A stretch of 64,000 nucleotides of DNA from Pseudomonas mosselii. GTDB taxonomy: Bacteria > Pseudomonadota > Gammaproteobacteria > Pseudomonadales > Pseudomonadaceae. The DNA lies in NCBI RefSeq assembly GCF_019823065.1, contig NZ_CP081966.1, positions 5,053,501 through 5,117,500 of the forward strand, in the 5' to 3' direction. Within the stretch, counting starts at the first letter, position 1, and each line of letters starts with the position of its first letter. Positions 1-64,000 of the stretch are shown piece by piece. Both the position numbers and the translations under genes were made by a program. The notes beneath the pieces were generated by a model, which made no database searches, was not told the DNA's origin, and saw only the letters and a list, made by a program, of their open reading frames with translations.

Positions 1-135
1 GTAGGCCTCGATGGCCTGCTCGGGGCTGGTGTAGTCGGCGGTGGCCAGCACCTGGACCGCCTGCAGCTCATTGTCGCGCCACAAGGCGAAACGTGCGTTG
101 GTGCCGCCGATGTCGCCGACCAGCAAGGCCTTCAT
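1..135 (-). CDS. glk: Glucokinase, N-terminal 45 codons (cut by window edge)
   Basis: Reading leftward from the ATG at 135 gives [19 protein letters not shown], the N-terminal phosphate-binding motif ([10 protein letters not shown]) of bacterial ROK/Glk-type glucokinases, which phosphorylate glucose to glucose-6-phosphate in the cytoplasm. Only 45 codons lie in the window; the rest runs off the left edge. The ATG overlaps the edd stop codon as ATGA (132-135), so the two genes are translationally coupled and belong to one Entner-Doudoroff operon transcribed leftward. Confidence 0.9.
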
Positions 136-1958
136 TTGAGATTCTCCAGGGCCGAGGTGAAGGCGCTCGCGCCCTGTTCGGCCGAACTGAACGCCACGCG
201 CATGAAGCCGAACAGCTCGCGCCCGCAGCCCAGGTCGTTGCCCGTGGGCGGCTCGGGCAGTTCACGGCTGGCCAGCTCCTCGGCCGAGACCATGATCCGC
301 AGCGTGCCTTCGGCACCATCGACACGCACGATATCACCATCGCGCACCCGCGCCAGCGGGCCGCCATCGAAGGCTTCCGGGCACACGTGAATGGCCGCCG
401 GAATCTTGCCCGAGGCGCCGGACATGCGCCCGTCGGTAACCAGCGCCACCTTGAAGCCGCGATCCTGCAGCACACCGAGGAAGGGTGTCAGCTTGTGCAG
501 CTCAGGCATGCCGTTGCAACGCGGGCCCTGGAAGCGCACCACGGCGACGAAGTCGCGCTCCAGCTCTCCGGCCTTGAACGCATCGGCCAGCGCTTGCTGG
601 TCGTGGAACACCCGGGCGGGCGCCTCGACCACGCGATGCTCCGGCGCCACCGCCGATACCTTCATCACGCCGCGCCCCAGGTTGCCCTCCATGACCCGCA
701 GGCCGCCCTCGGCGGAGAACGGTCGTGCCACCGGGCGCAGAATGCTTTCGTCGAGGCTGTCCTTCGGCCCTTCGCGCCAGACCAGTTGGCCATCTTCGAG
801 GAACGGCTCTTGGGTATAGCGGCGCAGGCCATGCCCGGCCACGGTGTTGACGTCCTCGTGCAGCAGGCCCGCGTCGAGCAGTTCGCGAATGAGGAACGCC
901 ATGCCGCCGGAGGCCTGGAAGTGGTTGATGTCGGCCTTGCCGTTCGGATAGACGTGGGACAGCGTCGGCACCACCTCGGACAGGTCGGCCATGTCCTGCC
1001 AGGTCAGCTGGATGCCGGCGGCCTGGGCGATGGCCGGGATGTGCAGGGTGTGGTTGGTCGAGCCGCCGGTGGCGTGCAGGGCAACGATCGAGTTGACCAG
1101 CGCCTTTTCGTCGACGATCTCGCCGATGGGCATGAAATTGCCGCTGGCCTTGGTCATGCGCGTGACCTGGCGCGCGGCCTCGGCGGTGAGGGCGTCGCGC
1201 AGCGGCGTATACGGGTTGACGAACGAGGCGCCCGGCAGGTGCAGCCCCATCACCTCCATCACCAGCTGGTTGGTGTTGGCGGTGCCGTAGAAGGTGCAGG
1301 TGCCCGGACCGTGGTAACTCTTCATTTCCGATTCGAGCAATTGCTCGCGGGTGGCCTTGCCCTCGGCGTAGCGCTGGCGCACATCGGCCTTTTCCTTGTT
1401 GGAGATGCCCGAGACCATCGGCCCACCCGGCACGAAGATGGTCGGCAGATGACCGAAGCGCAACGCGCCCATCATCAGGCCGGGAACGATCTTGTCGCAG
1501 ATGCCCAGCATCAGGGCGGCGTCGAACATGTTGTGCGACAGGGCGATGGCGGTGGACATGGCGATCACTTCGCGGCTGGCGATGGCCAGCTCCATGCCCG
1601 GCTCGCCCTGGGTCACGCCATCGCACATGGCGGGCACGCCGCCGGCGAACTGGCCGACCGAGCCGACTTCGCGCAGGGCCTGCTTGATCTGTTCGGGGAA
1701 GTGCTGGTACGGCTGGTGCGCCGAGAGCATGTCGTTGTAGGCCGAGACGATGGCCACGTTGGCGGCGTTCATCAGGCGCAGGGTCTGCTTGTCCTCGCCG
1801 CCACAGCCGGCCACGCCATGGGCGAAGTTGGCGCACTGCAGGCTGGCGCGCATGGGTCCGTCACTGGCCGCCCCACGGATCAGCTCAAGGTAGCGTTCAC
1901 GGGTACGGCGGCTGCGGGCGATCAGCCGTTCGGTGACCTCAAGGATGCGCGGATGCAT
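132..1958 (-). CDS. edd: 6-phosphogluconate dehydratase
   Basis: A 608-residue protein of the IlvD/Edd dehydratase family that converts 6-phosphogluconate to KDPG in the Entner-Doudoroff pathway. Length is the family norm. Visible iron-sulfur cluster Cys motifs are [12 protein letters not shown] near residue 112, GICDKIVPG near 154 and [15 protein letters not shown] further on; TGGSTNH is also typical of the family. It starts at ATG 1958 ([12 protein letters not shown]). It is divergent from gap, overlaps glk by 4 nt, and has a HexR-type operator upstream, so it is likely repressed by HexR and induced by KDPG. The large open frame on the opposite strand over this gene is a codon-bias shadow. 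Confidence 0.97.
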
Positions 1959-2081
1959 GTACTGGACTCCAGGCTAACTGTGGGGCGGCCTCCACTGGCC
2001 ATTTCCCCTCCAAACGATTGCGACCTAGGCTGTAGAAACAGGTGCCTGGACCGTTCGAAATGGGGCTGACCCGACCACTCG

Positions 2082-2097
2082 TTGTATGTTTAAACAA
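2082..2097. promoter_or_regulatory. Putative HexR operator for edd-glk
   Basis: TTGT-N8-ACAA palindrome (2082-2085 and 2094-2097) in the edd/gap divergent region, about 125 bp upstream of the edd ATG. It matches the P. putida HexR pseudopalindrome TTGT-N7/8-ACAA as I recall it. HexR is an RpiR-family repressor released by KDPG. The assignment to edd rather than gap is inferred from position. Confidence 0.65.
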
Positions 2098-2144
2098 AAT
2101 ACTGCCAGCAAAAAGGCTTGTTTTCTATCTCTCGGTGAATAATC

Positions 2145-2159
2145 TTGTAATTCCAACAA
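2145..2159. promoter_or_regulatory. Putative HexR operator for gap
   Basis: A second palindrome, TTGT-N7-ACAA (2145-2148 and 2156-2159), lies about 65 bp upstream of the gap ATG. Together with the 2082 site it fits separate HexR control of the two divergent promoters of this catabolic locus. Confidence 0.7.
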
Positions 2160-2224
2160 CAAAACCGTTTCAGTGAAGCTGCTCTTTGTGCCACAGGCTT
2201 CACCCGACTGCCAGAGGTAACGCC

Positions 2225-3226
2225 ATGACCCTACGCATCGCCATCAACGGATTCGGCCGCATCGGACGCAACGTCCTGCGCGCACTGTACACGCAGGGCT
2301 ACCGCCAGGACCTACAGGTCGTCGCCATCAACGACCTGGGCGACAGCGCGATGAACGCCCACCTGCTCAAGTACGACAGCGTCCACGGCATTTTCGAAGC
2401 CAGCGTCGAGGCCGACCATGAAAGCCTCACCGTCAATGGCGACCGCATCGCCGTCAGCGCCATCCGCAACCCCGCCGAATTACCCTGGAAGACCCTGGCC
2501 ATCGATGTGGTGTTCGAGTGCACCGGGCTGTTTACCGAACGCGCCAAGGCCGCCGCGCACCTGACGGCCGGCGCCGCCAAGGTCATCGTCAGCGCGCCGG
2601 CCAAGGGCGCCGACGCCACCGTGGTGTACGGGGTCAACCACGACGTGCTGCGCGCCTCGCACCAGATCATCTCCAACGCCTCGTGCACCACCAACTGCCT
2701 GGCGCCGATCGCCCAGGTGCTGCACCGCGAGTTCGGCATCGAGCAAGGCCTGATGACCACCATCCACGCCTACACCAACGACCAGGTGCTTACCGACGTC
2801 TACCACGGCGACCCGTACCGCGCCCGCTCGGCCACCCAGTCGATGATCCCGAGCAAGACCGGCGCCGCCGAAGCCGTGGGCCTGGTGCTGCCGGAGCTGG
2901 CCGGCAAGCTCACCGGCATGGCCGTGCGGGTGCCAGTGATCAACGTGTCGCTGATCGACCTCACGGTCAACCTCAAGCGCGAGGCCAGCGCCGACGAAGT
3001 CAACCAGCTGTTCCTCGAAGCCAGCCGCCACTCGCGGGTGCTGGGCTACAACGCCCTGCCGCTGGTGTCGTGCGACTTCAACCACAACCCGCTGTCGTCG
3101 ATCTTCGACGCCAACCACACCCGCGCCAACGGGCGCATGCTCAAGGTGCTGGCCTGGTACGACAACGAATGGGGCTTCTCCAACCGCATGCTGGACAACT
3201 GCCTGGCGTTGTTCAACGCCAGGTGA
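2225..3226 (+). CDS. gap: Glyceraldehyde-3-phosphate dehydrogenase, type I
   Basis: A 333-residue NAD(P)-dependent GAPDH. The N-terminal INGFGRIGR is the Rossmann nucleotide-binding loop. The catalytic Cys is C154 in [12 protein letters not shown] and the activating His is H181 in [10 protein letters not shown]; the C-terminal [12 protein letters not shown] is typical. ATG 2225 is chosen over an in-frame TTG at 2186 because it follows an AGAGG ribosome-binding site (2212-2217) and gives the usual start [13 protein letters not shown]. It is divergent from edd, so this copy probably serves glucose catabolism under HexR control. Confidence 0.96.
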
Positions 3227-3270
3227 ATGTTTACGCGATCCCTTGCAGGTGATCGTGCAGAGAGCTGTAT

Positions 3271-3391
3271 CCCTGTGGGAGCGGCCTTGCGTCGCGAAAG
3301 GGGCGCGTAGCGGCCCCAGATTCTGAGCCATCTTCGAAATTGCCGGGGCTGCTGCGCAGCCCTTTCGCGACGCAAGGCCGCTCCCACAGGG
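3271..3391. repeat. REP-type inverted repeat pair
   Basis: A 30-nt sequence at 3271-3300, with core GAGCGGCCTTGCGTCGCGAA, is repeated as a perfect reverse complement at 3362-3391 around a 61-nt spacer. It is placed after gap and belongs to the same class as the repeats at 33091, 35954 and 50904. It could stabilise or end the gap transcript. Confidence 0.8.
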
Positions 3392-3505
3392 GGGTAGTTC
3401 CCTACGCGACAGCGTAGCCCGCAGGGCTGGGTGGTCTCCTAAAGAGACCGCGTTAGCCGCAAGATTTACCTGTTCGTGACATTTCCACGCTTGACCTGGA
3501 GCATG

Positions 3506-3524
3506 GATGATAAGCATTATCATT
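3506..3524. promoter_or_regulatory. Fur box upstream of ECF sigma gene
   Basis: The 19-mer contains a perfect inverted repeat ATGATAA-GCA-TTATCAT (3507-3523), close to the Fur consensus. It sits 26 bp before the sigma-factor start, so transcription of the sigma/anti-sigma pair is expected to be repressed by iron-loaded Fur. A nearly identical core lies before hugZ at 50841. Confidence 0.8.
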
Positions 3525-3549
3525 CACCCGAAAACGCCCAGGTTTCCCC

Positions 3550-4062
3550 GTGAGTCAGTCCCGGTTCAACTCCGTGTTCCTCAGCCAGCGCCTCTCCCTG
3601 CTGCGCACCTTGCAACGCATGGTGGGCAACCCCAGCACCGCCGAGGACCTGCTGCAGGAAACCTACCTGCGAGTCACCCGCGCCCTGGGCGAGCGGCCGA
3701 TCGAGCACCTCGAACCCTTCGTTTTCCAGACCGCCCGCAACCTGGCCCTGGACCACCTGCGCGCACGTCGGGTGCAGGCGCGCACGCTGGTGGACGATGT
3801 GCCCGAGCAGGTCCTGCACAATGTCGCCGCCCCCTCGACCAGCAGCGAGGACGCCGCCCACGCCGAGCAACTGCTCAAGCACCTGAGCGTCAGCCTCGGC
3901 CAGCTCAGCGAACGCCAGCAGCGCATCTTCATCCTCAGCCGCCTGCACGGCGCCAGCTACCTGGAAATCGCCGACCAACTGAAGGTCTCGGCCAGTACGG
4001 TGCAGAAAGAGCTGAAACTGATCATGGCCATCTGCATGGGCGTGGCCGATCGTCACCAGTGA
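3550..4062 (+). CDS. FecI-type ECF RNA polymerase sigma factor
   Basis: A 170-residue iron-starvation ECF sigma factor. Region 2 is recognisable (AEDLLQETYLRV, then PFVFQTARNLALDHLRARR), as is the region 4 helix-turn-helix (LSERQQRIFILSRLHGASYLEIADQLKVSASTVQKELK). The start is GTG 3550, preceded by a weak AGG. It is followed by a FecR-type regulator and a TonB receptor with a signalling domain, so it is expected to transcribe that receptor gene when heme occupies the receptor. It resembles HxuI of P. aeruginosa by context; exact orthology is inferred. Confidence 0.9.
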   Translation: MSQSRFNSVFLSQRLSLLRTLQRMVGNPSTAEDLLQETYLRVTRALGERPIEHLEPFVFQTARNLALDHLRARRVQARTLVDDVPEQVLHNVAAPSTSSEDAAHAEQLLKHLSVSLGQLSERQQRIFILSRLHGASYLEIADQLKVSASTVQKELKLIMAICMGVADRHQ

Positions 4063-4155
4063 TGCGACCGCTCGCCACTGGCCTGCGCAAAGCCCTTGCC
4101 ATGGGCAAGGTCTGCACTGATCATGCGCAAAAAATGCCCGATGCAAGGATCCTCC

Positions 4156-5118
4156 GTGACCGACCACCGCCCCCCTCGCCCGTCACCTGCCGAGCCTGAT
4201 GCCCGCGCCCGTGCCCGCGAGGAGGCGCTCGACTGGTTGATCCGCCTGCAATGCGCCAGCGAGGACGACACCCGCGCCTTCGAGCACTGGCTGGGGGCCG
4301 AGCCGGAAAACGCCGAGGCCTATGTCGAGGCCGAAGCGCTGTGGAACGGCGCCTCGCTGCGCCAGGCCGCCGGCCAGTTGCAGCATAGGCGCAAGCGCTC
4401 GCTCGCCGGGCGCCTGCGCAGCCACTGGAAACCGCTGGCCACCGCCGCCGTGCTGCTGGTCGGGCTGTTCACCTTCGGCAACCTGCCGGTGCGCCTGCAG
4501 GCCGACCACCTGACCGTGGTCGGCGAACGCCAGCGCCTGGAGCTGGACCCGGGCGCCAAGGTGCTGCTCAACACCAACTCGGCCTTCGCCAGCGACGAGC
4601 ACGAGGGCCGCAAGGTCGCCCGCCTGCTGCAGGGCGAGGCGTACTTCCAGGTATCCAATACCAGCCAGCCGCCCCTGGAAGTCCAGGCCGGCCCGTTGCG
4701 CGCCAGCGTGCGCGACACCGACTTCGCCGTGCGCTACCTCGATGGCGAGGCCCAGGTGCGGGTACAGCGCGGTGATGTCGACCTGCAGGCCGCGAGCGAC
4801 CAGCGCATCCGCCTGAGCGCCGGCGACAGCATCAGCGTCGGCCCCAAGGGCTTCGGCCAGCGCCAGCGTCCCGACATGAGTAAGGACCTGGCCTGGATCG
4901 AGGGCCGCCTGGTGTTCGAGAACTGCCCGCTGAGCCAGGTGCTCGCGGAAGTCCGCCGCTACTACCCTGGCTGGATCATCAACCGCAACGCCCACCTGGA
5001 GCAGGTCGCGGTCACCGGCAACTACCGCCTCGACCAGCCGCTGGAAACCCTGCGCGCCCTCGCCCATATCACCTCGGCGCAACTGCATGAGTACCCTGCC
5101 GTGGTGATTCTCAACTGA
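4156..5118 (+). CDS. FecR-family anti-sigma/transmembrane regulator
   Basis: A 320-residue inner-membrane regulator. The cytoplasmic N-terminus (residues 1-90) carries the anti-sigma helices (EEALDWLIRLQ, FEHWLGAEPENAEAYVEAEALW). One membrane helix lies at about 93-110, followed by the periplasmic FecR domain (RQRLELDPGAKVLLNTNSA) and a C-terminal STN-like segment. GTG 4156 is chosen because AAGGA at 4145-4149 is well spaced; in-frame ATGs at 4123 and 4141 would add a basic extension. It relays the heme-loaded state of the receptor to the upstream sigma factor. Confidence 0.88.
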   Translation: MTDHRPPRPSPAEPDARARAREEALDWLIRLQCASEDDTRAFEHWLGAEPENAEAYVEAEALWNGASLRQAAGQLQHRRKRSLAGRLRSHWKPLATAAVLLVGLFTFGNLPVRLQADHLTVVGERQRLELDPGAKVLLNTNSAFASDEHEGRKVARLLQGEAYFQVSNTSQPPLEVQAGPLRASVRDTDFAVRYLDGEAQVRVQRGDVDLQAASDQRIRLSAGDSISVGPKGFGQRQRPDMSKDLAWIEGRLVFENCPLSQVLAEVRRYYPGWIINRNAHLEQVAVTGNYRLDQPLETLRALAHITSAQLHEYPAVVILN

Positions 5119-5181
5119 CCCTGTAAGTTTTTTTACGCGATCACCCTGGCTCGCCCGTCTCGTTATAGCCAATACGATTGA

Positions 5182-5201
5182 TTCTCGTTCAAAAACGAGA
5201 A
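5182..5201. promoter_or_regulatory. Inverted repeat in heme-receptor promoter region
   Basis: A perfect 8-bp stem, TTCTCGTT/AACGAGAA, with a 4-nt loop lies 42 bp before the receptor ATG. It could be an operator or a leader hairpin near the ECF-dependent promoter. I cannot assign the protein that binds it. Confidence 0.4.
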
Positions 5202-5243
5202 CAAGCACCGCCTATAACTCACGCGCGACAGGGAGCGCTTTCG

Positions 5244-7832
5244 ATGCCCACAGGTCAGACCCGCCCGTCCACTTCTTCCCGCCGTCGCGGGCAATTATCC
5301 CTGCTGACCCTGGCCCTGCTCGCCAGCGGCGCTTGCAGCCTGCCGGCGCTGGCCGTGGAACCGGCCCAGGCCAGCAGCCCGCGCATGGGCGACTACCGTT
5401 TCGCCATCGCCCAGCAGCCGCTGGTCGAGGCCATCAACGCGTTCAGCAAGGTGACTGGCTGGCAGGTCGGCTTCAGCGCCGAGCTCGCCGACGGTGTGGC
5501 CTCGCCAGGCGTGCAGGGCTCGCTGGCCCCGGAAGCGGCGCTGCAGCGCCTGCTGCGCGGCACCGGCCTGGGCTATCGCAAGATCGGCAACGGCAACGTG
5601 GTGCTCGAACGCCAGTGGGCCGGCAACGCCATCGCCCTGCAACAGGTGACCGTCAGCGCCACCCGCAGCGCCCAGGATGTCAGCCAGGTGCCAAGCACCG
5701 TCAGCGTGCAGACCCGCGAGCAGCTGGATCGGCAGAACGTCAATGACATCAAGCAACTGGTGCGCTACGAGCCCGGCGTCTCGGTCGGCGGTGTTGGCCA
5801 GCGTAGCGGACTGAACGGCTACAACATCCGGGGCATCGACGGTGAACGTATCCTGACCCAGGTTGACGGTGTGTCGATCCCCGACAGCTTTTTCTACGGC
5901 CCCTATGCCCAGACACAACGCAACTACGTCGATCCGGAGATCGTCAAGCGGGTGGAGATCCTCCGCGGTCCTGCCTCGGTGCTGTACGGCAGCAATGCCA
6001 TCGGCGGCGCGGTAAGTTACTTCACCCTCGACCCTGAGGACATCATCAAACCCGGTAACGATGTCGGCGCCCGCCTGAAGACCGGCTACAGCTCAGCCGA
6101 CGAAAGCTGGTTGACCTCGGCCACTGTCGCCGGCCGCCAAGGCGACTTTGACGGCCTGCTGCATATCAGCCAGCGCAACGGCCACGAAACCGAATCATAT
6201 GGCAAGCATGGCGGCACCGGTCTTGGCCGTAGCGAGGCCAACCCCGAGGACGTGCGCACCACTAACGTCCTGGCCAAGCTTGGCTGGGACTATGCCGACG
6301 ATGCCCGGTTGGGATTCACCTACGAGCACTACAAGGATGACCGCGACCAGAACATCCTGAGCGCGGTGGGTGGTCCATTCATTCCTGGTCGCGGCGCCTC
6401 AAACATGTACCGCATGCGTCAGGGCAACGACACCGTCACCCGAGAACGCTTCGGCATCAACCACAAGTTCGGCCTCGACAGCCTGGTTGCCGATCACGCG
6501 AAATGGAGCTTGAACTACCAGATTGCCAAGACCGATCAACGCACAGACGAACTGTACTTCGCCAGTGGCCGCCAGGTGTTTCGCGATCGCCAGACTACTT
6601 ACAAGGATCGCCAGTGGGTCTTCGATGGCCAGTTGGACAAAGCGTTCAGCATTGGCGCCACTGACCACCTGCTGACCTACGGCACAACGCTCAAGCACGA
6701 AAAGATCACCGGCGCGCGAAGCGGCACCGGCACCTGCCTGAACGTCGGAGGTAGCTGCACCGCCATCGGCCAGAACAGCCCCAGTGACGGCCAGGCGTTG
6801 GTGAGCGATTTCCCGGATCCAACCGTGAACACCTACAGCCTGTTCGCTCAGGATGAGATCCGCTGGAACAACTGGACCTTCCTGCCAGGCGTGCGATATG
6901 ACTACACCCGCATGGAACCAGAGATGACTGCCGAGTTCCTGCGCGGTATCCAGGGCACTGGCGCCGCGCCGGGCAGTATCGATGACTCGGACAAGAAATG
7001 GCATCGGGTCTCGCCTAAATTTGGCGTGACTTACGCATTCAACGACAACTACACCTGGTACGGTCAGTACGCCGAGGGCTTCCGTACCCCGACCGCCAAG
7101 GCCATGTACGGCCGCTTTGACAACCCTACGCTCGGCTACAGCGTCGAGCCGAACCCAAACCTCGAACCAGAGAAGAGCAAGAGCTACGAAACGGGCCTGC
7201 GCGGCAGCTTCGAGGCCGGCAACTTCGACGTGGCGGTGTTCTACAACAAGTATCGCGACTTCATCAACGAGGACGCAGTACAGTCGGCAAACCTTGGCTC
7301 GACCTTCCAGGCCAACAACATCAAGCACGCCACTATCAAGGGCGCAGAGTTCAAGGGTCGCTTGAACCTCGACCACTTCGGTGCAGCACAGGGCCTGTAC
7401 ACCCAGGGCTCGCTGGCCTACGCCCATGGTCGCAATGACGATAACGGCCAGCCGCTGAACAGTGTCAACCCGCTGACCGCAGTCCTCGGGTTGGGTTACG
7501 AAACCTCCAACTATGGCGGCCTGCTTAGCTGGACCCTGGTCAAACGCAAGGACCGGGTCGACGATTCCACCTTCTTCGCCCCCGATGGTGCCAGCAAGCA
7601 GTTCCGCGCCCCTGGCTATGGCGTACTGGACCTGACCGGTTTCTACAAACTGACGGACGACATCACCGTAAACGCAGGGCTCTACAACCTGACCGACAAA
7701 AAGTATTGGCAGTGGGATGACGTCCGTGGCTACGACGCGCTTGGCGAAGCAGGCGTGACCCAACCAGCCAACCTTGATCGGCTGACCATGCCGGGGCGCA
7801 ACTTCGCCATCAACTTGGTGTGGGATATCTGA
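5244..7832 (+). CDS. TonB-dependent heme receptor with STN signalling domain
   Basis: An 862-residue outer-membrane receptor. A signal peptide (RRRGQLSLLTLALLASGACS, cleavage near PALA-VEPA) is followed by an STN domain (FAIAQQPLVEAINAFSKVTG to about residue 130) that contacts FecR. Then come a plug (VTVSATRSAQDVSQVPSTVS, EILRGPASVLYGSNAIGGAV) and a beta-barrel ending in FAINLVWDI. FRTP and NPNLEPEKS match the FRAP/NPNL signature of heme/hemoglobin receptors. ATG 5244 follows AGGGAG. With hemO downstream and the sigma/anti-sigma pair upstream it fits an HxuA-type heme sensing receptor. Confidence 0.92.
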   Translation: MPTGQTRPSTSSRRRGQLSLLTLALLASGACSLPALAVEPAQASSPRMGDYRFAIAQQPLVEAINAFSKVTGWQVGFSAELADGVASPGVQGSLAPEAALQRLLRGTGLGYRKIGNGNVVLERQWAGNAIALQQVTVSATRSAQDVSQVPSTVSVQTREQLDRQNVNDIKQLVRYEPGVSVGGVGQRSGLNGYNIRGIDGERILTQVDGVSIPDSFFYGPYAQTQRNYVDPEIVKRVEILRGPASVLYGSNAIGGAVSYFTLDPEDIIKPGNDVGARLKTGYSSADESWLTSATVAGRQGDFDGLLHISQRNGHETESYGKHGGTGLGRSEANPEDVRTTNVLAKLGWDYADDARLGFTYEHYKDDRDQNILSAVGGPFIPGRGASNMYRMRQGNDTVTRERFGINHKFGLDSLVADHAKWSLNYQIAKTDQRTDELYFASGRQVFRDRQTTYKDRQWVFDGQLDKAFSIGATDHLLTYGTTLKHEKITGARSGTGTCLNVGGSCTAIGQNSPSDGQALVSDFPDPTVNTYSLFAQDEIRWNNWTFLPGVRYDYTRMEPEMTAEFLRGIQGTGAAPGSIDDSDKKWHRVSPKFGVTYAFNDNYTWYGQYAEGFRTPTAKAMYGRFDNPTLGYSVEPNPNLEPEKSKSYETGLRGSFEAGNFDVAVFYNKYRDFINEDAVQSANLGSTFQANNIKHATIKGAEFKGRLNLDHFGAAQGLYTQGSLAYAHGRNDDNGQPLNSVNPLTAVLGLGYETSNYGGLLSWTLVKRKDRVDDSTFFAPDGASKQFRAPGYGVLDLTGFYKLTDDITVNAGLYNLTDKKYWQWDDVRGYDALGEAGVTQPANLDRLTMPGRNFAINLVWDI

Positions 7833-7843
7833 TCGGCTGAAAA

Positions 7844-7876
7844 GGGCGGCGCCCGCGATGCAGGTGCCGCCCGTTT
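7844..7876 (+). terminator. Probable terminator after heme receptor
   Basis: A 10-bp GC stem (7844-7853 with 7863-7872, one G-T wobble) is followed by GTTTC 12 bp after the receptor stop. The T-tract is short, so it may only be partial; hemO follows about 100 bp later. Confidence 0.5.
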
Positions 7877-7979
7877 CAAGTCATGAGAATGATTTCACTT
7901 CGCAGGTGAGGTTTTTTTACTGTCCCGCGTCTTCTGTTTCGTCTTGTCACTAGACGCCCCATTTTCCAAGGATGCCCCC

Positions 7980-8585
7980 ATGACCGCCCCTTCCACCGAA
8001 CGCGCTGCCCTGCGCTCCCAGCGCCTGAACCAGGTCACCCACGCCCCGCACACCGAGCTGGACGCCCTGGTGAAGTCGCACAAGCCGTTCGACAGCCGCG
8101 AAAGCTTCGCCCGCTTCGTGGTTGCCCAGTACCTGTTCCAGTCCGAGCTGCAGGCGCTGTACACCGACCCGCAACTGATCGCCATCGTGCCCGACCTCGC
8201 CGCGCGCTGCCGCGCCGAACAGGCCCGCCTGGACCTGGCCGACCTCGACACCGAAGTGCCCGCGCCCTTCGCCGGCGCCCTGGGCAAGCCGAGCCTGGGC
8301 GAGGCACTGGGCTGGATCTTCGTCTCCGAAGGCTCCAAACTGGGCGCCGCGTTCCTGATCAAGCGCGCCGTGGCCCTGGAGCTGTCCGAGACCTTCGGTG
8401 CCCGTCACCTGGGCGAACCGGCGGGCGGCCGTGCCGAGGGCTGGAAGCAGTTCACCCGCATCCTCGACAGCCTGGAACTGTCGCCCGAGGAAGACGCCGC
8501 CGCCGAGCGTGGTGCGGTCGCTGCCTTCGAGCGCTTCACCGAGCTGCTCAAGCATGCCTACGCCGCCGACGCCGCGCTGGCCTGA
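7980..8585 (+). CDS. hemO: Heme oxygenase (HemO/PigA type)
   Basis: A 201-residue bacterial heme oxygenase that cleaves imported heme to biliverdin, CO and iron. The proximal heme ligand is H24 in HAPHTELDALVKS, and the distal helix is GWIFVSEGSKLGAAFL; the whole sequence resembles P. aeruginosa HemO as I remember it. ATG 7980 follows AAGGA. An upstream in-frame ATG at 7944 lacks such a site. It completes the sensing-uptake-degradation set of the heme cluster. Confidence 0.93.
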   Translation: MTAPSTERAALRSQRLNQVTHAPHTELDALVKSHKPFDSRESFARFVVAQYLFQSELQALYTDPQLIAIVPDLAARCRAEQARLDLADLDTEVPAPFAGALGKPSLGEALGWIFVSEGSKLGAAFLIKRAVALELSETFGARHLGEPAGGRAEGWKQFTRILDSLELSPEEDAAAERGAVAAFERFTELLKHAYAADAALA

Positions 8586-8597
8586 CACGCTTTACCC

Positions 8598-8615
8598 GGC
8601 CGCCTGCGGGCGGCC
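8598..8615 (+). terminator. GC hairpin after hemO
   Basis: GGCCGCC/GGCGGCC stem with a 4-nt loop and no T-tract, between hemO and the DUF454 gene. It is a weak terminator or pause at best. Confidence 0.3.
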
Positions 8616-8634
8616 ACACCGTTGCAGTGAGACC

Positions 8635-9048
8635 ATGACCCGAATCGCCCGCTCGAAACTGTCCCGCCTGCTCTACGCGATCCTGGCCTATGTCAGCCTG
8701 GGCATTGGCCTCGTGGCCATCGTCATCCCAGGGCTGCCCACCACCGAGTTCATCCTCCTCGCCGCCTGGGCCGCGACCCGCAGCTCGCCGCGCCTGTCCG
8801 CCTGGCTGGAGAACCACCGGCTGTTCGGTCCTATCCTCTACAACTGGCGCAACGGCAAGGTGATCCAGCGCCGCGCCAAGGTCAGCGCGACCATCAGCAT
8901 GCTGCTGTGCGCCGGCTTGATGCTGACCGTTCTCGAACACCACTGGCCGGTGTTCCTCGCCATCGCCGGCATGACCCTGGGCAACCTGTGGATCTGGTCA
9001 CGCCCGGAACGTCCGACGCCACCAGGCGCTGTCGAACTGCAAGGTTGA
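8635..9048 (+). CDS. DUF454 (YbaN-like) inner-membrane protein
   Basis: A 137-residue membrane protein. It has a first helix pair (LLYAILAYVSLGIGLVAIVIPGLPTTEFILLAAW), the family's RSSPRLSAWLENHRLFGPIL motif, a conserved NWR-x-GK-x-I stretch, and two more C-terminal helices. ATG 8635 gives the usual family length. The function of this family is not established. It lies 49 bp after hemO and may be co-transcribed with it, but a role in heme metabolism is not shown. Confidence 0.85.
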   Translation: MTRIARSKLSRLLYAILAYVSLGIGLVAIVIPGLPTTEFILLAAWAATRSSPRLSAWLENHRLFGPILYNWRNGKVIQRRAKVSATISMLLCAGLMLTVLEHHWPVFLAIAGMTLGNLWIWSRPERPTPPGAVELQG

Positions 9049-9101
9049 TTCATTTGCGCTGCGGCGCCAAATGACAGCGACGTTGCGACGGCGCCTGCAA
9101 G

Positions 9102-10529
9102 TCAAAGGTTCAACAACCCCGAATACAGGGCATACGCCGCCAGCCCCGCCCCCGCCAGCACCGCCGCGAAGATCAGTTTCTCCCACGCGCTGAACAGCAC
9201 CTGCCCCTGCTCGCGCTTGGCCCGGGCGAACAGGATCACCCCGGGCGCATACAGCAGCGCCGACAACAGCACGTACTTGAGCCCTCCGGCATACAGCAGC
9301 CAGATCGCATACAGCAGCGCGATCACCGCCACCAGCAGGTCCTTGCGCCGCAGCCCCGCCTGCCCCTGGTAGCCTTCACCGCGCCAGGCCAGCAGCACGG
9401 CATAGGCCGCCGACCAGAAGTACGGCACCAGAATCATCGACGACGCCAGGTAGATCAGGCTGGTGTAGGTCCCCGCCGAGAACAGAGTGATCAGCAGAAA
9501 CCCCTGGATCATCACATTGGTCAGCCACAGCGCGTTGGCCGGTACCTGGTTGGCGTTCTCCCGCGCCAGGAAGCGCGGCATGGTCTTGTCCCGGGCGGTG
9601 GCGTAGAGGATCTCGGCGCACAGCAGCGCCCAGGAGAGCAGTGCACCGAGCAGCGACACCGCCAGGCCGATGCTGATCAACAACGCCCCCCAGGGCCCGA
9701 CGATATGCTCAAGCACCGAGGCCAGCGAAGGGTTCTGCAGACCGGCCAGCTCCGGCTGGGTCATCACCCCCAGCGACAGCACGTTGACCAGCACCAGCAG
9801 CGCCAGCACGCCGAGAAAACCGACCACGGTGGCCTTGCCCACATCCGAGCGATGCAGCGCCCGCCCCGAGTAGACACTCGCCCCCTCGATGCCGATGAAC
9901 ACGAACACCGTCACCAGCATCATGTTGCGCACCTGCTCCAGCACGCTGCCGAACTGCGGATTGCTCAGCCCCCAGATGTCGCGGGTGAAGATGTCGGCGC
10001 GAAAGGCGAAGGCGGCGATGACGATGAACATCAGCAACGGCACGACCTTGGCCACGGTCGTCACCTGGTTGATGAAGGCGGCTTCCTTGATGCCGCGCAG
10101 CACCAGGAAATGCACCGCCCACAGCAACAGCGAGGCACTACCGATGGCCACTGGCGTGTTGCCTTCGCCAAACACCGGAAAATAGAAGCCAAGGGTACTG
10201 AACAGCAGCACGAAGTAGCCGACGTTGCCCAGCCAGGCACTGATCCAGTAACCCCAGGCCGAGGAGAACCCCATGTAGTCGCCGAACCCGGCCTTGGCGT
10301 AGGCATAGACCCCGGAATCCAGCTCCGGCTTGCGGTTGGCCAGGGTCTGGAAGACGAACGCCAGCGCCAGCATCCCCACCGCGGTGATGCCCCAGCCGAT
10401 CAGCACCGCCCCGACATCGGCGCGGGCGGCCATGTTCTGCGGCAACGAGAATATCCCGCCGCCGATCATCGAGCCGACCACCAGCGCGATCAGCGCCCCC
10501 AAGCGCAGTTTCTGTCCCGGTTCGCTCAT
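9102..10529 (-). CDS. ArcD-type basic amino acid antiporter, second copy
   Basis: A 475-residue APC-superfamily transporter with about 12-13 membrane helices. It starts MSEPGQKLRLGALIALVVGSMIGGGIFSLPQNMAA; the GSMIGGGIF unwound-helix motif binds substrate. It is nearly identical in design to the product of 10958-12385 and is transcribed divergently from it, so the two are tandem-duplication paralogues. It probably exchanges arginine/ornithine or a related substrate. It is outside the arcDABC transcript and may have a different substrate or control. Confidence 0.9.
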   Translation of the reverse strand: MSEPGQKLRLGALIALVVGSMIGGGIFSLPQNMAARADVGAVLIGWGITAVGMLALAFVFQTLANRKPELDSGVYAYAKAGFGDYMGFSSAWGYWISAWLGNVGYFVLLFSTLGFYFPVFGEGNTPVAIGSASLLLWAVHFLVLRGIKEAAFINQVTTVAKVVPLLMFIVIAAFAFRADIFTRDIWGLSNPQFGSVLEQVRNMMLVTVFVFIGIEGASVYSGRALHRSDVGKATVVGFLGVLALLVLVNVLSLGVMTQPELAGLQNPSLASVLEHIVGPWGALLISIGLAVSLLGALLSWALLCAEILYATARDKTMPRFLARENANQVPANALWLTNVMIQGFLLITLFSAGTYTSLIYLASSMILVPYFWSAAYAVLLAWRGEGYQGQAGLRRKDLLVAVIALLYAIWLLYAGGLKYVLLSALLYAPGVILFARAKREQGQVLFSAWEKLIFAAVLAGAGLAAYALYSGLLNL

Positions 10530-10957
10530 GGGGCTCCTCGTGCGCAGGCGCGCGTGAACAACGTATTGTCCGACATTATTGTTACAAGTTTTTTATCAAA
10601 TAAAGCCATTAAACCTATAGCACTCATAACCATGCTGTCTATCCCGGCACCTTAATAAAAACCACATTAGTCGACTACTTGTCGGTTCGTCTAAACCCGT
10701 CGCTATTTGCTGTGAAAAATTTGCGAAAGCCGCAAAACGGACTAACTTCTCAGTTCGCAGGCGAAACGGAGCGTTTGCTCTGGAAGTACATGGAGGTGCC
10801 AGCACACAAGGCCTGCGTCAGAGCTGTCGGCATCCTCCAGGAGGCGCATGAGGGATTTTTCTGATCTTCATGCAGGCATGAACTGATCTAAGTCAGCGAA
10901 TGATCCAGGCGTCAGATTTATTCTGAGGTCAACTTTCTCCTGGTACGGAGTCGTTAA
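10530..10957. other. Divergent promoter region between two arcD paralogues
   Basis: A 428-bp AT-richer intergenic region. It holds an ANR-type site and -10 for the rightward arc operon. On the left side, AT-rich sequence near 10575-10610 probably carries the promoter of the leftward antiporter. No gene is supported here. Confidence 0.6.
10883..10896 (+). promoter_or_regulatory. Putative ANR box of arcDABC promoter
   Basis: CTGATCTAAGTCAG resembles the ANR/FNR consensus TTGAT-N4-ATCAA with changes at both outer positions and one inner position. A -10-like TATTCT at 10919-10924 implies a start near 10931, which would place the site at -41.5, the class II position used by ANR. This agrees with anaerobic induction of arc operons in Pseudomonas; the start point is inferred. 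Confidence 0.6.
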
Positions 10958-12385
10958 ATGTCTGATTCTCCCGGAAAACTAAAACTGGGTGCACTCGTTG
11001 CACTTGTCGTCGGCTCGATGATCGGTGGCGGGATCTTCTCGTTACCCCAGAACATGGCCGCCAGCGCTGGCGTCGGCGCCGTGCTGATCGGCTGGGCCAT
11101 CACCGCGGTGGGCATGCTCACCCTTGCCTTCGTCTTCCAGACCCTGGCCAACCGCAAGCCTGATCTTGACGGCGGGGTATACGCCTACGCCAAGGCCGGT
11201 TTCGGTGACTACATGGGCTTTTCCTCGGCCTGGGGCTACTGGATCAGTGCCTGGCTGGGCAACGTCGGCTACTTCGTGCTGTTGTTCAGCACCCTGGGGT
11301 ATTTCTTCCCGGTGTTCGGCGAAGGCAACACCCCGGCGGCGGTGATCGGTGCTTCGATCCTGCTATGGGCCGTGCACTTCCTGGTGCTGCGCGGCATCAA
11401 GGAAGCCGCCTTCATCAACTTGGTCACCACCGTGGCCAAGGTCGTGCCGCTGGCGCTGTTCGCGCTGATCTGCCTGTTCGCCTTCAAGCTCGATGTCTTC
11501 ACTGCGGACATCTGGGCGGTCGGCACGCCGGAGCTGGGCAGCGTGATGAACCAGGTGCGCAACATGATGCTGGTCACCGTGTGGGTGTTCATCGGCATCG
11601 AGGGCGCGAGCATCTTCTCCTCCCGTGCCGAAAAACGCTCTGACGTCGGCAAGGCCACGGTCATCGGCTTCGTCACCGTGCTGCTGTTCCTGGTGCTGGT
11701 CAACGTGCTGTCGCTGGGCGTGATGACCCAGCCGGAGCTGGCCAAGCTGCAAAACCCATCGATGGCCGCGGTGCTGGAACACGTGGTCGGCCACTGGGGC
11801 GCGGTGCTGATCAGCGTCGGCCTGATCATCTCGCTGCTGGGCGCCCTGCTGTCGTGGGTGCTGCTGTGCGCCGAGATCATGTTCGCCGCCGCCAAGGACC
11901 ACACCATGCCGGAGTTCCTGCGCCGCGAGAACGCCAACCATGTGCCGGCCAACGCCCTGTGGCTGACCAACGCCATGGTGCAGATCTTCCTGGTCATCAC
12001 CCTGTTCTCCAACAGCACCTACCTGTCGCTGATCTACCTCGCCACCTCGATGATCCTGGTGCCCTACCTGTGGTCGGCAGCCTACGCGGTGCTGCTGGCG
12101 GTGCGCAGCGAGACCTACGAACAGGCCCTGGCCGAACGCAAGAAAGACCTGATCATCGGCGGCATCGCCCTGCTCTACGCGATCTGGCTGCTGTACGCCG
12201 GCGGCGTGAAATACCTGCTGCTCTCGGCCCTGCTCTACGCCCCTGGCGCGATCCTGTTCGCCAAGGCCAAGCGCGAAGTTGGCCAACCGATCTTCACCAG
12301 CGTGGAAAAACTGATCTTCGCCGCCGTGGTCGCGGGCGCCCTGGTGGCAGCTTACGGCCTGTACGACGGCTTCCTGACTCTCTGA
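10958..12385 (+). CDS. arcD: Arginine/ornithine antiporter
   Basis: A 475-residue APC-family antiporter (MSDSPGKLKLGALVALVVGSMIGGGIFSLPQNMAA) with about 13 membrane helices. It imports arginine and exports ornithine for the arginine deiminase pathway. The ATG at 10958 follows CGGAG. It is first in an arcDABC operon, 33 bp before arcA, downstream of the ANR-like site. A divergent paralogue lies at 9102-10529. Confidence 0.95.
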   Translation: MSDSPGKLKLGALVALVVGSMIGGGIFSLPQNMAASAGVGAVLIGWAITAVGMLTLAFVFQTLANRKPDLDGGVYAYAKAGFGDYMGFSSAWGYWISAWLGNVGYFVLLFSTLGYFFPVFGEGNTPAAVIGASILLWAVHFLVLRGIKEAAFINLVTTVAKVVPLALFALICLFAFKLDVFTADIWAVGTPELGSVMNQVRNMMLVTVWVFIGIEGASIFSSRAEKRSDVGKATVIGFVTVLLFLVLVNVLSLGVMTQPELAKLQNPSMAAVLEHVVGHWGAVLISVGLIISLLGALLSWVLLCAEIMFAAAKDHTMPEFLRRENANHVPANALWLTNAMVQIFLVITLFSNSTYLSLIYLATSMILVPYLWSAAYAVLLAVRSETYEQALAERKKDLIIGGIALLYAIWLLYAGGVKYLLLSALLYAPGAILFAKAKREVGQPIFTSVEKLIFAAVVAGALVAAYGLYDGFLTL

Positions 12386-12418
12386 ACCCCACGTCTTCGC
12401 TTTACAGGAGGATTCACC

Positions 12419-13672
12419 ATGTCCACTGAGAAACAGAAATACGGCGTCCATTCCGAAGCCGGCAAGCTGCGCAAAGTGATGGTCTGCAGCCCGGGCCTGG
12501 CGCACAAGCGCCTGACCCCGAGCAACTGCGACGAACTGCTGTTCGACGACGTGATCTGGGTCGACCAGGCCAAACGCGACCACTTCGACTTCGTCACCAA
12601 GATGCGCGAACGCGGCGTCGATGTGCTGGAGATGCACAACCTGCTGACCGACATCGTCCAGCAACCCGAAGCGTTGAAGTGGATTCTCGACCGCAAGATC
12701 ACCTCCGACACCGTCGGCGTCGGCCTCACCAATGAAGTGCGCAGCTGGCTCGAAGGCCTCGATCCACGCCACCTGGCCGAATTCCTGATCGGCGGTGTGG
12801 CCGGTCAGGACCTGCCGGAAAGCGAAGGTGCCAGCGTGGTCAAGATGTACAACGACTACCTGGGCCACTCCAGCTTCATCCTGCCGCCACTGCCCAACAC
12901 CCAGTTCACCCGCGACACCACCTGCTGGATCTACGGCGGCGTGACGCTCAACCCGATGTACTGGCCGGCGCGACGCCAGGAAACCCTGCTGACCACCGCC
13001 ATCTACAAGTTCCACAAGGAATTCACCAACGCCGACTTCCAGGTCTGGTACGGCGACCCGGACAAGGACCATGGCAACGCCACCCTCGAAGGCGGCGACG
13101 TGATGCCGATCGGCAAGGGCGTCGTGCTCATCGGTATGGGTGAGCGCACCTCGCGCCAGGCCATCGGCCAGCTGGCACAGAACCTGTTCGCCAAGGGCGC
13201 GGTGGAGAAAGTCATCGTCGCAGGCCTGCCCAAGTCCCGCGCCGCGATGCACCTGGACACCGTGTTCAGCTTCTGCGACCGCGACCTGGTCACGGTCTTC
13301 CCGGAAGTGGTCAAGGAGATCGTGCCGTTCATCATCCGTCCGGACGAAAGCAAGCCTTATGGCATGGACGTGCGCCGCGAGAACAAGTCGTTCATCGAGG
13401 TGGTCGGCGAGCACCTGGGGGTCAAGCTGCGCGTGGTCGAGACCGGCGGCAACAGCTTCGCCGCCGAACGCGAACAGTGGGATGACGGCAACAACGTGGT
13501 GGCCGTGGAGCCCGGCGTGGTCATCGGCTACGACCGCAACACCTACACCAATACCCTGCTGCGCAAGGCCGGGATCGAGGTCATCACCATCAGCGCCGGC
13601 GAGCTGGGCCGGGGCCGCGGCGGCGGTCACTGCATGACCTGCCCGATCGTGCGCGACCCTATCGACTACTAA
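12419..13672 (+). CDS. arcA: Arginine deiminase
   Basis: A 417-residue enzyme hydrolysing arginine to citrulline and ammonia. It has the guanidino-modifying enzyme fold motifs: the N-terminal [40 protein letters not shown], and the nucleophile Cys in [14 protein letters not shown] close to the C-terminus. AGGAGG precedes ATG 12419. It is the second gene of the arc operon. Confidence 0.97.
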
Positions 13673-13742
13673 ACGTCCATCGCACCCGGTCGCCTCCACG
13701 AGACAGCGGCCGGGCACCTCACCGAATCCAAGGAGAACCGTC

Positions 13743-14753
13743 ATGGCGTTCAACATCCACAACCGCAACCTGCTGAGCCTCGAACACCACAGCACCCGCG
13801 AGCTGAAGTACCTGCTGGACCTGTCCCGCGATCTCAAGCGCGCCAAGTACACCGGCACCGAGCAGCAGCACCTGAAGGGCAACAACATCGCCCTGATCTT
13901 CGAGAAGACCTCGACCCGCACCCGCTGCGCTTTCGAAGTCGCCGCCTACGACCAGGGCGCCAACGTCACCTATATCGACCCAAACTCCTCGCAGATCGGC
14001 CACAAGGAGAGCATGAAGGACACCGCCCGCGTGCTTGGGCGCATGTATGACGCCATCGAGTACCGTGGCTTCAAGCAGGAGATCGTCGAGGAACTGGCCA
14101 AGTTCGCCGGCGTGCCGGTGTTCAACGGCCTGACCGACGAGTACCACCCGACGCAGATGATCGCCGACGTGCTGACCATGCGTGAGCACAGCGACAAGCC
14201 GCTGCACGACATCAGCTACGCCTACCTGGGTGACGCCCGTAACAACATGGGCAACTCGCTGCTGCTGATCGGCGCCAAGCTCGGCATGGACGTGCGCATC
14301 GCCGCGCCCAAGGCCCTGTGGCCCCATGATGACCTGGTCGAGCGCTGCCAGAAATACGCCGAGGAGAGCGGCGCGCGTATCACCCTGACCGAAGACCCGA
14401 AAGCCGCGGTCAAGGGCGTCGACTTCGTCCACACCGACGTCTGGGTATCGATGGGCGAGCCGGTCGAGGCCTGGGGTGAGCGCATCAAGCTGCTGCTGCC
14501 CTACCAGGTGAACAAGGAACTGATGAAGTCCACCGGCAACCCACGCACCAAGTTCATGCACTGCCTGCCAGCGTTCCACAACTCCGAGACCAAGGTCGGC
14601 AAGCAGATCGCCGAACAGTACCCGCACCTGGCCAACGGCATCGAAGTGACCGATGACGTGTTCGAGTCGCCGGCGTGCATCGCCTTCGAGCAGGCGGAGA
14701 ACCGCATGCACACGATCAAGGCGATCCTGGTGTCGACGCTGGCTGATCTCTGA
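13743..14753 (+). CDS. arcB: Catabolic ornithine carbamoyltransferase
   Basis: A 336-residue OTCase that runs phosphorolysis of citrulline to ornithine and carbamoyl phosphate. The carbamoyl-phosphate loop [12 protein letters not shown], the HPTQ motif ([15 protein letters not shown]) and the ornithine-site HCLPAFH are present. The length and position between arcA and arcC indicate the catabolic enzyme rather than biosynthetic ArgF. AAGGAG precedes the ATG. Confidence 0.97.
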
Positions 14754-14768
14754 CAGCGGCCTTGACTC

Positions 14769-14796
14769 TGTGGGAGCCGGCTTACCGGCTCCCACA
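14769..14796. repeat. Short perfect palindrome between arcB and arcC
   Basis: A 12-bp perfect stem TGTGGGAGCCGG with a CTTA loop, a REP-like half-unit. With no T-tract it is more likely an mRNA stabiliser or processing site within the arc transcript than a terminator. It could contribute to unequal arcA/arcB and arcC levels. Confidence 0.75.
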
Positions 14797-14839
14797 GGTC
14801 CCGACCAGACTATTACATTTGCGCCAAAGGACATTTCCC

Positions 14840-15769
14840 ATGCGTATCGTTGTTGCATTGGGCGGCAACGCCCTGCTGCGCCGCGGCGAGCCGATGACCG
14901 CCGACAACCAGCGCGCCAATATCCGCACTGCCACCGAACAGATCGCCAAGATCCACCCCGGCAACGAACTGGTCATCGCCCACGGCAACGGTCCGCAGGT
15001 CGGCCTGCTGGCCCTGCAGGGGCTGTCGTACAAGGCAGATGAGGCCTATCCACTGGACGTGCTCGGCGCCGAGACCGAGGGCATGATCGGCTACATGATC
15101 GAACAGGAGCTGGGCAACCTGCTGGACTTCGAGGTGCCGTTCGCCACGCTGCTGACGCAGGTCGAAGTGGACGCCAACGACCCGGCGTTCAAGGACCCGA
15201 CCAAGTTCATCGGCCCGGTCTACGCCAAGGACGAGGCCGAGCGCCTGGCCAAGGAAAAAGGCTGGGTGGTCAAGCCGGACGGCGACAAGTACCGCCGCGT
15301 GGTGGCCAGCCCAAAACCCAAACGCATCTTCGAGATCCGCCCGATCAAGTGGCTGCTGGAAAAAAGCAGCATCGTGATCTGCGCCGGCGGCGGTGGTATC
15401 CCCACCCTGTACGACGAAAACCGCAAGCTCAAGGGTATCGAGGCGGTGATCGACAAGGACTTGTGCTCTGCCCTGCTGGCCGAGCAACTGGAAGCGGACC
15501 TGCTGATCATCGCCACCGACGTCGATGCGGCGTACATCGATTTCGGCAAGCCGACGCAGAAGGCCATCGCCCAGGCCCACCCGGACGAACTCGAGAAGCT
15601 GGGCTTCGCTGCCGGCTCCATGGGACCGAAGGTCCAGGCCGCCTGCGATTTCGCCCGTCACACCGGTAAGGTGGCGGTGATCAGCTCGCTGGAGAACATC
15701 GAGGACATCGTCAAGGGCACCGCCGGCACGCGGGTTTCCACCGCCAAGCCCGGTATCAGCTACCGTTGA
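14840..15769 (+). CDS. arcC: Carbamate kinase
   Basis: A 309-residue kinase making ATP from carbamoyl phosphate and ADP, the last step of the arginine deiminase pathway. It begins [28 protein letters not shown] and CAGGGGIPT are typical amino-acid kinase/carbamate kinase motifs. ATG 14840 is preceded by AAAGGA (14826-14831). An open frame extends upstream to 14762 but covers the palindrome. Confidence 0.96.
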
Positions 15770-15777
15770 ATGCAGTT

Positions 15778-15803
15778 GGCGGGCGCCGGGCGCCCGCCGT
15801 TTT
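15778..15803 (+). terminator. Terminator-like hairpin after arcC
   Basis: A 9-bp all-GC stem GGCGGGCGC/GCGCCCGCC with a 3-nt loop is followed by GTTTTC. It lies 9 bp past arcC and 23 bp before the next start, so it may attenuate read-through into the small downstream gene. Confidence 0.6.
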
Positions 15804-15825
15804 CAACCTTCCGGAGGAGTCTGCC

Positions 15826-16194
15826 ATGGCCCAGTACGCGCCCGGTCATGTACACATTGAGCGCACCGCGCTGAACACCAACGACCACAGCTACGACCTC
15901 AATATCGAATACGAGGCGGCGACCGACCCCAAGGAAGGCAGAGGTATCCAGTTCCGCATGCACGGCCACATTGAGGGCAAGACCGTCGATGAGAAATTCT
16001 TCCTGGCCAAGGACCAGGTACTGCCGAGTTTTCTGATGCAGTTGAGCCGCAAGGCCCAGTCGTACCTGCCGCCACCGAAGAAGTTCGAGAACCTCGGCTC
16101 GCCGCACAAGCTGTATGACTACATGTTCGAAGACATTCGCACCACGCTGGATGTGAAGTCGGGCGACCCGATCAGGCCCGACCATCTGGAGTAA
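15826..16194 (+). CDS. Small conserved Pseudomonas protein (probably DUF5064)
   Basis: A 122-residue soluble protein with no signal peptide or membrane segment (MAQYAPGHVHIERTALNTND). It looks like a beta-rich domain with an amphipathic helix before the C-terminus. I believe it belongs to DUF5064, known only from Pseudomonas, but am not certain. The start is ATG 15826 after a strong GGAGGAG. It follows the arc operon beyond a hairpin and may be partly co-transcribed. No function can be assigned. Confidence 0.75.
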   Translation: MAQYAPGHVHIERTALNTNDHSYDLNIEYEAATDPKEGRGIQFRMHGHIEGKTVDEKFFLAKDQVLPSFLMQLSRKAQSYLPPPKKFENLGSPHKLYDYMFEDIRTTLDVKSGDPIRPDHLE

Positions 16195-16197
16195 TCC

Positions 16198-16257
16198 CAA
16201 TCGCGGGGCAAGCCCGCTCCCACAAACCACGGGGCAGCGGGCTTGCCCCGCGATTGG
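16198..16257. repeat. REP palindrome (GCGGGGCAAGCCC class)
   Basis: CAATCGCGGGGCAAGCCCGCT at 16198 pairs with its near-perfect reverse complement ending at 16257. It is the same class as the repeats at 21396, 30074 and, in diverged form, 49465 and 54160. Confidence 0.85.
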
Positions 16258-16313
16258 GTTTCCACCATGGCCGAGGCATACTGACGCCCATCCCGGCCAA
16301 AGCCTCGCTCATC

Positions 16314-17822
16314 ATGCGCATCCACGTCAGCTTCATCGACCGCGTCGGCATCACCCAGGAAGTCCTGGCCCTGCTCGGCGCCCGCAACCTGAACCTCGAT
16401 GCCGTGGAGATGGTCCCGCCAAACGTCTACATCGACGCCCCGACCCTGAGCCCCGCCGTGCTTGAAGAGCTGCACGACGCCCTGCTCGAGGTGCACGGCG
16501 TGCAGTCGGTGGAAGTGGTCGACATCCTCCCCGGCCAGCGCCGCCACCTGCAGCTCGACGCCCTGCTCGCCGCCATGAGCGACCCGGTGCTGGCGGTGGA
16601 CAGCGCGGGCAAGGTGCTGCTGGCCAACCCGGCGCTGATCGCCCTGTGCGGACGTGAGTCCGCCGGGCGTTCGGTGGGCGAACTGTTCGGTGATCCGGAC
16701 CTGCTCCAGGCCCTGCTGGACAACAATTTCCACCTGCCCATGCGCGAAATGCAGTTGAACGGCCAGAGCCTACTGCTCGATGCCACGCCGATCACCCACG
16801 CCGGCGGCCTGCTGACCCTTTACCCGCCCAACCGCATGGGCGAGCGCCTGTCGGCGCTGCACCACGATCACGCCGAGGGTTTCGACGCCATGCTCGGCGA
16901 CTCACCGGCAATCCGCACCCTCAAGGCCCGCGCCTTGCGCGTGGCCACCCTCGATGCGCCACTGCTGGTGCACGGCGAGACCGGCACCGGCAAGGAACTG
17001 GTGGCCCGTGCCTGCCACGCCATCAGCAGCCGCCATGCCGCGCCGTTCCTGGCCCTCAACTGCGCGGCGCTGCCCGAGAGCCTGGCCGAGAGTGAACTGT
17101 TCGGCTATGCCCCCGGCGCCTTCACCGGCGCGCAACGTGGCGGCAAGCCCGGGCTGATGGAGCTGGCCAACCAGGGCACGGTGTTCCTCGACGAGATCGG
17201 CGAGATGTCGCCCTACCTGCAGGCCAAGCTCCTGCGTTTTCTCAGCGACGGCAGCTTCCGCCGGGTCGGTGGTGACCGCGAGGTGAAAGTGGATGTGCGC
17301 ATCATCAGCGCCACTCACCGCGACCTGGAACGCATGGTCGCCGAGGGCACCTTCCGCGAAGACCTGTTCTACCGCCTCAATGTCCTCAACCTGCAGGTGC
17401 CACCGCTGCGCGAGCGCGGCCAGGACATCCTGTCGCTGGCGCATTTCTTCATGCAGCAGGCCTGCACCCAGATCCAGCGCCCGGCCTGCCGCCTGGCCCC
17501 GGCCACGCACCCCGCACTGCTGGCCAACCCCTGGCCGGGCAACGTGCGCCAGCTGCAAAACGTGATCTTCCGTGCTGCGGCCATCTGCGAAAGCAACCTG
17601 GTAGACATCGGCGACCTCGACATCGCCGGCACCTCGGTGGCCCGTGGGCAGGATGGCGAGGTAGCAAGCCTGGAACAGGCGGTGGGGGATTTCGAGCGCG
17701 AACTGTTGCAGCGGCTGTATGCCAGCTACCCCTCGACCCGGCAGCTGGCGGGACGCTTGCAGACTTCGCACACGGCCATCGCCCAGCGCTTGCGCAAATA
17801 TGGAATCCCAACCAGAGGTTGA
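16314..17822 (+). CDS. gcsR: TyrR-like sigma54 activator of glycine cleavage genes
   Basis: A 502-residue enhancer-binding protein. An ACT-like domain (1-75) and a PAS domain (about 80-180) precede the AAA+ domain with Walker A GETGTGKE (221-228), an intact GAFTGA sigma54 loop (268-273) and Walker B VFLDEIGE (290-297). A TyrR-type helix-turn-helix is at the C-terminus (STRQLAGRLQTSHTAIAQRL). Intact GAFTGA means it should open sigma54 promoters, unlike enterobacterial TyrR. It lies just upstream of three repeats, a -24/-12 promoter and gcvH-gcvP-sdaA-gcvT, matching GcsR (PA2449) of P. aeruginosa, which responds to glycine. No clear ribosome-binding site precedes ATG 16314. Confidence 0.88.
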   Translation: MRIHVSFIDRVGITQEVLALLGARNLNLDAVEMVPPNVYIDAPTLSPAVLEELHDALLEVHGVQSVEVVDILPGQRRHLQLDALLAAMSDPVLAVDSAGKVLLANPALIALCGRESAGRSVGELFGDPDLLQALLDNNFHLPMREMQLNGQSLLLDATPITHAGGLLTLYPPNRMGERLSALHHDHAEGFDAMLGDSPAIRTLKARALRVATLDAPLLVHGETGTGKELVARACHAISSRHAAPFLALNCAALPESLAESELFGYAPGAFTGAQRGGKPGLMELANQGTVFLDEIGEMSPYLQAKLLRFLSDGSFRRVGGDREVKVDVRIISATHRDLERMVAEGTFREDLFYRLNVLNLQVPPLRERGQDILSLAHFFMQQACTQIQRPACRLAPATHPALLANPWPGNVRQLQNVIFRAAAICESNLVDIGDLDIAGTSVARGQDGEVASLEQAVGDFERELLQRLYASYPSTRQLAGRLQTSHTAIAQRLRKYGIPTRG

Positions 17823-17837
17823 AGCAGGCGTATCAAT

Positions 17838-17855
17838 TGTATCGATTTCATTACG
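17838..17855. promoter_or_regulatory. Putative GcsR operator 1
   Basis: TGTATCGATTTCATTACG, an 18-bp imperfect dyad, is the first of three related copies upstream of gcvH. It compares with the TGTAACG-N4-CGTTCCG boxes I recall for P. aeruginosa GcsR. Confidence 0.6.
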
Positions 17856-17856
17856 C

Positions 17857-17874
17857 CGTATCGATATCGGTACA
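17857..17874. promoter_or_regulatory. Putative GcsR operator 2
   Basis: CGTATCGATATCGGTACA, a second copy 19 bp after the first (about two helical turns), so both would lie on the same DNA face. Confidence 0.6.
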
Positions 17875-17937
17875 CATCCATTTGCATGCGTCTTTGCAAG
17901 GGTTTGATCCCGCAACGCTTTTGATTCCCGGCCTACC

Positions 17938-17955
17938 TGTATCGATTTCGTTCCA
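17938..17955. promoter_or_regulatory. Putative GcsR operator 3
   Basis: TGTATCGATTTCGTTCCA, a third copy 81 bp beyond the second and 64 bp upstream of the -24 element, a normal enhancer position for a sigma54 activator. Confidence 0.6.
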
Positions 17956-18018
17956 TAAAAATGACAAAAATCCTACTATACTTAGACAAGTAATTGATTA
18001 TTAAGGATTTTTAGTAGC

Positions 18019-18034
18019 TGGCCGCATTATTGCT
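18019..18034 (+). promoter_or_regulatory. Sigma54 (-24/-12) promoter of gcvH operon
   Basis: TGGCCGC-N4-TTGCT: GG at 18020-18021 and GC at 18032-18033 are exactly 12 bp apart, as RpoN requires. The predicted transcript starts near 18045, about 60 bp before gcvH. The adjacent upstream gene encodes a GAFTGA-containing activator. Confidence 0.8.
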
Positions 18035-18103
18035 AAGGGAATTCCAACCTTAAGAGCGCGGAGCCTACCGCGCCCAACGCCCCCTGCTTCCCGAGGAATT
18101 CCC

Positions 18104-18487
18104 ATGAGCGAGTTGCGTTTCACCGAAGATCACGAATGGCTGCGCGTCGAAACTGACGGCAGCGTCACCGTGGGCATCACCGCCTACGCCCAGAACGCCC
18201 TTGGCGACGTGGTCTATGTGCAACTGCCGGAGCTGCAGCAGTACGACAAGGGCGCCGAAGCCTCCACCGTGGAATCGGTCAAAGCCGCCAGCGGCGTGTA
18301 CATGCCGCTCACCGGTGAAGTGGTCGCTGTCAATGAAGGCCTGAACGACAGCCCCGAGCTGGTCAACGAAGACCCGCTGGGCGAAGGCTGGTTCTTCCGC
18401 TTCATCCCTGCCGACATGAGCGAAGTGAACGCCCTGCTCGACCAGGACGCCTACGACCGCCTGCTCAAAGCCAACGACGACGCCTGA
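18104..18487 (+). CDS. gcvH: Glycine cleavage system H protein
   Basis: A 127-residue lipoyl carrier that shuttles the aminomethyl group between GcvP, GcvT and the L protein. The lipoylated Lys is K60 in [19 protein letters not shown] precedes the ATG. It is first in the gcvH-gcvP-sdaA-gcvT operon. A separate gcv set may exist elsewhere, as in other pseudomonads. Confidence 0.96.
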
Positions 18488-18498
18488 GGTACCGCATC

Positions 18499-21354
<2,856 letters not shown>

Positions 21355-21395
21355 TAGCTCTTCCATGTAGGAGTGAGCCTGTGGGAGCAGGCTTT

Positions 21396-21459
21396 GTGGG
21401 AGCGGGCTTGCCCCGCGATTTGCGGTATCGGCCCTATCGCGGGGCAAGCCCGCTCCCAC
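21396..21459. repeat. REP palindrome between gcvP and sdaA
   Basis: GTGGGAGCGGGCTTGCCCCG at 21396 is repeated as its reverse complement ending at 21459. It sits inside the operon, so it may shape mRNA decay between gcvP and sdaA. Partial copies precede it at 21379-21395. Confidence 0.85.
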
Positions 21460-21503
21460 GCAGTCCACTCCCGCGCATGCCGACTCACCCAGGAGGTTGC
21501 ACC

Positions 21504-22880
<1,377 letters not shown>

Positions 22881-22905
22881 CCCGAACAAAAACGAGGAGT
22901 CACCG

Positions 22906-24027
22906 ATGTCCGAAACACTGCACAAGACCCCACTGCACGCCCTGCACCTGGAGCTGGGAGCACGCATGGTACCCTTCGCCGGCTACGACATGCCGGTACA
23001 GTACCCGCTGGGCGTGCTCAAGGAGCACCTGCATACCCGCGAGCAGGCCGGCCTGTTCGACGTCTCGCACATGGGTCAGATCATCCTGCGCGGCAGCGAC
23101 GCCGCCCGTGCCCTGGAAACCCTGGTGCCGGTGGACATCGTCGACCTGCCGGTGGGCATGCAGCGCTATGCCATGTTCACCAATGCCGAGGGCGGCATCC
23201 TCGACGACCTGATGGTCGCCAACCTGGGTGACGACACCCTGTTCCTGGTGGTCAACGCCGCCTGCAAGGACCAGGACCTGGCGCACCTGCGCAAACATAT
23301 CGGTGATCGCTGCGAGATTCAGCCACTGTTCGAGCAGCGCGCCCTGCTCGCCCTGCAAGGCCCGGCGGCGGTCAAGGTGCTGGAGCGCCTGGCTCCGGAA
23401 GTGACCGGCATGACCTTCATGCAGTTCCGCCCGGTCAGCCTGCTCGGCAACGACTGCTTCGTCAGCCGCTCGGGCTACACCGGCGAGGACGGCTACGAGA
23501 TCTCGGTGCCGGCCGCCGCCGCCGAAGCCCTGGCCCGCCGCTTGCTGGCCGAGCCCGAGGTCCAGCCGATCGGCTTGGGCGCGCGCGACTCGCTGCGCCT
23601 GGAAGCCGGCCTGTGCCTGTACGGCCACGACATGGACACCACCACCACCCCGATCGAGGCCAGCCTGCTGTGGGCCATCTCCAAGGTGCGCCGCGCCGAT
23701 GGCACCCGCGCGGGCGGCTTCCCTGGCGCCGACACCGTGTTCGCCCAGCAACAGGCTGGCGTCGCGCGCAAGCGGGTCGGCCTGCTGCCCCAGGAACGCA
23801 CGCCTGTGCGTGAGGGCGCGCAGATCGTCGACCAGGCTGGCAAGGTGGTCGGCGAAGTGTGCAGCGGCGGCTTCGGTCCGACGCTCGGCGCGCCCGTGGC
23901 CATGGGCTATGTCGATAGCGAACATGCGGCCCTCGACACGGCGTTGTTTGCCGTCGTCCGTGGCAAGCAAGTTGCCCTGAAGGTCAGCAAAATGCCTTTT
24001 GTGGCACAACGTTACTACCGTGGCTGA
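22906..24027 (+). CDS. gcvT: Glycine cleavage system T protein (aminomethyltransferase)
   Basis: A 373-residue folate-binding aminomethyltransferase that releases ammonia and makes methylene-THF. Features include the N-terminal [28 protein letters not shown] and [22 protein letters not shown] precedes ATG 22906. It is the last gene of the operon, 25 bp after sdaA. Confidence 0.96.
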
Positions 24028-24375
24028 ATGAGTGGATTGGACGGGTTCGACATATTCGTTTTCGAACCTGTCCAATAACTTCTGAACATAGCGCCAGCCC
24101 AGGCGCCACGCCGTTTCCGACAAATCGTTCGGTTATCGGGAAAACCCCGATTTTCACCCGCTGGAAGGGCTTGTTTTTCGCTCGGCAGTTGGCGTAGAGT
24201 CATCGCACTGTGTTTGCATGGGTCGCAACAGTTCGTGACCTGGGCCAGTAGCCGCAATCTGCTACAACCCGTTCGACGTCTCTTACTTTCCTGCAACCCA
24301 GCCCGGTAATCTTTCGCATAAAAAATGATGCGAAAGTAACTGTCATTAAAATTGAGTTTCATAGGAAGAAAGACA
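24028..24375. other. Intergenic region and cold-shock mRNA leader
   Basis: A 348-bp non-coding stretch between gcvT and the cold-shock gene. It becomes AT-rich near 24310-24375, which probably holds the promoter and untranslated leader of the cold-shock gene. I see no T-tract hairpin terminator for gcvT. Confidence 0.5.
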
Positions 24376-24591
24376 ATGTCGACTCGTCAGAACGGTACCG
24401 TCAAGTGGTTTAACGACGAAAAAGGTTACGGCTTCATCACCCCAGAAAGCGGTGCTGATCTGTTTGTTCACTTCCGTGCCATCGAAGGCAACGGCTTCAA
24501 GAGCCTGAAAGAAGGCCAGAAAGTCTCCTTCGAAGCCGTGCAAGGCCAGAAAGGCCTGCAGGCTGATAAAGTTCAAGTTCTCGATAAGTAA
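24376..24591 (+). CDS. CspA-family cold-shock protein
   Basis: A 71-residue single OB-fold nucleic-acid chaperone. RNP1 is KGYGFI (16-21) and RNP2 is LFVHF (29-33), with the [10 protein letters not shown] start. ATG 24376 is preferred over the upstream in-frame ATG at 24352 because it follows AGGAAGAAAG and gives the family length. A strong terminator follows, so it is monocistronic. Confidence 0.95.
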
Positions 24592-24609
24592 TTACCGGGA
24601 CACAAAAAG

Positions 24610-24637
24610 CCCCTGCCAAGTGCAGGGGTTTTTTTTT
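24610..24637 (+). terminator. Rho-independent terminator of cold-shock gene
   Basis: CCCCTGC/GCAGGGG stem (24610-24616 with 24622-24628), 5-nt loop, then nine T residues, 18 bp after the stop codon. Confidence 0.93.
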
Positions 24638-24677
24638 GCCCGTAGAATGGCGGCCTCGCCATTCGGAGCCGTCCTGC

Positions 24678-25166
24678 ATGTCCAAGCCCCTGCTCTCACC
24701 CCAGGGTGATTTCCCCCCCGTCGGCCTGGGTCGCCGGCTGGCGGCGATGTTCTATGACTTCCTGCTGTGCACCGCCCTGCTGATCGTCACCGCCGGCGCC
24801 TACAAGATGATCCAGATGGCGATCATCGGCGAGGCGCGCATGCGTGAGCTGACAGAAGCCGGCGCGCTGGATGGCGACCCGCTGCTGTCGACGATCCTGC
24901 TGTTCGCCCTGTTCGGCTTCTTCGCCAAGTTCTGGACCCACGGCGGCCAGACCCTGGGCATGCAGGTGTGGGGGGTGCGGGTGCAGAACGCCGACGGCAG
25001 CGCCATCAGCCTGTGGCAGGCGCTGCTGCGCTTTCTGGTGTCGATCGCCTCGTGGCTGTGCCTGGGGCTGGGGTTCTTCTGGTCGCTGATCGACAAGCGC
25101 CAGCGCAGTTGGCACGACATCTACTCCGAGACCCAGCTGGTGCGCCTGCCCAAGCGCAAGAAGTAG
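24678..25166 (+). CDS. RDD-family membrane protein
   Basis: A 162-residue inner-membrane protein. The RDD signature is degenerate here: GRRLAAMFYDFLLCTALLIVTAG in helix 1, then helices around residues 75-90 and a C-terminal WHDIYSETQLVRL. The conserved GQTLGMQVWGVRV follows helix 2. ATG 24678 has GGAG upstream. The function of most RDD proteins is unknown. It converges on lptG through a shared terminator. Confidence 0.85.
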   Translation: MSKPLLSPQGDFPPVGLGRRLAAMFYDFLLCTALLIVTAGAYKMIQMAIIGEARMRELTEAGALDGDPLLSTILLFALFGFFAKFWTHGGQTLGMQVWGVRVQNADGSAISLWQALLRFLVSIASWLCLGLGFFWSLIDKRQRSWHDIYSETQLVRLPKRKK

Positions 25167-25202
25167 CCTCGGCGGACATCATCTTCATGTTGCGCACAAA
25201 AA

Positions 25203-25228
25203 AGCCGACCCCAGGGTCGGCTTCTTTT
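25203..25228. terminator. Bidirectional terminator between RDD gene and lptG
   Basis: AGCCGACC/GGTCGGCT stem (25203-25210 with 25215-25222) with a 4-nt loop, flanked by AAAAAA on the left and TCTTTT on the right. It can end both convergent transcripts. Confidence 0.88.
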
Positions 25229-25243
25229 GTGTGGCTCAGGCCA

Positions 25244-26305
25244 TCAACCCGCCCGGCGCATCAACCACAATCCGGCCAGCGCGCAGATCCCAGCGGGGAT
25301 CACCACTGCCAGCAACGGTGGGAAGCCGAACACCTGGCTCGATGGCCCCAGCAGGTCCCCGGCGATGCGGAACACGAAGCCCACCAGCACGCCAGTGAAC
25401 ACGCGCTGACCCAGGGTCACGGAACGCAGCGGGCCGAAGATGAACGAGATCGCCATCAATACCAGCGCCGCGGTGACCAGCGGCTGCAGGACCTTGGTCC
25501 AGAACGCCAGCCAGTAGCGCGAGTTGTTCAGCCCCTGGTCGGCCAGATAATGGATATAGTCCCACAGCCCGGTGATCGACAGCGACTCCGGCGCCAGCAC
25601 CACGGTGTTGAGCAGCTCCGGCGTCACCGAGACGTCCCACACTTCCTCGGGGCTCTTGACCACTTCGGTGTGGTCGCCGCGGAAGTAAGTGGTGGAGACA
25701 TCGTTGAGCATCCACTTGCCTTCGACGTACTGCGCCCGGCGGGCGAAGCTGGAGGTCTGGATCTTGCGCTCGGCGTCGAAGCGGTAGCGGGTCACGCCCA
25801 GCAGCAGGCCATTGGGCTGCACCGAGTTGATGTGCACGAACTCCTCGCCCTGGCGGTGCCACATACCGCGCTTGGAGCTTTGCGCCTCGCCACCGCCCTG
25901 GGCCAACGAACGGTCGGCCTGGGCCTTGTTCTCGGTTACCGGGGCCACGTACTCGCCGATCAGCAGGCCGACCAGCATCAGCACCAGCATCGGCTTCATC
26001 ACCGCCCAGACGATGCGACCGATGGACACACCGGCGGCGCGCATGATGGTCAGTTCGCTGCTGCTGGCCAGGCTGCCCAAGCCGATCAGGCAGCCGATCA
26101 GGGCCGCCATCGGCAGCATGTCGTAGAGCCGCCGAGGGGCGGTCAGCAGGACGAAGCTGCCAGCGTCCAGGAAGGTGTAGGTCGCGCTCAGGTCATTCAG
26201 TTCGTCGATCAGGGCGAACAGCGACGCCAGGCCGAGGATGATGCCGAGCACGGCGACGATCGCCAGCAGCACGCTCTTGCCGATGTAGCGGTCCAGTTTA
26301 ACCAC
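25244..26305 (-). CDS. lptG: LPS export permease LptG
   Basis: A 353-residue YjgQ-family permease with three N-terminal and three C-terminal membrane helices around a periplasmic beta-jellyroll. With LptF and LptB it extracts LPS from the inner membrane. I choose GTG 26305 (MVKLDRYIGKSVLLAIVAVL): CCTCC at 26312-26316 is its ribosome-binding site on the complement, and the product has family length. It overlaps the lptF stop by 8 nt, indicating translational coupling. Confidence 0.93.
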   Translation of the reverse strand: MVKLDRYIGKSVLLAIVAVLGIILGLASLFALIDELNDLSATYTFLDAGSFVLLTAPRRLYDMLPMAALIGCLIGLGSLASSSELTIMRAAGVSIGRIVWAVMKPMLVLMLVGLLIGEYVAPVTENKAQADRSLAQGGGEAQSSKRGMWHRQGEEFVHINSVQPNGLLLGVTRYRFDAERKIQTSSFARRAQYVEGKWMLNDVSTTYFRGDHTEVVKSPEEVWDVSVTPELLNTVVLAPESLSITGLWDYIHYLADQGLNNSRYWLAFWTKVLQPLVTAALVLMAISFIFGPLRSVTLGQRVFTGVLVGFVFRIAGDLLGPSSQVFGFPPLLAVVIPAGICALAGLWLMRRAG

Positions 26306-27413
26306 GGGCCACCTCCGCACGACGGGCAGCGCGCTTGAGACGCAGCGGCTCCCAGTACATCAGCGCCAGGCCGATCAGCAGGAACAGGCCATGGACCCAC
26401 CACATGCCCAGCGAGATGGGCAGCTTGCCCTTCTCCAGGGCGCTACGCACGGAAATCAGCATCGTCAGATAGGCCATGTACAAAAGGATCGCCGGCAGCA
26501 GCTTGAGGTAGCGGCCCTGGCGTGGGTTGACGCGCGACAGCGGCACCGCCAGCAACGTCACGACGAACACCAGCAGTGGCAGCGACAGGCGCCATTGCAG
26601 CTCGGCACGCTCGCGAATGCCTTCCTGCCCGAACAGTTCGGAAGTCGGGATCGCTTCGCGCTCGGTGACTTCCTCGGCGACTTCCGGCTTGGGCAGCAGC
26701 ACGCCGTAGGTGTCGTACTTGATCGCCCGGTAGTCGGCCTGGCCTGGGTTGCCGTCGTAGCGGTAGCCGTTCTCCAGTACCAGGTAACGGTTGCCGTCGG
26801 CCTGCACTTCCTGGTGGCCCTTTTCGGCGACCAGCACCGAAGGCGCGCGGTCCTTGGTCTTGTCCTGGTTGAAGCGTTTCTCGGAGATGAACACCCCGCC
26901 GAGCTTGATGCGGTCATCGGACAACTGCTCGGTGTAGGTCACCCGGGAGCCGTCGCGCAAGGTCTGGAAACGGCCCGGCACCAGGGTGTCGAACTCGGTC
27001 AGGGCATCCTGCTGGGCGATGATCTTCTGCACCTGGGCAACGCCCAGGGGCGCCAGGCTCAGGCTCAGCCAGGCGACCAAGAGGGCCACCAGCGCCGCCG
27101 GCACCATGGTCACGGTCAGCAGGCGTTGCTGGCTCATGCCGGTGGCCGACAGCACGGTCATCTCGCTTTCGAGATAGAGCCGGCCATAGGCGAGCAGGAT
27201 GCCGAGGAACAGCCCCAGCGGCAGGATCAGTTGCAGGAAGCCCGGCAGGCGGAACCCCATGATCATGAACAGCACGCTTGGATCGAGCGCGCCCTGGGCC
27301 GCCTGGGCCAGGTATTTGATGAAGCGCCCGCTCATGATGATCACCAGCAGCACGGCGCTGACGGCGCTCAAGGTCACCAGGACCTCGCGGGACAGATAAC
27401 GAAAGACGATCAA
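26298..27413 (-). CDS. lptF: LPS export permease LptF
   Basis: A 371-residue YjgP-family permease partner of LptG, with six membrane helices around a periplasmic domain. The conserved start is IVFRYLSREVLVTLSAVSAVLL, and the only codon that fits is TTG 27413, preceded on its strand by AGGAG 7 nt away. The open frame extends about 50 codons upstream, but that part is unlike the family. The rare TTG start may limit expression of this membrane complex. It diverges from pepA. Confidence 0.92.
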   Translation of the reverse strand: MIVFRYLSREVLVTLSAVSAVLLVIIMSGRFIKYLAQAAQGALDPSVLFMIMGFRLPGFLQLILPLGLFLGILLAYGRLYLESEMTVLSATGMSQQRLLTVTMVPAALVALLVAWLSLSLAPLGVAQVQKIIAQQDALTEFDTLVPGRFQTLRDGSRVTYTEQLSDDRIKLGGVFISEKRFNQDKTKDRAPSVLVAEKGHQEVQADGNRYLVLENGYRYDGNPGQADYRAIKYDTYGVLLPKPEVAEEVTEREAIPTSELFGQEGIRERAELQWRLSLPLLVFVVTLLAVPLSRVNPRQGRYLKLLPAILLYMAYLTMLISVRSALEKGKLPISLGMWWVHGLFLLIGLALMYWEPLRLKRAARRAEVARG

Positions 27414-29201
<1,788 letters not shown>

Positions 29202-29252
29202 TGGCGCAAGATCGGTGGCGCCCCGCGCGCCACCGGTCGGCACTGAACGATC

Positions 29253-29681
29253 ATGAGCAAAGTCGATTTCTACATCCTGCCCAGCGACTCGCTGTCGGTG
29301 CGGCTGGATTTCGCCTGCAAGCTGTGTGAAAAGGCCTGGCGCCTCGGCCACCGGATCTACCTGCACTGCCAGGACGAGGCGCAGCGCAGCGAGCTCGACC
29401 TTCGCCTGTGGCAGTTCAAGGGCGAGGCCTTCGTGCCCCACGACCACGCCGAACAGCACCCGGACGCCATTGTCGCGCTGGGTGTCGGCACTGATGCCGG
29501 CGAACACCGTGACCTGCTGATCAACCTGGGCGGCGATGTTCCCGCCTTCGTCGGCCAGTTCGAGCGGGTCGCCGAGATCGTCGTCGAGGAACCGGCCATC
29601 CGCCTGGCCGCCCGCGAGCGATTCCGTTTCTACCGCGAACAGGGCTATGCTCTGCAAGATCACCGCTTACAGCGACTCTGA
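29253..29681 (+). CDS. holC: DNA polymerase III chi subunit
   Basis: A 142-residue chi subunit (MSKVDFYILPSDSLSVRLDFACKLCEKAWRLGHRIYLHC) that links the clamp loader to SSB. The length and the GDVPAFVGQFERVAEIV segment are typical. It lies between pepA and valS as in most gammaproteobacteria. Confidence 0.93.
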   Translation: MSKVDFYILPSDSLSVRLDFACKLCEKAWRLGHRIYLHCQDEAQRSELDLRLWQFKGEAFVPHDHAEQHPDAIVALGVGTDAGEHRDLLINLGGDVPAFVGQFERVAEIVVEEPAIRLAARERFRFYREQGYALQDHRLQRL

Positions 29682-29686
29682 CGACG

Positions 29687-30061
29687 ATGGACAAGCAGCT
29701 GAACTCCCTGACCCATTCCGCCCACCTGCTCGACGACCTCGAGTCGATCCGCGAGCTGCTGGGCGACGCCGACCTGCAACCGCCGCTGCTGACCGAGACG
29801 GTGGAGCAGATTCCCCTGTTGCTCGACGAGCCGAGCGTTGCGCCGCCCGTCGCCGAGGCAGCGCCGGTAGCGGCCCCGGCACCTGAAGAGGATGCCCAGA
29901 CCCGCCGCCAGGACACCCTGCTGCACCTGGACGCCGAACTGCGCGCCGCCGCGCAACTGATCATGCAGGACGTGATCAACGACTTTACCCCGCACATCGA
30001 GACCGAAATCAAGCGTCGCCTCGATGCACGGCTGGAGCGGTTGCTCAAGCGCTCCGAGTAA
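29687..30061 (+). CDS. Hypothetical protein in pepA-holC-valS cluster
   Basis: A 124-residue acidic protein starting 5 bp after the holC stop. The N-terminal half has helix-forming HSAHLLDDLESIRELLGD. A Pro/Ala-rich linker (about 45-70) leads to a basic C-terminal helix ending DARLERLLKRSE, a likely coiled coil. No membrane segment. I do not recognise the family. The position suggests co-expression with holC, so a replisome link is possible but only a guess. Confidence 0.8.
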   Translation: MDKQLNSLTHSAHLLDDLESIRELLGDADLQPPLLTETVEQIPLLLDEPSVAPPVAEAAPVAAPAPEEDAQTRRQDTLLHLDAELRAAAQLIMQDVINDFTPHIETEIKRRLDARLERLLKRSE

Positions 30062-30073
30062 CCATTCGTCCGG

Positions 30074-30129
30074 ATCGCGGGGCAAGCCCGCTCCCACGAC
30101 AACACGTGGGAGCGGGCTTGCCCCGCGAT
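30074..30129. repeat. REP palindrome between hypothetical gene and valS
   Basis: A perfect 25-bp inverted repeat (30074-30098 with 30105-30129) with a 6-nt loop; core GCGGGGCAAGCCCGCTCCCA. It follows the holC-linked gene by 13 bp and could end that transcript before the valS promoter. Confidence 0.9.
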
Positions 30130-30211
30130 GGGCGCTACACCTGTCTTGAAGCGCGCAGCTTGGTTATACTTCCCGGCTTTCCCGAATTAATGCCTAAGGG
30201 TCCCGCCGCGC

Positions 30212-33058
30212 ATGGATAAGACCTACCAGCCGCACGCCATCGAAACTTCCTGGTACAACACCTGGGAGTCCGAGAACTATTTCGCTCCACAAGGTGCAGG
30301 CGAGTCCTACACCATCATGATCCCGCCACCGAACGTGACCGGCAGCCTGCACATGGGCCACGGTTTCAACAACGCGATCATGGACGCGCTGATTCGTTTC
30401 CGCCGCATGCAGGGTCGCGACACCCTGTGGCAACCGGGCACCGACCACGCCGGTATCGCCACCCAGATGCTGGTGGAGCGCCAGCTCGAGGCCAAGGGCC
30501 AGAACCGTCACGACCTCGGTCGTGAGAAGTTCCTGGAGAAGGTCTGGGAGTGGAAGGATCAATCGGGCGGCAACATCAGCCGCCAGATCCGCCGCCTGGG
30601 CTCGTCGGTGGACTGGAGCCGCGAACGCTTCACCATGGACGACGGCCTGTCGGAAGCGGTCAAAGAGGCTTTCGTGCGCCTGCACGAGGACGGCCTGATC
30701 TACCGCGGCAAGCGCCTGGTCAACTGGGACACCAAGCTGCACACGGCGATTTCCGACCTCGAAGTGGAGAACCACGACGAGAAGGGCCACCTGTGGAACC
30801 TGCGCTACCCGCTGGCCGACGGCGCCAAGACCGCCGAAGGCAAGGACCACCTGGTGGTCGCCACCACCCGTCCGGAAACCCTGCTCGGTGACGTCGCCGT
30901 CGCCGTCAACCCGACCGACGAGCGCTACCAGGCGCTGATCGGCAAGTTCGTCGAACTGCCGCTGGTCGGCCGCCGCATCCCGATCGTCGCCGACGACTAC
31001 TGCGACCCCGAGTTCGGCACCGGCTGCGTGAAGATCACCCCGGCCCACGACTTCAACGACTATGAGGTCGGCAAGCGCCACAACCTGCCGCTGCTCAATA
31101 TCTTCGACAAGAACGCCACCGTGCTGGCCGCCGTGCAGGCGTTCAACCTCGACGGCAGCGTCAACGAAGGTATCGACACCTCGCTGCCAGCCCAGTACGC
31201 CGGCCTCGACCGCTTCGTCGCGCGCAAGCAGATGGTCGCCGACCTGGACGCCCAGGGCCTGCTGGTCAGCATCGACGACCACGCCCTGAAGGTCCCGAAG
31301 GGCGACCGTTCCGGCACCGTCATCGAGCCGTGGCTGACCGACCAGTGGTATGTCTCCACCAAGCCGCTGGCCGAGCCTGCCATTGCCGCCGTGGAAGACG
31401 GCCGCATCCAGTTCGTGCCCAAGCAGTACGAGAACATGTATTTCTCCTGGATGCGCGACATCCAGGACTGGTGCATCAGCCGCCAGCTGTGGTGGGGCCA
31501 CCGCATCCCGGCCTGGTACGACGAGGCCGGCCAGGTCTACGTCGGCCGCGACGAGGCCGAAGTGCGCGCCAAGCACAACCTGGGCAGCGAGGTAAAACTG
31601 CGTCAGGACGACGACGTGCTCGACACCTGGTTCAGCTCGGGCCTGTGGACCTTCTCCACCCTGGGCTGGCCGGAACAGACCGAGTTCCTGAAGAAATTCC
31701 ACTCCACCGACGTGCTGGTCACGGGCTTTGACATCATCTTCTTCTGGGTCGCCCGGATGATCATGCTGACGATGCACCTGATCAAGAACGAGGACGGCAC
31801 CCCGCAGGTACCGTTCAAGACCGTCTATGTGCACGGCCTGGTCCGCGACGGCCAGGGCCAGAAGATGTCCAAGTCCAAGGGCAACGTCCTCGACCCGCTG
31901 GACATCGTCGACGGTATCACCCTCGACGCCCTGCTGGAAAAACGCACCAGCGGCATGATGCAGCCCAAGCTTGCCGAGAAGATCGCCAAGCAGACCAAGG
32001 CCGAGTTCCCCGAAGGCATCGCCAGCTACGGCACCGACGCCCTGCGCTTCACCTTCTGCTCGCTGGCCTCCACCGGTCGTGACATCAAGTTCGACATGGG
32101 CCGCGTCGAAGGCTACCGCAACTTCTGCAACAAGATCTGGAACGCCGCCCGCTACGTGCTGGACAAGGGCGAGGACTGCGGCCAGAACGGCGAGGCCTAC
32201 GAGCTGTCGCTGGCCGACCGCTGGATCATCTCGCAGCTGCAGCGCACCGAAGCCGAGGTTACCCGTCAGCTCGAGCAATTCCGCTTCGACCTGGCCAGCC
32301 AGGCCCTGTACGAGTTCATCTGGAACCAGTACTGCGACTGGTACCTGGAGCTGTCCAAGCCGGTGCTGTGGGACGAGAACGCCCCGGTCGAGCGCGCCCG
32401 TGGCACCCGCCGCACCCTGGTGCGCGTGCTGGAAGTCGCCCTGCGCCTGGCGCACCCGTTCATGCCGTTCATCACCGAAGAGATCTGGCAGCGCATCGCG
32501 CCGCTGGCCGGTATCGAAGGCAAGACCATCATGCTGCAGCCATGGCCTGAAGCGAATGAAAGCCGCATCGACGCCGCCGCCGAAGGCGACATCGAGTGGC
32601 TCAAGGAGCTGATGGTGGGCCTGCGCAACATCCGCGCCGAGATGAACATCGGCCCGGGCAAGCCGCTGCCGCTGTTCCTGAAGAACGCCAACGCCGACGA
32701 CCAGCGTCGCCTGCAGGAAAATGAAGCCCTGCTGAAGAAACTGGCCAAGGTCGAGTCGTTCACCGTGCTCGGTGAGCAGGACGAAGCGCCGCTGTCGGCC
32801 ACCGCGCTGGTGGGTGACCTACTGGTGCTGGTGCCGATGGCCGGCCTGATCGACAAGGACGCGGAACTTGCGCGCCTGAGCAAGGAGATCCAGCGCCTGC
32901 AGGGCGAGGTCCAGCGCGTGGGTGGCAAGCTGTCCAACGCCGCCTTCGTCGACAAGGCACCGCCTGCGGTGATCGAGAAGGAACGCGCCAAGCTGGCCGA
33001 GTCGGAGCAGGCCCTGGCCAACTTCACCGAGCAGCATGCGCGGATTGCGGCGCTGTAA
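30212..33058 (+). CDS. valS: Valyl-tRNA synthetase
   Basis: A 948-residue class I synthetase. The HIGH-equivalent is HMGH (47-50) in [18 protein letters not shown], and KMSKS is at 551-555. The CP1 editing domain ([20 protein letters not shown]) and the C-terminal coiled-coil arm ([20 protein letters not shown]) are present. The length is normal. It starts at ATG 30212. It has its own promoter region after the REP; TTATACT near 30164 could be part of a -10. Confidence 0.97.
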
Positions 33059-33090
33059 CAACCTGATAGACCGCTGGGGCCGCGTTGCGG

Positions 33091-33180
33091 CCCTTTCGCG
33101 ACACAAGGCCGCTCCCACAGGACGGCGCCAGCTTGAAAGGCGCCACTATCCTGTGGGAGCGGCCTTGTGTCGCGAAAGGG
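33091..33180. repeat. REP-type inverted repeat after valS
   Basis: A 31-nt arm at 33091-33121 is repeated as its reverse complement at 33150-33180. The core TCGCGACACAAGGCCGCTCC is the same class as the repeats at 3271 and 50904. Its right arm ends 40 bp before rlmF. Confidence 0.85.
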
Positions 33181-33220
33181 CTGCAAAGCAGCCTCAGGGC
33201 CTGCAACACCGGATCCGACC

Positions 33221-34165
33221 ATGACCAACAAACCCACCCTGCATCCGCGCAATCGCCACCAGGGCCGCTACGACTTCCCCGCCCTGATCAAGGCGCACCC
33301 GGACCTGGCCCGCTTCACCATCACCAACCCCTACGGCAAGCCCAGCATCGATTTTGCCAACCCCGAGGCCGTGCGGGTGTTCAACCGCGCCCTGCTCAAG
33401 GCCCAGTACGGCATCCAGCACTGGGACATCCCGACCGACTACCTGTGCCCGCCGATCCCCGGCCGCGCCGACTACATCCATGTGCTGGCCGACCTACTGG
33501 GCGAAGACAACGGCGGCGAAATCCCCCGCGGCGCCCAGGTGCGCGCCCTGGATATCGGCGTCGGCGCCAACTGCATCTACCCCCTGCTCGGCCACAGCGA
33601 CTACCGCTGGCGCTTCACCGGCTCCGACATCGACGGCGTGGCCCTGGCCTCGGCCAAGGCCATCGTCCAGGCCAACAAGCTCGACAAGGCCATCAGCCTG
33701 CGCCAGCAAGCGCAGCCCAGGCACATCCTCAGTGGCTTGCTGCAGGCCGACGAACGCTTCGACGTCACCCTGTGCAACCCGCCGTTCCACGCCTCCCGCG
33801 AGGAAGCCACCCGCGGCAGCCAGCGCAAGTGGAAGAATCTCGGCAAGCAGGACCCCAAGCGCAAGCTGCCAGTGCTGAACTTTGGCGGACAGAACAACGA
33901 ACTGTGGTGCGAAGGTGGCGAGATCCGCTTTGTCAGCCAACTGGTCGCTGAAAGCGTGCAGTACGCGGCCCAGGTGCTGTGGTTCACCAGCCTGGTGTCC
34001 AAGGCCAGCAACCTGCCGGGCATCGAGGCGGCCTTGAAGAAGGCCGGGGTGAAGGCCGTGCGCATCGTCGAGATGGGCCAGGGGCAGAAGCAGAGCCGCA
34101 TGGTCGCCTGGAGCTTCCAGGACGACAGCGCACGCCAGCAATGGCATGCCGCGCGCAAATCATAG
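33221..34165 (+). CDS. rlmF: 23S rRNA (adenine1618-N6)-methyltransferase
   Basis: A 314-residue RlmF (YbiN) enzyme. The N-terminus [16 protein letters not shown] and the SAM-site motif [16 protein letters not shown] are typical, as is the amino-methyltransferase NPPF motif in [15 protein letters not shown] 33221 ([11 protein letters not shown]) is chosen; the upstream extension would run into the REP. It ends at a terminator shared with hupN. Confidence 0.93.
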
Positions 34166-34174
34166 GCATGAAAA

Positions 34175-34203
34175 AACCGCGCCCGGGCAAGCCGGGCGCG
34201 GTT
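34175..34203. terminator. Bidirectional terminator between rlmF and hupN
   Basis: A 12-bp stem (34175-34186 with 34192-34203) made of AACCGCGCCCGG and its complement, 5-nt loop, with A-rich and T-rich flanks. Confidence 0.92.
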
Positions 34204-34221
34204 TCGTCAACGCATCAACAA

Positions 34222-34503
34222 TTACTTGTTGATCGAGTCGGTCAGCACTTTGGCTGGAACGAACTTGACGACTTTCTTGGCAGCGATTTCGATGGCAGCG
34301 CCAGTCGAAGGGTTGCGGCCGGTACGGGCAGGACGCTCGGAGACTTTCAGCTTGCCGATGCCTGGCAGGGTGATTTCGGCGCCGTTTTCCAGTTGGTCGG
34401 CAACGATCTGGCCCAGTTGCTCCAGAGCAGCGCGCGCGGTGGTTTTCGGCGCGTCGATGGATTCAGCGATGTCGGCAATCAGTTGGTCTTTGGTCAGTGC
34501 CAT
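34222..34503 (-). CDS. hupN: HU-family DNA-binding protein
   Basis: A 93-residue histone-like protein (MALTKDQLIADIAESID). The beta-arm region TLPGIGKLKVSERPARTGRNP carries the GRNP DNA-contact motif. This copy beside rlmF and yejK corresponds to the third HU gene of P. putida, called hupN; the symbol relies on context. Confidence 0.92.
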   Translation of the reverse strand: MALTKDQLIADIAESIDAPKTTARAALEQLGQIVADQLENGAEITLPGIGKLKVSERPARTGRNPSTGAAIEIAAKKVVKFVPAKVLTDSINK

Positions 34504-34894
34504 GGTGGTGTTCCTTCCCTATCAAATCAGAGGTTGTGCAGCATGCTAGGTCGGTGGTCGGGCCAGCCCGGGACAATCCAGAGGCCGCGTCGATCGCGTA
34601 TGTAGATACGCAAATCGGCGTTTGGTTCGACACCGCGCAAGCGATCTGCCAGCAATGCGCCACCCAAGGGGCGCAAGACCGCGCAAAGCTACCACAGGAA
34701 TCGAGAAATATCCGCTGTCGACATTGATTTTGTGCAGGTTTTTCGGGGGTTTTCGGAAAAATCGCAAAAAAATGAACAAAAAACGAACAACTGGCATTTG
34801 CGCCAATATCTGGCCACTGCATCACCCCCGCCCTGAGGTAAACTGAGCGACTTTTGCAGCGCGGCTTTTCACCGCTCAGACCACCGAGAATTCC
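34504..34894. other. Divergent promoter region hupN/yejK
   Basis: A 391-bp AT-rich non-coding stretch with A-tracts around 34735-34790, typical of strong HU promoters. TAAACT near 34837 may serve as the -10 for yejK. No gene or repeat is evident. Confidence 0.5.
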
Positions 34895-35902
34895 ATGCCA
34901 ATCCGTCATTGCATCGTTCACCTGATCGACAAGAAGCCCGATGGCAGCCCCGCCGTGCTCCATGCGCGCGACAGCGAACTGGCAGCCTCCGACGCCATCG
35001 AGAACCTGCTGGCCGACCTCAACGACAGCTACAACGCCAAGCAAGGCAAAGCCTGGGGCTTTTTCCATGGCGAGTCCGGCGCCTACCCGTTCAGCGGCTG
35101 GCTCAAGCAGTACCTGGATGAGGAAAAGGACTTCGCCGCCTTCAGCCGCGTCGCCGTCGAGCACCTGCAGAAGCTGATGGAAGAGTCCAACCTTTCCACC
35201 GGTGGCCACGTGCTGTTCGCCCATTACCAGCAGGGCATGACCGAGTACCTGGCCATCGCCCTGCTGCACCACAGCGAAGGCGTGGCGGTGAACGCCGAAC
35301 TCGACGTCACACCGTCGCGCCACCTGGACCTGGGCCAGTTGCACCTGGCGGCGCGGGTCAACCTGTCCGAGTGGAAGAACAACCAAAACTCCAAGCAATA
35401 CATCTCGTTCATCAAGGGCAAGAACGGCAAGAAGGTCTCGGATTATTTCCGCGACTTCATCGGCTGCCAGGAAGGCGTCGACGGCCCGGGTGAAACCCGC
35501 ACCCTGCTCAAGGCCTTCAGCGACTTCGTCGAGAAAGAAGACCTGCCGGAAGAGTCTGCCCGGGAAAAAACCCAGACCCTGGTCGACTACGCCACCACCC
35601 AGACCAAGCTGGGCGAGCCGGTGACGCTGGAGGAACTCTCCAGTCTGATCGACGAGGACCGCCCCGAGGCGTTCTACGACCATATCCGCAATAGCGACTA
35701 CGGGCTGTCGCCGGAGATTCCGGCCGACAAACGTACCCTCAACCAGTTCCGCCGCTTTACCGGGCGTGCCGAGGGGTTGTCGATCAGCTTCGAGGCGCAT
35801 TTGCTGGGCTCGAAGGTGGAGTATGACGAAGAGGCTGGGACGCTGGTGATCAAGGGCTTGCCGACGCAACTGGTCGATCAGTTGAAGCGACGCAAGGACT
35901 GA
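34895..35902 (+). CDS. yejK: Nucleoid-associated protein YejK/NdpA
   Basis: A 335-residue NdpA-family protein ([21 protein letters not shown]); [20 protein letters not shown] and the C-terminal [17 protein letters not shown] are typical. It localises to the nucleoid in E. coli. It is divergent from hupN, so two nucleoid proteins share a promoter region. Confidence 0.93.
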
Positions 35903-35915
35903 GATCGTCGGGGCG

Positions 35916-35989
35916 CGTTGCGCCCCTTTCGCGCCCCACAGGCGATCACGTTTCCCTGTGGGAGCGGCCTTGCGTCGCGAAAGGGCAGC
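35916..35989. repeat. REP-like hairpin after yejK
   Basis: A full unit CTGTGGGAGCGGCCTTGCGT (35955 onward) ends in GCGAAAGGG and faces a shorter, diverged opposing arm near 35916-35942. It is the class seen at 3271. Confidence 0.65.
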
Positions 35990-36051
35990 AAATCAGTCCC
36001 AGCGATCTATCATGACCACGGACGAAACCCGCCCCACCGTCGGCGAGACCA

Positions 36052-36342
36052 CTACCCCCCGAATCCGGCATAGGACGCCACCAACGCCTCCTTCGCCGCC
36101 TTGCGCAGCTTCTTCACCAACCGCTCCTGGCGCAACGCCTCGCCCTTGTCCGGCCACTGCTCCACATACACCAGCGCCTGCGCCGGGCTGGTCTTGAAAT
36201 AACGTGCGCCCTGCCCTTTCTGATGCTTGATGAAGCGCCGCTGCGGATCATCGCTGATACCGCAGTACAACGAGCCATTGGCGGCACGCACCAGGTAGAC
36301 GTACCAGGGTTTGCAGTCGGGGGAAGGCGCTGTTTCGCTCAC
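36052..36342 (-). CDS. GIY-YIG superfamily protein (YhbQ-like)
   Basis: A 96-residue UPF0213-type GIY-YIG domain. [20 protein letters not shown] supplies the two short beta-strands (the GIY equivalent is VYL, YIG is YCG). [20 protein letters not shown] carries the catalytic Arg/His region, and a helix with [14 protein letters not shown] follows. The start is GTG 36342. Family members are small putative nucleases of uncertain role. Confidence 0.88.
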
Positions 36343-36385
36343 GGCTCGGTTCGGTGCAACGGAAGAAGGCCGCCAGCTTAACGCC

Positions 36386-36844
36386 TCAGCGCGCCTGCTG
36401 GAATGCGCGAAGCCCCTTGAATGCCTGCTGGCGCACCTTGTTCTGCAACATCGGCGTCCAGCCCAGCAGGACGCCCGGCATGCCCAGCGCCTGACGCGCC
36501 CAACGCCACAGGTCGAAGGTATCGTCGTGCTGGCAGATCAGCCCGTCGCGGATCACGAAGCGCGCCTGGATATCGTTGACCACCACCCGCCCGGTCTGGC
36601 TGAACAGGTAGGTCGCCACCCAGTGCGCGCCATCGCTGCGCACGTCGTCGAAGGTCAGGGTGAAGTCCTTGGCGCGGGCGGTGAGCATCCGCCACATGTC
36701 ACCCGCGTCACGCCCGCGCAGGGTGCCGAAGACTGGGTCGCTGAAGACAATGTCTTCGCTGTAGCAGGCCACCATGGCCTCGGCGTCCAGACGCTGGAAG
36801 GCCTGGTAGAAACGGGTGATCAGGGCGCTGCTGGCATCGCTCAT
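36386..36844 (-). CDS. SnoaL/NTF2-like protein
   Basis: A 152-residue cone-fold protein ([40 protein letters not shown]), with the typical SnoaL-like helical start and [15 protein letters not shown] at the end. ATG 36844 follows AGGA; the frame continues upstream without typical family sequence. The enzymatic role is unknown. Confidence 0.85.
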
Positions 36845-36949
36845 GGACTGTTCCTGCGCTAGGTGCGAAACCCGCAAGATACTGCCTGGATGCCAGCAAC
36901 ACCATGCCCATTCGCGTCGTGAATGACGATCACGGATCAAGCCAGAGCC

Positions 36950-38230
36950 TCAAACGTGCTCGCTGCTGACCTGCACATGCAGCGCCCGCCCGGCGCCGAG
37001 ACCGAACAGGATCGCCCCGACGCCCAGCACCGCGAAGATCCAGCCCACCGCGCTCCAGCCACCGGTCAGATCATGCACCAGCCCTACTGCGAATGGCCCC
37101 ATGGATGCCAGCGTGTAGCCCACGCCCTGGGCCATGCTCGACAGGTTCGCCGCCACATGGGCGTCCTTGGAGCGCAGCACGATCAGGGTCAGTGCCAGGG
37201 CGAAGGTGCCGCCCTGCCCCAGCCCGAGCAGGATCGCCCAGCCCCACAGCCCCTCGATCGGCGCATACAGGCAACCGAACAGCCCGCCCAGGGTCACCAG
37301 CATCACCACCACGATGGCCAGGCGCTGGTCCTTGCCCCGCGTGGCCAGCCAGGGCGCGCTCAGGGAGCTGATCAGTTGCACGATCACCGAGCCGGACAAC
37401 ACCAGCCCCGCCTCGGTCGGGCTCAGCCCGCGGCCGATCAGGATCGAAGGCAGCCAGCCGAACACGATATAGGCCAGCGATGACTGCAGGCCCATGTAAA
37501 GCGTCACCTGCCAGGCCAGCGGATCGCGCCACAGCCCGCGCACGCGGTAGGCCACCTTGTGCACGCCATGGCCCTGACGGGACTGGGGCAGCCAGACCAG
37601 CATCGCCAGCAAGGCAGGCAGCAGCCAGAAGCCCAGCCCCAGCGCCCAGCTGTCATCGAAGTGGCGGGTCAAGGGCACCGTGGCCCCGGCGGCCATCGCG
37701 GCGCCCAGGCACAGCGCCATGGTGTAGACGCCGGTCAGGGTACCGGCGTGCTGGGGGAAGTCGCGCTTGACGATACCTGGCAGCAGCACGCCGATGATGC
37801 CGATGCTCGCCCCCGCCATCAGGCTGCCGAGGAACACACCAGTGGCGCCCAGGGTGCTGCGCACCAGGATGCCCAGCGCCAGGGTCAGCAGGATGCCGAA
37901 GATCACCCGCTCGCTGCCGAATCGTCGCGCCAGGATCGGCGCCAGCGGCGCGAACAGCCCCAGGCACAGTACCGGCAAGGTGGTCAGCAGCCCGGCTTGC
38001 GATGCGCTGAGCCCCAGCCCTTCGGATACCTGACCGAGCACCGGCGACATGCTCGACAGCGCCGGGCGCAGGTTCAGCGCCACCAACACCAGGCCCAGCA
38101 GCAACAGCCAGGGCCTGCGCAGCACCACGGGCTGTTGCTGGACCTGCTCGTCGTCGGCTTCGGCGTCGATCAGCAGTTCATCGAGCTCCGCCTCACGGGG
38201 AGCGGTGTTGCGGGTCAGTTGTTCGGCCAT
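36950..38230 (-). CDS. CynX/NimT-family MFS transporter
   Basis: A 426-residue MFS protein with 12 membrane helices after a 40-residue acidic cytoplasmic N-terminus. NLRPALSSMSPVLGQV in helix 1 is the hallmark of the CynX/NimT (cyanate/2-nitroimidazole) group. It starts 13 bp after the GntR gene stop, so the pair forms an operon and the regulator probably controls export or import of its own ligand. The substrate is unknown. Confidence 0.9.
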   Translation of the reverse strand: MAEQLTRNTAPREAELDELLIDAEADDEQVQQQPVVLRRPWLLLLGLVLVALNLRPALSSMSPVLGQVSEGLGLSASQAGLLTTLPVLCLGLFAPLAPILARRFGSERVIFGILLTLALGILVRSTLGATGVFLGSLMAGASIGIIGVLLPGIVKRDFPQHAGTLTGVYTMALCLGAAMAAGATVPLTRHFDDSWALGLGFWLLPALLAMLVWLPQSRQGHGVHKVAYRVRGLWRDPLAWQVTLYMGLQSSLAYIVFGWLPSILIGRGLSPTEAGLVLSGSVIVQLISSLSAPWLATRGKDQRLAIVVVMLVTLGGLFGCLYAPIEGLWGWAILLGLGQGGTFALALTLIVLRSKDAHVAANLSSMAQGVGYTLASMGPFAVGLVHDLTGGWSAVGWIFAVLGVGAILFGLGAGRALHVQVSSEHV

Positions 38231-38243
38231 GGCCTTCTCGTTG

Positions 38244-38912
38244 TCAGGATTCGATGAGTGTCCGGCTCAGGTGCTTGGCCCGTTCCGGATCGCGTTGTTC
38301 GAGGGCGTCGAGGATCTGCCCGTGCAGGTCGAACACGGCCTGGCAACGGGGGACGCTGGTCATGTTGTGCTGCAGGGCGGCGCGGACCACGCTGGAGAAG
38401 TAGCGGTACAGCTCGCTCAGGGCGGGGTTGTGGGCGGCGTCCACCAGGCGCTGGTGGAACACCAGGTCGCATTCGACGTAGGCGTCGACATCGCCATGGA
38501 AATGTCGCGCGCTGTGTTCCAGGGCCTCGCGCAGGGCCTGCAGGTCGGCGTCGGTGCGGCGCACGGCGGCCAGGCCGATGGCTTCTGCTTCAAGAATATG
38601 GCGGGTTTCGCGGGCGTGTTCGACTGCGCAGCGGGACATGACCTGCACGGCCTGCAAGGGGTCCACGGCGGTACGCAGGTAGCTGCCGTCGCCCTGGCGG
38701 ATTTCCACCAGGCCGCTGAAGGCCAGGACGCGCATGGCCTCGCGGACGGTGTTGCGGCTGATGCCCAGGTCGCTGGCCAGCTCCGGTTCGGTGGGCAGGC
38801 GCTGGCCTATCGACCAGGTGCCCTTGGCGATGCGGTCGCGGAGCTGGTCTACGGCTTGTTCTACCAGGGAGCGTTTGATGAGCGGGGTCACGAGGTGGGT
38901 ACGTCCAGTCAT
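38244..38912 (-). CDS. GntR/FadR-family transcriptional regulator
   Basis: A 222-residue FCD-type regulator. The winged helix (VEQAVDQLRDRIAKGTWSIGQRLPTEPELASDLGISRNTVREAMRVL) is followed by an all-helical FCD ligand domain with the metal-binding DVDAYVECDLVFHQRLVDAAHNP. It is upstream of and coupled to the MFS gene. It is the last ordinary gene before the repeat/IS cluster. Confidence 0.93.
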   Translation of the reverse strand: MTGRTHLVTPLIKRSLVEQAVDQLRDRIAKGTWSIGQRLPTEPELASDLGISRNTVREAMRVLAFSGLVEIRQGDGSYLRTAVDPLQAVQVMSRCAVEHARETRHILEAEAIGLAAVRRTDADLQALREALEHSARHFHGDVDAYVECDLVFHQRLVDAAHNPALSELYRYFSSVVRAALQHNMTSVPRCQAVFDLHGQILDALEQRDPERAKHLSRTLIES

Positions 38913-38964
38913 CGGATGAATTTTCTTGGGGTTGGACGATAGCGGTTGGGGGGGGATTGGGCAA

Positions 38965-39004
38965 GGGTTCGGGTTTCAGGGTGTGGGTTCGGGTTTCAGG
39001 GTGT
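38965..39004. repeat. Two tandem 20-bp repeats
   Basis: GGGTTCGGGTTTCAGGGTGT occurs twice in a row (38965-38984, 38985-39004) and a partial third begins after. It lies between the gntR promoter and the palindromic element. Confidence 0.9.
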
Positions 39005-39099
39005 GGGTTTTGAATTTTTTATGCGCATTCGTAGACGATATCGACATTTAGTCACCTTTCCGCCCTTACGGCGGGTTACTTAATGAGATGGTCACCCCG

Positions 39100-39136
39100 G
39101 CACCCTGCGAGGCGTACGCTTTCGCAGGGTGCTTTT
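39100..39136 (+). terminator. Terminator-like hairpin in IS110 left end
   Basis: An 11-bp perfect stem GCACCCTGCGA/TCGCAGGGTGC (39100-39110 with 39122-39132) is followed by TTTT, 20 bp before the transposase ATG. It would block read-in from outside, or act as an attenuator of the transposase. Confidence 0.65.
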
Positions 39137-39154
39137 ACTTCGGAGACCGTCATC

Positions 39155-40180
39155 ATGAGCAGCGTGACCCTGATCGGCATCGACATTGGTAAACATACCT
39201 TCCACCTGCACGCCCAGGACAAGTTCGGCAAAGAGGTAATGCGCAAGAAGTGCTCAAGGCAGCAGATGATGCGGTTTCTGGCCAATCATCCCCCTTGCAC
39301 GGTAGTGATGGAGGCCTGTGCCGGTTCACACTGCCTGGCGCGAGAAATCAAAGCGATGGATCATGAGGCCAAGCTGATCTCGCCGCAGTTCGTTAAACCT
39401 TTCGTCAAGAGCAACAAGAATGACTTCGTCGATGCGCAAGCCATCTGCGAAGCCGCTTCCCGACCCTCCATGCGCTTTGTGACGCCAAAATCGCCTGAGC
39501 AGCAAACGCTCTCTGTTTCTCATCGGATGCGTGAATCATTGATCCGCGACCGAACCAAGACGGTGAACCAGATGCATGGGTTCCTGCTCGAATTCGGTGT
39601 CAGCCTGCCGACCGGATTGGCAGTGGTCAAACGCCTTGCTTCGGTGCTTGAAGAGCACGACCTGCCAATACGGCTCGTCGCATTACTGCAGCGCCTGCAT
39701 GATCATTTCGTCTACTTGAGCGAGCAGATCAAGGTGTTGGACAAAGAGCTGGAGAGCCAACTGGCTGACGATGATCTAGGCAGTCGTTTGCTGAGCATGC
39801 CGTGTGTTGGGCCGATCACCGCCAGCCTGCTGGCTGTAGAAATGGGAGATGCTCGGCAGTACGGCAGTAGCCGGGACTTTGCGGCCTCTGTAGGTCTGGT
39901 GCCCCGCCAGTACAGCACTGGTGGTAGGCCAGCTTTGCTGGGGATCAGCAAGCGTGGCGACAAGAACCTTCGGCATTTGCTGGTGCTGTGCGCACGGGTC
40001 TACATGCTTCGCCTGAAGTATCAGAAAGGCCCATTGGCCGATTGGGTGCGTTCATTGCTCGCGCGACGTCACTCCAATGTGGTGGCCTGCGCGTTGGCCA
40101 ACAAACTGGCACGCATTGCGTGGGCCATTGCCACTCGGCACACGCAATATAAAACGGAGCCAGACGCGATAAACGCCTGA
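39155..40180 (+). CDS. IS110-family DEDD transposase
   Basis: A 341-residue RuvC-like/serine recombinase-type transposase. DEDD residues are visible in LIGIDIGKHTFHLH, VVMEACAGSH and NKNDFVDAQAICEA. The C-terminal Tnp_20-type domain has MPCVGPITASLLAVEMGD and the conserved Ser region GGRPALLGISKRGDKNLR. ATG 39155 follows CGGAG; the frame upstream to 39083 covers the terminator hairpin. It appears intact. IS110 enzymes are guided by a structured RNA from the non-coding end. Confidence 0.93.
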   Translation: MSSVTLIGIDIGKHTFHLHAQDKFGKEVMRKKCSRQQMMRFLANHPPCTVVMEACAGSHCLAREIKAMDHEAKLISPQFVKPFVKSNKNDFVDAQAICEAASRPSMRFVTPKSPEQQTLSVSHRMRESLIRDRTKTVNQMHGFLLEFGVSLPTGLAVVKRLASVLEEHDLPIRLVALLQRLHDHFVYLSEQIKVLDKELESQLADDDLGSRLLSMPCVGPITASLLAVEMGDARQYGSSRDFAASVGLVPRQYSTGGRPALLGISKRGDKNLRHLLVLCARVYMLRLKYQKGPLADWVRSLLARRHSNVVACALANKLARIAWAIATRHTQYKTEPDAINA

Positions 40181-40420
40181 CCCCGTTGTGCTGCACCGAG
40201 TTTCACCATCAGGTTTTGCGATAGCTGAACAACAGATGAAATAAACGGCCGATCGGCCTGGCGATGATCCTGAACGACCAATTGGCTCTTGGAAGCCGCC
40301 TACTTTGTTAGGATCGCCAGGTGCGAATGCTCATCGTGGCGCGGGATGCGAGCCCAATAGACGCCGGATAGATTGAAGCAAGCCATCCATTCCATCTGAT
40401 GAACAGTATTGCAAAAAATG
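40181..40420 (+). ncRNA. Candidate bridge/seek RNA region of the IS110 element
   Basis: This is the non-coding right end, the place where IS1111-group elements encode their guide RNA. It has visible structure: GGCCGATCGGCC (40247-40258), then an imperfect stem CTGGCGATGATCCT (40258-40271) with AGGATCGCCAG (40310-40320) around a 38-nt internal loop. A further weak stem lies near 40332-40356. No matching of loop bases to the target is proven. Confidence 0.4.
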
Positions 40421-40441
40421 GGGTGACCATAGATTGGTCTT

Positions 40442-41025
40442 AACTCGCCGTCCGCGGCCAAAGTAACCAAAGCCGCCCCGCTCCGTTCATCCGGCCCCTA
40501 CGCTTCGCTTCGGGGTTCCCTCGCTCCGTTCTTGCTCCCGGGAGGACCGCGCTGAACGCCCCATCCTGGGGCGCAGCGCTTGACGGCCATCCATGGCCGT
40601 CACCTCCCTCCGCAAGAACTCCGCTCGGCCTCCTGAAGTCGCAATTGGTGTTGCCTGAACTACCGCGCGCTTAGAAGCAAGAGCAAGAGCAAGAAATTCG
40701 AAGTTAGCTGTTTGACAGTTAGTTATATATTGGCTGCCCCGCGATACGATCGAGAGATCAACTAAACTTTCAACTAGCGACAGCTGTGTCAGTTCAGGCG
40801 CCGCCCGTAACTTCGCGACTTCAGGAGGCCGAACGCAGGTCTTGCGGAGGGAGGTGACGGGCATGGATGCCCGTCAAGCGCTGGGGCCCAGGATGGGCCC
40901 TGCAGCGCGGTCCTCCCGGGAGCAAGGCCGGAGTGAGGGGACCCGGAGCGAAGCGCAGGGCCGGATGAATGGAGCGCAGCGTTTTTTGGTTACTTTTTGT
41001 CGCGTTTGACAAAAAGTGACCCGCC
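40442..41025. repeat. Central portion of the interrupted palindrome
   Basis: Left inner arm, unique centre (about 40640-40810, AT-richer) and right inner arm of the large palindrome. Short open frames across it are read through the inverted arms and have no ribosome-binding sites or recognisable sequence, so I call it non-coding. Confidence 0.75.
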
Positions 41026-42387
41026 GGAAGTGTCAGATTTTTTGTGTGCGGGCCGGTAACGGCCTGCCGTCAGGCAGGCCCTGACTTTCACCAGGTCGGC
41101 CTGATGAACCGATCTCCGTACAAAATCGCGAATTGATTCATCGCACTTTTCCAATCATGCGCCGCTGAGCCCCAGTTCGCCGTGATGTTTCGCAGCCCCA
41201 GCCAGATCAGCTTGGTAGCTGCGTCATCGTTCGGGAAATGGCCTCGGGTCTTGATGATCTTGCGCAGTTGGGCATTGATACTCTCGATGGCGTTGGTGGT
41301 GTAGATCACTTTCCGGATGGCTGGTGGGAAGACAAAGAAGGGAATCACTCGATCCCAGGCGCGTCTCCAGGCCGCAACGACCGTTGGATACTGCTTGCCC
41401 CAGGGCCCGTTTTCAAACTCATCGAGTGCCTGCTCAGCCGCTTCGGCGTTGATGGCCTGGTAGATCGGCTTGAGCGCCTTGGCCAGTGCCCGCCGCTTGT
41501 CCCAGGCTGCAAAGTCCAGGCTGTTGCGGATCAGGTGCACGATGCACGTCTGCAGCGTCGTCTCTGGAAACACGGCGCTGAGAGCCTCTGGCATGCCTTT
41601 GAGGCCATCGGTCACGGCAATCAGCACATCCTCGACACCACGTGTCTTGAGATCGTTAAAGACCTTCATCCAGAACTTCGCACCCTCGGTGTTCTCGATC
41701 CAGATGCCCAAGATATCGCGCGTCCCGTCGGGTAGAACGCCCAGCGCCAAGTAAATGGCCTTGTTGCGCACCAAGCCTTCTTCGCGGATCTTCACCCGCA
41801 GTGCATCGAAGAAAATGACCGGGTACATGGGCTCCAGTGGCCGCTGCTGCCACGCGCCAATTTCTTCCATGACCTCGTCTGTCACAGAGCTGATGAAGTC
41901 GGGTGAGACCTCTGTTCCATACTGCTCGGACAGAAAGGCTCGGATCTCTCTGACCGTCATGCCACGGGCGTACATGGCGATGATCTTGTCATCGAAACCG
42001 GTGTACCGCCGCTCATGCTTGGGGATGAGAATGGGCGCAAAACTGCCGTCTCGGTCACGAGGAATTTCCAGCCGCAGCGGGCCATCGCCGGTCAAAACCG
42101 TCTTGCCACTCTTGCCGTTACGCTGGTTGGTTTCATCCTCTGGGCGCTGCGCGCCCGGCGGATAACCCAGGTGGTGGCCAAGTTCGGCGTGCAGAGCGCG
42201 TTCGATCAAGGCCTTCTTGAACGCCGCAGAGGCATCCTCGATAGCCTCTGCGGTCATCAGGCCCTCACCGAACTGCTCCAGCAGCTCTTTGGGGATTTTG
42301 GGCAGGTCACGCAAGGGTTTCTTTTTGGTTGGCATACATGCACCTCTTACTCATGTTATGCCCGAACACAAAATTTCTGACACCCTC
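41026..42387 (-). mobile_element. Complete IS256-family insertion sequence (1362 bp)
   Basis: Imperfect terminal inverted repeats share GTGTCAGA-N2-TTTTGTGT-N-CGGGC at both ends. The element is flanked by an exact 8-bp direct repeat GACCCGCC (41018-41025 and 42388-42395), the target duplication length usual for this family. Joining the flanks restores the GACCCGCCGTAAGGGCGG palindrome, so the insertion site is certain. Confidence 0.92.
41088..42335 (-). CDS. IS256-family transposase
   Basis: A 415-residue mutator-type DDE transposase. The catalytic D, D, E are in YPVIFFDALRVKIREEG, IAVTDGLKGMPEALS and TNAIESINAQLRK. The C-terminal half is helical and matches the family, and the frame is full length. 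It differs from the second IS256-family transposase at 63374 (about half the N-terminal residues differ by eye). Confidence 0.94.
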   Translation of the reverse strand: MPTKKKPLRDLPKIPKELLEQFGEGLMTAEAIEDASAAFKKALIERALHAELGHHLGYPPGAQRPEDETNQRNGKSGKTVLTGDGPLRLEIPRDRDGSFAPILIPKHERRYTGFDDKIIAMYARGMTVREIRAFLSEQYGTEVSPDFISSVTDEVMEEIGAWQQRPLEPMYPVIFFDALRVKIREEGLVRNKAIYLALGVLPDGTRDILGIWIENTEGAKFWMKVFNDLKTRGVEDVLIAVTDGLKGMPEALSAVFPETTLQTCIVHLIRNSLDFAAWDKRRALAKALKPIYQAINAEAAEQALDEFENGPWGKQYPTVVAAWRRAWDRVIPFFVFPPAIRKVIYTTNAIESINAQLRKIIKTRGHFPNDDAATKLIWLGLRNITANWGSAAHDWKSAMNQFAILYGDRFIRPTW

Positions 42388-42541
42388 GACCCGCCGTAAG
42401 GGCGGAAAGGTGAATAAGCGTCGACATTGCAAATGAATGCGCATAAAACTTCAAAAACAAACATCAACCAACCATAAACCCCAAATAAACAAACGCCAGA
42501 AATTCATAAAGAAACCCCCGGCGCTCACCACATAACCCACG

Positions 42542-42772
42542 TCAACCAAACGGCCGCAACCCCTGCCTCATCCCAAACAGGAACAACAGCAGATCATGAT
42601 CCGGCTCAGCCCGCCCCTGCTCTACCTTGGCCACCCGTGGCAACGGACACACCCCACCGACCTCAGCCTTGCTGAAGACCGTGGGCCGCGGCTGCTCCCA
42701 GGCCGCCGCCGCCGCCGTGGTCACCGCCAACGCCGCGACCAGGAATAAAGCTCGAGCGATTTCTAGTTTCAT
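42542..42772 (-). CDS. Small exported protein, ColR-linked operon
   Basis: A 76-residue protein. The N-terminal signal sequence MKLEIARALFLVAALAVTTAAAAA is followed by a short mature part (WEQPRPTVFSKAEVGGVC). Its ATG overlaps the stop of the InaA-like gene as ATGA, so it is translated with it. I do not recognise a family. It is the third gene of the methyltransferase-kinase-small protein operon next to colRS. Confidence 0.78.
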   Translation of the reverse strand: MKLEIARALFLVAALAVTTAAAAAWEQPRPTVFSKAEVGGVCPLPRVAKVEQGRAEPDHDLLLFLFGMRQGLRPFG

Positions 42773-43470
42773 TGCTCTAAACCTTTGACCGCGCTGCCAA
42801 ACGCCATTTGGTAAAAGTAGAGCAAGGTCTGCCATTCCGCCTCGTTGAACGACGAGTGGCGTCGCAACTGCCGCAGGTCGTTATAGGCCGCACGCTGGCA
42901 ACTGATCCGCCGCCGACACTTCTCCAGGTCCAGCAACGCCACTTCCACCCGCGCCAACTCGCCCTCGCCCACCACCTTGACGAACACGTGCTTGCCGTAC
43001 AGGCAGCCATGCTGCCAATGCCCCAGGTGCATGCGCGCCAGGTTGTCCGCGAGGTCCTTGAGCATGCGCTCATGCACGGCCTGCGGGTAATGCTCACGGG
43101 CCCCGGAGGCATGCCAGGCATCGAGGTCGACGAAACCCTCGAGCGCCTCGCTGACCAGCAAGGCCCGCCACTGATGATCAGCGTCCCGCTCGGCCCCGGC
43201 ATAGACGATCCGCGGTACCCTGACGCCCAGTTGCTCGAAACTGTTCAGTGCATCGAGTTCGCGCAACACCGTGGGGCGCCCGAACGGATGCAGCAGGCTG
43301 CGGTAGATGTGCCCGACCTGGCGTTTGGCATACAGCAGATGCCCCTCGCCGTCGCTCAGGCGCTGCACGCCACTCTCGCCGCCACGCCGCTGGTTGGGTT
43401 CCTCGACCCACTCTCCCTGCTGCTGCCAGTAAAAATCAAACTGCCTGGACTGATTCTGCGCTACCGCCAT
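42769..43470 (-). CDS. InaA-like lipopolysaccharide kinase-family protein
   Basis: A 233-residue protein of the Kdo/WaaP (InaA) kinase-like fold. GHLLYAKRQVGHIYRSL includes the nucleotide-lysine region, HLGHWQHGCLYGKHVFVKV the catalytic-loop region, and VEVALLDLEKCRRR the metal-binding DLEK. ATG 43470 is chosen over the adjacent GTG 43473. It follows the methyltransferase with a 6-nt gap. By family and neighbours it probably modifies LPS core or another envelope glycan; the substrate is unknown. Confidence 0.85.
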   Translation of the reverse strand: MAVAQNQSRQFDFYWQQQGEWVEEPNQRRGGESGVQRLSDGEGHLLYAKRQVGHIYRSLLHPFGRPTVLRELDALNSFEQLGVRVPRIVYAGAERDADHQWRALLVSEALEGFVDLDAWHASGAREHYPQAVHERMLKDLADNLARMHLGHWQHGCLYGKHVFVKVVGEGELARVEVALLDLEKCRRRISCQRAAYNDLRQLRRHSSFNEAEWQTLLYFYQMAFGSAVKGLEQ

Positions 43471-43476
43471 CACTCG

Positions 43477-44157
43477 TTACCCCTTGCGCAATACGTAAAC
43501 TCGCCACATGGCATAGAACGGCAGAAAGTCGAGTCGTTCCTGAATTCTGAATCCTGCTGACACAAATTCTTCTTCAACTGTAGCCGCGGGTAACACGAAG
43601 CGGTTCTGATAGCCGTCCTGCGTCGTCCGCGCACTGCGCCTGGCTTCGAGCTTGCGGCGGCGCCAGGCCTTGAAATTGCCATCCACCCACAGCGAAAGGA
43701 TCACGCTGTCTCGGCTAACCCTTTGAAATTCCGAAAGAATTTTCTTCCGATGGAGCGGATCGCCAATATGGTGGAACAAGCGCATGCAAAAAATGCTGTC
43801 GACCGCGTTATCCGGAAGGTCGATGGCGAACGCGGAAGTCTGCAAGGGGCGTACCCGCGCAACCACCTCTGGCGGTTGTGACGCACAGGCTGTCTCGATC
43901 ATCGCCGCTGAATTGTCCGCGCCGATGATCACGCGGTTGGCCTTTTCCGCCAGCAGCGGCCAGAACCTTCCGGCGCCGCAGGGCAGGTCGAGCACCAGGC
44001 CAGGCTCACCGGCCAGCGCCAGGGCACGGCGGGCCAACTGCTCGTCACGCTGGTGGGACAAGCGCCGAGCCAGGCCATCCTGGTGCTTGAGGAAGTACTC
44101 CCGGGCGTGATTGCGGTCGTACTTGTCCGAGAATTCGAGTTTGATGGGGCTACGCAT
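43477..44157 (-). CDS. Class I SAM-dependent methyltransferase
   Basis: A 226-residue methyltransferase. Motif I is LVLDLPCGAGRFWPLLAEKA, followed by RVIIGADNSAAMIETA and FCMRLFHHIGDPLHRKKIL. ATG 44157 has AGGAG at good spacing, so the 14 upstream codons are not used. It is first in the operon below a ColR-type box. A role in membrane or LPS modification is inferred from neighbours. Confidence 0.88.
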   Translation of the reverse strand: MRSPIKLEFSDKYDRNHAREYFLKHQDGLARRLSHQRDEQLARRALALAGEPGLVLDLPCGAGRFWPLLAEKANRVIIGADNSAAMIETACASQPPEVVARVRPLQTSAFAIDLPDNAVDSIFCMRLFHHIGDPLHRKKILSEFQRVSRDSVILSLWVDGNFKAWRRRKLEARRSARTTQDGYQNRFVLPAATVEEEFVSAGFRIQERLDFLPFYAMWRVYVLRKG

Positions 44158-44223
44158 TGGACATCTCCTGACTCCAGTGCGCTCACCATAGGTACGCAAG
44201 CGTTGGAATCAGGTCATGTCGAT

Positions 44224-44239
44224 GTGAAAAATCTGTCAG
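44224..44239 (-). promoter_or_regulatory. Putative ColR box for methyltransferase operon
   Basis: Read on the minus strand: CTGACAGATTTTTCAC, 15 of 16 positions of the ColR consensus YYNASNNYTTTTTCAC as I remember it, 67 bp upstream of the methyltransferase ATG. This predicts activation of the operon by the neighbouring ColRS system. Confidence 0.65.
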
Positions 44240-44264
44240 CACCAAATGCAGGTGTTACAGGAGG

Positions 44265-45593
44265 TTAATCGGGATCCAATAGCCCATCCTGGCTTTCACC
44301 GTCCTGCACCACTTTCGTGCCCTGGCTCAGGTCGACCTGGAAGCGGCAACCATGGGGCAAGGTCGCGGTCAAGGTGACGCGCCAACCCTGATCGTCACAG
44401 ATGCGCTGCACCAGCGACAGGCCCAGGCCCAGGCCCTCGCCGCGGCGCTCGTCGCCACGCACGAACGGCCGGAACATCGCCTCGCGCTGCTCCTCCGGAA
44501 TCCCCACGCCACTGTCCTCGACACAGAAGCCATTGGCCTCGAGACTCAGGCGAATGTAGCCACTGTCAGTGTAGTGCGCCGCGTTGCGCAGCAAGTTACC
44601 CATCACCGATTGCAGGAAGGTGGCGTTGTACAGCACCGGGCTGGCACTGACCCGCCCCTCGTAGTAAAGCGCCAAGCCCTTCTGTTCGATGGTGTCGCGC
44701 CATACACCGATCAGGTCGTCGCCCACCTCACGCAAGGTTGCCCGCGATGCGATGGCGCCTTCATCGCGCTGTGCACGGGCCAACATCAGGAACGTCTTCA
44801 CCAGTTCGCGCATTTCCTCGGTCGCCCGGGCGATGCGTTCAACCTGGCTGCGCGCGCGCCCATCAAGGCCGGGGTTCTCCATCAGCAACTCGCACGAAGT
44901 CGCCAGGACCATCAGCGGCGTGCGCAGCTCATGGCTGACGTCGCTGGTGAACAGCCGCTCACGGGTCAAGGCATCGCGCAGGCGCCCCAGGGTATCGTCG
45001 AAGGCGACTGCCAGCTGGCCGACCTCGTCCGCCGCGTAGTCCGGCGCCAACGGCGGCGCAAGGCCCAGCAACTGGTCACGGTGGCGGACCTGGCGCGCCA
45101 AGCGGATCACCGGCGCCATCACGCGCCGCGCCAGCAACCAACCAAGGATCACCGCAAGGGCCAGGCTGAGCACGAAGCCGACCACGACCACGGCGAACAA
45201 CACCCGCTCGCGCTCCTCGAAATCGCTCTGGTCCTGCAGCAGCACATAACGCCGACCGTCGACGATCTCGACCATGGCATGATACGAGAGCTGGTCGCGA
45301 AACACCTCGTGGAAGCCGGCATCCAGGTGGCGCAGGTCCTTGGGCAACTCGAAGTCATCGCGCCCGCCGCTGAAATAGAACAACTGGTCGGGGCGTGGCC
45401 GATGGCTCCAGTCGCTGACGCTGTCCATGCGCAGCAGGCGTTGCAGATCACCGCCAAGCACCGACGAGATCAGGCGTTCCTCGACCAGGTGCACCGTGGC
45501 GACGATGCCGAAGGCGAAGGCCCCGGCCACCAGCGCGCTCATCAGCGCGAAAGCGATGATGATGCGCTGGGCAAGGCTCTGTTTAAACTCCAT
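44265..45593 (-). CDS. colS: Sensor histidine kinase ColS
   Basis: A 442-residue kinase. It has TM1 (residues 10-34), a periplasmic domain with H105 and the metal-sensing motif E126-x-x-E129 (FEERERV), TM2 (133-155), HAMP, HisKA with H221 in SHELRTPLMVL, an N-box NLLRNAAHY and G-boxes EDSGVGIPE and GEGLGLGLSL. ATG 45593 overlaps the colR stop by 11 nt. In P. putida ColS responds to excess iron or zinc. Confidence 0.93.
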   Translation of the reverse strand: MEFKQSLAQRIIIAFALMSALVAGAFAFGIVATVHLVEERLISSVLGGDLQRLLRMDSVSDWSHRPRPDQLFYFSGGRDDFELPKDLRHLDAGFHEVFRDQLSYHAMVEIVDGRRYVLLQDQSDFEERERVLFAVVVVGFVLSLALAVILGWLLARRVMAPVIRLARQVRHRDQLLGLAPPLAPDYAADEVGQLAVAFDDTLGRLRDALTRERLFTSDVSHELRTPLMVLATSCELLMENPGLDGRARSQVERIARATEEMRELVKTFLMLARAQRDEGAIASRATLREVGDDLIGVWRDTIEQKGLALYYEGRVSASPVLYNATFLQSVMGNLLRNAAHYTDSGYIRLSLEANGFCVEDSGVGIPEEQREAMFRPFVRGDERRGEGLGLGLSLVQRICDDQGWRVTLTATLPHGCRFQVDLSQGTKVVQDGESQDGLLDPD

Positions 45594-46266
45594 CGCGGCC
45601 CTCGGCGAGGCGATAGCCGACGCCATGGACGGTATGCAGCAGGGGTTTGTCGAACGGTTTGTCGATCACCTGGCGCAACTGGTGGACGTGACTGCGCAGG
45701 CTGTCGCTGTCCGGACAGTCGTCGCCCCACAAGGCTTCCTCCAGCACCTCGCGGCGCAATACATGGGGGCTCTTCTGCATCAACACGGCCAGCAGTTTCA
45801 GGCCGACCGGGTTGAGCTTGAGCAGGCGCCCCTGACGAGTCACCTCCAGGGTATCGAGGTCGTAGCTCAGGTCGGCGACCTGCAGGGTACGCCGACCACC
45901 ACCCTGGGCGCGACGCAGCACCGCCTCGATGCGCGCCGCCAGCTCGGACAGCGCGAACGGCTTGAGCAGGTAGTCGTCCGCGCCCGAGCGGAAGCCTTGC
46001 AGGCGGTCGTCCAGCTGGTCGCGGGCGGTGAGCATGATCACCGGCGTGTCGCGCCGGGCATCCTCGCGCAGGCGCTTGCACAGCGTATAGCCATCGATGC
46101 CCGGCAACATGATGTCGAGCACGATCAGGTCGTAGTGTTCGGTCGCGGCCAGGTGCAACCCGGACAGGCCATCCTGGGCACAGTCGACGGTGTAGCCCTT
46201 CATGCCAAGGTAGTCGGCCAGGTTGGCCAGAATATCGCGGTTGTCTTCAACCAAAAGAATGCGCAT
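45583..46266 (-). CDS. colR: Response regulator ColR
   Basis: A 227-residue OmpR-family regulator. The receiver has phospho-acceptor D51 (YDLIVLDIMLPGIDG) and K101-region FALS; the winged helix ends LLHTVHGVGYRLAEG. AGGAG precedes ATG 46266. The sequence and pairing with colS match ColR of P. putida/P. fluorescens. Adjacent genes on both sides carry ColR-type boxes. Confidence 0.94.
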   Translation of the reverse strand: MRILLVEDNRDILANLADYLGMKGYTVDCAQDGLSGLHLAATEHYDLIVLDIMLPGIDGYTLCKRLREDARRDTPVIMLTARDQLDDRLQGFRSGADDYLLKPFALSELAARIEAVLRRAQGGGRRTLQVADLSYDLDTLEVTRQGRLLKLNPVGLKLLAVLMQKSPHVLRREVLEEALWGDDCPDSDSLRSHVHQLRQVIDKPFDKPLLHTVHGVGYRLAEGRDGV

Positions 46267-46360
46267 CGAGGTCTCCTGTGCGGCGCTTCGCCGGGCGCGG
46301 CAGGCGCAGCTTACGTCCAATGCCCGCATGGTGCCATGCCCTGGCTCGAAATCACCGAAC

Positions 46361-46376
46361 TTGACAGTTTTTTCAC
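46361..46376 (+). promoter_or_regulatory. Putative ColR box for PAP2 gene
   Basis: TTGACAGTTTTTTCAC matches all fixed positions of the ColR consensus (YYNASNNYTTTTTCAC, recalled) on the plus strand, 70 bp upstream of the PAP2 phosphatase start and between it and colR. Confidence 0.72.
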
Positions 46377-46445
46377 CGATCATTCACGCACACAGGATAG
46401 CGGGCACCCGACAATGCACGGTCTTTTCCACCCTCTGGAGTCATC

Positions 46446-47177
46446 ATGCAGTCATCCGTGCGCCCTCGCCCGATCAACCCGTGGCTGTACCTGGGCATCC
46501 CTTTCGTTACCGCCATGGCCTTGATCCTGCTCGAATGGACGCCGCTGGACATGGATGTGGCCAACCTGTTCTACGACCCGGCTGCCGGCCAGTTCATCGG
46601 TCGCCACAGCTACCTGCTGGAAAACATCCTGCATGACCGGGTCAAGCAGGGCGTAATCGTCTTCGGACTGCTGGCCGTGGTCGGTTTCGCCCTGAGCTTC
46701 GTCTGGCAACGGCTGGCGGGCTGGCGCCGTGAACTCGGCTGCCTGGTATTGGCGTTGGGGCTGTCGACGGCCTTCGTCACGCCGCTGAAGAAAGTTACCC
46801 AAGTGCAATGCCCGTGGAGCCTGACCCAATTCGGCGGCAAGGAGACCTACAGCAAGCTGCTGGAGCCACGCCCTGCGACCGACAAGCCCGGACTGTGCTG
46901 GCCAGGCGGGCATGCCGCGACCGGGTTCTGCCTGTTCGGCCTGTTCTTCATGCTGCGCGATCGCCGTCCGCGCCTGGCACGGGTGGCGCTCGCGGTAGCC
47001 CTCGTGGCTGGCGCGGGACTGTCGGTCGGACGGATGATGCAGGGCGCGCACTTCCTGTCACACAACGTATGGACGGCGGTGTTCTGCTGGTTGATCGGGC
47101 TGGGGTCGTATTACCTGGTGCTGTATCGCAGCGGGGCCGCCAGGGCCCCCGTGGCAGAACACAGCGCCGTTCGATGA
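46446..47177 (+). CDS. PAP2-family membrane phosphatase
   Basis: A 243-residue protein with six membrane helices. The phosphatase motifs are KKVTQVQCPW (C1), PGGHAATGF (C2) and GRMMQGAHFLSHNVW (C3, catalytic His). This layout resembles lipid A 1-phosphatase/phosphoethanolamine-donor recycling enzymes, but the substrate cannot be fixed. The ColR box upstream suggests it is part of the ColRS envelope-stress response. Confidence 0.9.
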   Translation: MQSSVRPRPINPWLYLGIPFVTAMALILLEWTPLDMDVANLFYDPAAGQFIGRHSYLLENILHDRVKQGVIVFGLLAVVGFALSFVWQRLAGWRRELGCLVLALGLSTAFVTPLKKVTQVQCPWSLTQFGGKETYSKLLEPRPATDKPGLCWPGGHAATGFCLFGLFFMLRDRRPRLARVALAVALVAGAGLSVGRMMQGAHFLSHNVWTAVFCWLIGLGSYYLVLYRSGAARAPVAEHSAVR

Positions 47178-47228
47178 ACAATCGCGGGGCAAACCCATCC
47201 TTGCGATGACGCCAGAACAAACGAAAAA

Positions 47229-47252
47229 GCCCCGCACTAGGCGGGGCTTTTT
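47229..47252. terminator. Terminator after groEL (bidirectional)
   Basis: GCCCCGC/GCGGGGC stem (47229-47235 with 47241-47247), 5-nt loop, flanked by AAAAA and TTTTT, between convergent groEL and the PAP2 gene. Confidence 0.93.
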
Positions 47253-47276
47253 CTGGGTACAGGGGGTAAGGCTGGC

Positions 47277-48923
<1,647 letters not shown>

Positions 48924-48965
48924 TTAATCCTTGAAATTCTTTGGAGTAACGGGAAGTCGGGGAAA

Positions 48966-49259
48966 TCAGGCTTCGATAACGGCCAGGATTTCGTTCTCGG
49001 CCATGACCAGCAGGTCTTCGCCGTCGACTTTCACGGTGTTGCTGCCCGAGTAAGGGCCGAAAACCACTTTGTCACCCACTTTCACGGCCAGCGCGCGTAC
49101 TTCGCCGTTGTCCAGGATACGACCGGTGCCGACGGCAACGACTTCGCCGCGGTTTGGTTTTTCAGCGGCCGAACCCGGCAGGACGATACCGCCAGCGGTT
49201 TTCGATTCTTCTTCGCTGCGACGGATGACGACGCGGTCATGCAGAGGACGAAGCTTCAT
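48966..49259 (-). CDS. groES: Co-chaperonin GroES
   Basis: A 97-residue lid protein ([35 protein letters not shown]); the mobile loop is [16 protein letters not shown] 49259 follows GGGAGAG; the frame extends far upstream without relevance. It is first of the groESL operon. Confidence 0.97.
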
Positions 49260-49543
49260 TGTCGATCTCTCCCAAATTGTGGTTTTCATCGGCCGGTGTC
49301 GACACCGGCGGGTTGATTCGATCCGGCGTTGCCGGGGGTGGTCCGCACAGGGCGAACCACCTATGTCATGTCTGGTGTCGCCACCAGAAACCTTGCGGTG
49401 ACACATACATGAGGCCGCTAAAAACAATTACAAGGCTTGCGCGGAAAATTTTTCAAAACGTCATCGTGGAAGCGGGCCTGTCCCGCGATGAGCCCAACCC
49501 AGAGGCCATCGCGGGACAAGCCCGCGCCCACGAAAAATCGGTG
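49260..49543. other. groES promoter region and REP
   Basis: It holds the groESL leader and promoter on the minus strand. TTGAAA near 49458 with a TTGTAAT-like -10 17 bp on could be a sigma70- or sigma32-type promoter. A REP-type palindrome lies at 49465-49532. I see no CIRCE element. Confidence 0.45.
49465..49532. repeat. REP palindrome downstream of fxsA
   Basis: CGTGGAAGCGGGCCTGTCCC at 49465 pairs with the complement ending at 49532 (one or two mismatches). It is a diverged member (GGGACA instead of GGGGCA) of the 16198/30074 class. Confidence 0.75.
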
Positions 49544-50005
49544 TTATTTGTCGCGACGCTCGTACTCGCCCTCGATCACGTTCGGACGATGGCCGCCATC
49601 GCGGGGCTGCGCCTGGAACGGATCATCCTGGAACGCACGCTGGCGCAGAGCCTGTTCCTCGGCGCGGCGACGCAGCCGACCGGCCACCAGGCGACGGGTG
49701 AACGGCAGCAGGCAGAGCAGGCCCAGCACATCGCTGATAAAGCCCGGCAGCAGCAACAGGCCGCCACCGACGGTGAGCATCAGGCCCTGGAACATGTCCT
49801 CAGCCGGCAACTCGCCGCGCTGCAGGCTTTCCCGGGCACGCAGGGCAGTGGCCAGGCCGGCAACGCGCATCACCAACACACCCAGGGCGGAACCGGCGAT
49901 GATCAGCAGCAGCGCCGGGAAGAAACCGATGGCCGCGCTGACCTTGACGAAGACGAACAGCTCCAGCACGGGGAAAAGCAGTAACAGCAGTAGAAAAGCA
50001 CGCAT
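49544..50005 (-). CDS. fxsA: FxsA-family membrane protein
   Basis: A 153-residue cytoplasmic-membrane protein. Four hydrophobic helices occur in MRAFLLLLLLFPVLELFVFV, IGFFPALLLIIAGSALGVLV, and GLMLTVGGGLLLLPGFISDVLGLLCLLP. The C-terminus is basic then acidic. FxsA in E. coli relieves phage exclusion by F when overproduced. It is next to groESL as in many pseudomonads. Start ATG 50005. Confidence 0.88.
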   Translation of the reverse strand: MRAFLLLLLLFPVLELFVFVKVSAAIGFFPALLLIIAGSALGVLVMRVAGLATALRARESLQRGELPAEDMFQGLMLTVGGGLLLLPGFISDVLGLLCLLPFTRRLVAGRLRRRAEEQALRQRAFQDDPFQAQPRDGGHRPNVIEGEYERRDK

Positions 50006-50071
50006 CAAGGGTTCCTCGACGGAAGAGAATCTTCCTGTAAGACCATCAAATGGATGCCTCGACGCCTGTTT

Positions 50072-50803
50072 TCAACCCTCGACGCTTTCCGCAACCGGCC
50101 ACTGGTCAGCGCGGGCCAGCAAAACCAAGGCTTCACGAACTTGTGTCGGCGTGTTGCAGGTACTCGGGAAAGCCAGCCAGTATACCGCCTGGCCGATACG
50201 CAGATGCATGCCTTCGCTGTCGATACCAACCATTTCGGCCGGCGCCGTGCGCGGCAGGTCGGTCAGTTCGACGTAATGGGCGATGGCATTGGCGTGGTCG
50301 CTGTTCATGTGCTCGATCATGCTGGCCTCGGCCTTGCCCGCAAAGGGATTGCTCAGGGTCACCTGGTCGAGCCAGTGGATCGCGCCGAAGCCACCGATGT
50401 AGCGGTGGCGTACCGGCTCGAGCACCCAGAAATCGAAGTCGTGGGCCTTGTGGTAGTTGGCCGATTCAGGGAAGTACCGGTAGTAGCGGGCCGCGGCAGC
50501 CTCGATGGCCGCTTCGTCGGTCAGCTTGCGCGCCTCGGCCATCACCGTCAGGCGCCCGACCGCCTGCACGTCCTCGGCGTCGCGCTCGCCCACCAGCAGT
50601 GAACACTTCGGATCTTTCTGCAGGTTGTGGGTGTGCTGGGCGATACGGCTGATGAGGATCAGCGGATGGCCCTCGGCGTCCAGGCAGTAAGGCACCACCG
50701 AACCGAAGGGATAGCCGGGCATGGACTTGGAGTGAGTCGAGAGGACGCCGCGGTACTCCTTGAGCAGCAGTTCCCGGGCGGGGCGAAGGGCGTTGGTACT
50801 CAC
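50072..50803 (-). CDS. hugZ: HugZ-family heme-binding/degrading protein
   Basis: A 243-residue protein with an N-terminal split-barrel flavin-oxidase-like domain (GYPFGSVVPYCLDAEGHPLILISRIAQHTHNL) and a C-terminal DUF2470 domain (EHMNSDHANAIAHYV). This is the HugZ/HutZ architecture, used by some bacteria to degrade heme. A Fur-like box lies upstream, so it is probably iron-regulated and would act in parallel with HemO. The catalytic role is not proven for Pseudomonas members. Confidence 0.8.
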   Translation of the reverse strand: MSTNALRPARELLLKEYRGVLSTHSKSMPGYPFGSVVPYCLDAEGHPLILISRIAQHTHNLQKDPKCSLLVGERDAEDVQAVGRLTVMAEARKLTDEAAIEAAAARYYRYFPESANYHKAHDFDFWVLEPVRHRYIGGFGAIHWLDQVTLSNPFAGKAEASMIEHMNSDHANAIAHYVELTDLPRTAPAEMVGIDSEGMHLRIGQAVYWLAFPSTCNTPTQVREALVLLARADQWPVAESVEG

Positions 50804-50840
50804 TGGAAAGGCTCCTGACGACGGACTGGATGGGTGACAA

Positions 50841-50853
50841 GATAAGCATTATC
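50841..50853. promoter_or_regulatory. Fur box upstream of hugZ
   Basis: A perfect dyad GATAA-GCA-TTATC, the same core as the box at 3509-3521. It lies 38 bp upstream of the hugZ ATG (transcribed leftward). Confidence 0.75.
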
Positions 50854-50903
50854 ACCCGCCGCTGCCACTGGGCCTGCTGCCGTGTAGATCTACGCATATC
50901 CCT

Positions 50904-51010
50904 GAGCGGCCTTGTGTCGCGATAGGGCCGCAACGCGGCCCCGGCAATGTCTGCCTAGTCGCTGAGATCCTGGGGCCGCTGCGCAGCCCTATCGCGACAC
51001 AAGGCCGCTC
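50904..51010. repeat. REP-type inverted repeat
   Basis: GAGCGGCCTTGTGTCGCGAT at 50904 and its complement ending at 51010 frame a 61-nt spacer. Same class and spacer size as the pair at 3271-3391. Confidence 0.82.
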
Positions 51011-51034
51011 CTACACCAAAAGCACGCTGCCGAC

Positions 51035-52042
51035 TTACCAGGTAACGCCGAACCCTGCGGTATAGCGAGTCTTGTCCAGGTCGCTGTCGCTCGTGCCCTT
51101 GATCAGGTCCTTCTCCGCCTTGAGGTTGAGCGAAGCCCACTCGGTCACCTTGTAGCGCAGCCCCATCTCGGCATCCAGCGAGTAGTCGGCCACGCCGCCC
51201 AGCGGCTTGCCGAATTCGCCATTGGTGAAGAACTCCACTTTCTTGCCGATCAGGTAGCGGTTGTAGTCCCACTTCACGGCGGCGGAATAGAAGTTGTCCT
51301 TGCCACCGTCGCGGTACTCGAAATCGGTGCGGTTGATCAGCGAACCCAGCGAGAACGCACCCAGTTCGTCATCCCAGAACTGATAGCCCGGGCCGGTACC
51401 GATGGTGCGCTGGCGCGCCAGGTCCTCGATATGATCGCGCTTGTACTCCAGGCGCCCCTGCCAGAACCACTTCTCGGTAATGAAGCGGTCCAGGGCGTAC
51501 TCGGCGCTCCAGTTGTTGGTGGTGGTGACGTCGTCCTTGGTCTCGCGGTTGTACTCGCCCTCGGCGTTGTGCCGCCAACGGCCATGGCGGGCGGTGGTCT
51601 TGAAGCTGACGTCGTAGTCATCGCTGTCGGTCTCGGCACGCTTGTAGTCCATCGCCACATCGACATTACCCTTCCACAGGAAGTCCTCGACCAGCGGTCG
51701 CGGCTTCATGATCTGCTCGATGCTGGCCAGCTCGACGGTCTTCGGCGCATCGCCGTTGGCCAGGGTCACCTTGCCCGGCTCGGCGGCCTTGAGCGACTTG
51801 GCCTTCTCGCCGGAGTAGGCGTCCTGCTTGACCAGCAGTTCCCGGTCGCTCTCCAGTGTCTGCACCTGTTTCCAGTCCAGAGCGATCGAGCCGCCATAGG
51901 GCGTCTCCAGCAACAGCTTGCCGCCGTCGAAGACCTTGATCTTGCCGCTCAGGCGGTCACCGTTCTTCATCCACACGGTGTCGGCGAGCACAGGGGTACA
52001 GAGCGACGCGGTGATGAGGCAAAGCAGGGTTCTAGAAGACAT
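51035..52042 (-). CDS. DUF481 outer-membrane protein
   Basis: A 335-residue YdiY-like protein. A signal peptide (MSSRTLLCLITASLCTPVLA) is followed by an SH3-like start (DTVWMKNGDRLSGKIKVFDGGKLLLETPYGG) and a C-terminal beta-barrel of alternating strands ending AGFGVTW. The function is unknown; family members are acid- or stress-linked outer-membrane proteins. Confidence 0.88.
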   Translation of the reverse strand: MSSRTLLCLITASLCTPVLADTVWMKNGDRLSGKIKVFDGGKLLLETPYGGSIALDWKQVQTLESDRELLVKQDAYSGEKAKSLKAAEPGKVTLANGDAPKTVELASIEQIMKPRPLVEDFLWKGNVDVAMDYKRAETDSDDYDVSFKTTARHGRWRHNAEGEYNRETKDDVTTTNNWSAEYALDRFITEKWFWQGRLEYKRDHIEDLARQRTIGTGPGYQFWDDELGAFSLGSLINRTDFEYRDGGKDNFYSAAVKWDYNRYLIGKKVEFFTNGEFGKPLGGVADYSLDAEMGLRYKVTEWASLNLKAEKDLIKGTSDSDLDKTRYTAGFGVTW

Positions 52043-52191
52043 AAGCGCAATTTGGGTTCGATTCGACGAAAAAGCCGGGCATTATCCAGATACCGACAAC
52101 CTGAGCAAGGACAGACCCAGACCATGCCGATGAGTTCCGCTCGCATTTGCCCGGACCGCCTGTCCGGTTTCATTCACAGGCCAAATACCCC

Positions 52192-52548
52192 GTGACCTCG
52201 ACGCCACCGCCCGCTGTGCCGGAGGATGCCGAGGCCCGACGAATGGCACTGTACTCGGTGCTGGGCCAGGTCCCCGCCGGCAAGGTGGTCAGCTATGGGC
52301 AATTGGCCGAACTGGCCGGCCTCGGCCGCGCGGCGCGCTGGGTCGGACGCACCCTAGGGCAGTTGCCGGCGGACACCCGCCTGCCCTGGCACCGGGTGCT
52401 GGGTGCCGGTGGCCGACTGAGCCTTGCCCTGGGCACGCCATCGGGCGACGAACAACGCGCCCGCTTGCGCGCAGAAGGCGTGAATGTGGCCAATAATCGT
52501 GTGGATATGGCACGCCATGGCTGGCGTCCAATGGAGCACAGCGGTTAG
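52192..52548 (+). CDS. Alkyltransferase-like protein (ATL)
   Basis: A 118-residue DNA-binding domain of the Ogt/MGMT family. The active-site PCHRV is PWHRVLGAGGR, with Trp in place of the nucleophile Cys; this defines ATL proteins, which bind O6-alkylguanine and recruit nucleotide excision repair. The helix-turn-helix GKVVSYGQLAELAGLGRAAR precedes it. GTG 52192 is my best start; a shorter start at the internal ATG (MALYSVLG) is possible. Confidence 0.85.
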   Translation: MTSTPPPAVPEDAEARRMALYSVLGQVPAGKVVSYGQLAELAGLGRAARWVGRTLGQLPADTRLPWHRVLGAGGRLSLALGTPSGDEQRARLRAEGVNVANNRVDMARHGWRPMEHSG

Positions 52549-52592
52549 AGTGCGCGCTTTGTTTTCGCAAACCTTGAGGCAGATGTTGGCCC

Positions 52593-54140
52593 ATGCCCCG
52601 TAAAACCTGGCGCGCTGCGCTCGCTGCCTATGCCAGCCCGTCAACTTTGGTGCTTTTGCTGCTCGGATTCGCCGCCGGCCTGCCGTATATGCTGGTGTTC
52701 TCGACGCTTTCGGTCTGGCTGCGCGAGGCGGGTGTGGCGCGTGAGACCATCGGCTATGCCAGCCTGATCGGCCTGGCCTACGCCTTCAAGTGGGTCTGGT
52801 CGCCGCTGCTCGACCAATGGCGCCTGCCGCTGCTCGGTGGCATGGGCCGTCGTCGTTCGTGGCTGCTGCTGTCCCAGGTGCTGGTGGTGCTCGGGCTGGT
52901 CGGCATGGGCTTCTGCGACCCGCAGAAACACCTTTCGTGGCTGATCGCCCTGGCGGTGCTGGTGGCCTTCGCCTCGGCCACCCAGGACATCGCCGTCGAC
53001 GCCTACCGCCTGGAGATCGCCGACGACCAGCGCCAGGCCGCCCTGGCCGCCAGCTACATGGCCGGCTACCGGGTCGCCGCCCTGCTCGCCACCGCCGGTG
53101 CACTGTTCTTCGCCGAGTGGTTCGGTTCCACCGGGTTCAGCTACCTGCACGAGGCCTGGACCGGTACCTACGTGCTGTTCGGCGTGCTGATGCTGCCCGC
53201 GCTGTTCACCACCTTGGTGATGCGCGAACCGCCGGTGCCCCTGCGCACCCAGCTGTCGGCGGCCCGCTACGGGTTGATGCACCAACTGGCCTCGGTGTTC
53301 GTGCTGATCATCCTGCTGGTCTCGGTGCCGGCCAGCTTCACCCAGCTGTTCAACACCGACTGGGCCAGCGTGGTGTTCGGCGACTCGTCCATGCTCGACC
53401 TGTTGCTCGAAGACCGTGCTTTCCTGCGCCTGATCCTCTATGTGCTGCTGACCTGGGCATGCCTGTCGTCCCTGGGCCGCCGCGGCCTGGCGCCGGTGCT
53501 CACGCCGGTCAACGACTTCATCACGCGCTACCGCTGGCAGGCCCTGCTGCTGCTCGGGCTGATCGCCACCTACCGCATGTCCGACACGGTGATGGGCGTG
53601 ATGGCCAACGTGTTCTACATCGACATGGGTTTCACCAAGGACCAGATCGCCAGCGTCAGCAAAATCTTCGGCCTGATCATGACCCTGGTGGGCGCCGGTG
53701 CCGGTGGCCTGCTGATCGTGCGCTTCGGCATCCTGCCGATCCTGTTCATCGGCGGCGCGGCCTCGGCGGCGACCAACATCCTGTTCCTGATGCTGGCCGA
53801 CATGGGCCCGAACCTGGAAATGCTGGTGGTGACCATCTCGCTGGACAACTTCAGTTCGGGGCTGGCCACATCGGCCTTCGTCGCCTACCTGTCAAGCCTG
53901 ACCAACCTGAAGTTCTCGGCCACCCAGTACGCACTGCTGAGCTCGATCATGCTGTTGCTGCCGCGTTTGATCGGTGGCTATTCCGGGGTGATGGTGGAGA
54001 AGTTCGGCTACCACGACTTCTTCCTGATCACTGCGCTGCTTGGCGTGCCGACGCTTGTGCTGATCGCCCTGCACTGGCGGCAGGAGGTGGGTCGGGGAAA
54101 GCCGGTGCCGGTGGAGAGTCCGGCGGCTGAACAAAACTAG
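52593..54140 (+). CDS. ampG: AmpG muropeptide permease
   Basis: A 515-residue MFS/PAT-family transporter with about 14 membrane helices. The N-terminus LLLLGFAAGLPYMLVFSTLSVWLREAGV and FKWVWSPLLDQWRLPLLG are AmpG signatures. It imports GlcNAc-anhydroMurNAc peptides for cell-wall recycling and is needed for AmpC induction. Confidence 0.93.
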   Translation: MPRKTWRAALAAYASPSTLVLLLLGFAAGLPYMLVFSTLSVWLREAGVARETIGYASLIGLAYAFKWVWSPLLDQWRLPLLGGMGRRRSWLLLSQVLVVLGLVGMGFCDPQKHLSWLIALAVLVAFASATQDIAVDAYRLEIADDQRQAALAASYMAGYRVAALLATAGALFFAEWFGSTGFSYLHEAWTGTYVLFGVLMLPALFTTLVMREPPVPLRTQLSAARYGLMHQLASVFVLIILLVSVPASFTQLFNTDWASVVFGDSSMLDLLLEDRAFLRLILYVLLTWACLSSLGRRGLAPVLTPVNDFITRYRWQALLLLGLIATYRMSDTVMGVMANVFYIDMGFTKDQIASVSKIFGLIMTLVGAGAGGLLIVRFGILPILFIGGAASAATNILFLMLADMGPNLEMLVVTISLDNFSSGLATSAFVAYLSSLTNLKFSATQYALLSSIMLLLPRLIGGYSGVMVEKFGYHDFFLITALLGVPTLVLIALHWRQEVGRGKPVPVESPAAEQN

Positions 54141-54159
54141 GCCTTCTCCGGCCTTATCG

Positions 54160-54230
54160 CGGGGCAAACTCGCTCCCACATATTCAGCCTGAATGACTGA
54201 CTGCGTGGGAGCGGACTTGCCCCGAGATGT
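54160..54230. repeat. Degenerate REP palindrome
   Basis: CGCGGGGCAAACTCGCTCCC at 54160 and an opposing GTGGGAGCGGACTTGCCCCG near 54206-54225, between convergent ampG and the mdfA-like gene. It may end both transcripts. Confidence 0.7.
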
Positions 54231-54232
54231 TT

Positions 54233-55486
54233 CTACTGGGTCACAGCCCCTTTCCCCGAACGTCCGCCTACCACGAACCACAGCGGCCACAGCGCCAGCG
54301 CGCCCGCCACGCCTGCGGCCAGGGCGAAGTGCATCAGGCTCGCACCCGCGCCGAGCATCGCCAACACCGCGCCGCCCAGCCCCAGCAAGGCGATGGTGAT
54401 CATCCCCAGCATCGCCGATACCAGCCCCTTGCTCTGTTCGCTGGAGAACAGCGTCATGCGGTACAGCACGGCGTTGGCCACGCCCAATCCCAGCGCATAC
54501 AGCGACATGCCGGCCACCACGCTGGGCACCGTCGGCCGATACCAGGTCGCCGCAACCATCAGCGACAGCCCTGCCAGGTATGGCCACAGGGCCCCGCGCA
54601 CCAGTGACGGCAGCGGATAGCGATCAGCGATTCGATTGATGATCAGGTTGCCCAGGATCAGCCCGCCGAACACCGGCAGCTGCCATAGCGCGTATTCCAG
54701 GGTGCTCAGGCCCTCGTCATGGATCAGCAGCACCGGAGACAGGCCGATCCAGCCGATCAGCGGCAGCCCCACCAACCCCAGCGCCGCACTGCCGGCCACA
54801 AAGCGCCGATTGCCCAGCAACTGACCGTAGCCTGCCAGCAATGGCAGCAGGTGGATGGGCGTGAACGGCAGGCGCGAACCGTCGCGACGCTCCACCCCCA
54901 GGGTTTCGGGCATCAGCCGGTAGAGCAGCAGCCAGCACAGCACCGCGCCCGCGGCAAACGCCACGAACAGCCAGCGCCAGTCCAGCCACTGCAGCATCAG
55001 GGTGCCCACCAGCGGGCCGAGCAGTGGCGACAACAGGGCGATATTGGCCAGCAGGGCCATCATGCGCACCGCGTCGGCCTCGCTGAAAGCCTCGTTGAGC
55101 GCCGGGTAACTGACTGTGACCACAAAACCCAGGCCGATGCCCTGCAACAGGCGCAACAGGTTGAACAAGCCGATGTCCTGCACCCAGAAGGTCGCCAGGC
55201 ACGCCAGGCCGAAGAAGATGCAGCCGCCCAGCAGCAACGGGCGCCGGCCGTAGCGATCCGCCAGCGGGCCGATCAGCCATTGCAGCAGCACTCCGCCCAG
55301 CAGATAGAGGTTAAGGGCGTGGGGAATGTACTCGGTGCTGGCGTGAAGGTCGCCGACCACCACCGGCATGGCGGGCATGACCGCGTCGCTGGCGAGGTAG
55401 GTCAGCAATTCGAACAGCGCCAGGGTCAGACCGAACAGCAAGGCGCGCAAGGGGGTGATATACAGCAAAGGTTTCATGGCGGACAT
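54233..55486 (-). CDS. MdfA-like MFS multidrug exporter
   Basis: A 417-residue 12-helix MFS protein. LALFELLTYLASDAVMPAMP in helix 1 carries the acidic residue equivalent to MdfA Glu26, and GGVLLQWLIGPLADRYGRRP is motif A. The C-terminal end is short. It could export cationic and neutral drugs. The start may be ATG 55486 or the ATG at 55477. A REP-like pair (54160-54230) follows it. Confidence 0.87.
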   Translation of the reverse strand: MSAMKPLLYITPLRALLFGLTLALFELLTYLASDAVMPAMPVVVGDLHASTEYIPHALNLYLLGGVLLQWLIGPLADRYGRRPLLLGGCIFFGLACLATFWVQDIGLFNLLRLLQGIGLGFVVTVSYPALNEAFSEADAVRMMALLANIALLSPLLGPLVGTLMLQWLDWRWLFVAFAAGAVLCWLLLYRLMPETLGVERRDGSRLPFTPIHLLPLLAGYGQLLGNRRFVAGSAALGLVGLPLIGWIGLSPVLLIHDEGLSTLEYALWQLPVFGGLILGNLIINRIADRYPLPSLVRGALWPYLAGLSLMVAATWYRPTVPSVVAGMSLYALGLGVANAVLYRMTLFSSEQSKGLVSAMLGMITIALLGLGGAVLAMLGAGASLMHFALAAGVAGALALWPLWFVVGGRSGKGAVTQ

Positions 55487-55809
55487 CGGGGTTTAAGGCA
55501 GGATCAGGGTATATGCCAGATATGGCAGCGCCTGGCTGTGAACAAGTGTAAAAGAACGGGGCCGCTTCGCGCCCATCGCCGGCAAGCCGGCTCCCACAGC
55601 GATTGCACATCACCTGAAAGGGTCCGCCTGTCGGCCCCCGCCAACCGCTCTGGAACCTCTATTCCCCACAGATGTTGCGTGGTTAAGCGCCCGGGCCGGT
55701 GCTATGATCCTGCCCTCGCGTCGCAAAGAGTACAAACTCGCCGACGCTCATCAGGCCACCCGTGAGGCCTGGCGCAAACCGCAAACAGACCTGAATCAGG
55801 AGATCCACC
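55487..55809. other. Divergent promoter region mdfA-like/sodB
   Basis: A 323-bp non-coding region. A REP half-unit lies near 55573-55600 (GCCGGCAAGCCGGCTCCCAC). TGCTATGAT near 55700 fits an extended -10 for sodB. Confidence 0.5.
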
Positions 55810-56406
55810 ATGGCTTTTGAATTGCCGCCGCTGCCGTACGCCCACGATGCCCTGCAGCCGCACATCTCCAAGGAAACCCTGGAGTTTCACCACGACAAGC
55901 ACCACAACACCTATGTCGTGAACCTGAACAACCTGGTCCCAGGCACCGAATTCGAAGGCAAGACCCTGGAAGAGATCGTCAAGAGCTCTTCGGGCGGCAT
56001 CTTCAACAACGCAGCCCAGGTCTGGAACCACACCTTCTACTGGAACTGCCTGTCGCCAAACGGCGGCGGCCAGCCAACCGGCGCCCTGGCTGACGCCATC
56101 ACCGCCGCGTTCGGTTCGTTCGACAAGTTCAAGGAAGAGTTCACCAAGACTTCGGTCGGCACCTTCGGCTCCGGCTGGGGCTGGCTGGTGAAGAAGGCCG
56201 ACGGTTCCCTGGCCCTGGCCAGCACCATCGGCGCCGGCTGCCCGCTGACCAGCGGCGACACCCCGCTGCTGACCTGCGACGTCTGGGAACACGCCTACTA
56301 CATCGACTACCGCAACCTGCGTCCGAAGTACGTCGAGGCCTTCTGGAATCTGGTCAACTGGGCCTTCGTTGCCGAGCAGTTCGAAGGCAAGACCTTCAAG
56401 GCCTGA
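55810..56406 (+). CDS. sodB: Iron superoxide dismutase
   Basis: A 198-residue Fe-SOD ([36 protein letters not shown]). Metal ligands are the His in [14 protein letters not shown], and Asp/His in [15 protein letters not shown] precedes the ATG. A terminator follows 22 bp after the stop; its T-tract is the apparent integration site of the element to the right. Confidence 0.96.
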
Positions 56407-56428
56407 TTGTTCGCCTTGAATGCAAAAG

Positions 56429-56453
56429 ACCCGGCCTGAGTGCCGGGTTTTTT
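56429..56453 (+). terminator. sodB terminator, also host of att site
   Basis: ACCCGGC/GCCGGGT stem (56429-56435 with 56442-56448), 6-nt loop, then five further T residues. Confidence 0.9.
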
Positions 56454-56455
56454 GT
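56448..56455. other. Candidate attachment site (attL) of the integrated element
   Basis: TTTTTTGT fits the TTTTTYRT core I recall for Tn4371-type ICEs. It lies 175 bp upstream of the integrase, exactly where the ordinary core genome ends. The partner site is outside the window, so this is a hypothesis. Confidence 0.45.
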
Positions 56456-56630
56456 TTCACGATGACTCCAGCCCGGTAGTTCGCTGGACTGCGACGTAGC
56501 CCGATACAACAGGTTTATCAATAGCTTACGCGCGTCCATCATATGCCGGTGCTTTCTGAAACTTGACCCGGTTCTCCCTCGCGCCGCTCCTATCTGGCTC
56601 CTGGAATCCGGGTCGTTCCAAGGAGTCATC

Positions 56631-57830
56631 ATGGCAAAGATCAAGCTCACCAAGACCGCCGTAGAGTCGGCGCAACCCCAGGCGAAGGACATCGAACTAC
56701 GGGATACCGTCGTGCCCGGCTTCCTTTGCAAGATTACCCCGACGGGACGCCGGGTGTTCATGCTCCAGTACCGCACGAACTCTGGCCAGCCCCGCAAGCC
56801 CTCGCTGGGACTCTACGGGGAGCTAACCGTCGAACAGGCGCGGGTCAAAGCGCAGGACTGGCTGGCCGAGGTTCGCCGGGGTGGTGATCCCGGCGGTGCC
56901 AAGGCCGAGGCGCGCAAGGCGCCCACGATGGCCGAGTTGTGCAAAAAGTTCATGGAGGACTACTCCAAGAAGCGCAACAAGGTCAGCACGCAGGACGGCT
57001 ACCAGGGCGTCATCGACCGCAACATCATCCCGCTGCTGGGCCGCAAGAAGGTGCATGACGTGAAGCGGCCCGACATTGCGGGGCTCATGGAAAAGCTGGC
57101 CTACAAGCCGACCGAGGCCAACAAGACCTTCGGCGTGCTGCGCAAGATGTTCAACTTGGCCGAAGTCTGGGGCTTCCGCCCGGACGGTACGAATCCGTGC
57201 CGCCACGTCCCGATGTACCCGCCGGGCAAGGAAACCCGGCTCATCGTGGACGAGGAAATGGTGCGGATCTTCCGCCAGTTGGAGAAACTGGAGGCGGAGG
57301 GGCTGGAGAACTACGTCATCCCGTTGGCGATCCGGCTGCAATTCGAGTTTGCGGCGCGGCGCTCCGAAATCTGCCCGCTCGAATGGAGCTGGCTGGACTT
57401 CGAGAACCGGCGCGTGGTGTGGCCCGACAGCAAGGTTGGCGGCATTTCCAAGCCCATGAGCGAGGAAGCCTATCGGCTGCTTTCGACGGCGCCGCGTCTG
57501 GAAGGCTGCCCTTACGTCCTGCCGTCGCCGAACGACCCGGCCAAGCACCTGACCTTTGGCGAGCACTATGGCGGCTGGTGCCGGACGCTCAAGGCCGCCA
57601 GCGTGCCGCACGTAGGCACGCACGGCATCCGTCATCGCTCGACCACCGACATTGCCAATTCCGGTGTGCCGACCAAAGTGGGAATGAAGCTGACGGGCCA
57701 CAAGACCGTGGCGATGTTCATGCACTACGTCCACACCGAGGACAAGCCGGTGCGCGAGGCGGCCGAGCTGGTGGCCAGCCGCCGCCAAGCCATCACGGGC
57801 GCGCGGCAGCTTGCGGAGGCGGTGGCATGA
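56631..57830 (+). CDS. int: Tyrosine recombinase/integrase
   Basis: A 399-residue integrase. The N-terminal DUF4102-type arm-binding domain (IKLTKTAVESAQPQAKDIEL to about 95) is followed by a SAM-like core-binding domain (97-190) and the catalytic domain with R243/R244 (FAARRSEICPLEW), H331-x-x-R334 (HGIRHRSTTD), H357 (LTGHKTV) and nucleophile Y366. AAGGAG precedes the ATG. It looks intact and should catalyse integration and excision. It overlaps the next gene by 4 nt (ATGA). Confidence 0.93.
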   Translation: MAKIKLTKTAVESAQPQAKDIELRDTVVPGFLCKITPTGRRVFMLQYRTNSGQPRKPSLGLYGELTVEQARVKAQDWLAEVRRGGDPGGAKAEARKAPTMAELCKKFMEDYSKKRNKVSTQDGYQGVIDRNIIPLLGRKKVHDVKRPDIAGLMEKLAYKPTEANKTFGVLRKMFNLAEVWGFRPDGTNPCRHVPMYPPGKETRLIVDEEMVRIFRQLEKLEAEGLENYVIPLAIRLQFEFAARRSEICPLEWSWLDFENRRVVWPDSKVGGISKPMSEEAYRLLSTAPRLEGCPYVLPSPNDPAKHLTFGEHYGGWCRTLKAASVPHVGTHGIRHRSTTDIANSGVPTKVGMKLTGHKTVAMFMHYVHTEDKPVREAAELVASRRQAITGARQLAEAVA

Positions 57831-58891
57831 ACGGGCGCCGGCCATCAGCAGCATCGCTCGCAGCGCCCGCGGCGCTGCTGGGCGACATTCGGGCACTGAT
57901 CGAGGCGGCGCGCAAGCGCGCCGCCTCGACGGTGAATAGCGAGCTTACGATGCTCTACTGGCGCATCGGCCAACGCATCCACACGCAGGTCTTGGACAGG
58001 CGCCGGGGCGCCTACGGCAAGGAAGTTCTGCCCACCTTGGCTGCGCAGTTGGTGGAGGAGTACGGCAGCAGCTTTGCAGAGCAGAACTTGCGCCGCATGG
58101 TGCAGTTCGCCGCCACCTTCCCCGACGAGCGAATTCTCGTATCACTGATACGAGAATTGAGCTGGACGCACTTCATCGCCCTGATGCCGCTGAAAGACCC
58201 GCTCCAGCGGGACTACTACGCACAGATGGCCAGCACCCAACGCTGGAGCGTGCGGACGCTGCGCGAGCGTATCGACTCGATGCTGTACGAGCGCACGGCG
58301 CTTTCCCAAAAGCCGGAAGAAACCATAGCGCAGGAGTTGGCGACCCTGCGCGATGCGCAGCGCATGTCGCCGGCCCTGGTCATGCGCGACCCGTACATCC
58401 TCGACTTCCTGGGCCTGCGGGACACTTGGCAGGAAGGCGACTTGGAAGCGGCGATCATCCGTGAAATGGAGTCCTTCCTGCTGGAGCTGGGCGCGGGCTT
58501 CTCATTCGTCGCCCGGCAGAAGCGCATTCCGATCGACGACGAGGATTTCCACCTTGACCTTCTGTTCTACAACCGCAAGCTGCGGCGGCTGGTTGCGGTG
58601 GAGTTGAAGGTAGGTGACTTCAAGGCGGCCTACAAAGGGCAGATGGAGCTTTACCTTCGGTGGCTAGACAAGCACGAACGGGAGCCGGAGGAAGCCTCGC
58701 CGCTCGGGATCATCCTTTGCACCGGCAAGAAGCGCGAGCAGATCGAATTGCTGGAGCTGGACAAGTCCGGCATCCACGTTGCCGAGTATCTGACCGCCTT
58801 GCCGCCGAGGGGCGTGCTGGTGGAGCGGCTGCAACAGGCAACGCAACGGGCGCAGTTGCAAATCGAGCAGCGCAAGACGGACAACGAGTAG
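57827..58891 (+). CDS. DUF1016/YhcG-family PDDEXK nuclease
   Basis: A 354-residue protein. The N-terminal DUF1016_N domain (TMLYWRIGQRIHTQVL, YGSSFAEQNLRRMVQF, ELSWTHFIALMPLKD) precedes a PDDEXK nuclease core with D244 (FHLDLLFYNR) and E259-x-K261 (VAVELKVGDF). Its ATG overlaps the integrase stop (ATGA), so the two are co-translated. Family members are common on mobile islands; roles in element maintenance or defence are suspected but not settled. Confidence 0.9.
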   Translation: MNGRRPSAASLAAPAALLGDIRALIEAARKRAASTVNSELTMLYWRIGQRIHTQVLDRRRGAYGKEVLPTLAAQLVEEYGSSFAEQNLRRMVQFAATFPDERILVSLIRELSWTHFIALMPLKDPLQRDYYAQMASTQRWSVRTLRERIDSMLYERTALSQKPEETIAQELATLRDAQRMSPALVMRDPYILDFLGLRDTWQEGDLEAAIIREMESFLLELGAGFSFVARQKRIPIDDEDFHLDLLFYNRKLRRLVAVELKVGDFKAAYKGQMELYLRWLDKHEREPEEASPLGIILCTGKKREQIELLELDKSGIHVAEYLTALPPRGVLVERLQQATQRAQLQIEQRKTDNE

Positions 58892-59242
58892 TCCTGTCCC
58901 AAGCAGTCGGGCGTCCCGGCGTGCCGCCGTCGCGCTGTCGTGCTGCGCATCGAGCTTCGCTGCGCGAGTCTCGCCCCTGTCGGGCTTCCATCACTGACGC
59001 CTCCGTCCCGGCTCGTTGATCCGGGCCTGCGCGCTCCGCTTGCCAAAAATCGACTCTGTGCAGTGGGCGGGTGTGGGCGGTCTTGCTGTTCCCTTCACCG
59101 TATCACGGCGTTCTCGCCGTCAAGGGCGGCGCGCGCCATGCGCGCTTGCGTCCTGGCGGCCGTCTGCGACCCCTGACTGCTTGCGCTGCGCCGTGCTGCC
59201 GCCGGTTCCGGGCAATTCCGCCCGAGCAACCGGAGCACGATC
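58892..59242. other. 351-bp gap between DUF1016 gene and radC
   Basis: GC-rich sequence with short overlapping frames but no ribosome-binding site, repeat or terminator I can support. It may carry the radC promoter. Confidence 0.5.
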
Positions 59243-59752
59243 ATGTCGCAACTGTCCTTTCCCTCGTTCGATTCCTGTCTGCTGGTGCGCGACGCGCACG
59301 GGCGCTATCTACCGGCATCGGCCGACGACATTCTGGAAGCTGCGCGCCAGGTCATTGACCGGAAAATGCAGCGCGGAGCAGAGTTCACTTCGCCGGCGGC
59401 GGTCAAGGAATACTTGCGTACAAAGTTGGCCAGCTTCGAGCATGAGGTGTTCGTAGTGCTGTTCATGGATACGCGCCATCGTCTGATCGAATACAGGGAG
59501 ATGTTCCACGGCACTATTGACGGTGCGTCGGTGTATCCGCGCGAAGTGGTCAAGGAGGCGCTGCGGCTCAATGCGGCGGCGGTCGTCGTTTCGCACAACC
59601 ATCCGAGCGGAAACCCCGAGCCGAGCGCGGCTGACCGGGCGCTGACCCAGCGGCTCAAGGAAGCGTTGGGTCTGGTGGACGTGCGCGTGCTCGATCACAT
59701 CATCGTTGCGGGCAACGAAACGGCATCGTTCGCCGAGCATGGGCTGATCTAG
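59243..59752 (+). CDS. radC: RadC-family JAB domain protein
   Basis: A 169-residue protein, mostly the JAB/MPN+ metalloprotease-like domain: metal ligands H118 and H120 in VVSHNHPSGNPEPSAAD with D131. It lacks the N-terminal helix-hairpin-helix part of chromosomal RadC, the short form typical of mobile elements. The catalytic activity and substrate of such RadC proteins are unproven. Confidence 0.9.
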   Translation: MSQLSFPSFDSCLLVRDAHGRYLPASADDILEAARQVIDRKMQRGAEFTSPAAVKEYLRTKLASFEHEVFVVLFMDTRHRLIEYREMFHGTIDGASVYPREVVKEALRLNAAAVVVSHNHPSGNPEPSAADRALTQRLKEALGLVDVRVLDHIIVAGNETASFAEHGLI

Positions 59753-60250
59753 CCCAAGGGGCTTCGGCCCCTTTTTGCTGCGCCTGGTGGCATAGCTATG
59801 GCCCTCGCGGCCTGATGCTCAGGCCGTCGCAACCTGAATCATCTCGTCGTAATGTTTCTTGTCCACCTCTTCCAGCCACTGGAAGATGTTCCCGATGACG
59901 CTGTGGCTTTCGCCTGCCAAGTTTTCTGCGGATTCCTCTGTTATCTCAATAACGTCGCTATGTGAATACTTATTGATAAAGCGGTAGATTTTTTCTTTAA
60001 GCTCTGGTGTCGTGATGGTGCAATCTTTTAGGCCAGCCTCCATCAATTGACTAATGTCGCTTCGCCGCCTTGGATATTTGAAGGTAAAAAACGATTCAAC
60101 AAGCTTTCGGGCGAGGTTGGCGGTCAAGAACGCCTCATCTCGATTGAGTGTCGTGTGCGCCCTATATTCGTAAAGCTTCTTGAAGATATAGTGGTACTCG
60201 CGACGTCCCCCCGAGATTGAGTAGCGAAGCGGTTTGGAGTCCAATCCTCA

Positions 60251-60532
60251 ATGAGAAGGAGATTGGACGTGAAGAAGCGCTTTTCCGAAGAGCAGATCAT
60301 CGGCTTCCTACGCGAAGCTGAGGCCGGCATGCCCATCAAGGACCTCTGCCGCCAGCATGGCTTTAGCGAGGCCTCGTACTACCTGTGGCGCAGCAAGTTC
60401 GGCGGCATGAGCGTGCCCGACGCCAAGCGGCTCAAGGACCTGGAGGCGGAGAACACACGCCTGAAGAAGCTACTGGCAGAACAGGTCTTCGAGAACGACG
60501 TCATCAAGGATGCGTTGCGAAAAAAGTGGTGA
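60251..60532 (+). CDS. IS3-family transposase OrfA
   Basis: A 93-residue helix-turn-helix protein (KKRFSEEQIIGFLREAEAGM) with a C-terminal leucine zipper (LKDLEAENTRLKKLLAEQVF). The real start may be GTG 60269. It ends just after a slippery A6G (60520-60526), where ribosomes can shift -1 to make OrfAB. Confidence 0.93.
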   Translation: MRRRLDVKKRFSEEQIIGFLREAEAGMPIKDLCRQHGFSEASYYLWRSKFGGMSVPDAKRLKDLEAENTRLKKLLAEQVFENDVIKDALRKKW

Positions 60533-61374
60533 CCGCACCGGCGCGCAGGCTGCTGGTGCGGAGCATGGTCGAGAAGGGATTGAGCGAGCGGCGAGCGCTG
60601 ACGGTGGTGCGGATGAGCGCTAGCGCGCTGCGCTATGAGCCTCGGGCCGACCGCAACGTTGAGCTGCGCGAGCAGATCGCTGCGCTGGCGCATCGGCACA
60701 GACGCTACGGGGTGGGCATGATCCATTTGAAATTGCGGCAGAAAGGGCTTGTCGTGAACTACAAGCGAGTGGAGCGCCTGTATCAGGAAGCGGGCCTGCA
60801 GGTGCGTCGCAGAAAGCGTAAGAAGGTGCCGATAGGCGAGCGCCAGCCCCTCCTGCGGCCGTCCGCTGCCAATGAGGTGTGGTCGATGGACTTCGTGTTC
60901 GACCGCACCGCGGAAGGCCGGGTGATCAAGTGCCTGACCATCGTCGACGACGCCACCCACGAGGCTGTGGCCATCGAAGTGGAGCGGGCAATTTCCGGGC
61001 AAGGCGTGTCCAGGGTGCTGGACAGGCTGGCCATGCAGCGCGGCTTGCCACGAGTGATCAGGACAGACAACGGCAAGGAGTTTTGCGGTAAGGCGATGGT
61101 GGCCTGGGCTCACGAAAAGGAAGTTGCCCTGCGTCTGATCGAACCAGGCAAGCCGAACCAGAATGCTTACGTCGAGTCTTTCAACGGGCGTTTACGCGAT
61201 GAATGCCTCAACGAGCACTGGTTCCCGACATTGCTTCATGCCCGTACCAGCATCGAAAGCTGGCGGCGCGACTACAACGAAGAAAGGCCCAAAAGAGCGC
61301 TTGGCGGACTAACGCCCGCCCAGTACGCCGCGCAGTTGGCGACGAAGAAAGATAACATCAGCACCGGACTCTAA
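60526..61374 (+). CDS. IS3-family transposase OrfB (DDE integrase)
   Basis: The catalytic DDE domain: VWSMDFVFD, RTDNGKEF and NAYVESFNGRLRDE give D, D and E. It is in the -1 frame relative to orfA; its open frame begins further upstream (60385), so it is made mainly as an OrfAB fusion via AAAAAAG at 60520-60526. It ends 32 bp before the right end of the IS. Confidence 0.93.
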   Translation: MVTAPARRLLVRSMVEKGLSERRALTVVRMSASALRYEPRADRNVELREQIAALAHRHRRYGVGMIHLKLRQKGLVVNYKRVERLYQEAGLQVRRRKRKKVPIGERQPLLRPSAANEVWSMDFVFDRTAEGRVIKCLTIVDDATHEAVAIEVERAISGQGVSRVLDRLAMQRGLPRVIRTDNGKEFCGKAMVAWAHEKEVALRLIEPGKPNQNAYVESFNGRLRDECLNEHWFPTLLHARTSIESWRRDYNEERPKRALGGLTPAQYAAQLATKKDNISTGL

Positions 61375-63315
61375 ACCCGCCCACTACTCAAGCCGGGGGG
61401 ACGTCGCTCGGAACCGTAGTTCTTGAGTGAGTCGTCGGCATCCACAAGTAGGGAGTGACGAGGGGAGCCAGGTGGCGCATCCAGGCGATAAAAGAAGCAA
61501 TTCTCGGCGTTGCCTTTTTTGACTCGATTCCTATTGGTGCCAGTGAACCAGTCTCTCACTAGCTTAAAGTAAGTGAAGTTGTGAGTCAGCACAAAAAGTT
61601 GCTTGGCTTCAGTGCATTGCGTTCTCAAAAACGAGTAGGCGTGAAACAAGTGATTAGAATCAAAGCTTGAGACCGGATCGTCAACGACGACGATCGTATC
61701 CTTGATGTTATTTCCATTTTCTTTGAGCTTCGTGATGAAATAGACAAATGCAATCGCAGTCTTCTCACCTTCGCTCAAATTCCCATCGTGCTCACCAACC
61801 CCGTTTCTGATGATCTCATAGCCTTTCTTCTTCTGATTGAAGTTCAGGCAAAGCTCAGAGCGGCCAATGAAGCGATGCAGGATGTCATTGAACTCCTTTG
61901 CCCCGACCGTTTCATTCGAGAGCGCCGCTTCTATGGCTCCGACCTCTAGACTAATTTTTTCAATTTCCTTATGGTCGTTCTTTGCTTCTGACTCAAGGTC
62001 ATTGCACTTCTTCTCACTTCCAGCATAGTCAAACTCTTGCACCTCAGCCGCAGCAAAGTGAAGCTCCAGTGCCACCTTGCTTTTTGAGGTCTCAGATTTG
62101 AAATTTGAAGTCTTATTGTTGTGCTTTCCAACGAGAGCAACAATCGACTTCAGGATGTCATTGAAATTGGTGACATCGTCTTCAACCACATCCGAGATCT
62201 GAATGTCTGTCTTCCCAGGGTCTGTGATCTTGGCCTTCAGGGCTTCCCGCCAGGCGTCCATTTGCTGGTCGATCTTTTCAGCAGCAGTTGCGTAGTCCTT
62301 TTGAAGCTTTTCTGCCTCGGCCGATAGTTCTTTATAAAACTCGGTCGATGCGGGAAACTGATTAGCTGGAGCGCCTTGAGATTCAATCCATGTCGCCGCA
62401 TTCTGAAGTCGGCTCTGAAACTCCGTGAACTCCTTGCTGAAGTGGGCAGCAAGCGCCTCGGCACGAAGCTGGGCGAACGGAGAGCCGCAGAACTCGCAGG
62501 ATTGCGAGTCGTGGTTTTTATGGATTTCCAAGCCTGCTTGAACCCATTCGCGGATGTCCGGGTTATCGGTAAGCCGCTGGATTGCTTGATTGACCGCCGT
62601 AGTCCCAATCAAATCTCTGATGCGGCCCGCCGCTTTCTTAAAGTAGTCCGGCTCAATGGCCGTTGAGGCGAAAGCAATGCTTGGAAGCTGATCTGGCTTG
62701 GCGGCATTCGTAAGGTCGATAACCCTCTCATCTGGAAGAACCGACTCCGCCTTGATAATTGTCTCGCCGTTATTCTGTATGAAGTTGGAGAGCTTGCGGC
62801 GGTCGTAATTCAAGTAATAACTGTCGCTCGTATCAATCGCCTGAAGTCCAAGCTTCATTTTCTTGGCAGCATTGGTCAGGAACTTCTCTAATGCCTCACG
62901 CTGCTTCTTGATATCGCTTTGCTTGTCGTCGTGAGCCTTCTTTTTCGACTGAAGCTCGCTCTTCAGCTTCTCCAGCTTCTGCAAGTCATCAATCTTCTCT
63001 TTCGCAATAAGAAGGATGCTCTTTACGGATTTGTCCCAATCAATGTTCTCATGCACGAAGCGTTGATTGAAAACATGAATATTCAATTGGGATGAGTGGA
63101 GTGTGGATTCCGTGATCGTTGAGCCATCCTCCAGAACTACTGAAAATTGGCCCGTGCTGAAGCGGGGAACCATCGAGCGAAGCTCAAAGCAAGAGAATAG
63201 ATTCGATAACGTTGACTTGCCTGTTCCATTCCAACCATAGACCAGGTTGTACCGGCCGAACTTTTGGATCTTCGTTCCATTGAAGTCGCTGAAGATTCGA
63301 GCCTGTAAATCCAAT

Positions 63316-64000
63316 TGTGTAACCGCCCACGAATAAGTAACTTTTTCAAAAGGATACCTTCGTGGGTAAGCAAATGGACCAAGACAAACTCAAAGCACTG
63401 GCTGCTGAGCTGGCCAAAGACATCAAGTCTGAAAAAGATCTCGGCACCCTCACCCAACAGCTGATCAAGCTCACCGTCGAAACCGCGCTCAATGCCGAAA
63501 TGGACGAGCATCTGGGCTACGAGAAACACGCCCCACAAGGCCGCGGGACCGGCAACAATCGCAATGGCTATTCCACCAAACGCCTAAAAGGGCAGCACGG
63601 AGAAGTCACCATCCAGGCTCCTCGTGACCGTAACTCGTCCTTCGAGCCTCAGTTTGTCCGCAAGGGCCAGTCCCGCCTGACCCAGATGGACGACCAGATC
63701 CTCGCCCTCTACGCAAAGGGCTTGAGCACGCGGGATATCGTTGACGCATTCAAAGAGATGTATGACGCCGACATCTCGGCGGGGCTGGTATCGAAGGTGA
63801 CCGAACGTGTCATCGAGCAGGTCCACGAATGGCAAAACCGGCCGCTGGATCCGCTCTATCCCATCGTTTATCTGGACTGCATTGTGCTGAAGATCCGCGC
63901 GAACCAGAGGGTGATCAACAAGTCGCTCTATCTGGCACTGGGCATCAATATGGAGGGTCACAAGGAGCTGCTGGGCCTGTGGCTGGCCGAGACCGAAGGG
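63316..64000 (+). mobile_element. Second IS256-family element, cut by window end
   Basis: Starts near the TGTGTAACCGCCCACG sequence just outside the ATPase reading frame; the left terminus is approximate. It carries a transposase frame that runs off the window. It is different from the IS256-family element at 41026. Confidence 0.8.
63374..64000 (+). CDS. IS256-family transposase, N-terminal 209 codons
   Basis: Begins MDQDKLKALAAELAKDIKSE and continues with TVETALNAEMDEHLGYEKH, GNNRNGYSTKRL, MDDQILALYAKGLSTRDIV and the first catalytic Asp region YPIVYLDCIVLKIRAN. No stop codon before the window end. The ATG is preceded by GGGTAAG. The rest of the DDE domain lies outside the window. Confidence 0.92.
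   Translation, partial: MDQDKLKALAAELAKDIKSEKDLGTLTQQLIKLTVETALNAEMDEHLGYEKHAPQGRGTGNNRNGYSTKRLKGQHGEVTIQAPRDRNSSFEPQFVRKGQSRLTQMDDQILALYAKGLSTRDIVDAFKEMYDADISAGLVSKVTERVIEQVHEWQNRPLDPLYPIVYLDCIVLKIRANQRVINKSLYLALGINMEGHKELLGLWLAETEG

What the first reader, a model, noticed from the sequence alone, without database searches (positions are those of the whole stretch)
59819..63314. The disrupted gene looks like a RloC/PrrC-type anticodon nuclease
It combines an ABC ATPase (GWNGTGKS, LSEGEK, VVVDDP) with a coiled coil, a CxxC zinc-hook-like motif (CEFCGS) and a C-terminal R-x3-E plus RFINKYSH (R-x6-H, the HEPN spacing). RloC and PrrC are known phage-defence tRNA nucleases with ATPase control. 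The IS removes exactly the putative nuclease part, so a toxic defence activity may have been selected against.
Basis: partly seen in the sequence, partly recalled or inferred. Interest (0 to 1): 0.72.

Follow-up and report, generated by a model that had tools for sequence, protein, structure and literature searches.

The report
Twice-interrupted RloC tRNA-nuclease gene on ICE
A bacterial gene that looks like RloC, a defence protein that cuts tRNAs when DNA is broken, has been interrupted here by two jumping genes, while near-identical intact copies sit on many plasmids; the kind of protein is known, and what is worth noting is where it travels.

Summary
The two pieces together match the whole AAA_13 profile and carry RloC's sequence hallmarks: ABC ATPase motifs, a CxxC zinc hook, and R-x3-E-x44-H, inside the published RloC pattern R-x3-E-x36-52-H. 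Hook cysteines, R and H are invariant in 97 aligned relatives. The C-terminal piece, folded alone, gives a confident model whose best structural matches are HEPN proteins. The gene is interrupted twice: by an IS3-family element exactly at the ATPase/nuclease boundary, and by an IS256-family element about 12 codons from the start, which runs past the window end and was missed. Both are clean insertions; no nuclease codon is lost, and the large remnants are 100% identical to an intact plasmid copy. 'Toxic nuclease selected against' is not supported: 58 of 59 listed plasmid copies at >=99% identity (88 such records in all) are uninterrupted, insertions in related copies fall all along the gene, and the nuclease domain is at least as conserved as the ATPase. 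The gene is cargo of a ~50-kb Tn4371-type conjugative element. Verdict: new member of a known kind, almost certainly inactive in this genome. tRNA cleavage is inferred from characterised RloC proteins, not tested.

The parts
61407..63298 (-). RloC-type gene, codons ~12-642: Rad50/SMC-like ABC ATPase head with coiled-coil and CxxC zinc hook
   Evidence: PF13166 607 bits; 100% identical over 1892 bp to an intact plasmid copy; Rad50/SMC head folds for a 94%-identical homologue
59819..60200 (-). RloC-type gene, codons ~642-767 and stop: C-terminal HEPN-like nuclease domain with R672-x3-E676-x44-H721
   Evidence: PF13166 78 bits, profile 616-713; model pLDDT 89.6, best VIA rows are HEPN proteins; 100% identical to the intact copy
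60201..61406 (+). IS3-family insertion, 1206 bp, ~79% identical to IS1404/IS1389-type elements of Xanthomonas plasmids; separates ATPase from nuclease domain
   Evidence: transposase orfA 60251-60532 and orfB frame 60385-61374; boundaries from comparison with the empty site; relatives; single match in this genome
60197..60200 (.). 4-bp target duplication, left copy (right copy 61407-61410)
63299..64000 (+). IS256-family insertion (first 702 of 1326 bp; continues to C1:5118124), 94-97% identical to elements on Aeromonas plasmids, some annotated ISAs3; cuts the gene ~12 codons from its likely start
   Evidence: transposase ORF L004:7362-8588; boundaries; relatives; one full copy in this genome
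63291..63298 (.). 8-bp target duplication, left copy (right copy L004:8625-8632, beyond the window)
56448..56456 (.). candidate left attachment repeat of the ICE (9-bp direct repeat; other copy at C1:5159854-5159862)
56631..57830 (+). tyrosine integrase of the ICE
   Evidence: Pfam Phage_integrase; same gene in plasmid copies
57827..58891 (+). PDDEXK nuclease, DUF1016/YhcG type
   Evidence: Pfam DUF1016_N and YhcG_C; boundaries by comparison with L005
59243..59752 (+). short RadC-like JAB protein next to the RloC gene
   Evidence: Pfam RadC

Best explanation
It is an RloC-type anticodon nuclease gene carried as cargo by a Tn4371-type integrative and conjugative element, broken in this genome by two IS insertions. 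In the intact protein a Rad50-like ABC ATPase head with a coiled coil and zinc hook would sense linear or broken DNA and, through ATP hydrolysis, release a C-terminal HEPN RNase that cuts tRNA anticodon loops (in the studied RloC, excising the wobble nucleotide), stopping translation and phage growth. Shown here: family, motifs, conservation, HEPN-like fold match, both insertions, ICE carriage. Inferred from the characterised G. kaustophilus and A. baylyi RloC proteins: DNA-break sensing, tRNA cleavage, defence. In this genome the start is cut off by one IS and the nuclease domain is cut from the ATPase by another, so no full protein can be made. Each IS occurs here once at full length and has its nearest listed relatives on Aeromonas and Xanthomonas plasmids, so the gene may have been broken before the element arrived (inference).
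Confidence: 0.85

Rival explanations
1. The insertions were selected because the nuclease is toxic to its host: loss of the HEPN domain is adaptive.
For: The IS3-type insertion lies exactly at the ATPase/HEPN boundary. Among homologues several are cut short before or inside the HEPN domain: P0059 at residue 687 (representative of a 788-member cluster named as P. aeruginosa), P0067 and P0099 at 624, P0095 at 654, P0103 at 590, P0113 at 557. G. kaustophilus RloC limits growth of E. coli (PMC2610378).
Against: The same gene is also cut at codon ~12. Other interrupted copies are hit at codons ~161 (L034), ~325 (H145) and ~560 (L033), so 1 of 5 insertions separates only the nuclease. 58 of 59 listed plasmid copies at >=99% identity are in one piece. 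pN is lower in HEPN than in the ATPase part in 6 of 7 comparisons, equal in 1. The list of short homologues was cut at 120 by score and may hold contig-edge fragments, so its breakpoints cannot be tested.
Confidence: 0.12
2. An SMC/Rad50-like ATPase without nuclease activity (for example a Lamassu LmuB-like or repair ATPase).
For: The head matches SMC and Rad50 folds, and Lamassu chains are among the Foldseek rows; LmuB profile 61 bits.
Against: The PDC-S06 profile scores 480 bits over the large piece; the C-terminal domain with invariant R and H has HEPN as its best matches; LmuB's match stops at residue 590 of the large piece.
Confidence: 0.06
3. A PrrC-type anticodon nuclease guarded by a type I R-M system.
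For: Shared ABC motifs; PrrC profile 35.7 bits.
Against: Twice PrrC's length, has a zinc hook, PrrC profile matches only residues 510-601, and no hsd gene is annotated within 12 kb in two plasmid copies, whose gene tables may be incomplete.
Confidence: 0.02

Closest known systems
RloC (Geobacillus kaustophilus; Acinetobacter baylyi ACIAD0152)
   Same: ABC ATPase motifs split by a coiled coil with CxxC, R-x3-E-x36-52-(S)H triad, 658-897 aa, HEPN-type C-terminal domain, seldom linked to R-M
   Different: This copy is broken by two IS elements and is cargo of a Tn4371-type ICE; activity untested; no direct sequence comparison made
PrrC
   Same: ABC ATPase plus C-terminal R-E-H anticodon nuclease
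   Different: PrrC is 341-416 aa, lacks the zinc hook and is linked to a type Ic R-M system
PADLOC PDC-S06
   Same: 480 bits over profile 12-623 of 740 and 80.5 bits for the C-terminal piece
   Different: Only a label for a defence candidate; no mechanism attached
Rad50 / SbcC / SMC heads
   Same: Head fold and coiled coil; zinc hook in Rad50 and SbcC
   Different: No HEPN domain

Membership tests
[quoted passage not shown]
   GWNGTGKS, LSEGE, VVVDDP; G38, K39, S520, G522, E523, D551, D552, P553, H584 97 of 97. Relatives were fetched with patterns from the Walker motifs, so those columns are biased by selection
RloC | Coiled-coil insert with CxxC zinc hook | tested here: met
   C279/C282 97 of 97; long helices on both sides in the model; zinc binding not testable
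RloC | C-terminal R-x3-E-x36-52-H, Ser often before His | tested here: met
   R672-x3-E676-x44-S720-H721; pattern present in 102 of 103 full-length homologues, the exception P0059 ends early
RloC | HEPN fold of the C-terminal domain | tested here: inconclusive
RloC | Size 658-897 aa | tested here: met
   767 aa from the start shared with most listed homologues, 818 aa as annotated
RloC | tRNA anticodon cleavage with wobble-nucleotide excision | not testable with these tools
   needs an assay
RloC | Direct homology to a tested RloC | not tested
   the tested sequences were not among the records fetched
PrrC | About 341-416 aa, no zinc-hook insert | tested here: not met
   767 aa with CxxC
PrrC | Linked type Ic R-M genes | tested here: not met
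   no hsd gene among features annotated within 12 kb in two plasmid copies; their gene tables may be incomplete
Tn4371-family ICE (carrier) | int, repA/parA/parB core, traG and trbBCDEJLFGI | tested here: met
   annotated order in the plasmid copy, 95-100% identical DNA in this genome over the aligned blocks; trb order from PMC2789088 passages

The most novel reading that the evidence does not exclude
RloC is a stable module of this branch of Tn4371-type ICEs, kept beside radC while the element moves between Pseudomonas, Enterobacterales plasmids, Stenotrophomonas and Luteimonas. It would act as the element's own DNA-break-triggered translation switch, protecting the element's population from phage, or from rival mobile DNA, in each new host.
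Probability: 0.3. Interest if true: 0.5.

Novelty: new member of a known kind. Interest (0 to 1): 0.3.

Why it matters
An anticodon nuclease that travels on a conjugative element, with the gene found at 99% identity or more in 88 plasmid records, could spread phage resistance together with the element's other cargo, which would matter for phage therapy. The broken copy is also a caution: a scan that scores each piece separately finds both above the family cut-off here although no complete protein can be made.

Tried and rejected
PDB by sequence: phmmer of the large piece gave no hit; a profile of 13 relatives gave only AriA over 48 residues and apolipoprotein A-IV; a profile of the C-terminal domain gave nothing relevant. 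Pocket geometry: not possible, no coordinates are handed out.

Breakpoints of short homologues: not usable, as the list was cut at 120 by score (which hides breaks before about residue 500-555) and seven entries with no source (P0111-P0116, P0120) may be contig edges.

dN/dS: only three of seven comparisons have unsaturated dS in the ATPase part; for L035 the HEPN dS (2.1) is near saturation, so pN is quoted instead. pN is equal, not lower, for L035.

Rows dropped: of 80 genome loci, 5 were not open over the match (L034, L065, L071, L077, L083) and 10 were left out as near-duplicates, partial, or with a changed or cut C-terminus (L028-L030, L032, L033, L046, L054, L092, L098, L107), leaving 65; 32 of 120 listed proteins were used. 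The C-terminal alignment has 64 of the 65 loci (L059 left out) plus the window's own piece. The 80 loci are themselves the best of 338 confirmed relatives from a capped scan.

Literature: no paper holds both 'Tn4371' and 'RloC' in the searched library; six hold 'RloC' and 'integrative and conjugative' (listing only). The library lacks most subscription journals. Searches for RloC with 'insertion sequence' and with cryo-EM and tRNA were seen as listings only.

Full report
What is there. On the minus strand the window holds two open frames, 61371-63314 (647 aa) and 59819-60244 (141 aa), separated by a transposase pair on the other strand. The first matches PF13166 (AAA_13) from profile position 2 to 617, the second from 616 to 713: one protein in two pieces. 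The same two places are the only matches above the family cut-off in this genome (a third, 20 bits, is below it).

Two insertions, not one. An uninterrupted copy of the locus exists on plasmid records, for example Pseudomonas aeruginosa pPUV-4 and a Klebsiella michiganensis plasmid. Comparing it with the window shows an IS3-family element at 60201-61406 (1206 bp, 4-bp target duplication) and an IS256-family element from 63299 to C1:5118124 (1326 bp, 8-bp duplication). In the 767-residue numbering, from the methionine at which most listed homologues start, the breaks fall at about codon 642 and codon 12. No nuclease codon is missing, and the two large remnants (1892 and 458 bp aligned) are 100% identical to the intact copy; the stretch beyond the IS256-type element, which holds the first codons, is 99.85% identical over 676 bp. 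The IS3-type element is ~79% identical over its whole length to IS1404/IS1389-type elements on Xanthomonas plasmids, and the IS256-type 94-97% to elements on Aeromonas plasmids, some annotated ISAs3. Each occurs once at full length in this genome (one search also lists fifteen 45-base partial matches). I infer that they may have come with the element.

Family. RloC was defined by PrrC-like ABC motifs, a coiled-coil/CxxC insert, and R-x3-E-x36-52-H with Ser often before His (PMC2610378, parts 1-2 of 7 and passages). Here the intact relatives have C279-x2-C282 and R672-x3-E676-x44-H721. In 97 aligned relatives down to 24% identity, C279, C282, R672 and H721 are invariant, E676 is E in 89 and D in 8, and S720 is S in 95. 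The published mutants of G. kaustophilus RloC hit R692, E696 and H737, the same spacing class. PADLOC's PDC-S06 profile scores 480 bits, PrrC 35.7 and LmuB 61.

Was the nuclease selected against? The evidence speaks against it, though not finally. Of 89 plasmid records with the gene, 88 are at >=99% identity; of the 59 of these that were listed, 58 hold it in one piece and one is cut by ISPa33 near codon 325. By tblastn the 43 listed records at >=99% (of 88) all show residues 1-767 in one piece. Among the 9 genome loci at >=76% identity, 7 are intact and 2 carry inserts of ~1.1 and ~1.4 kb (not identified) near codons 161 and 560. So five insertions in four copies are spread along the gene. 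pN is lower in the HEPN part than in the ATPase part in 6 of 7 comparisons and equal in one; where dN/dS can be computed both are far below 1 (0.055 and 0.012 against L028). For the other side: several homologues end before or inside the HEPN domain, including the representative of a 788-member cluster; this list was truncated and could hold contig edges.

Carrier. Integrase, PDDEXK, RadC, the RloC gene, DUF932, ParB, RepA, ParA, S26 peptidase, relaxase, LysR regulator, TraG and the trb genes appear in this order on the plasmid copy, the scaffold of Tn4371-family ICEs (PMC2789088, passages). In this genome the aligned blocks run from about window 56438 to C1:5159860 at 95-100% identity; a 9-bp direct repeat lies at both ends, giving ~49.9 kb. 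Of the 9 close genome loci, 7 have radC beside the gene and 6 also the integrase, PDDEXK, DUF932 and ParB, with at most 6 kb of flank examined. The host genus is not named by the tools; two genomes of the same genus hold the gene at 99% with an open frame of 821 codons, which fits the two Pseudomonas loci (inference).

Function. [quoted passage not shown] For A. baylyi activation by a DNA-break inducer was reported (PMC3874168, passages). Against a simple defence role: in Pseudomonas strains RloC correlated with phage susceptibility (PMC12447246, passages). In this genome the gene can make no complete protein, and no second gene of the family is present above the cut-off.

Noticed in passing
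window 56448 to C1:5159862: A ~49.9-kb Tn4371-type ICE lies in the chromosome just after ORF 55810-56406, which reads like a superoxide dismutase (recalled, not searched); DNA 95-100% identical over the aligned blocks sits in a P. aeruginosa plasmid.
   Followed up: partly
C1:5127941-5144516 (aligned to L109): The part of the element 99.6% identical to the plasmid copy covers efflux-type genes annotated there as RND and SMR transporters; described only.
   Followed up: no
L033 near 7669-9046; L034 near 6485-7597; L108 2567-3871: Three more RloC genes of this branch carry insertions (~1.4 kb and ~1.1 kb, not identified, and ISPa33) at different codons.
   Followed up: partly
P0059, P0067, P0095, P0099, P0103, P0113, P0111-P0116, P0120: Several homologues end before or inside the HEPN domain; whether these are real truncations or contig edges was not resolved.
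   Followed up: partly
window 57827-58891: A DUF1016/YhcG PDDEXK nuclease follows the integrase directly and matches PADLOC's candidate PDC-S02 at 440 bits, so it is a second defence candidate on the same element.
   Followed up: no
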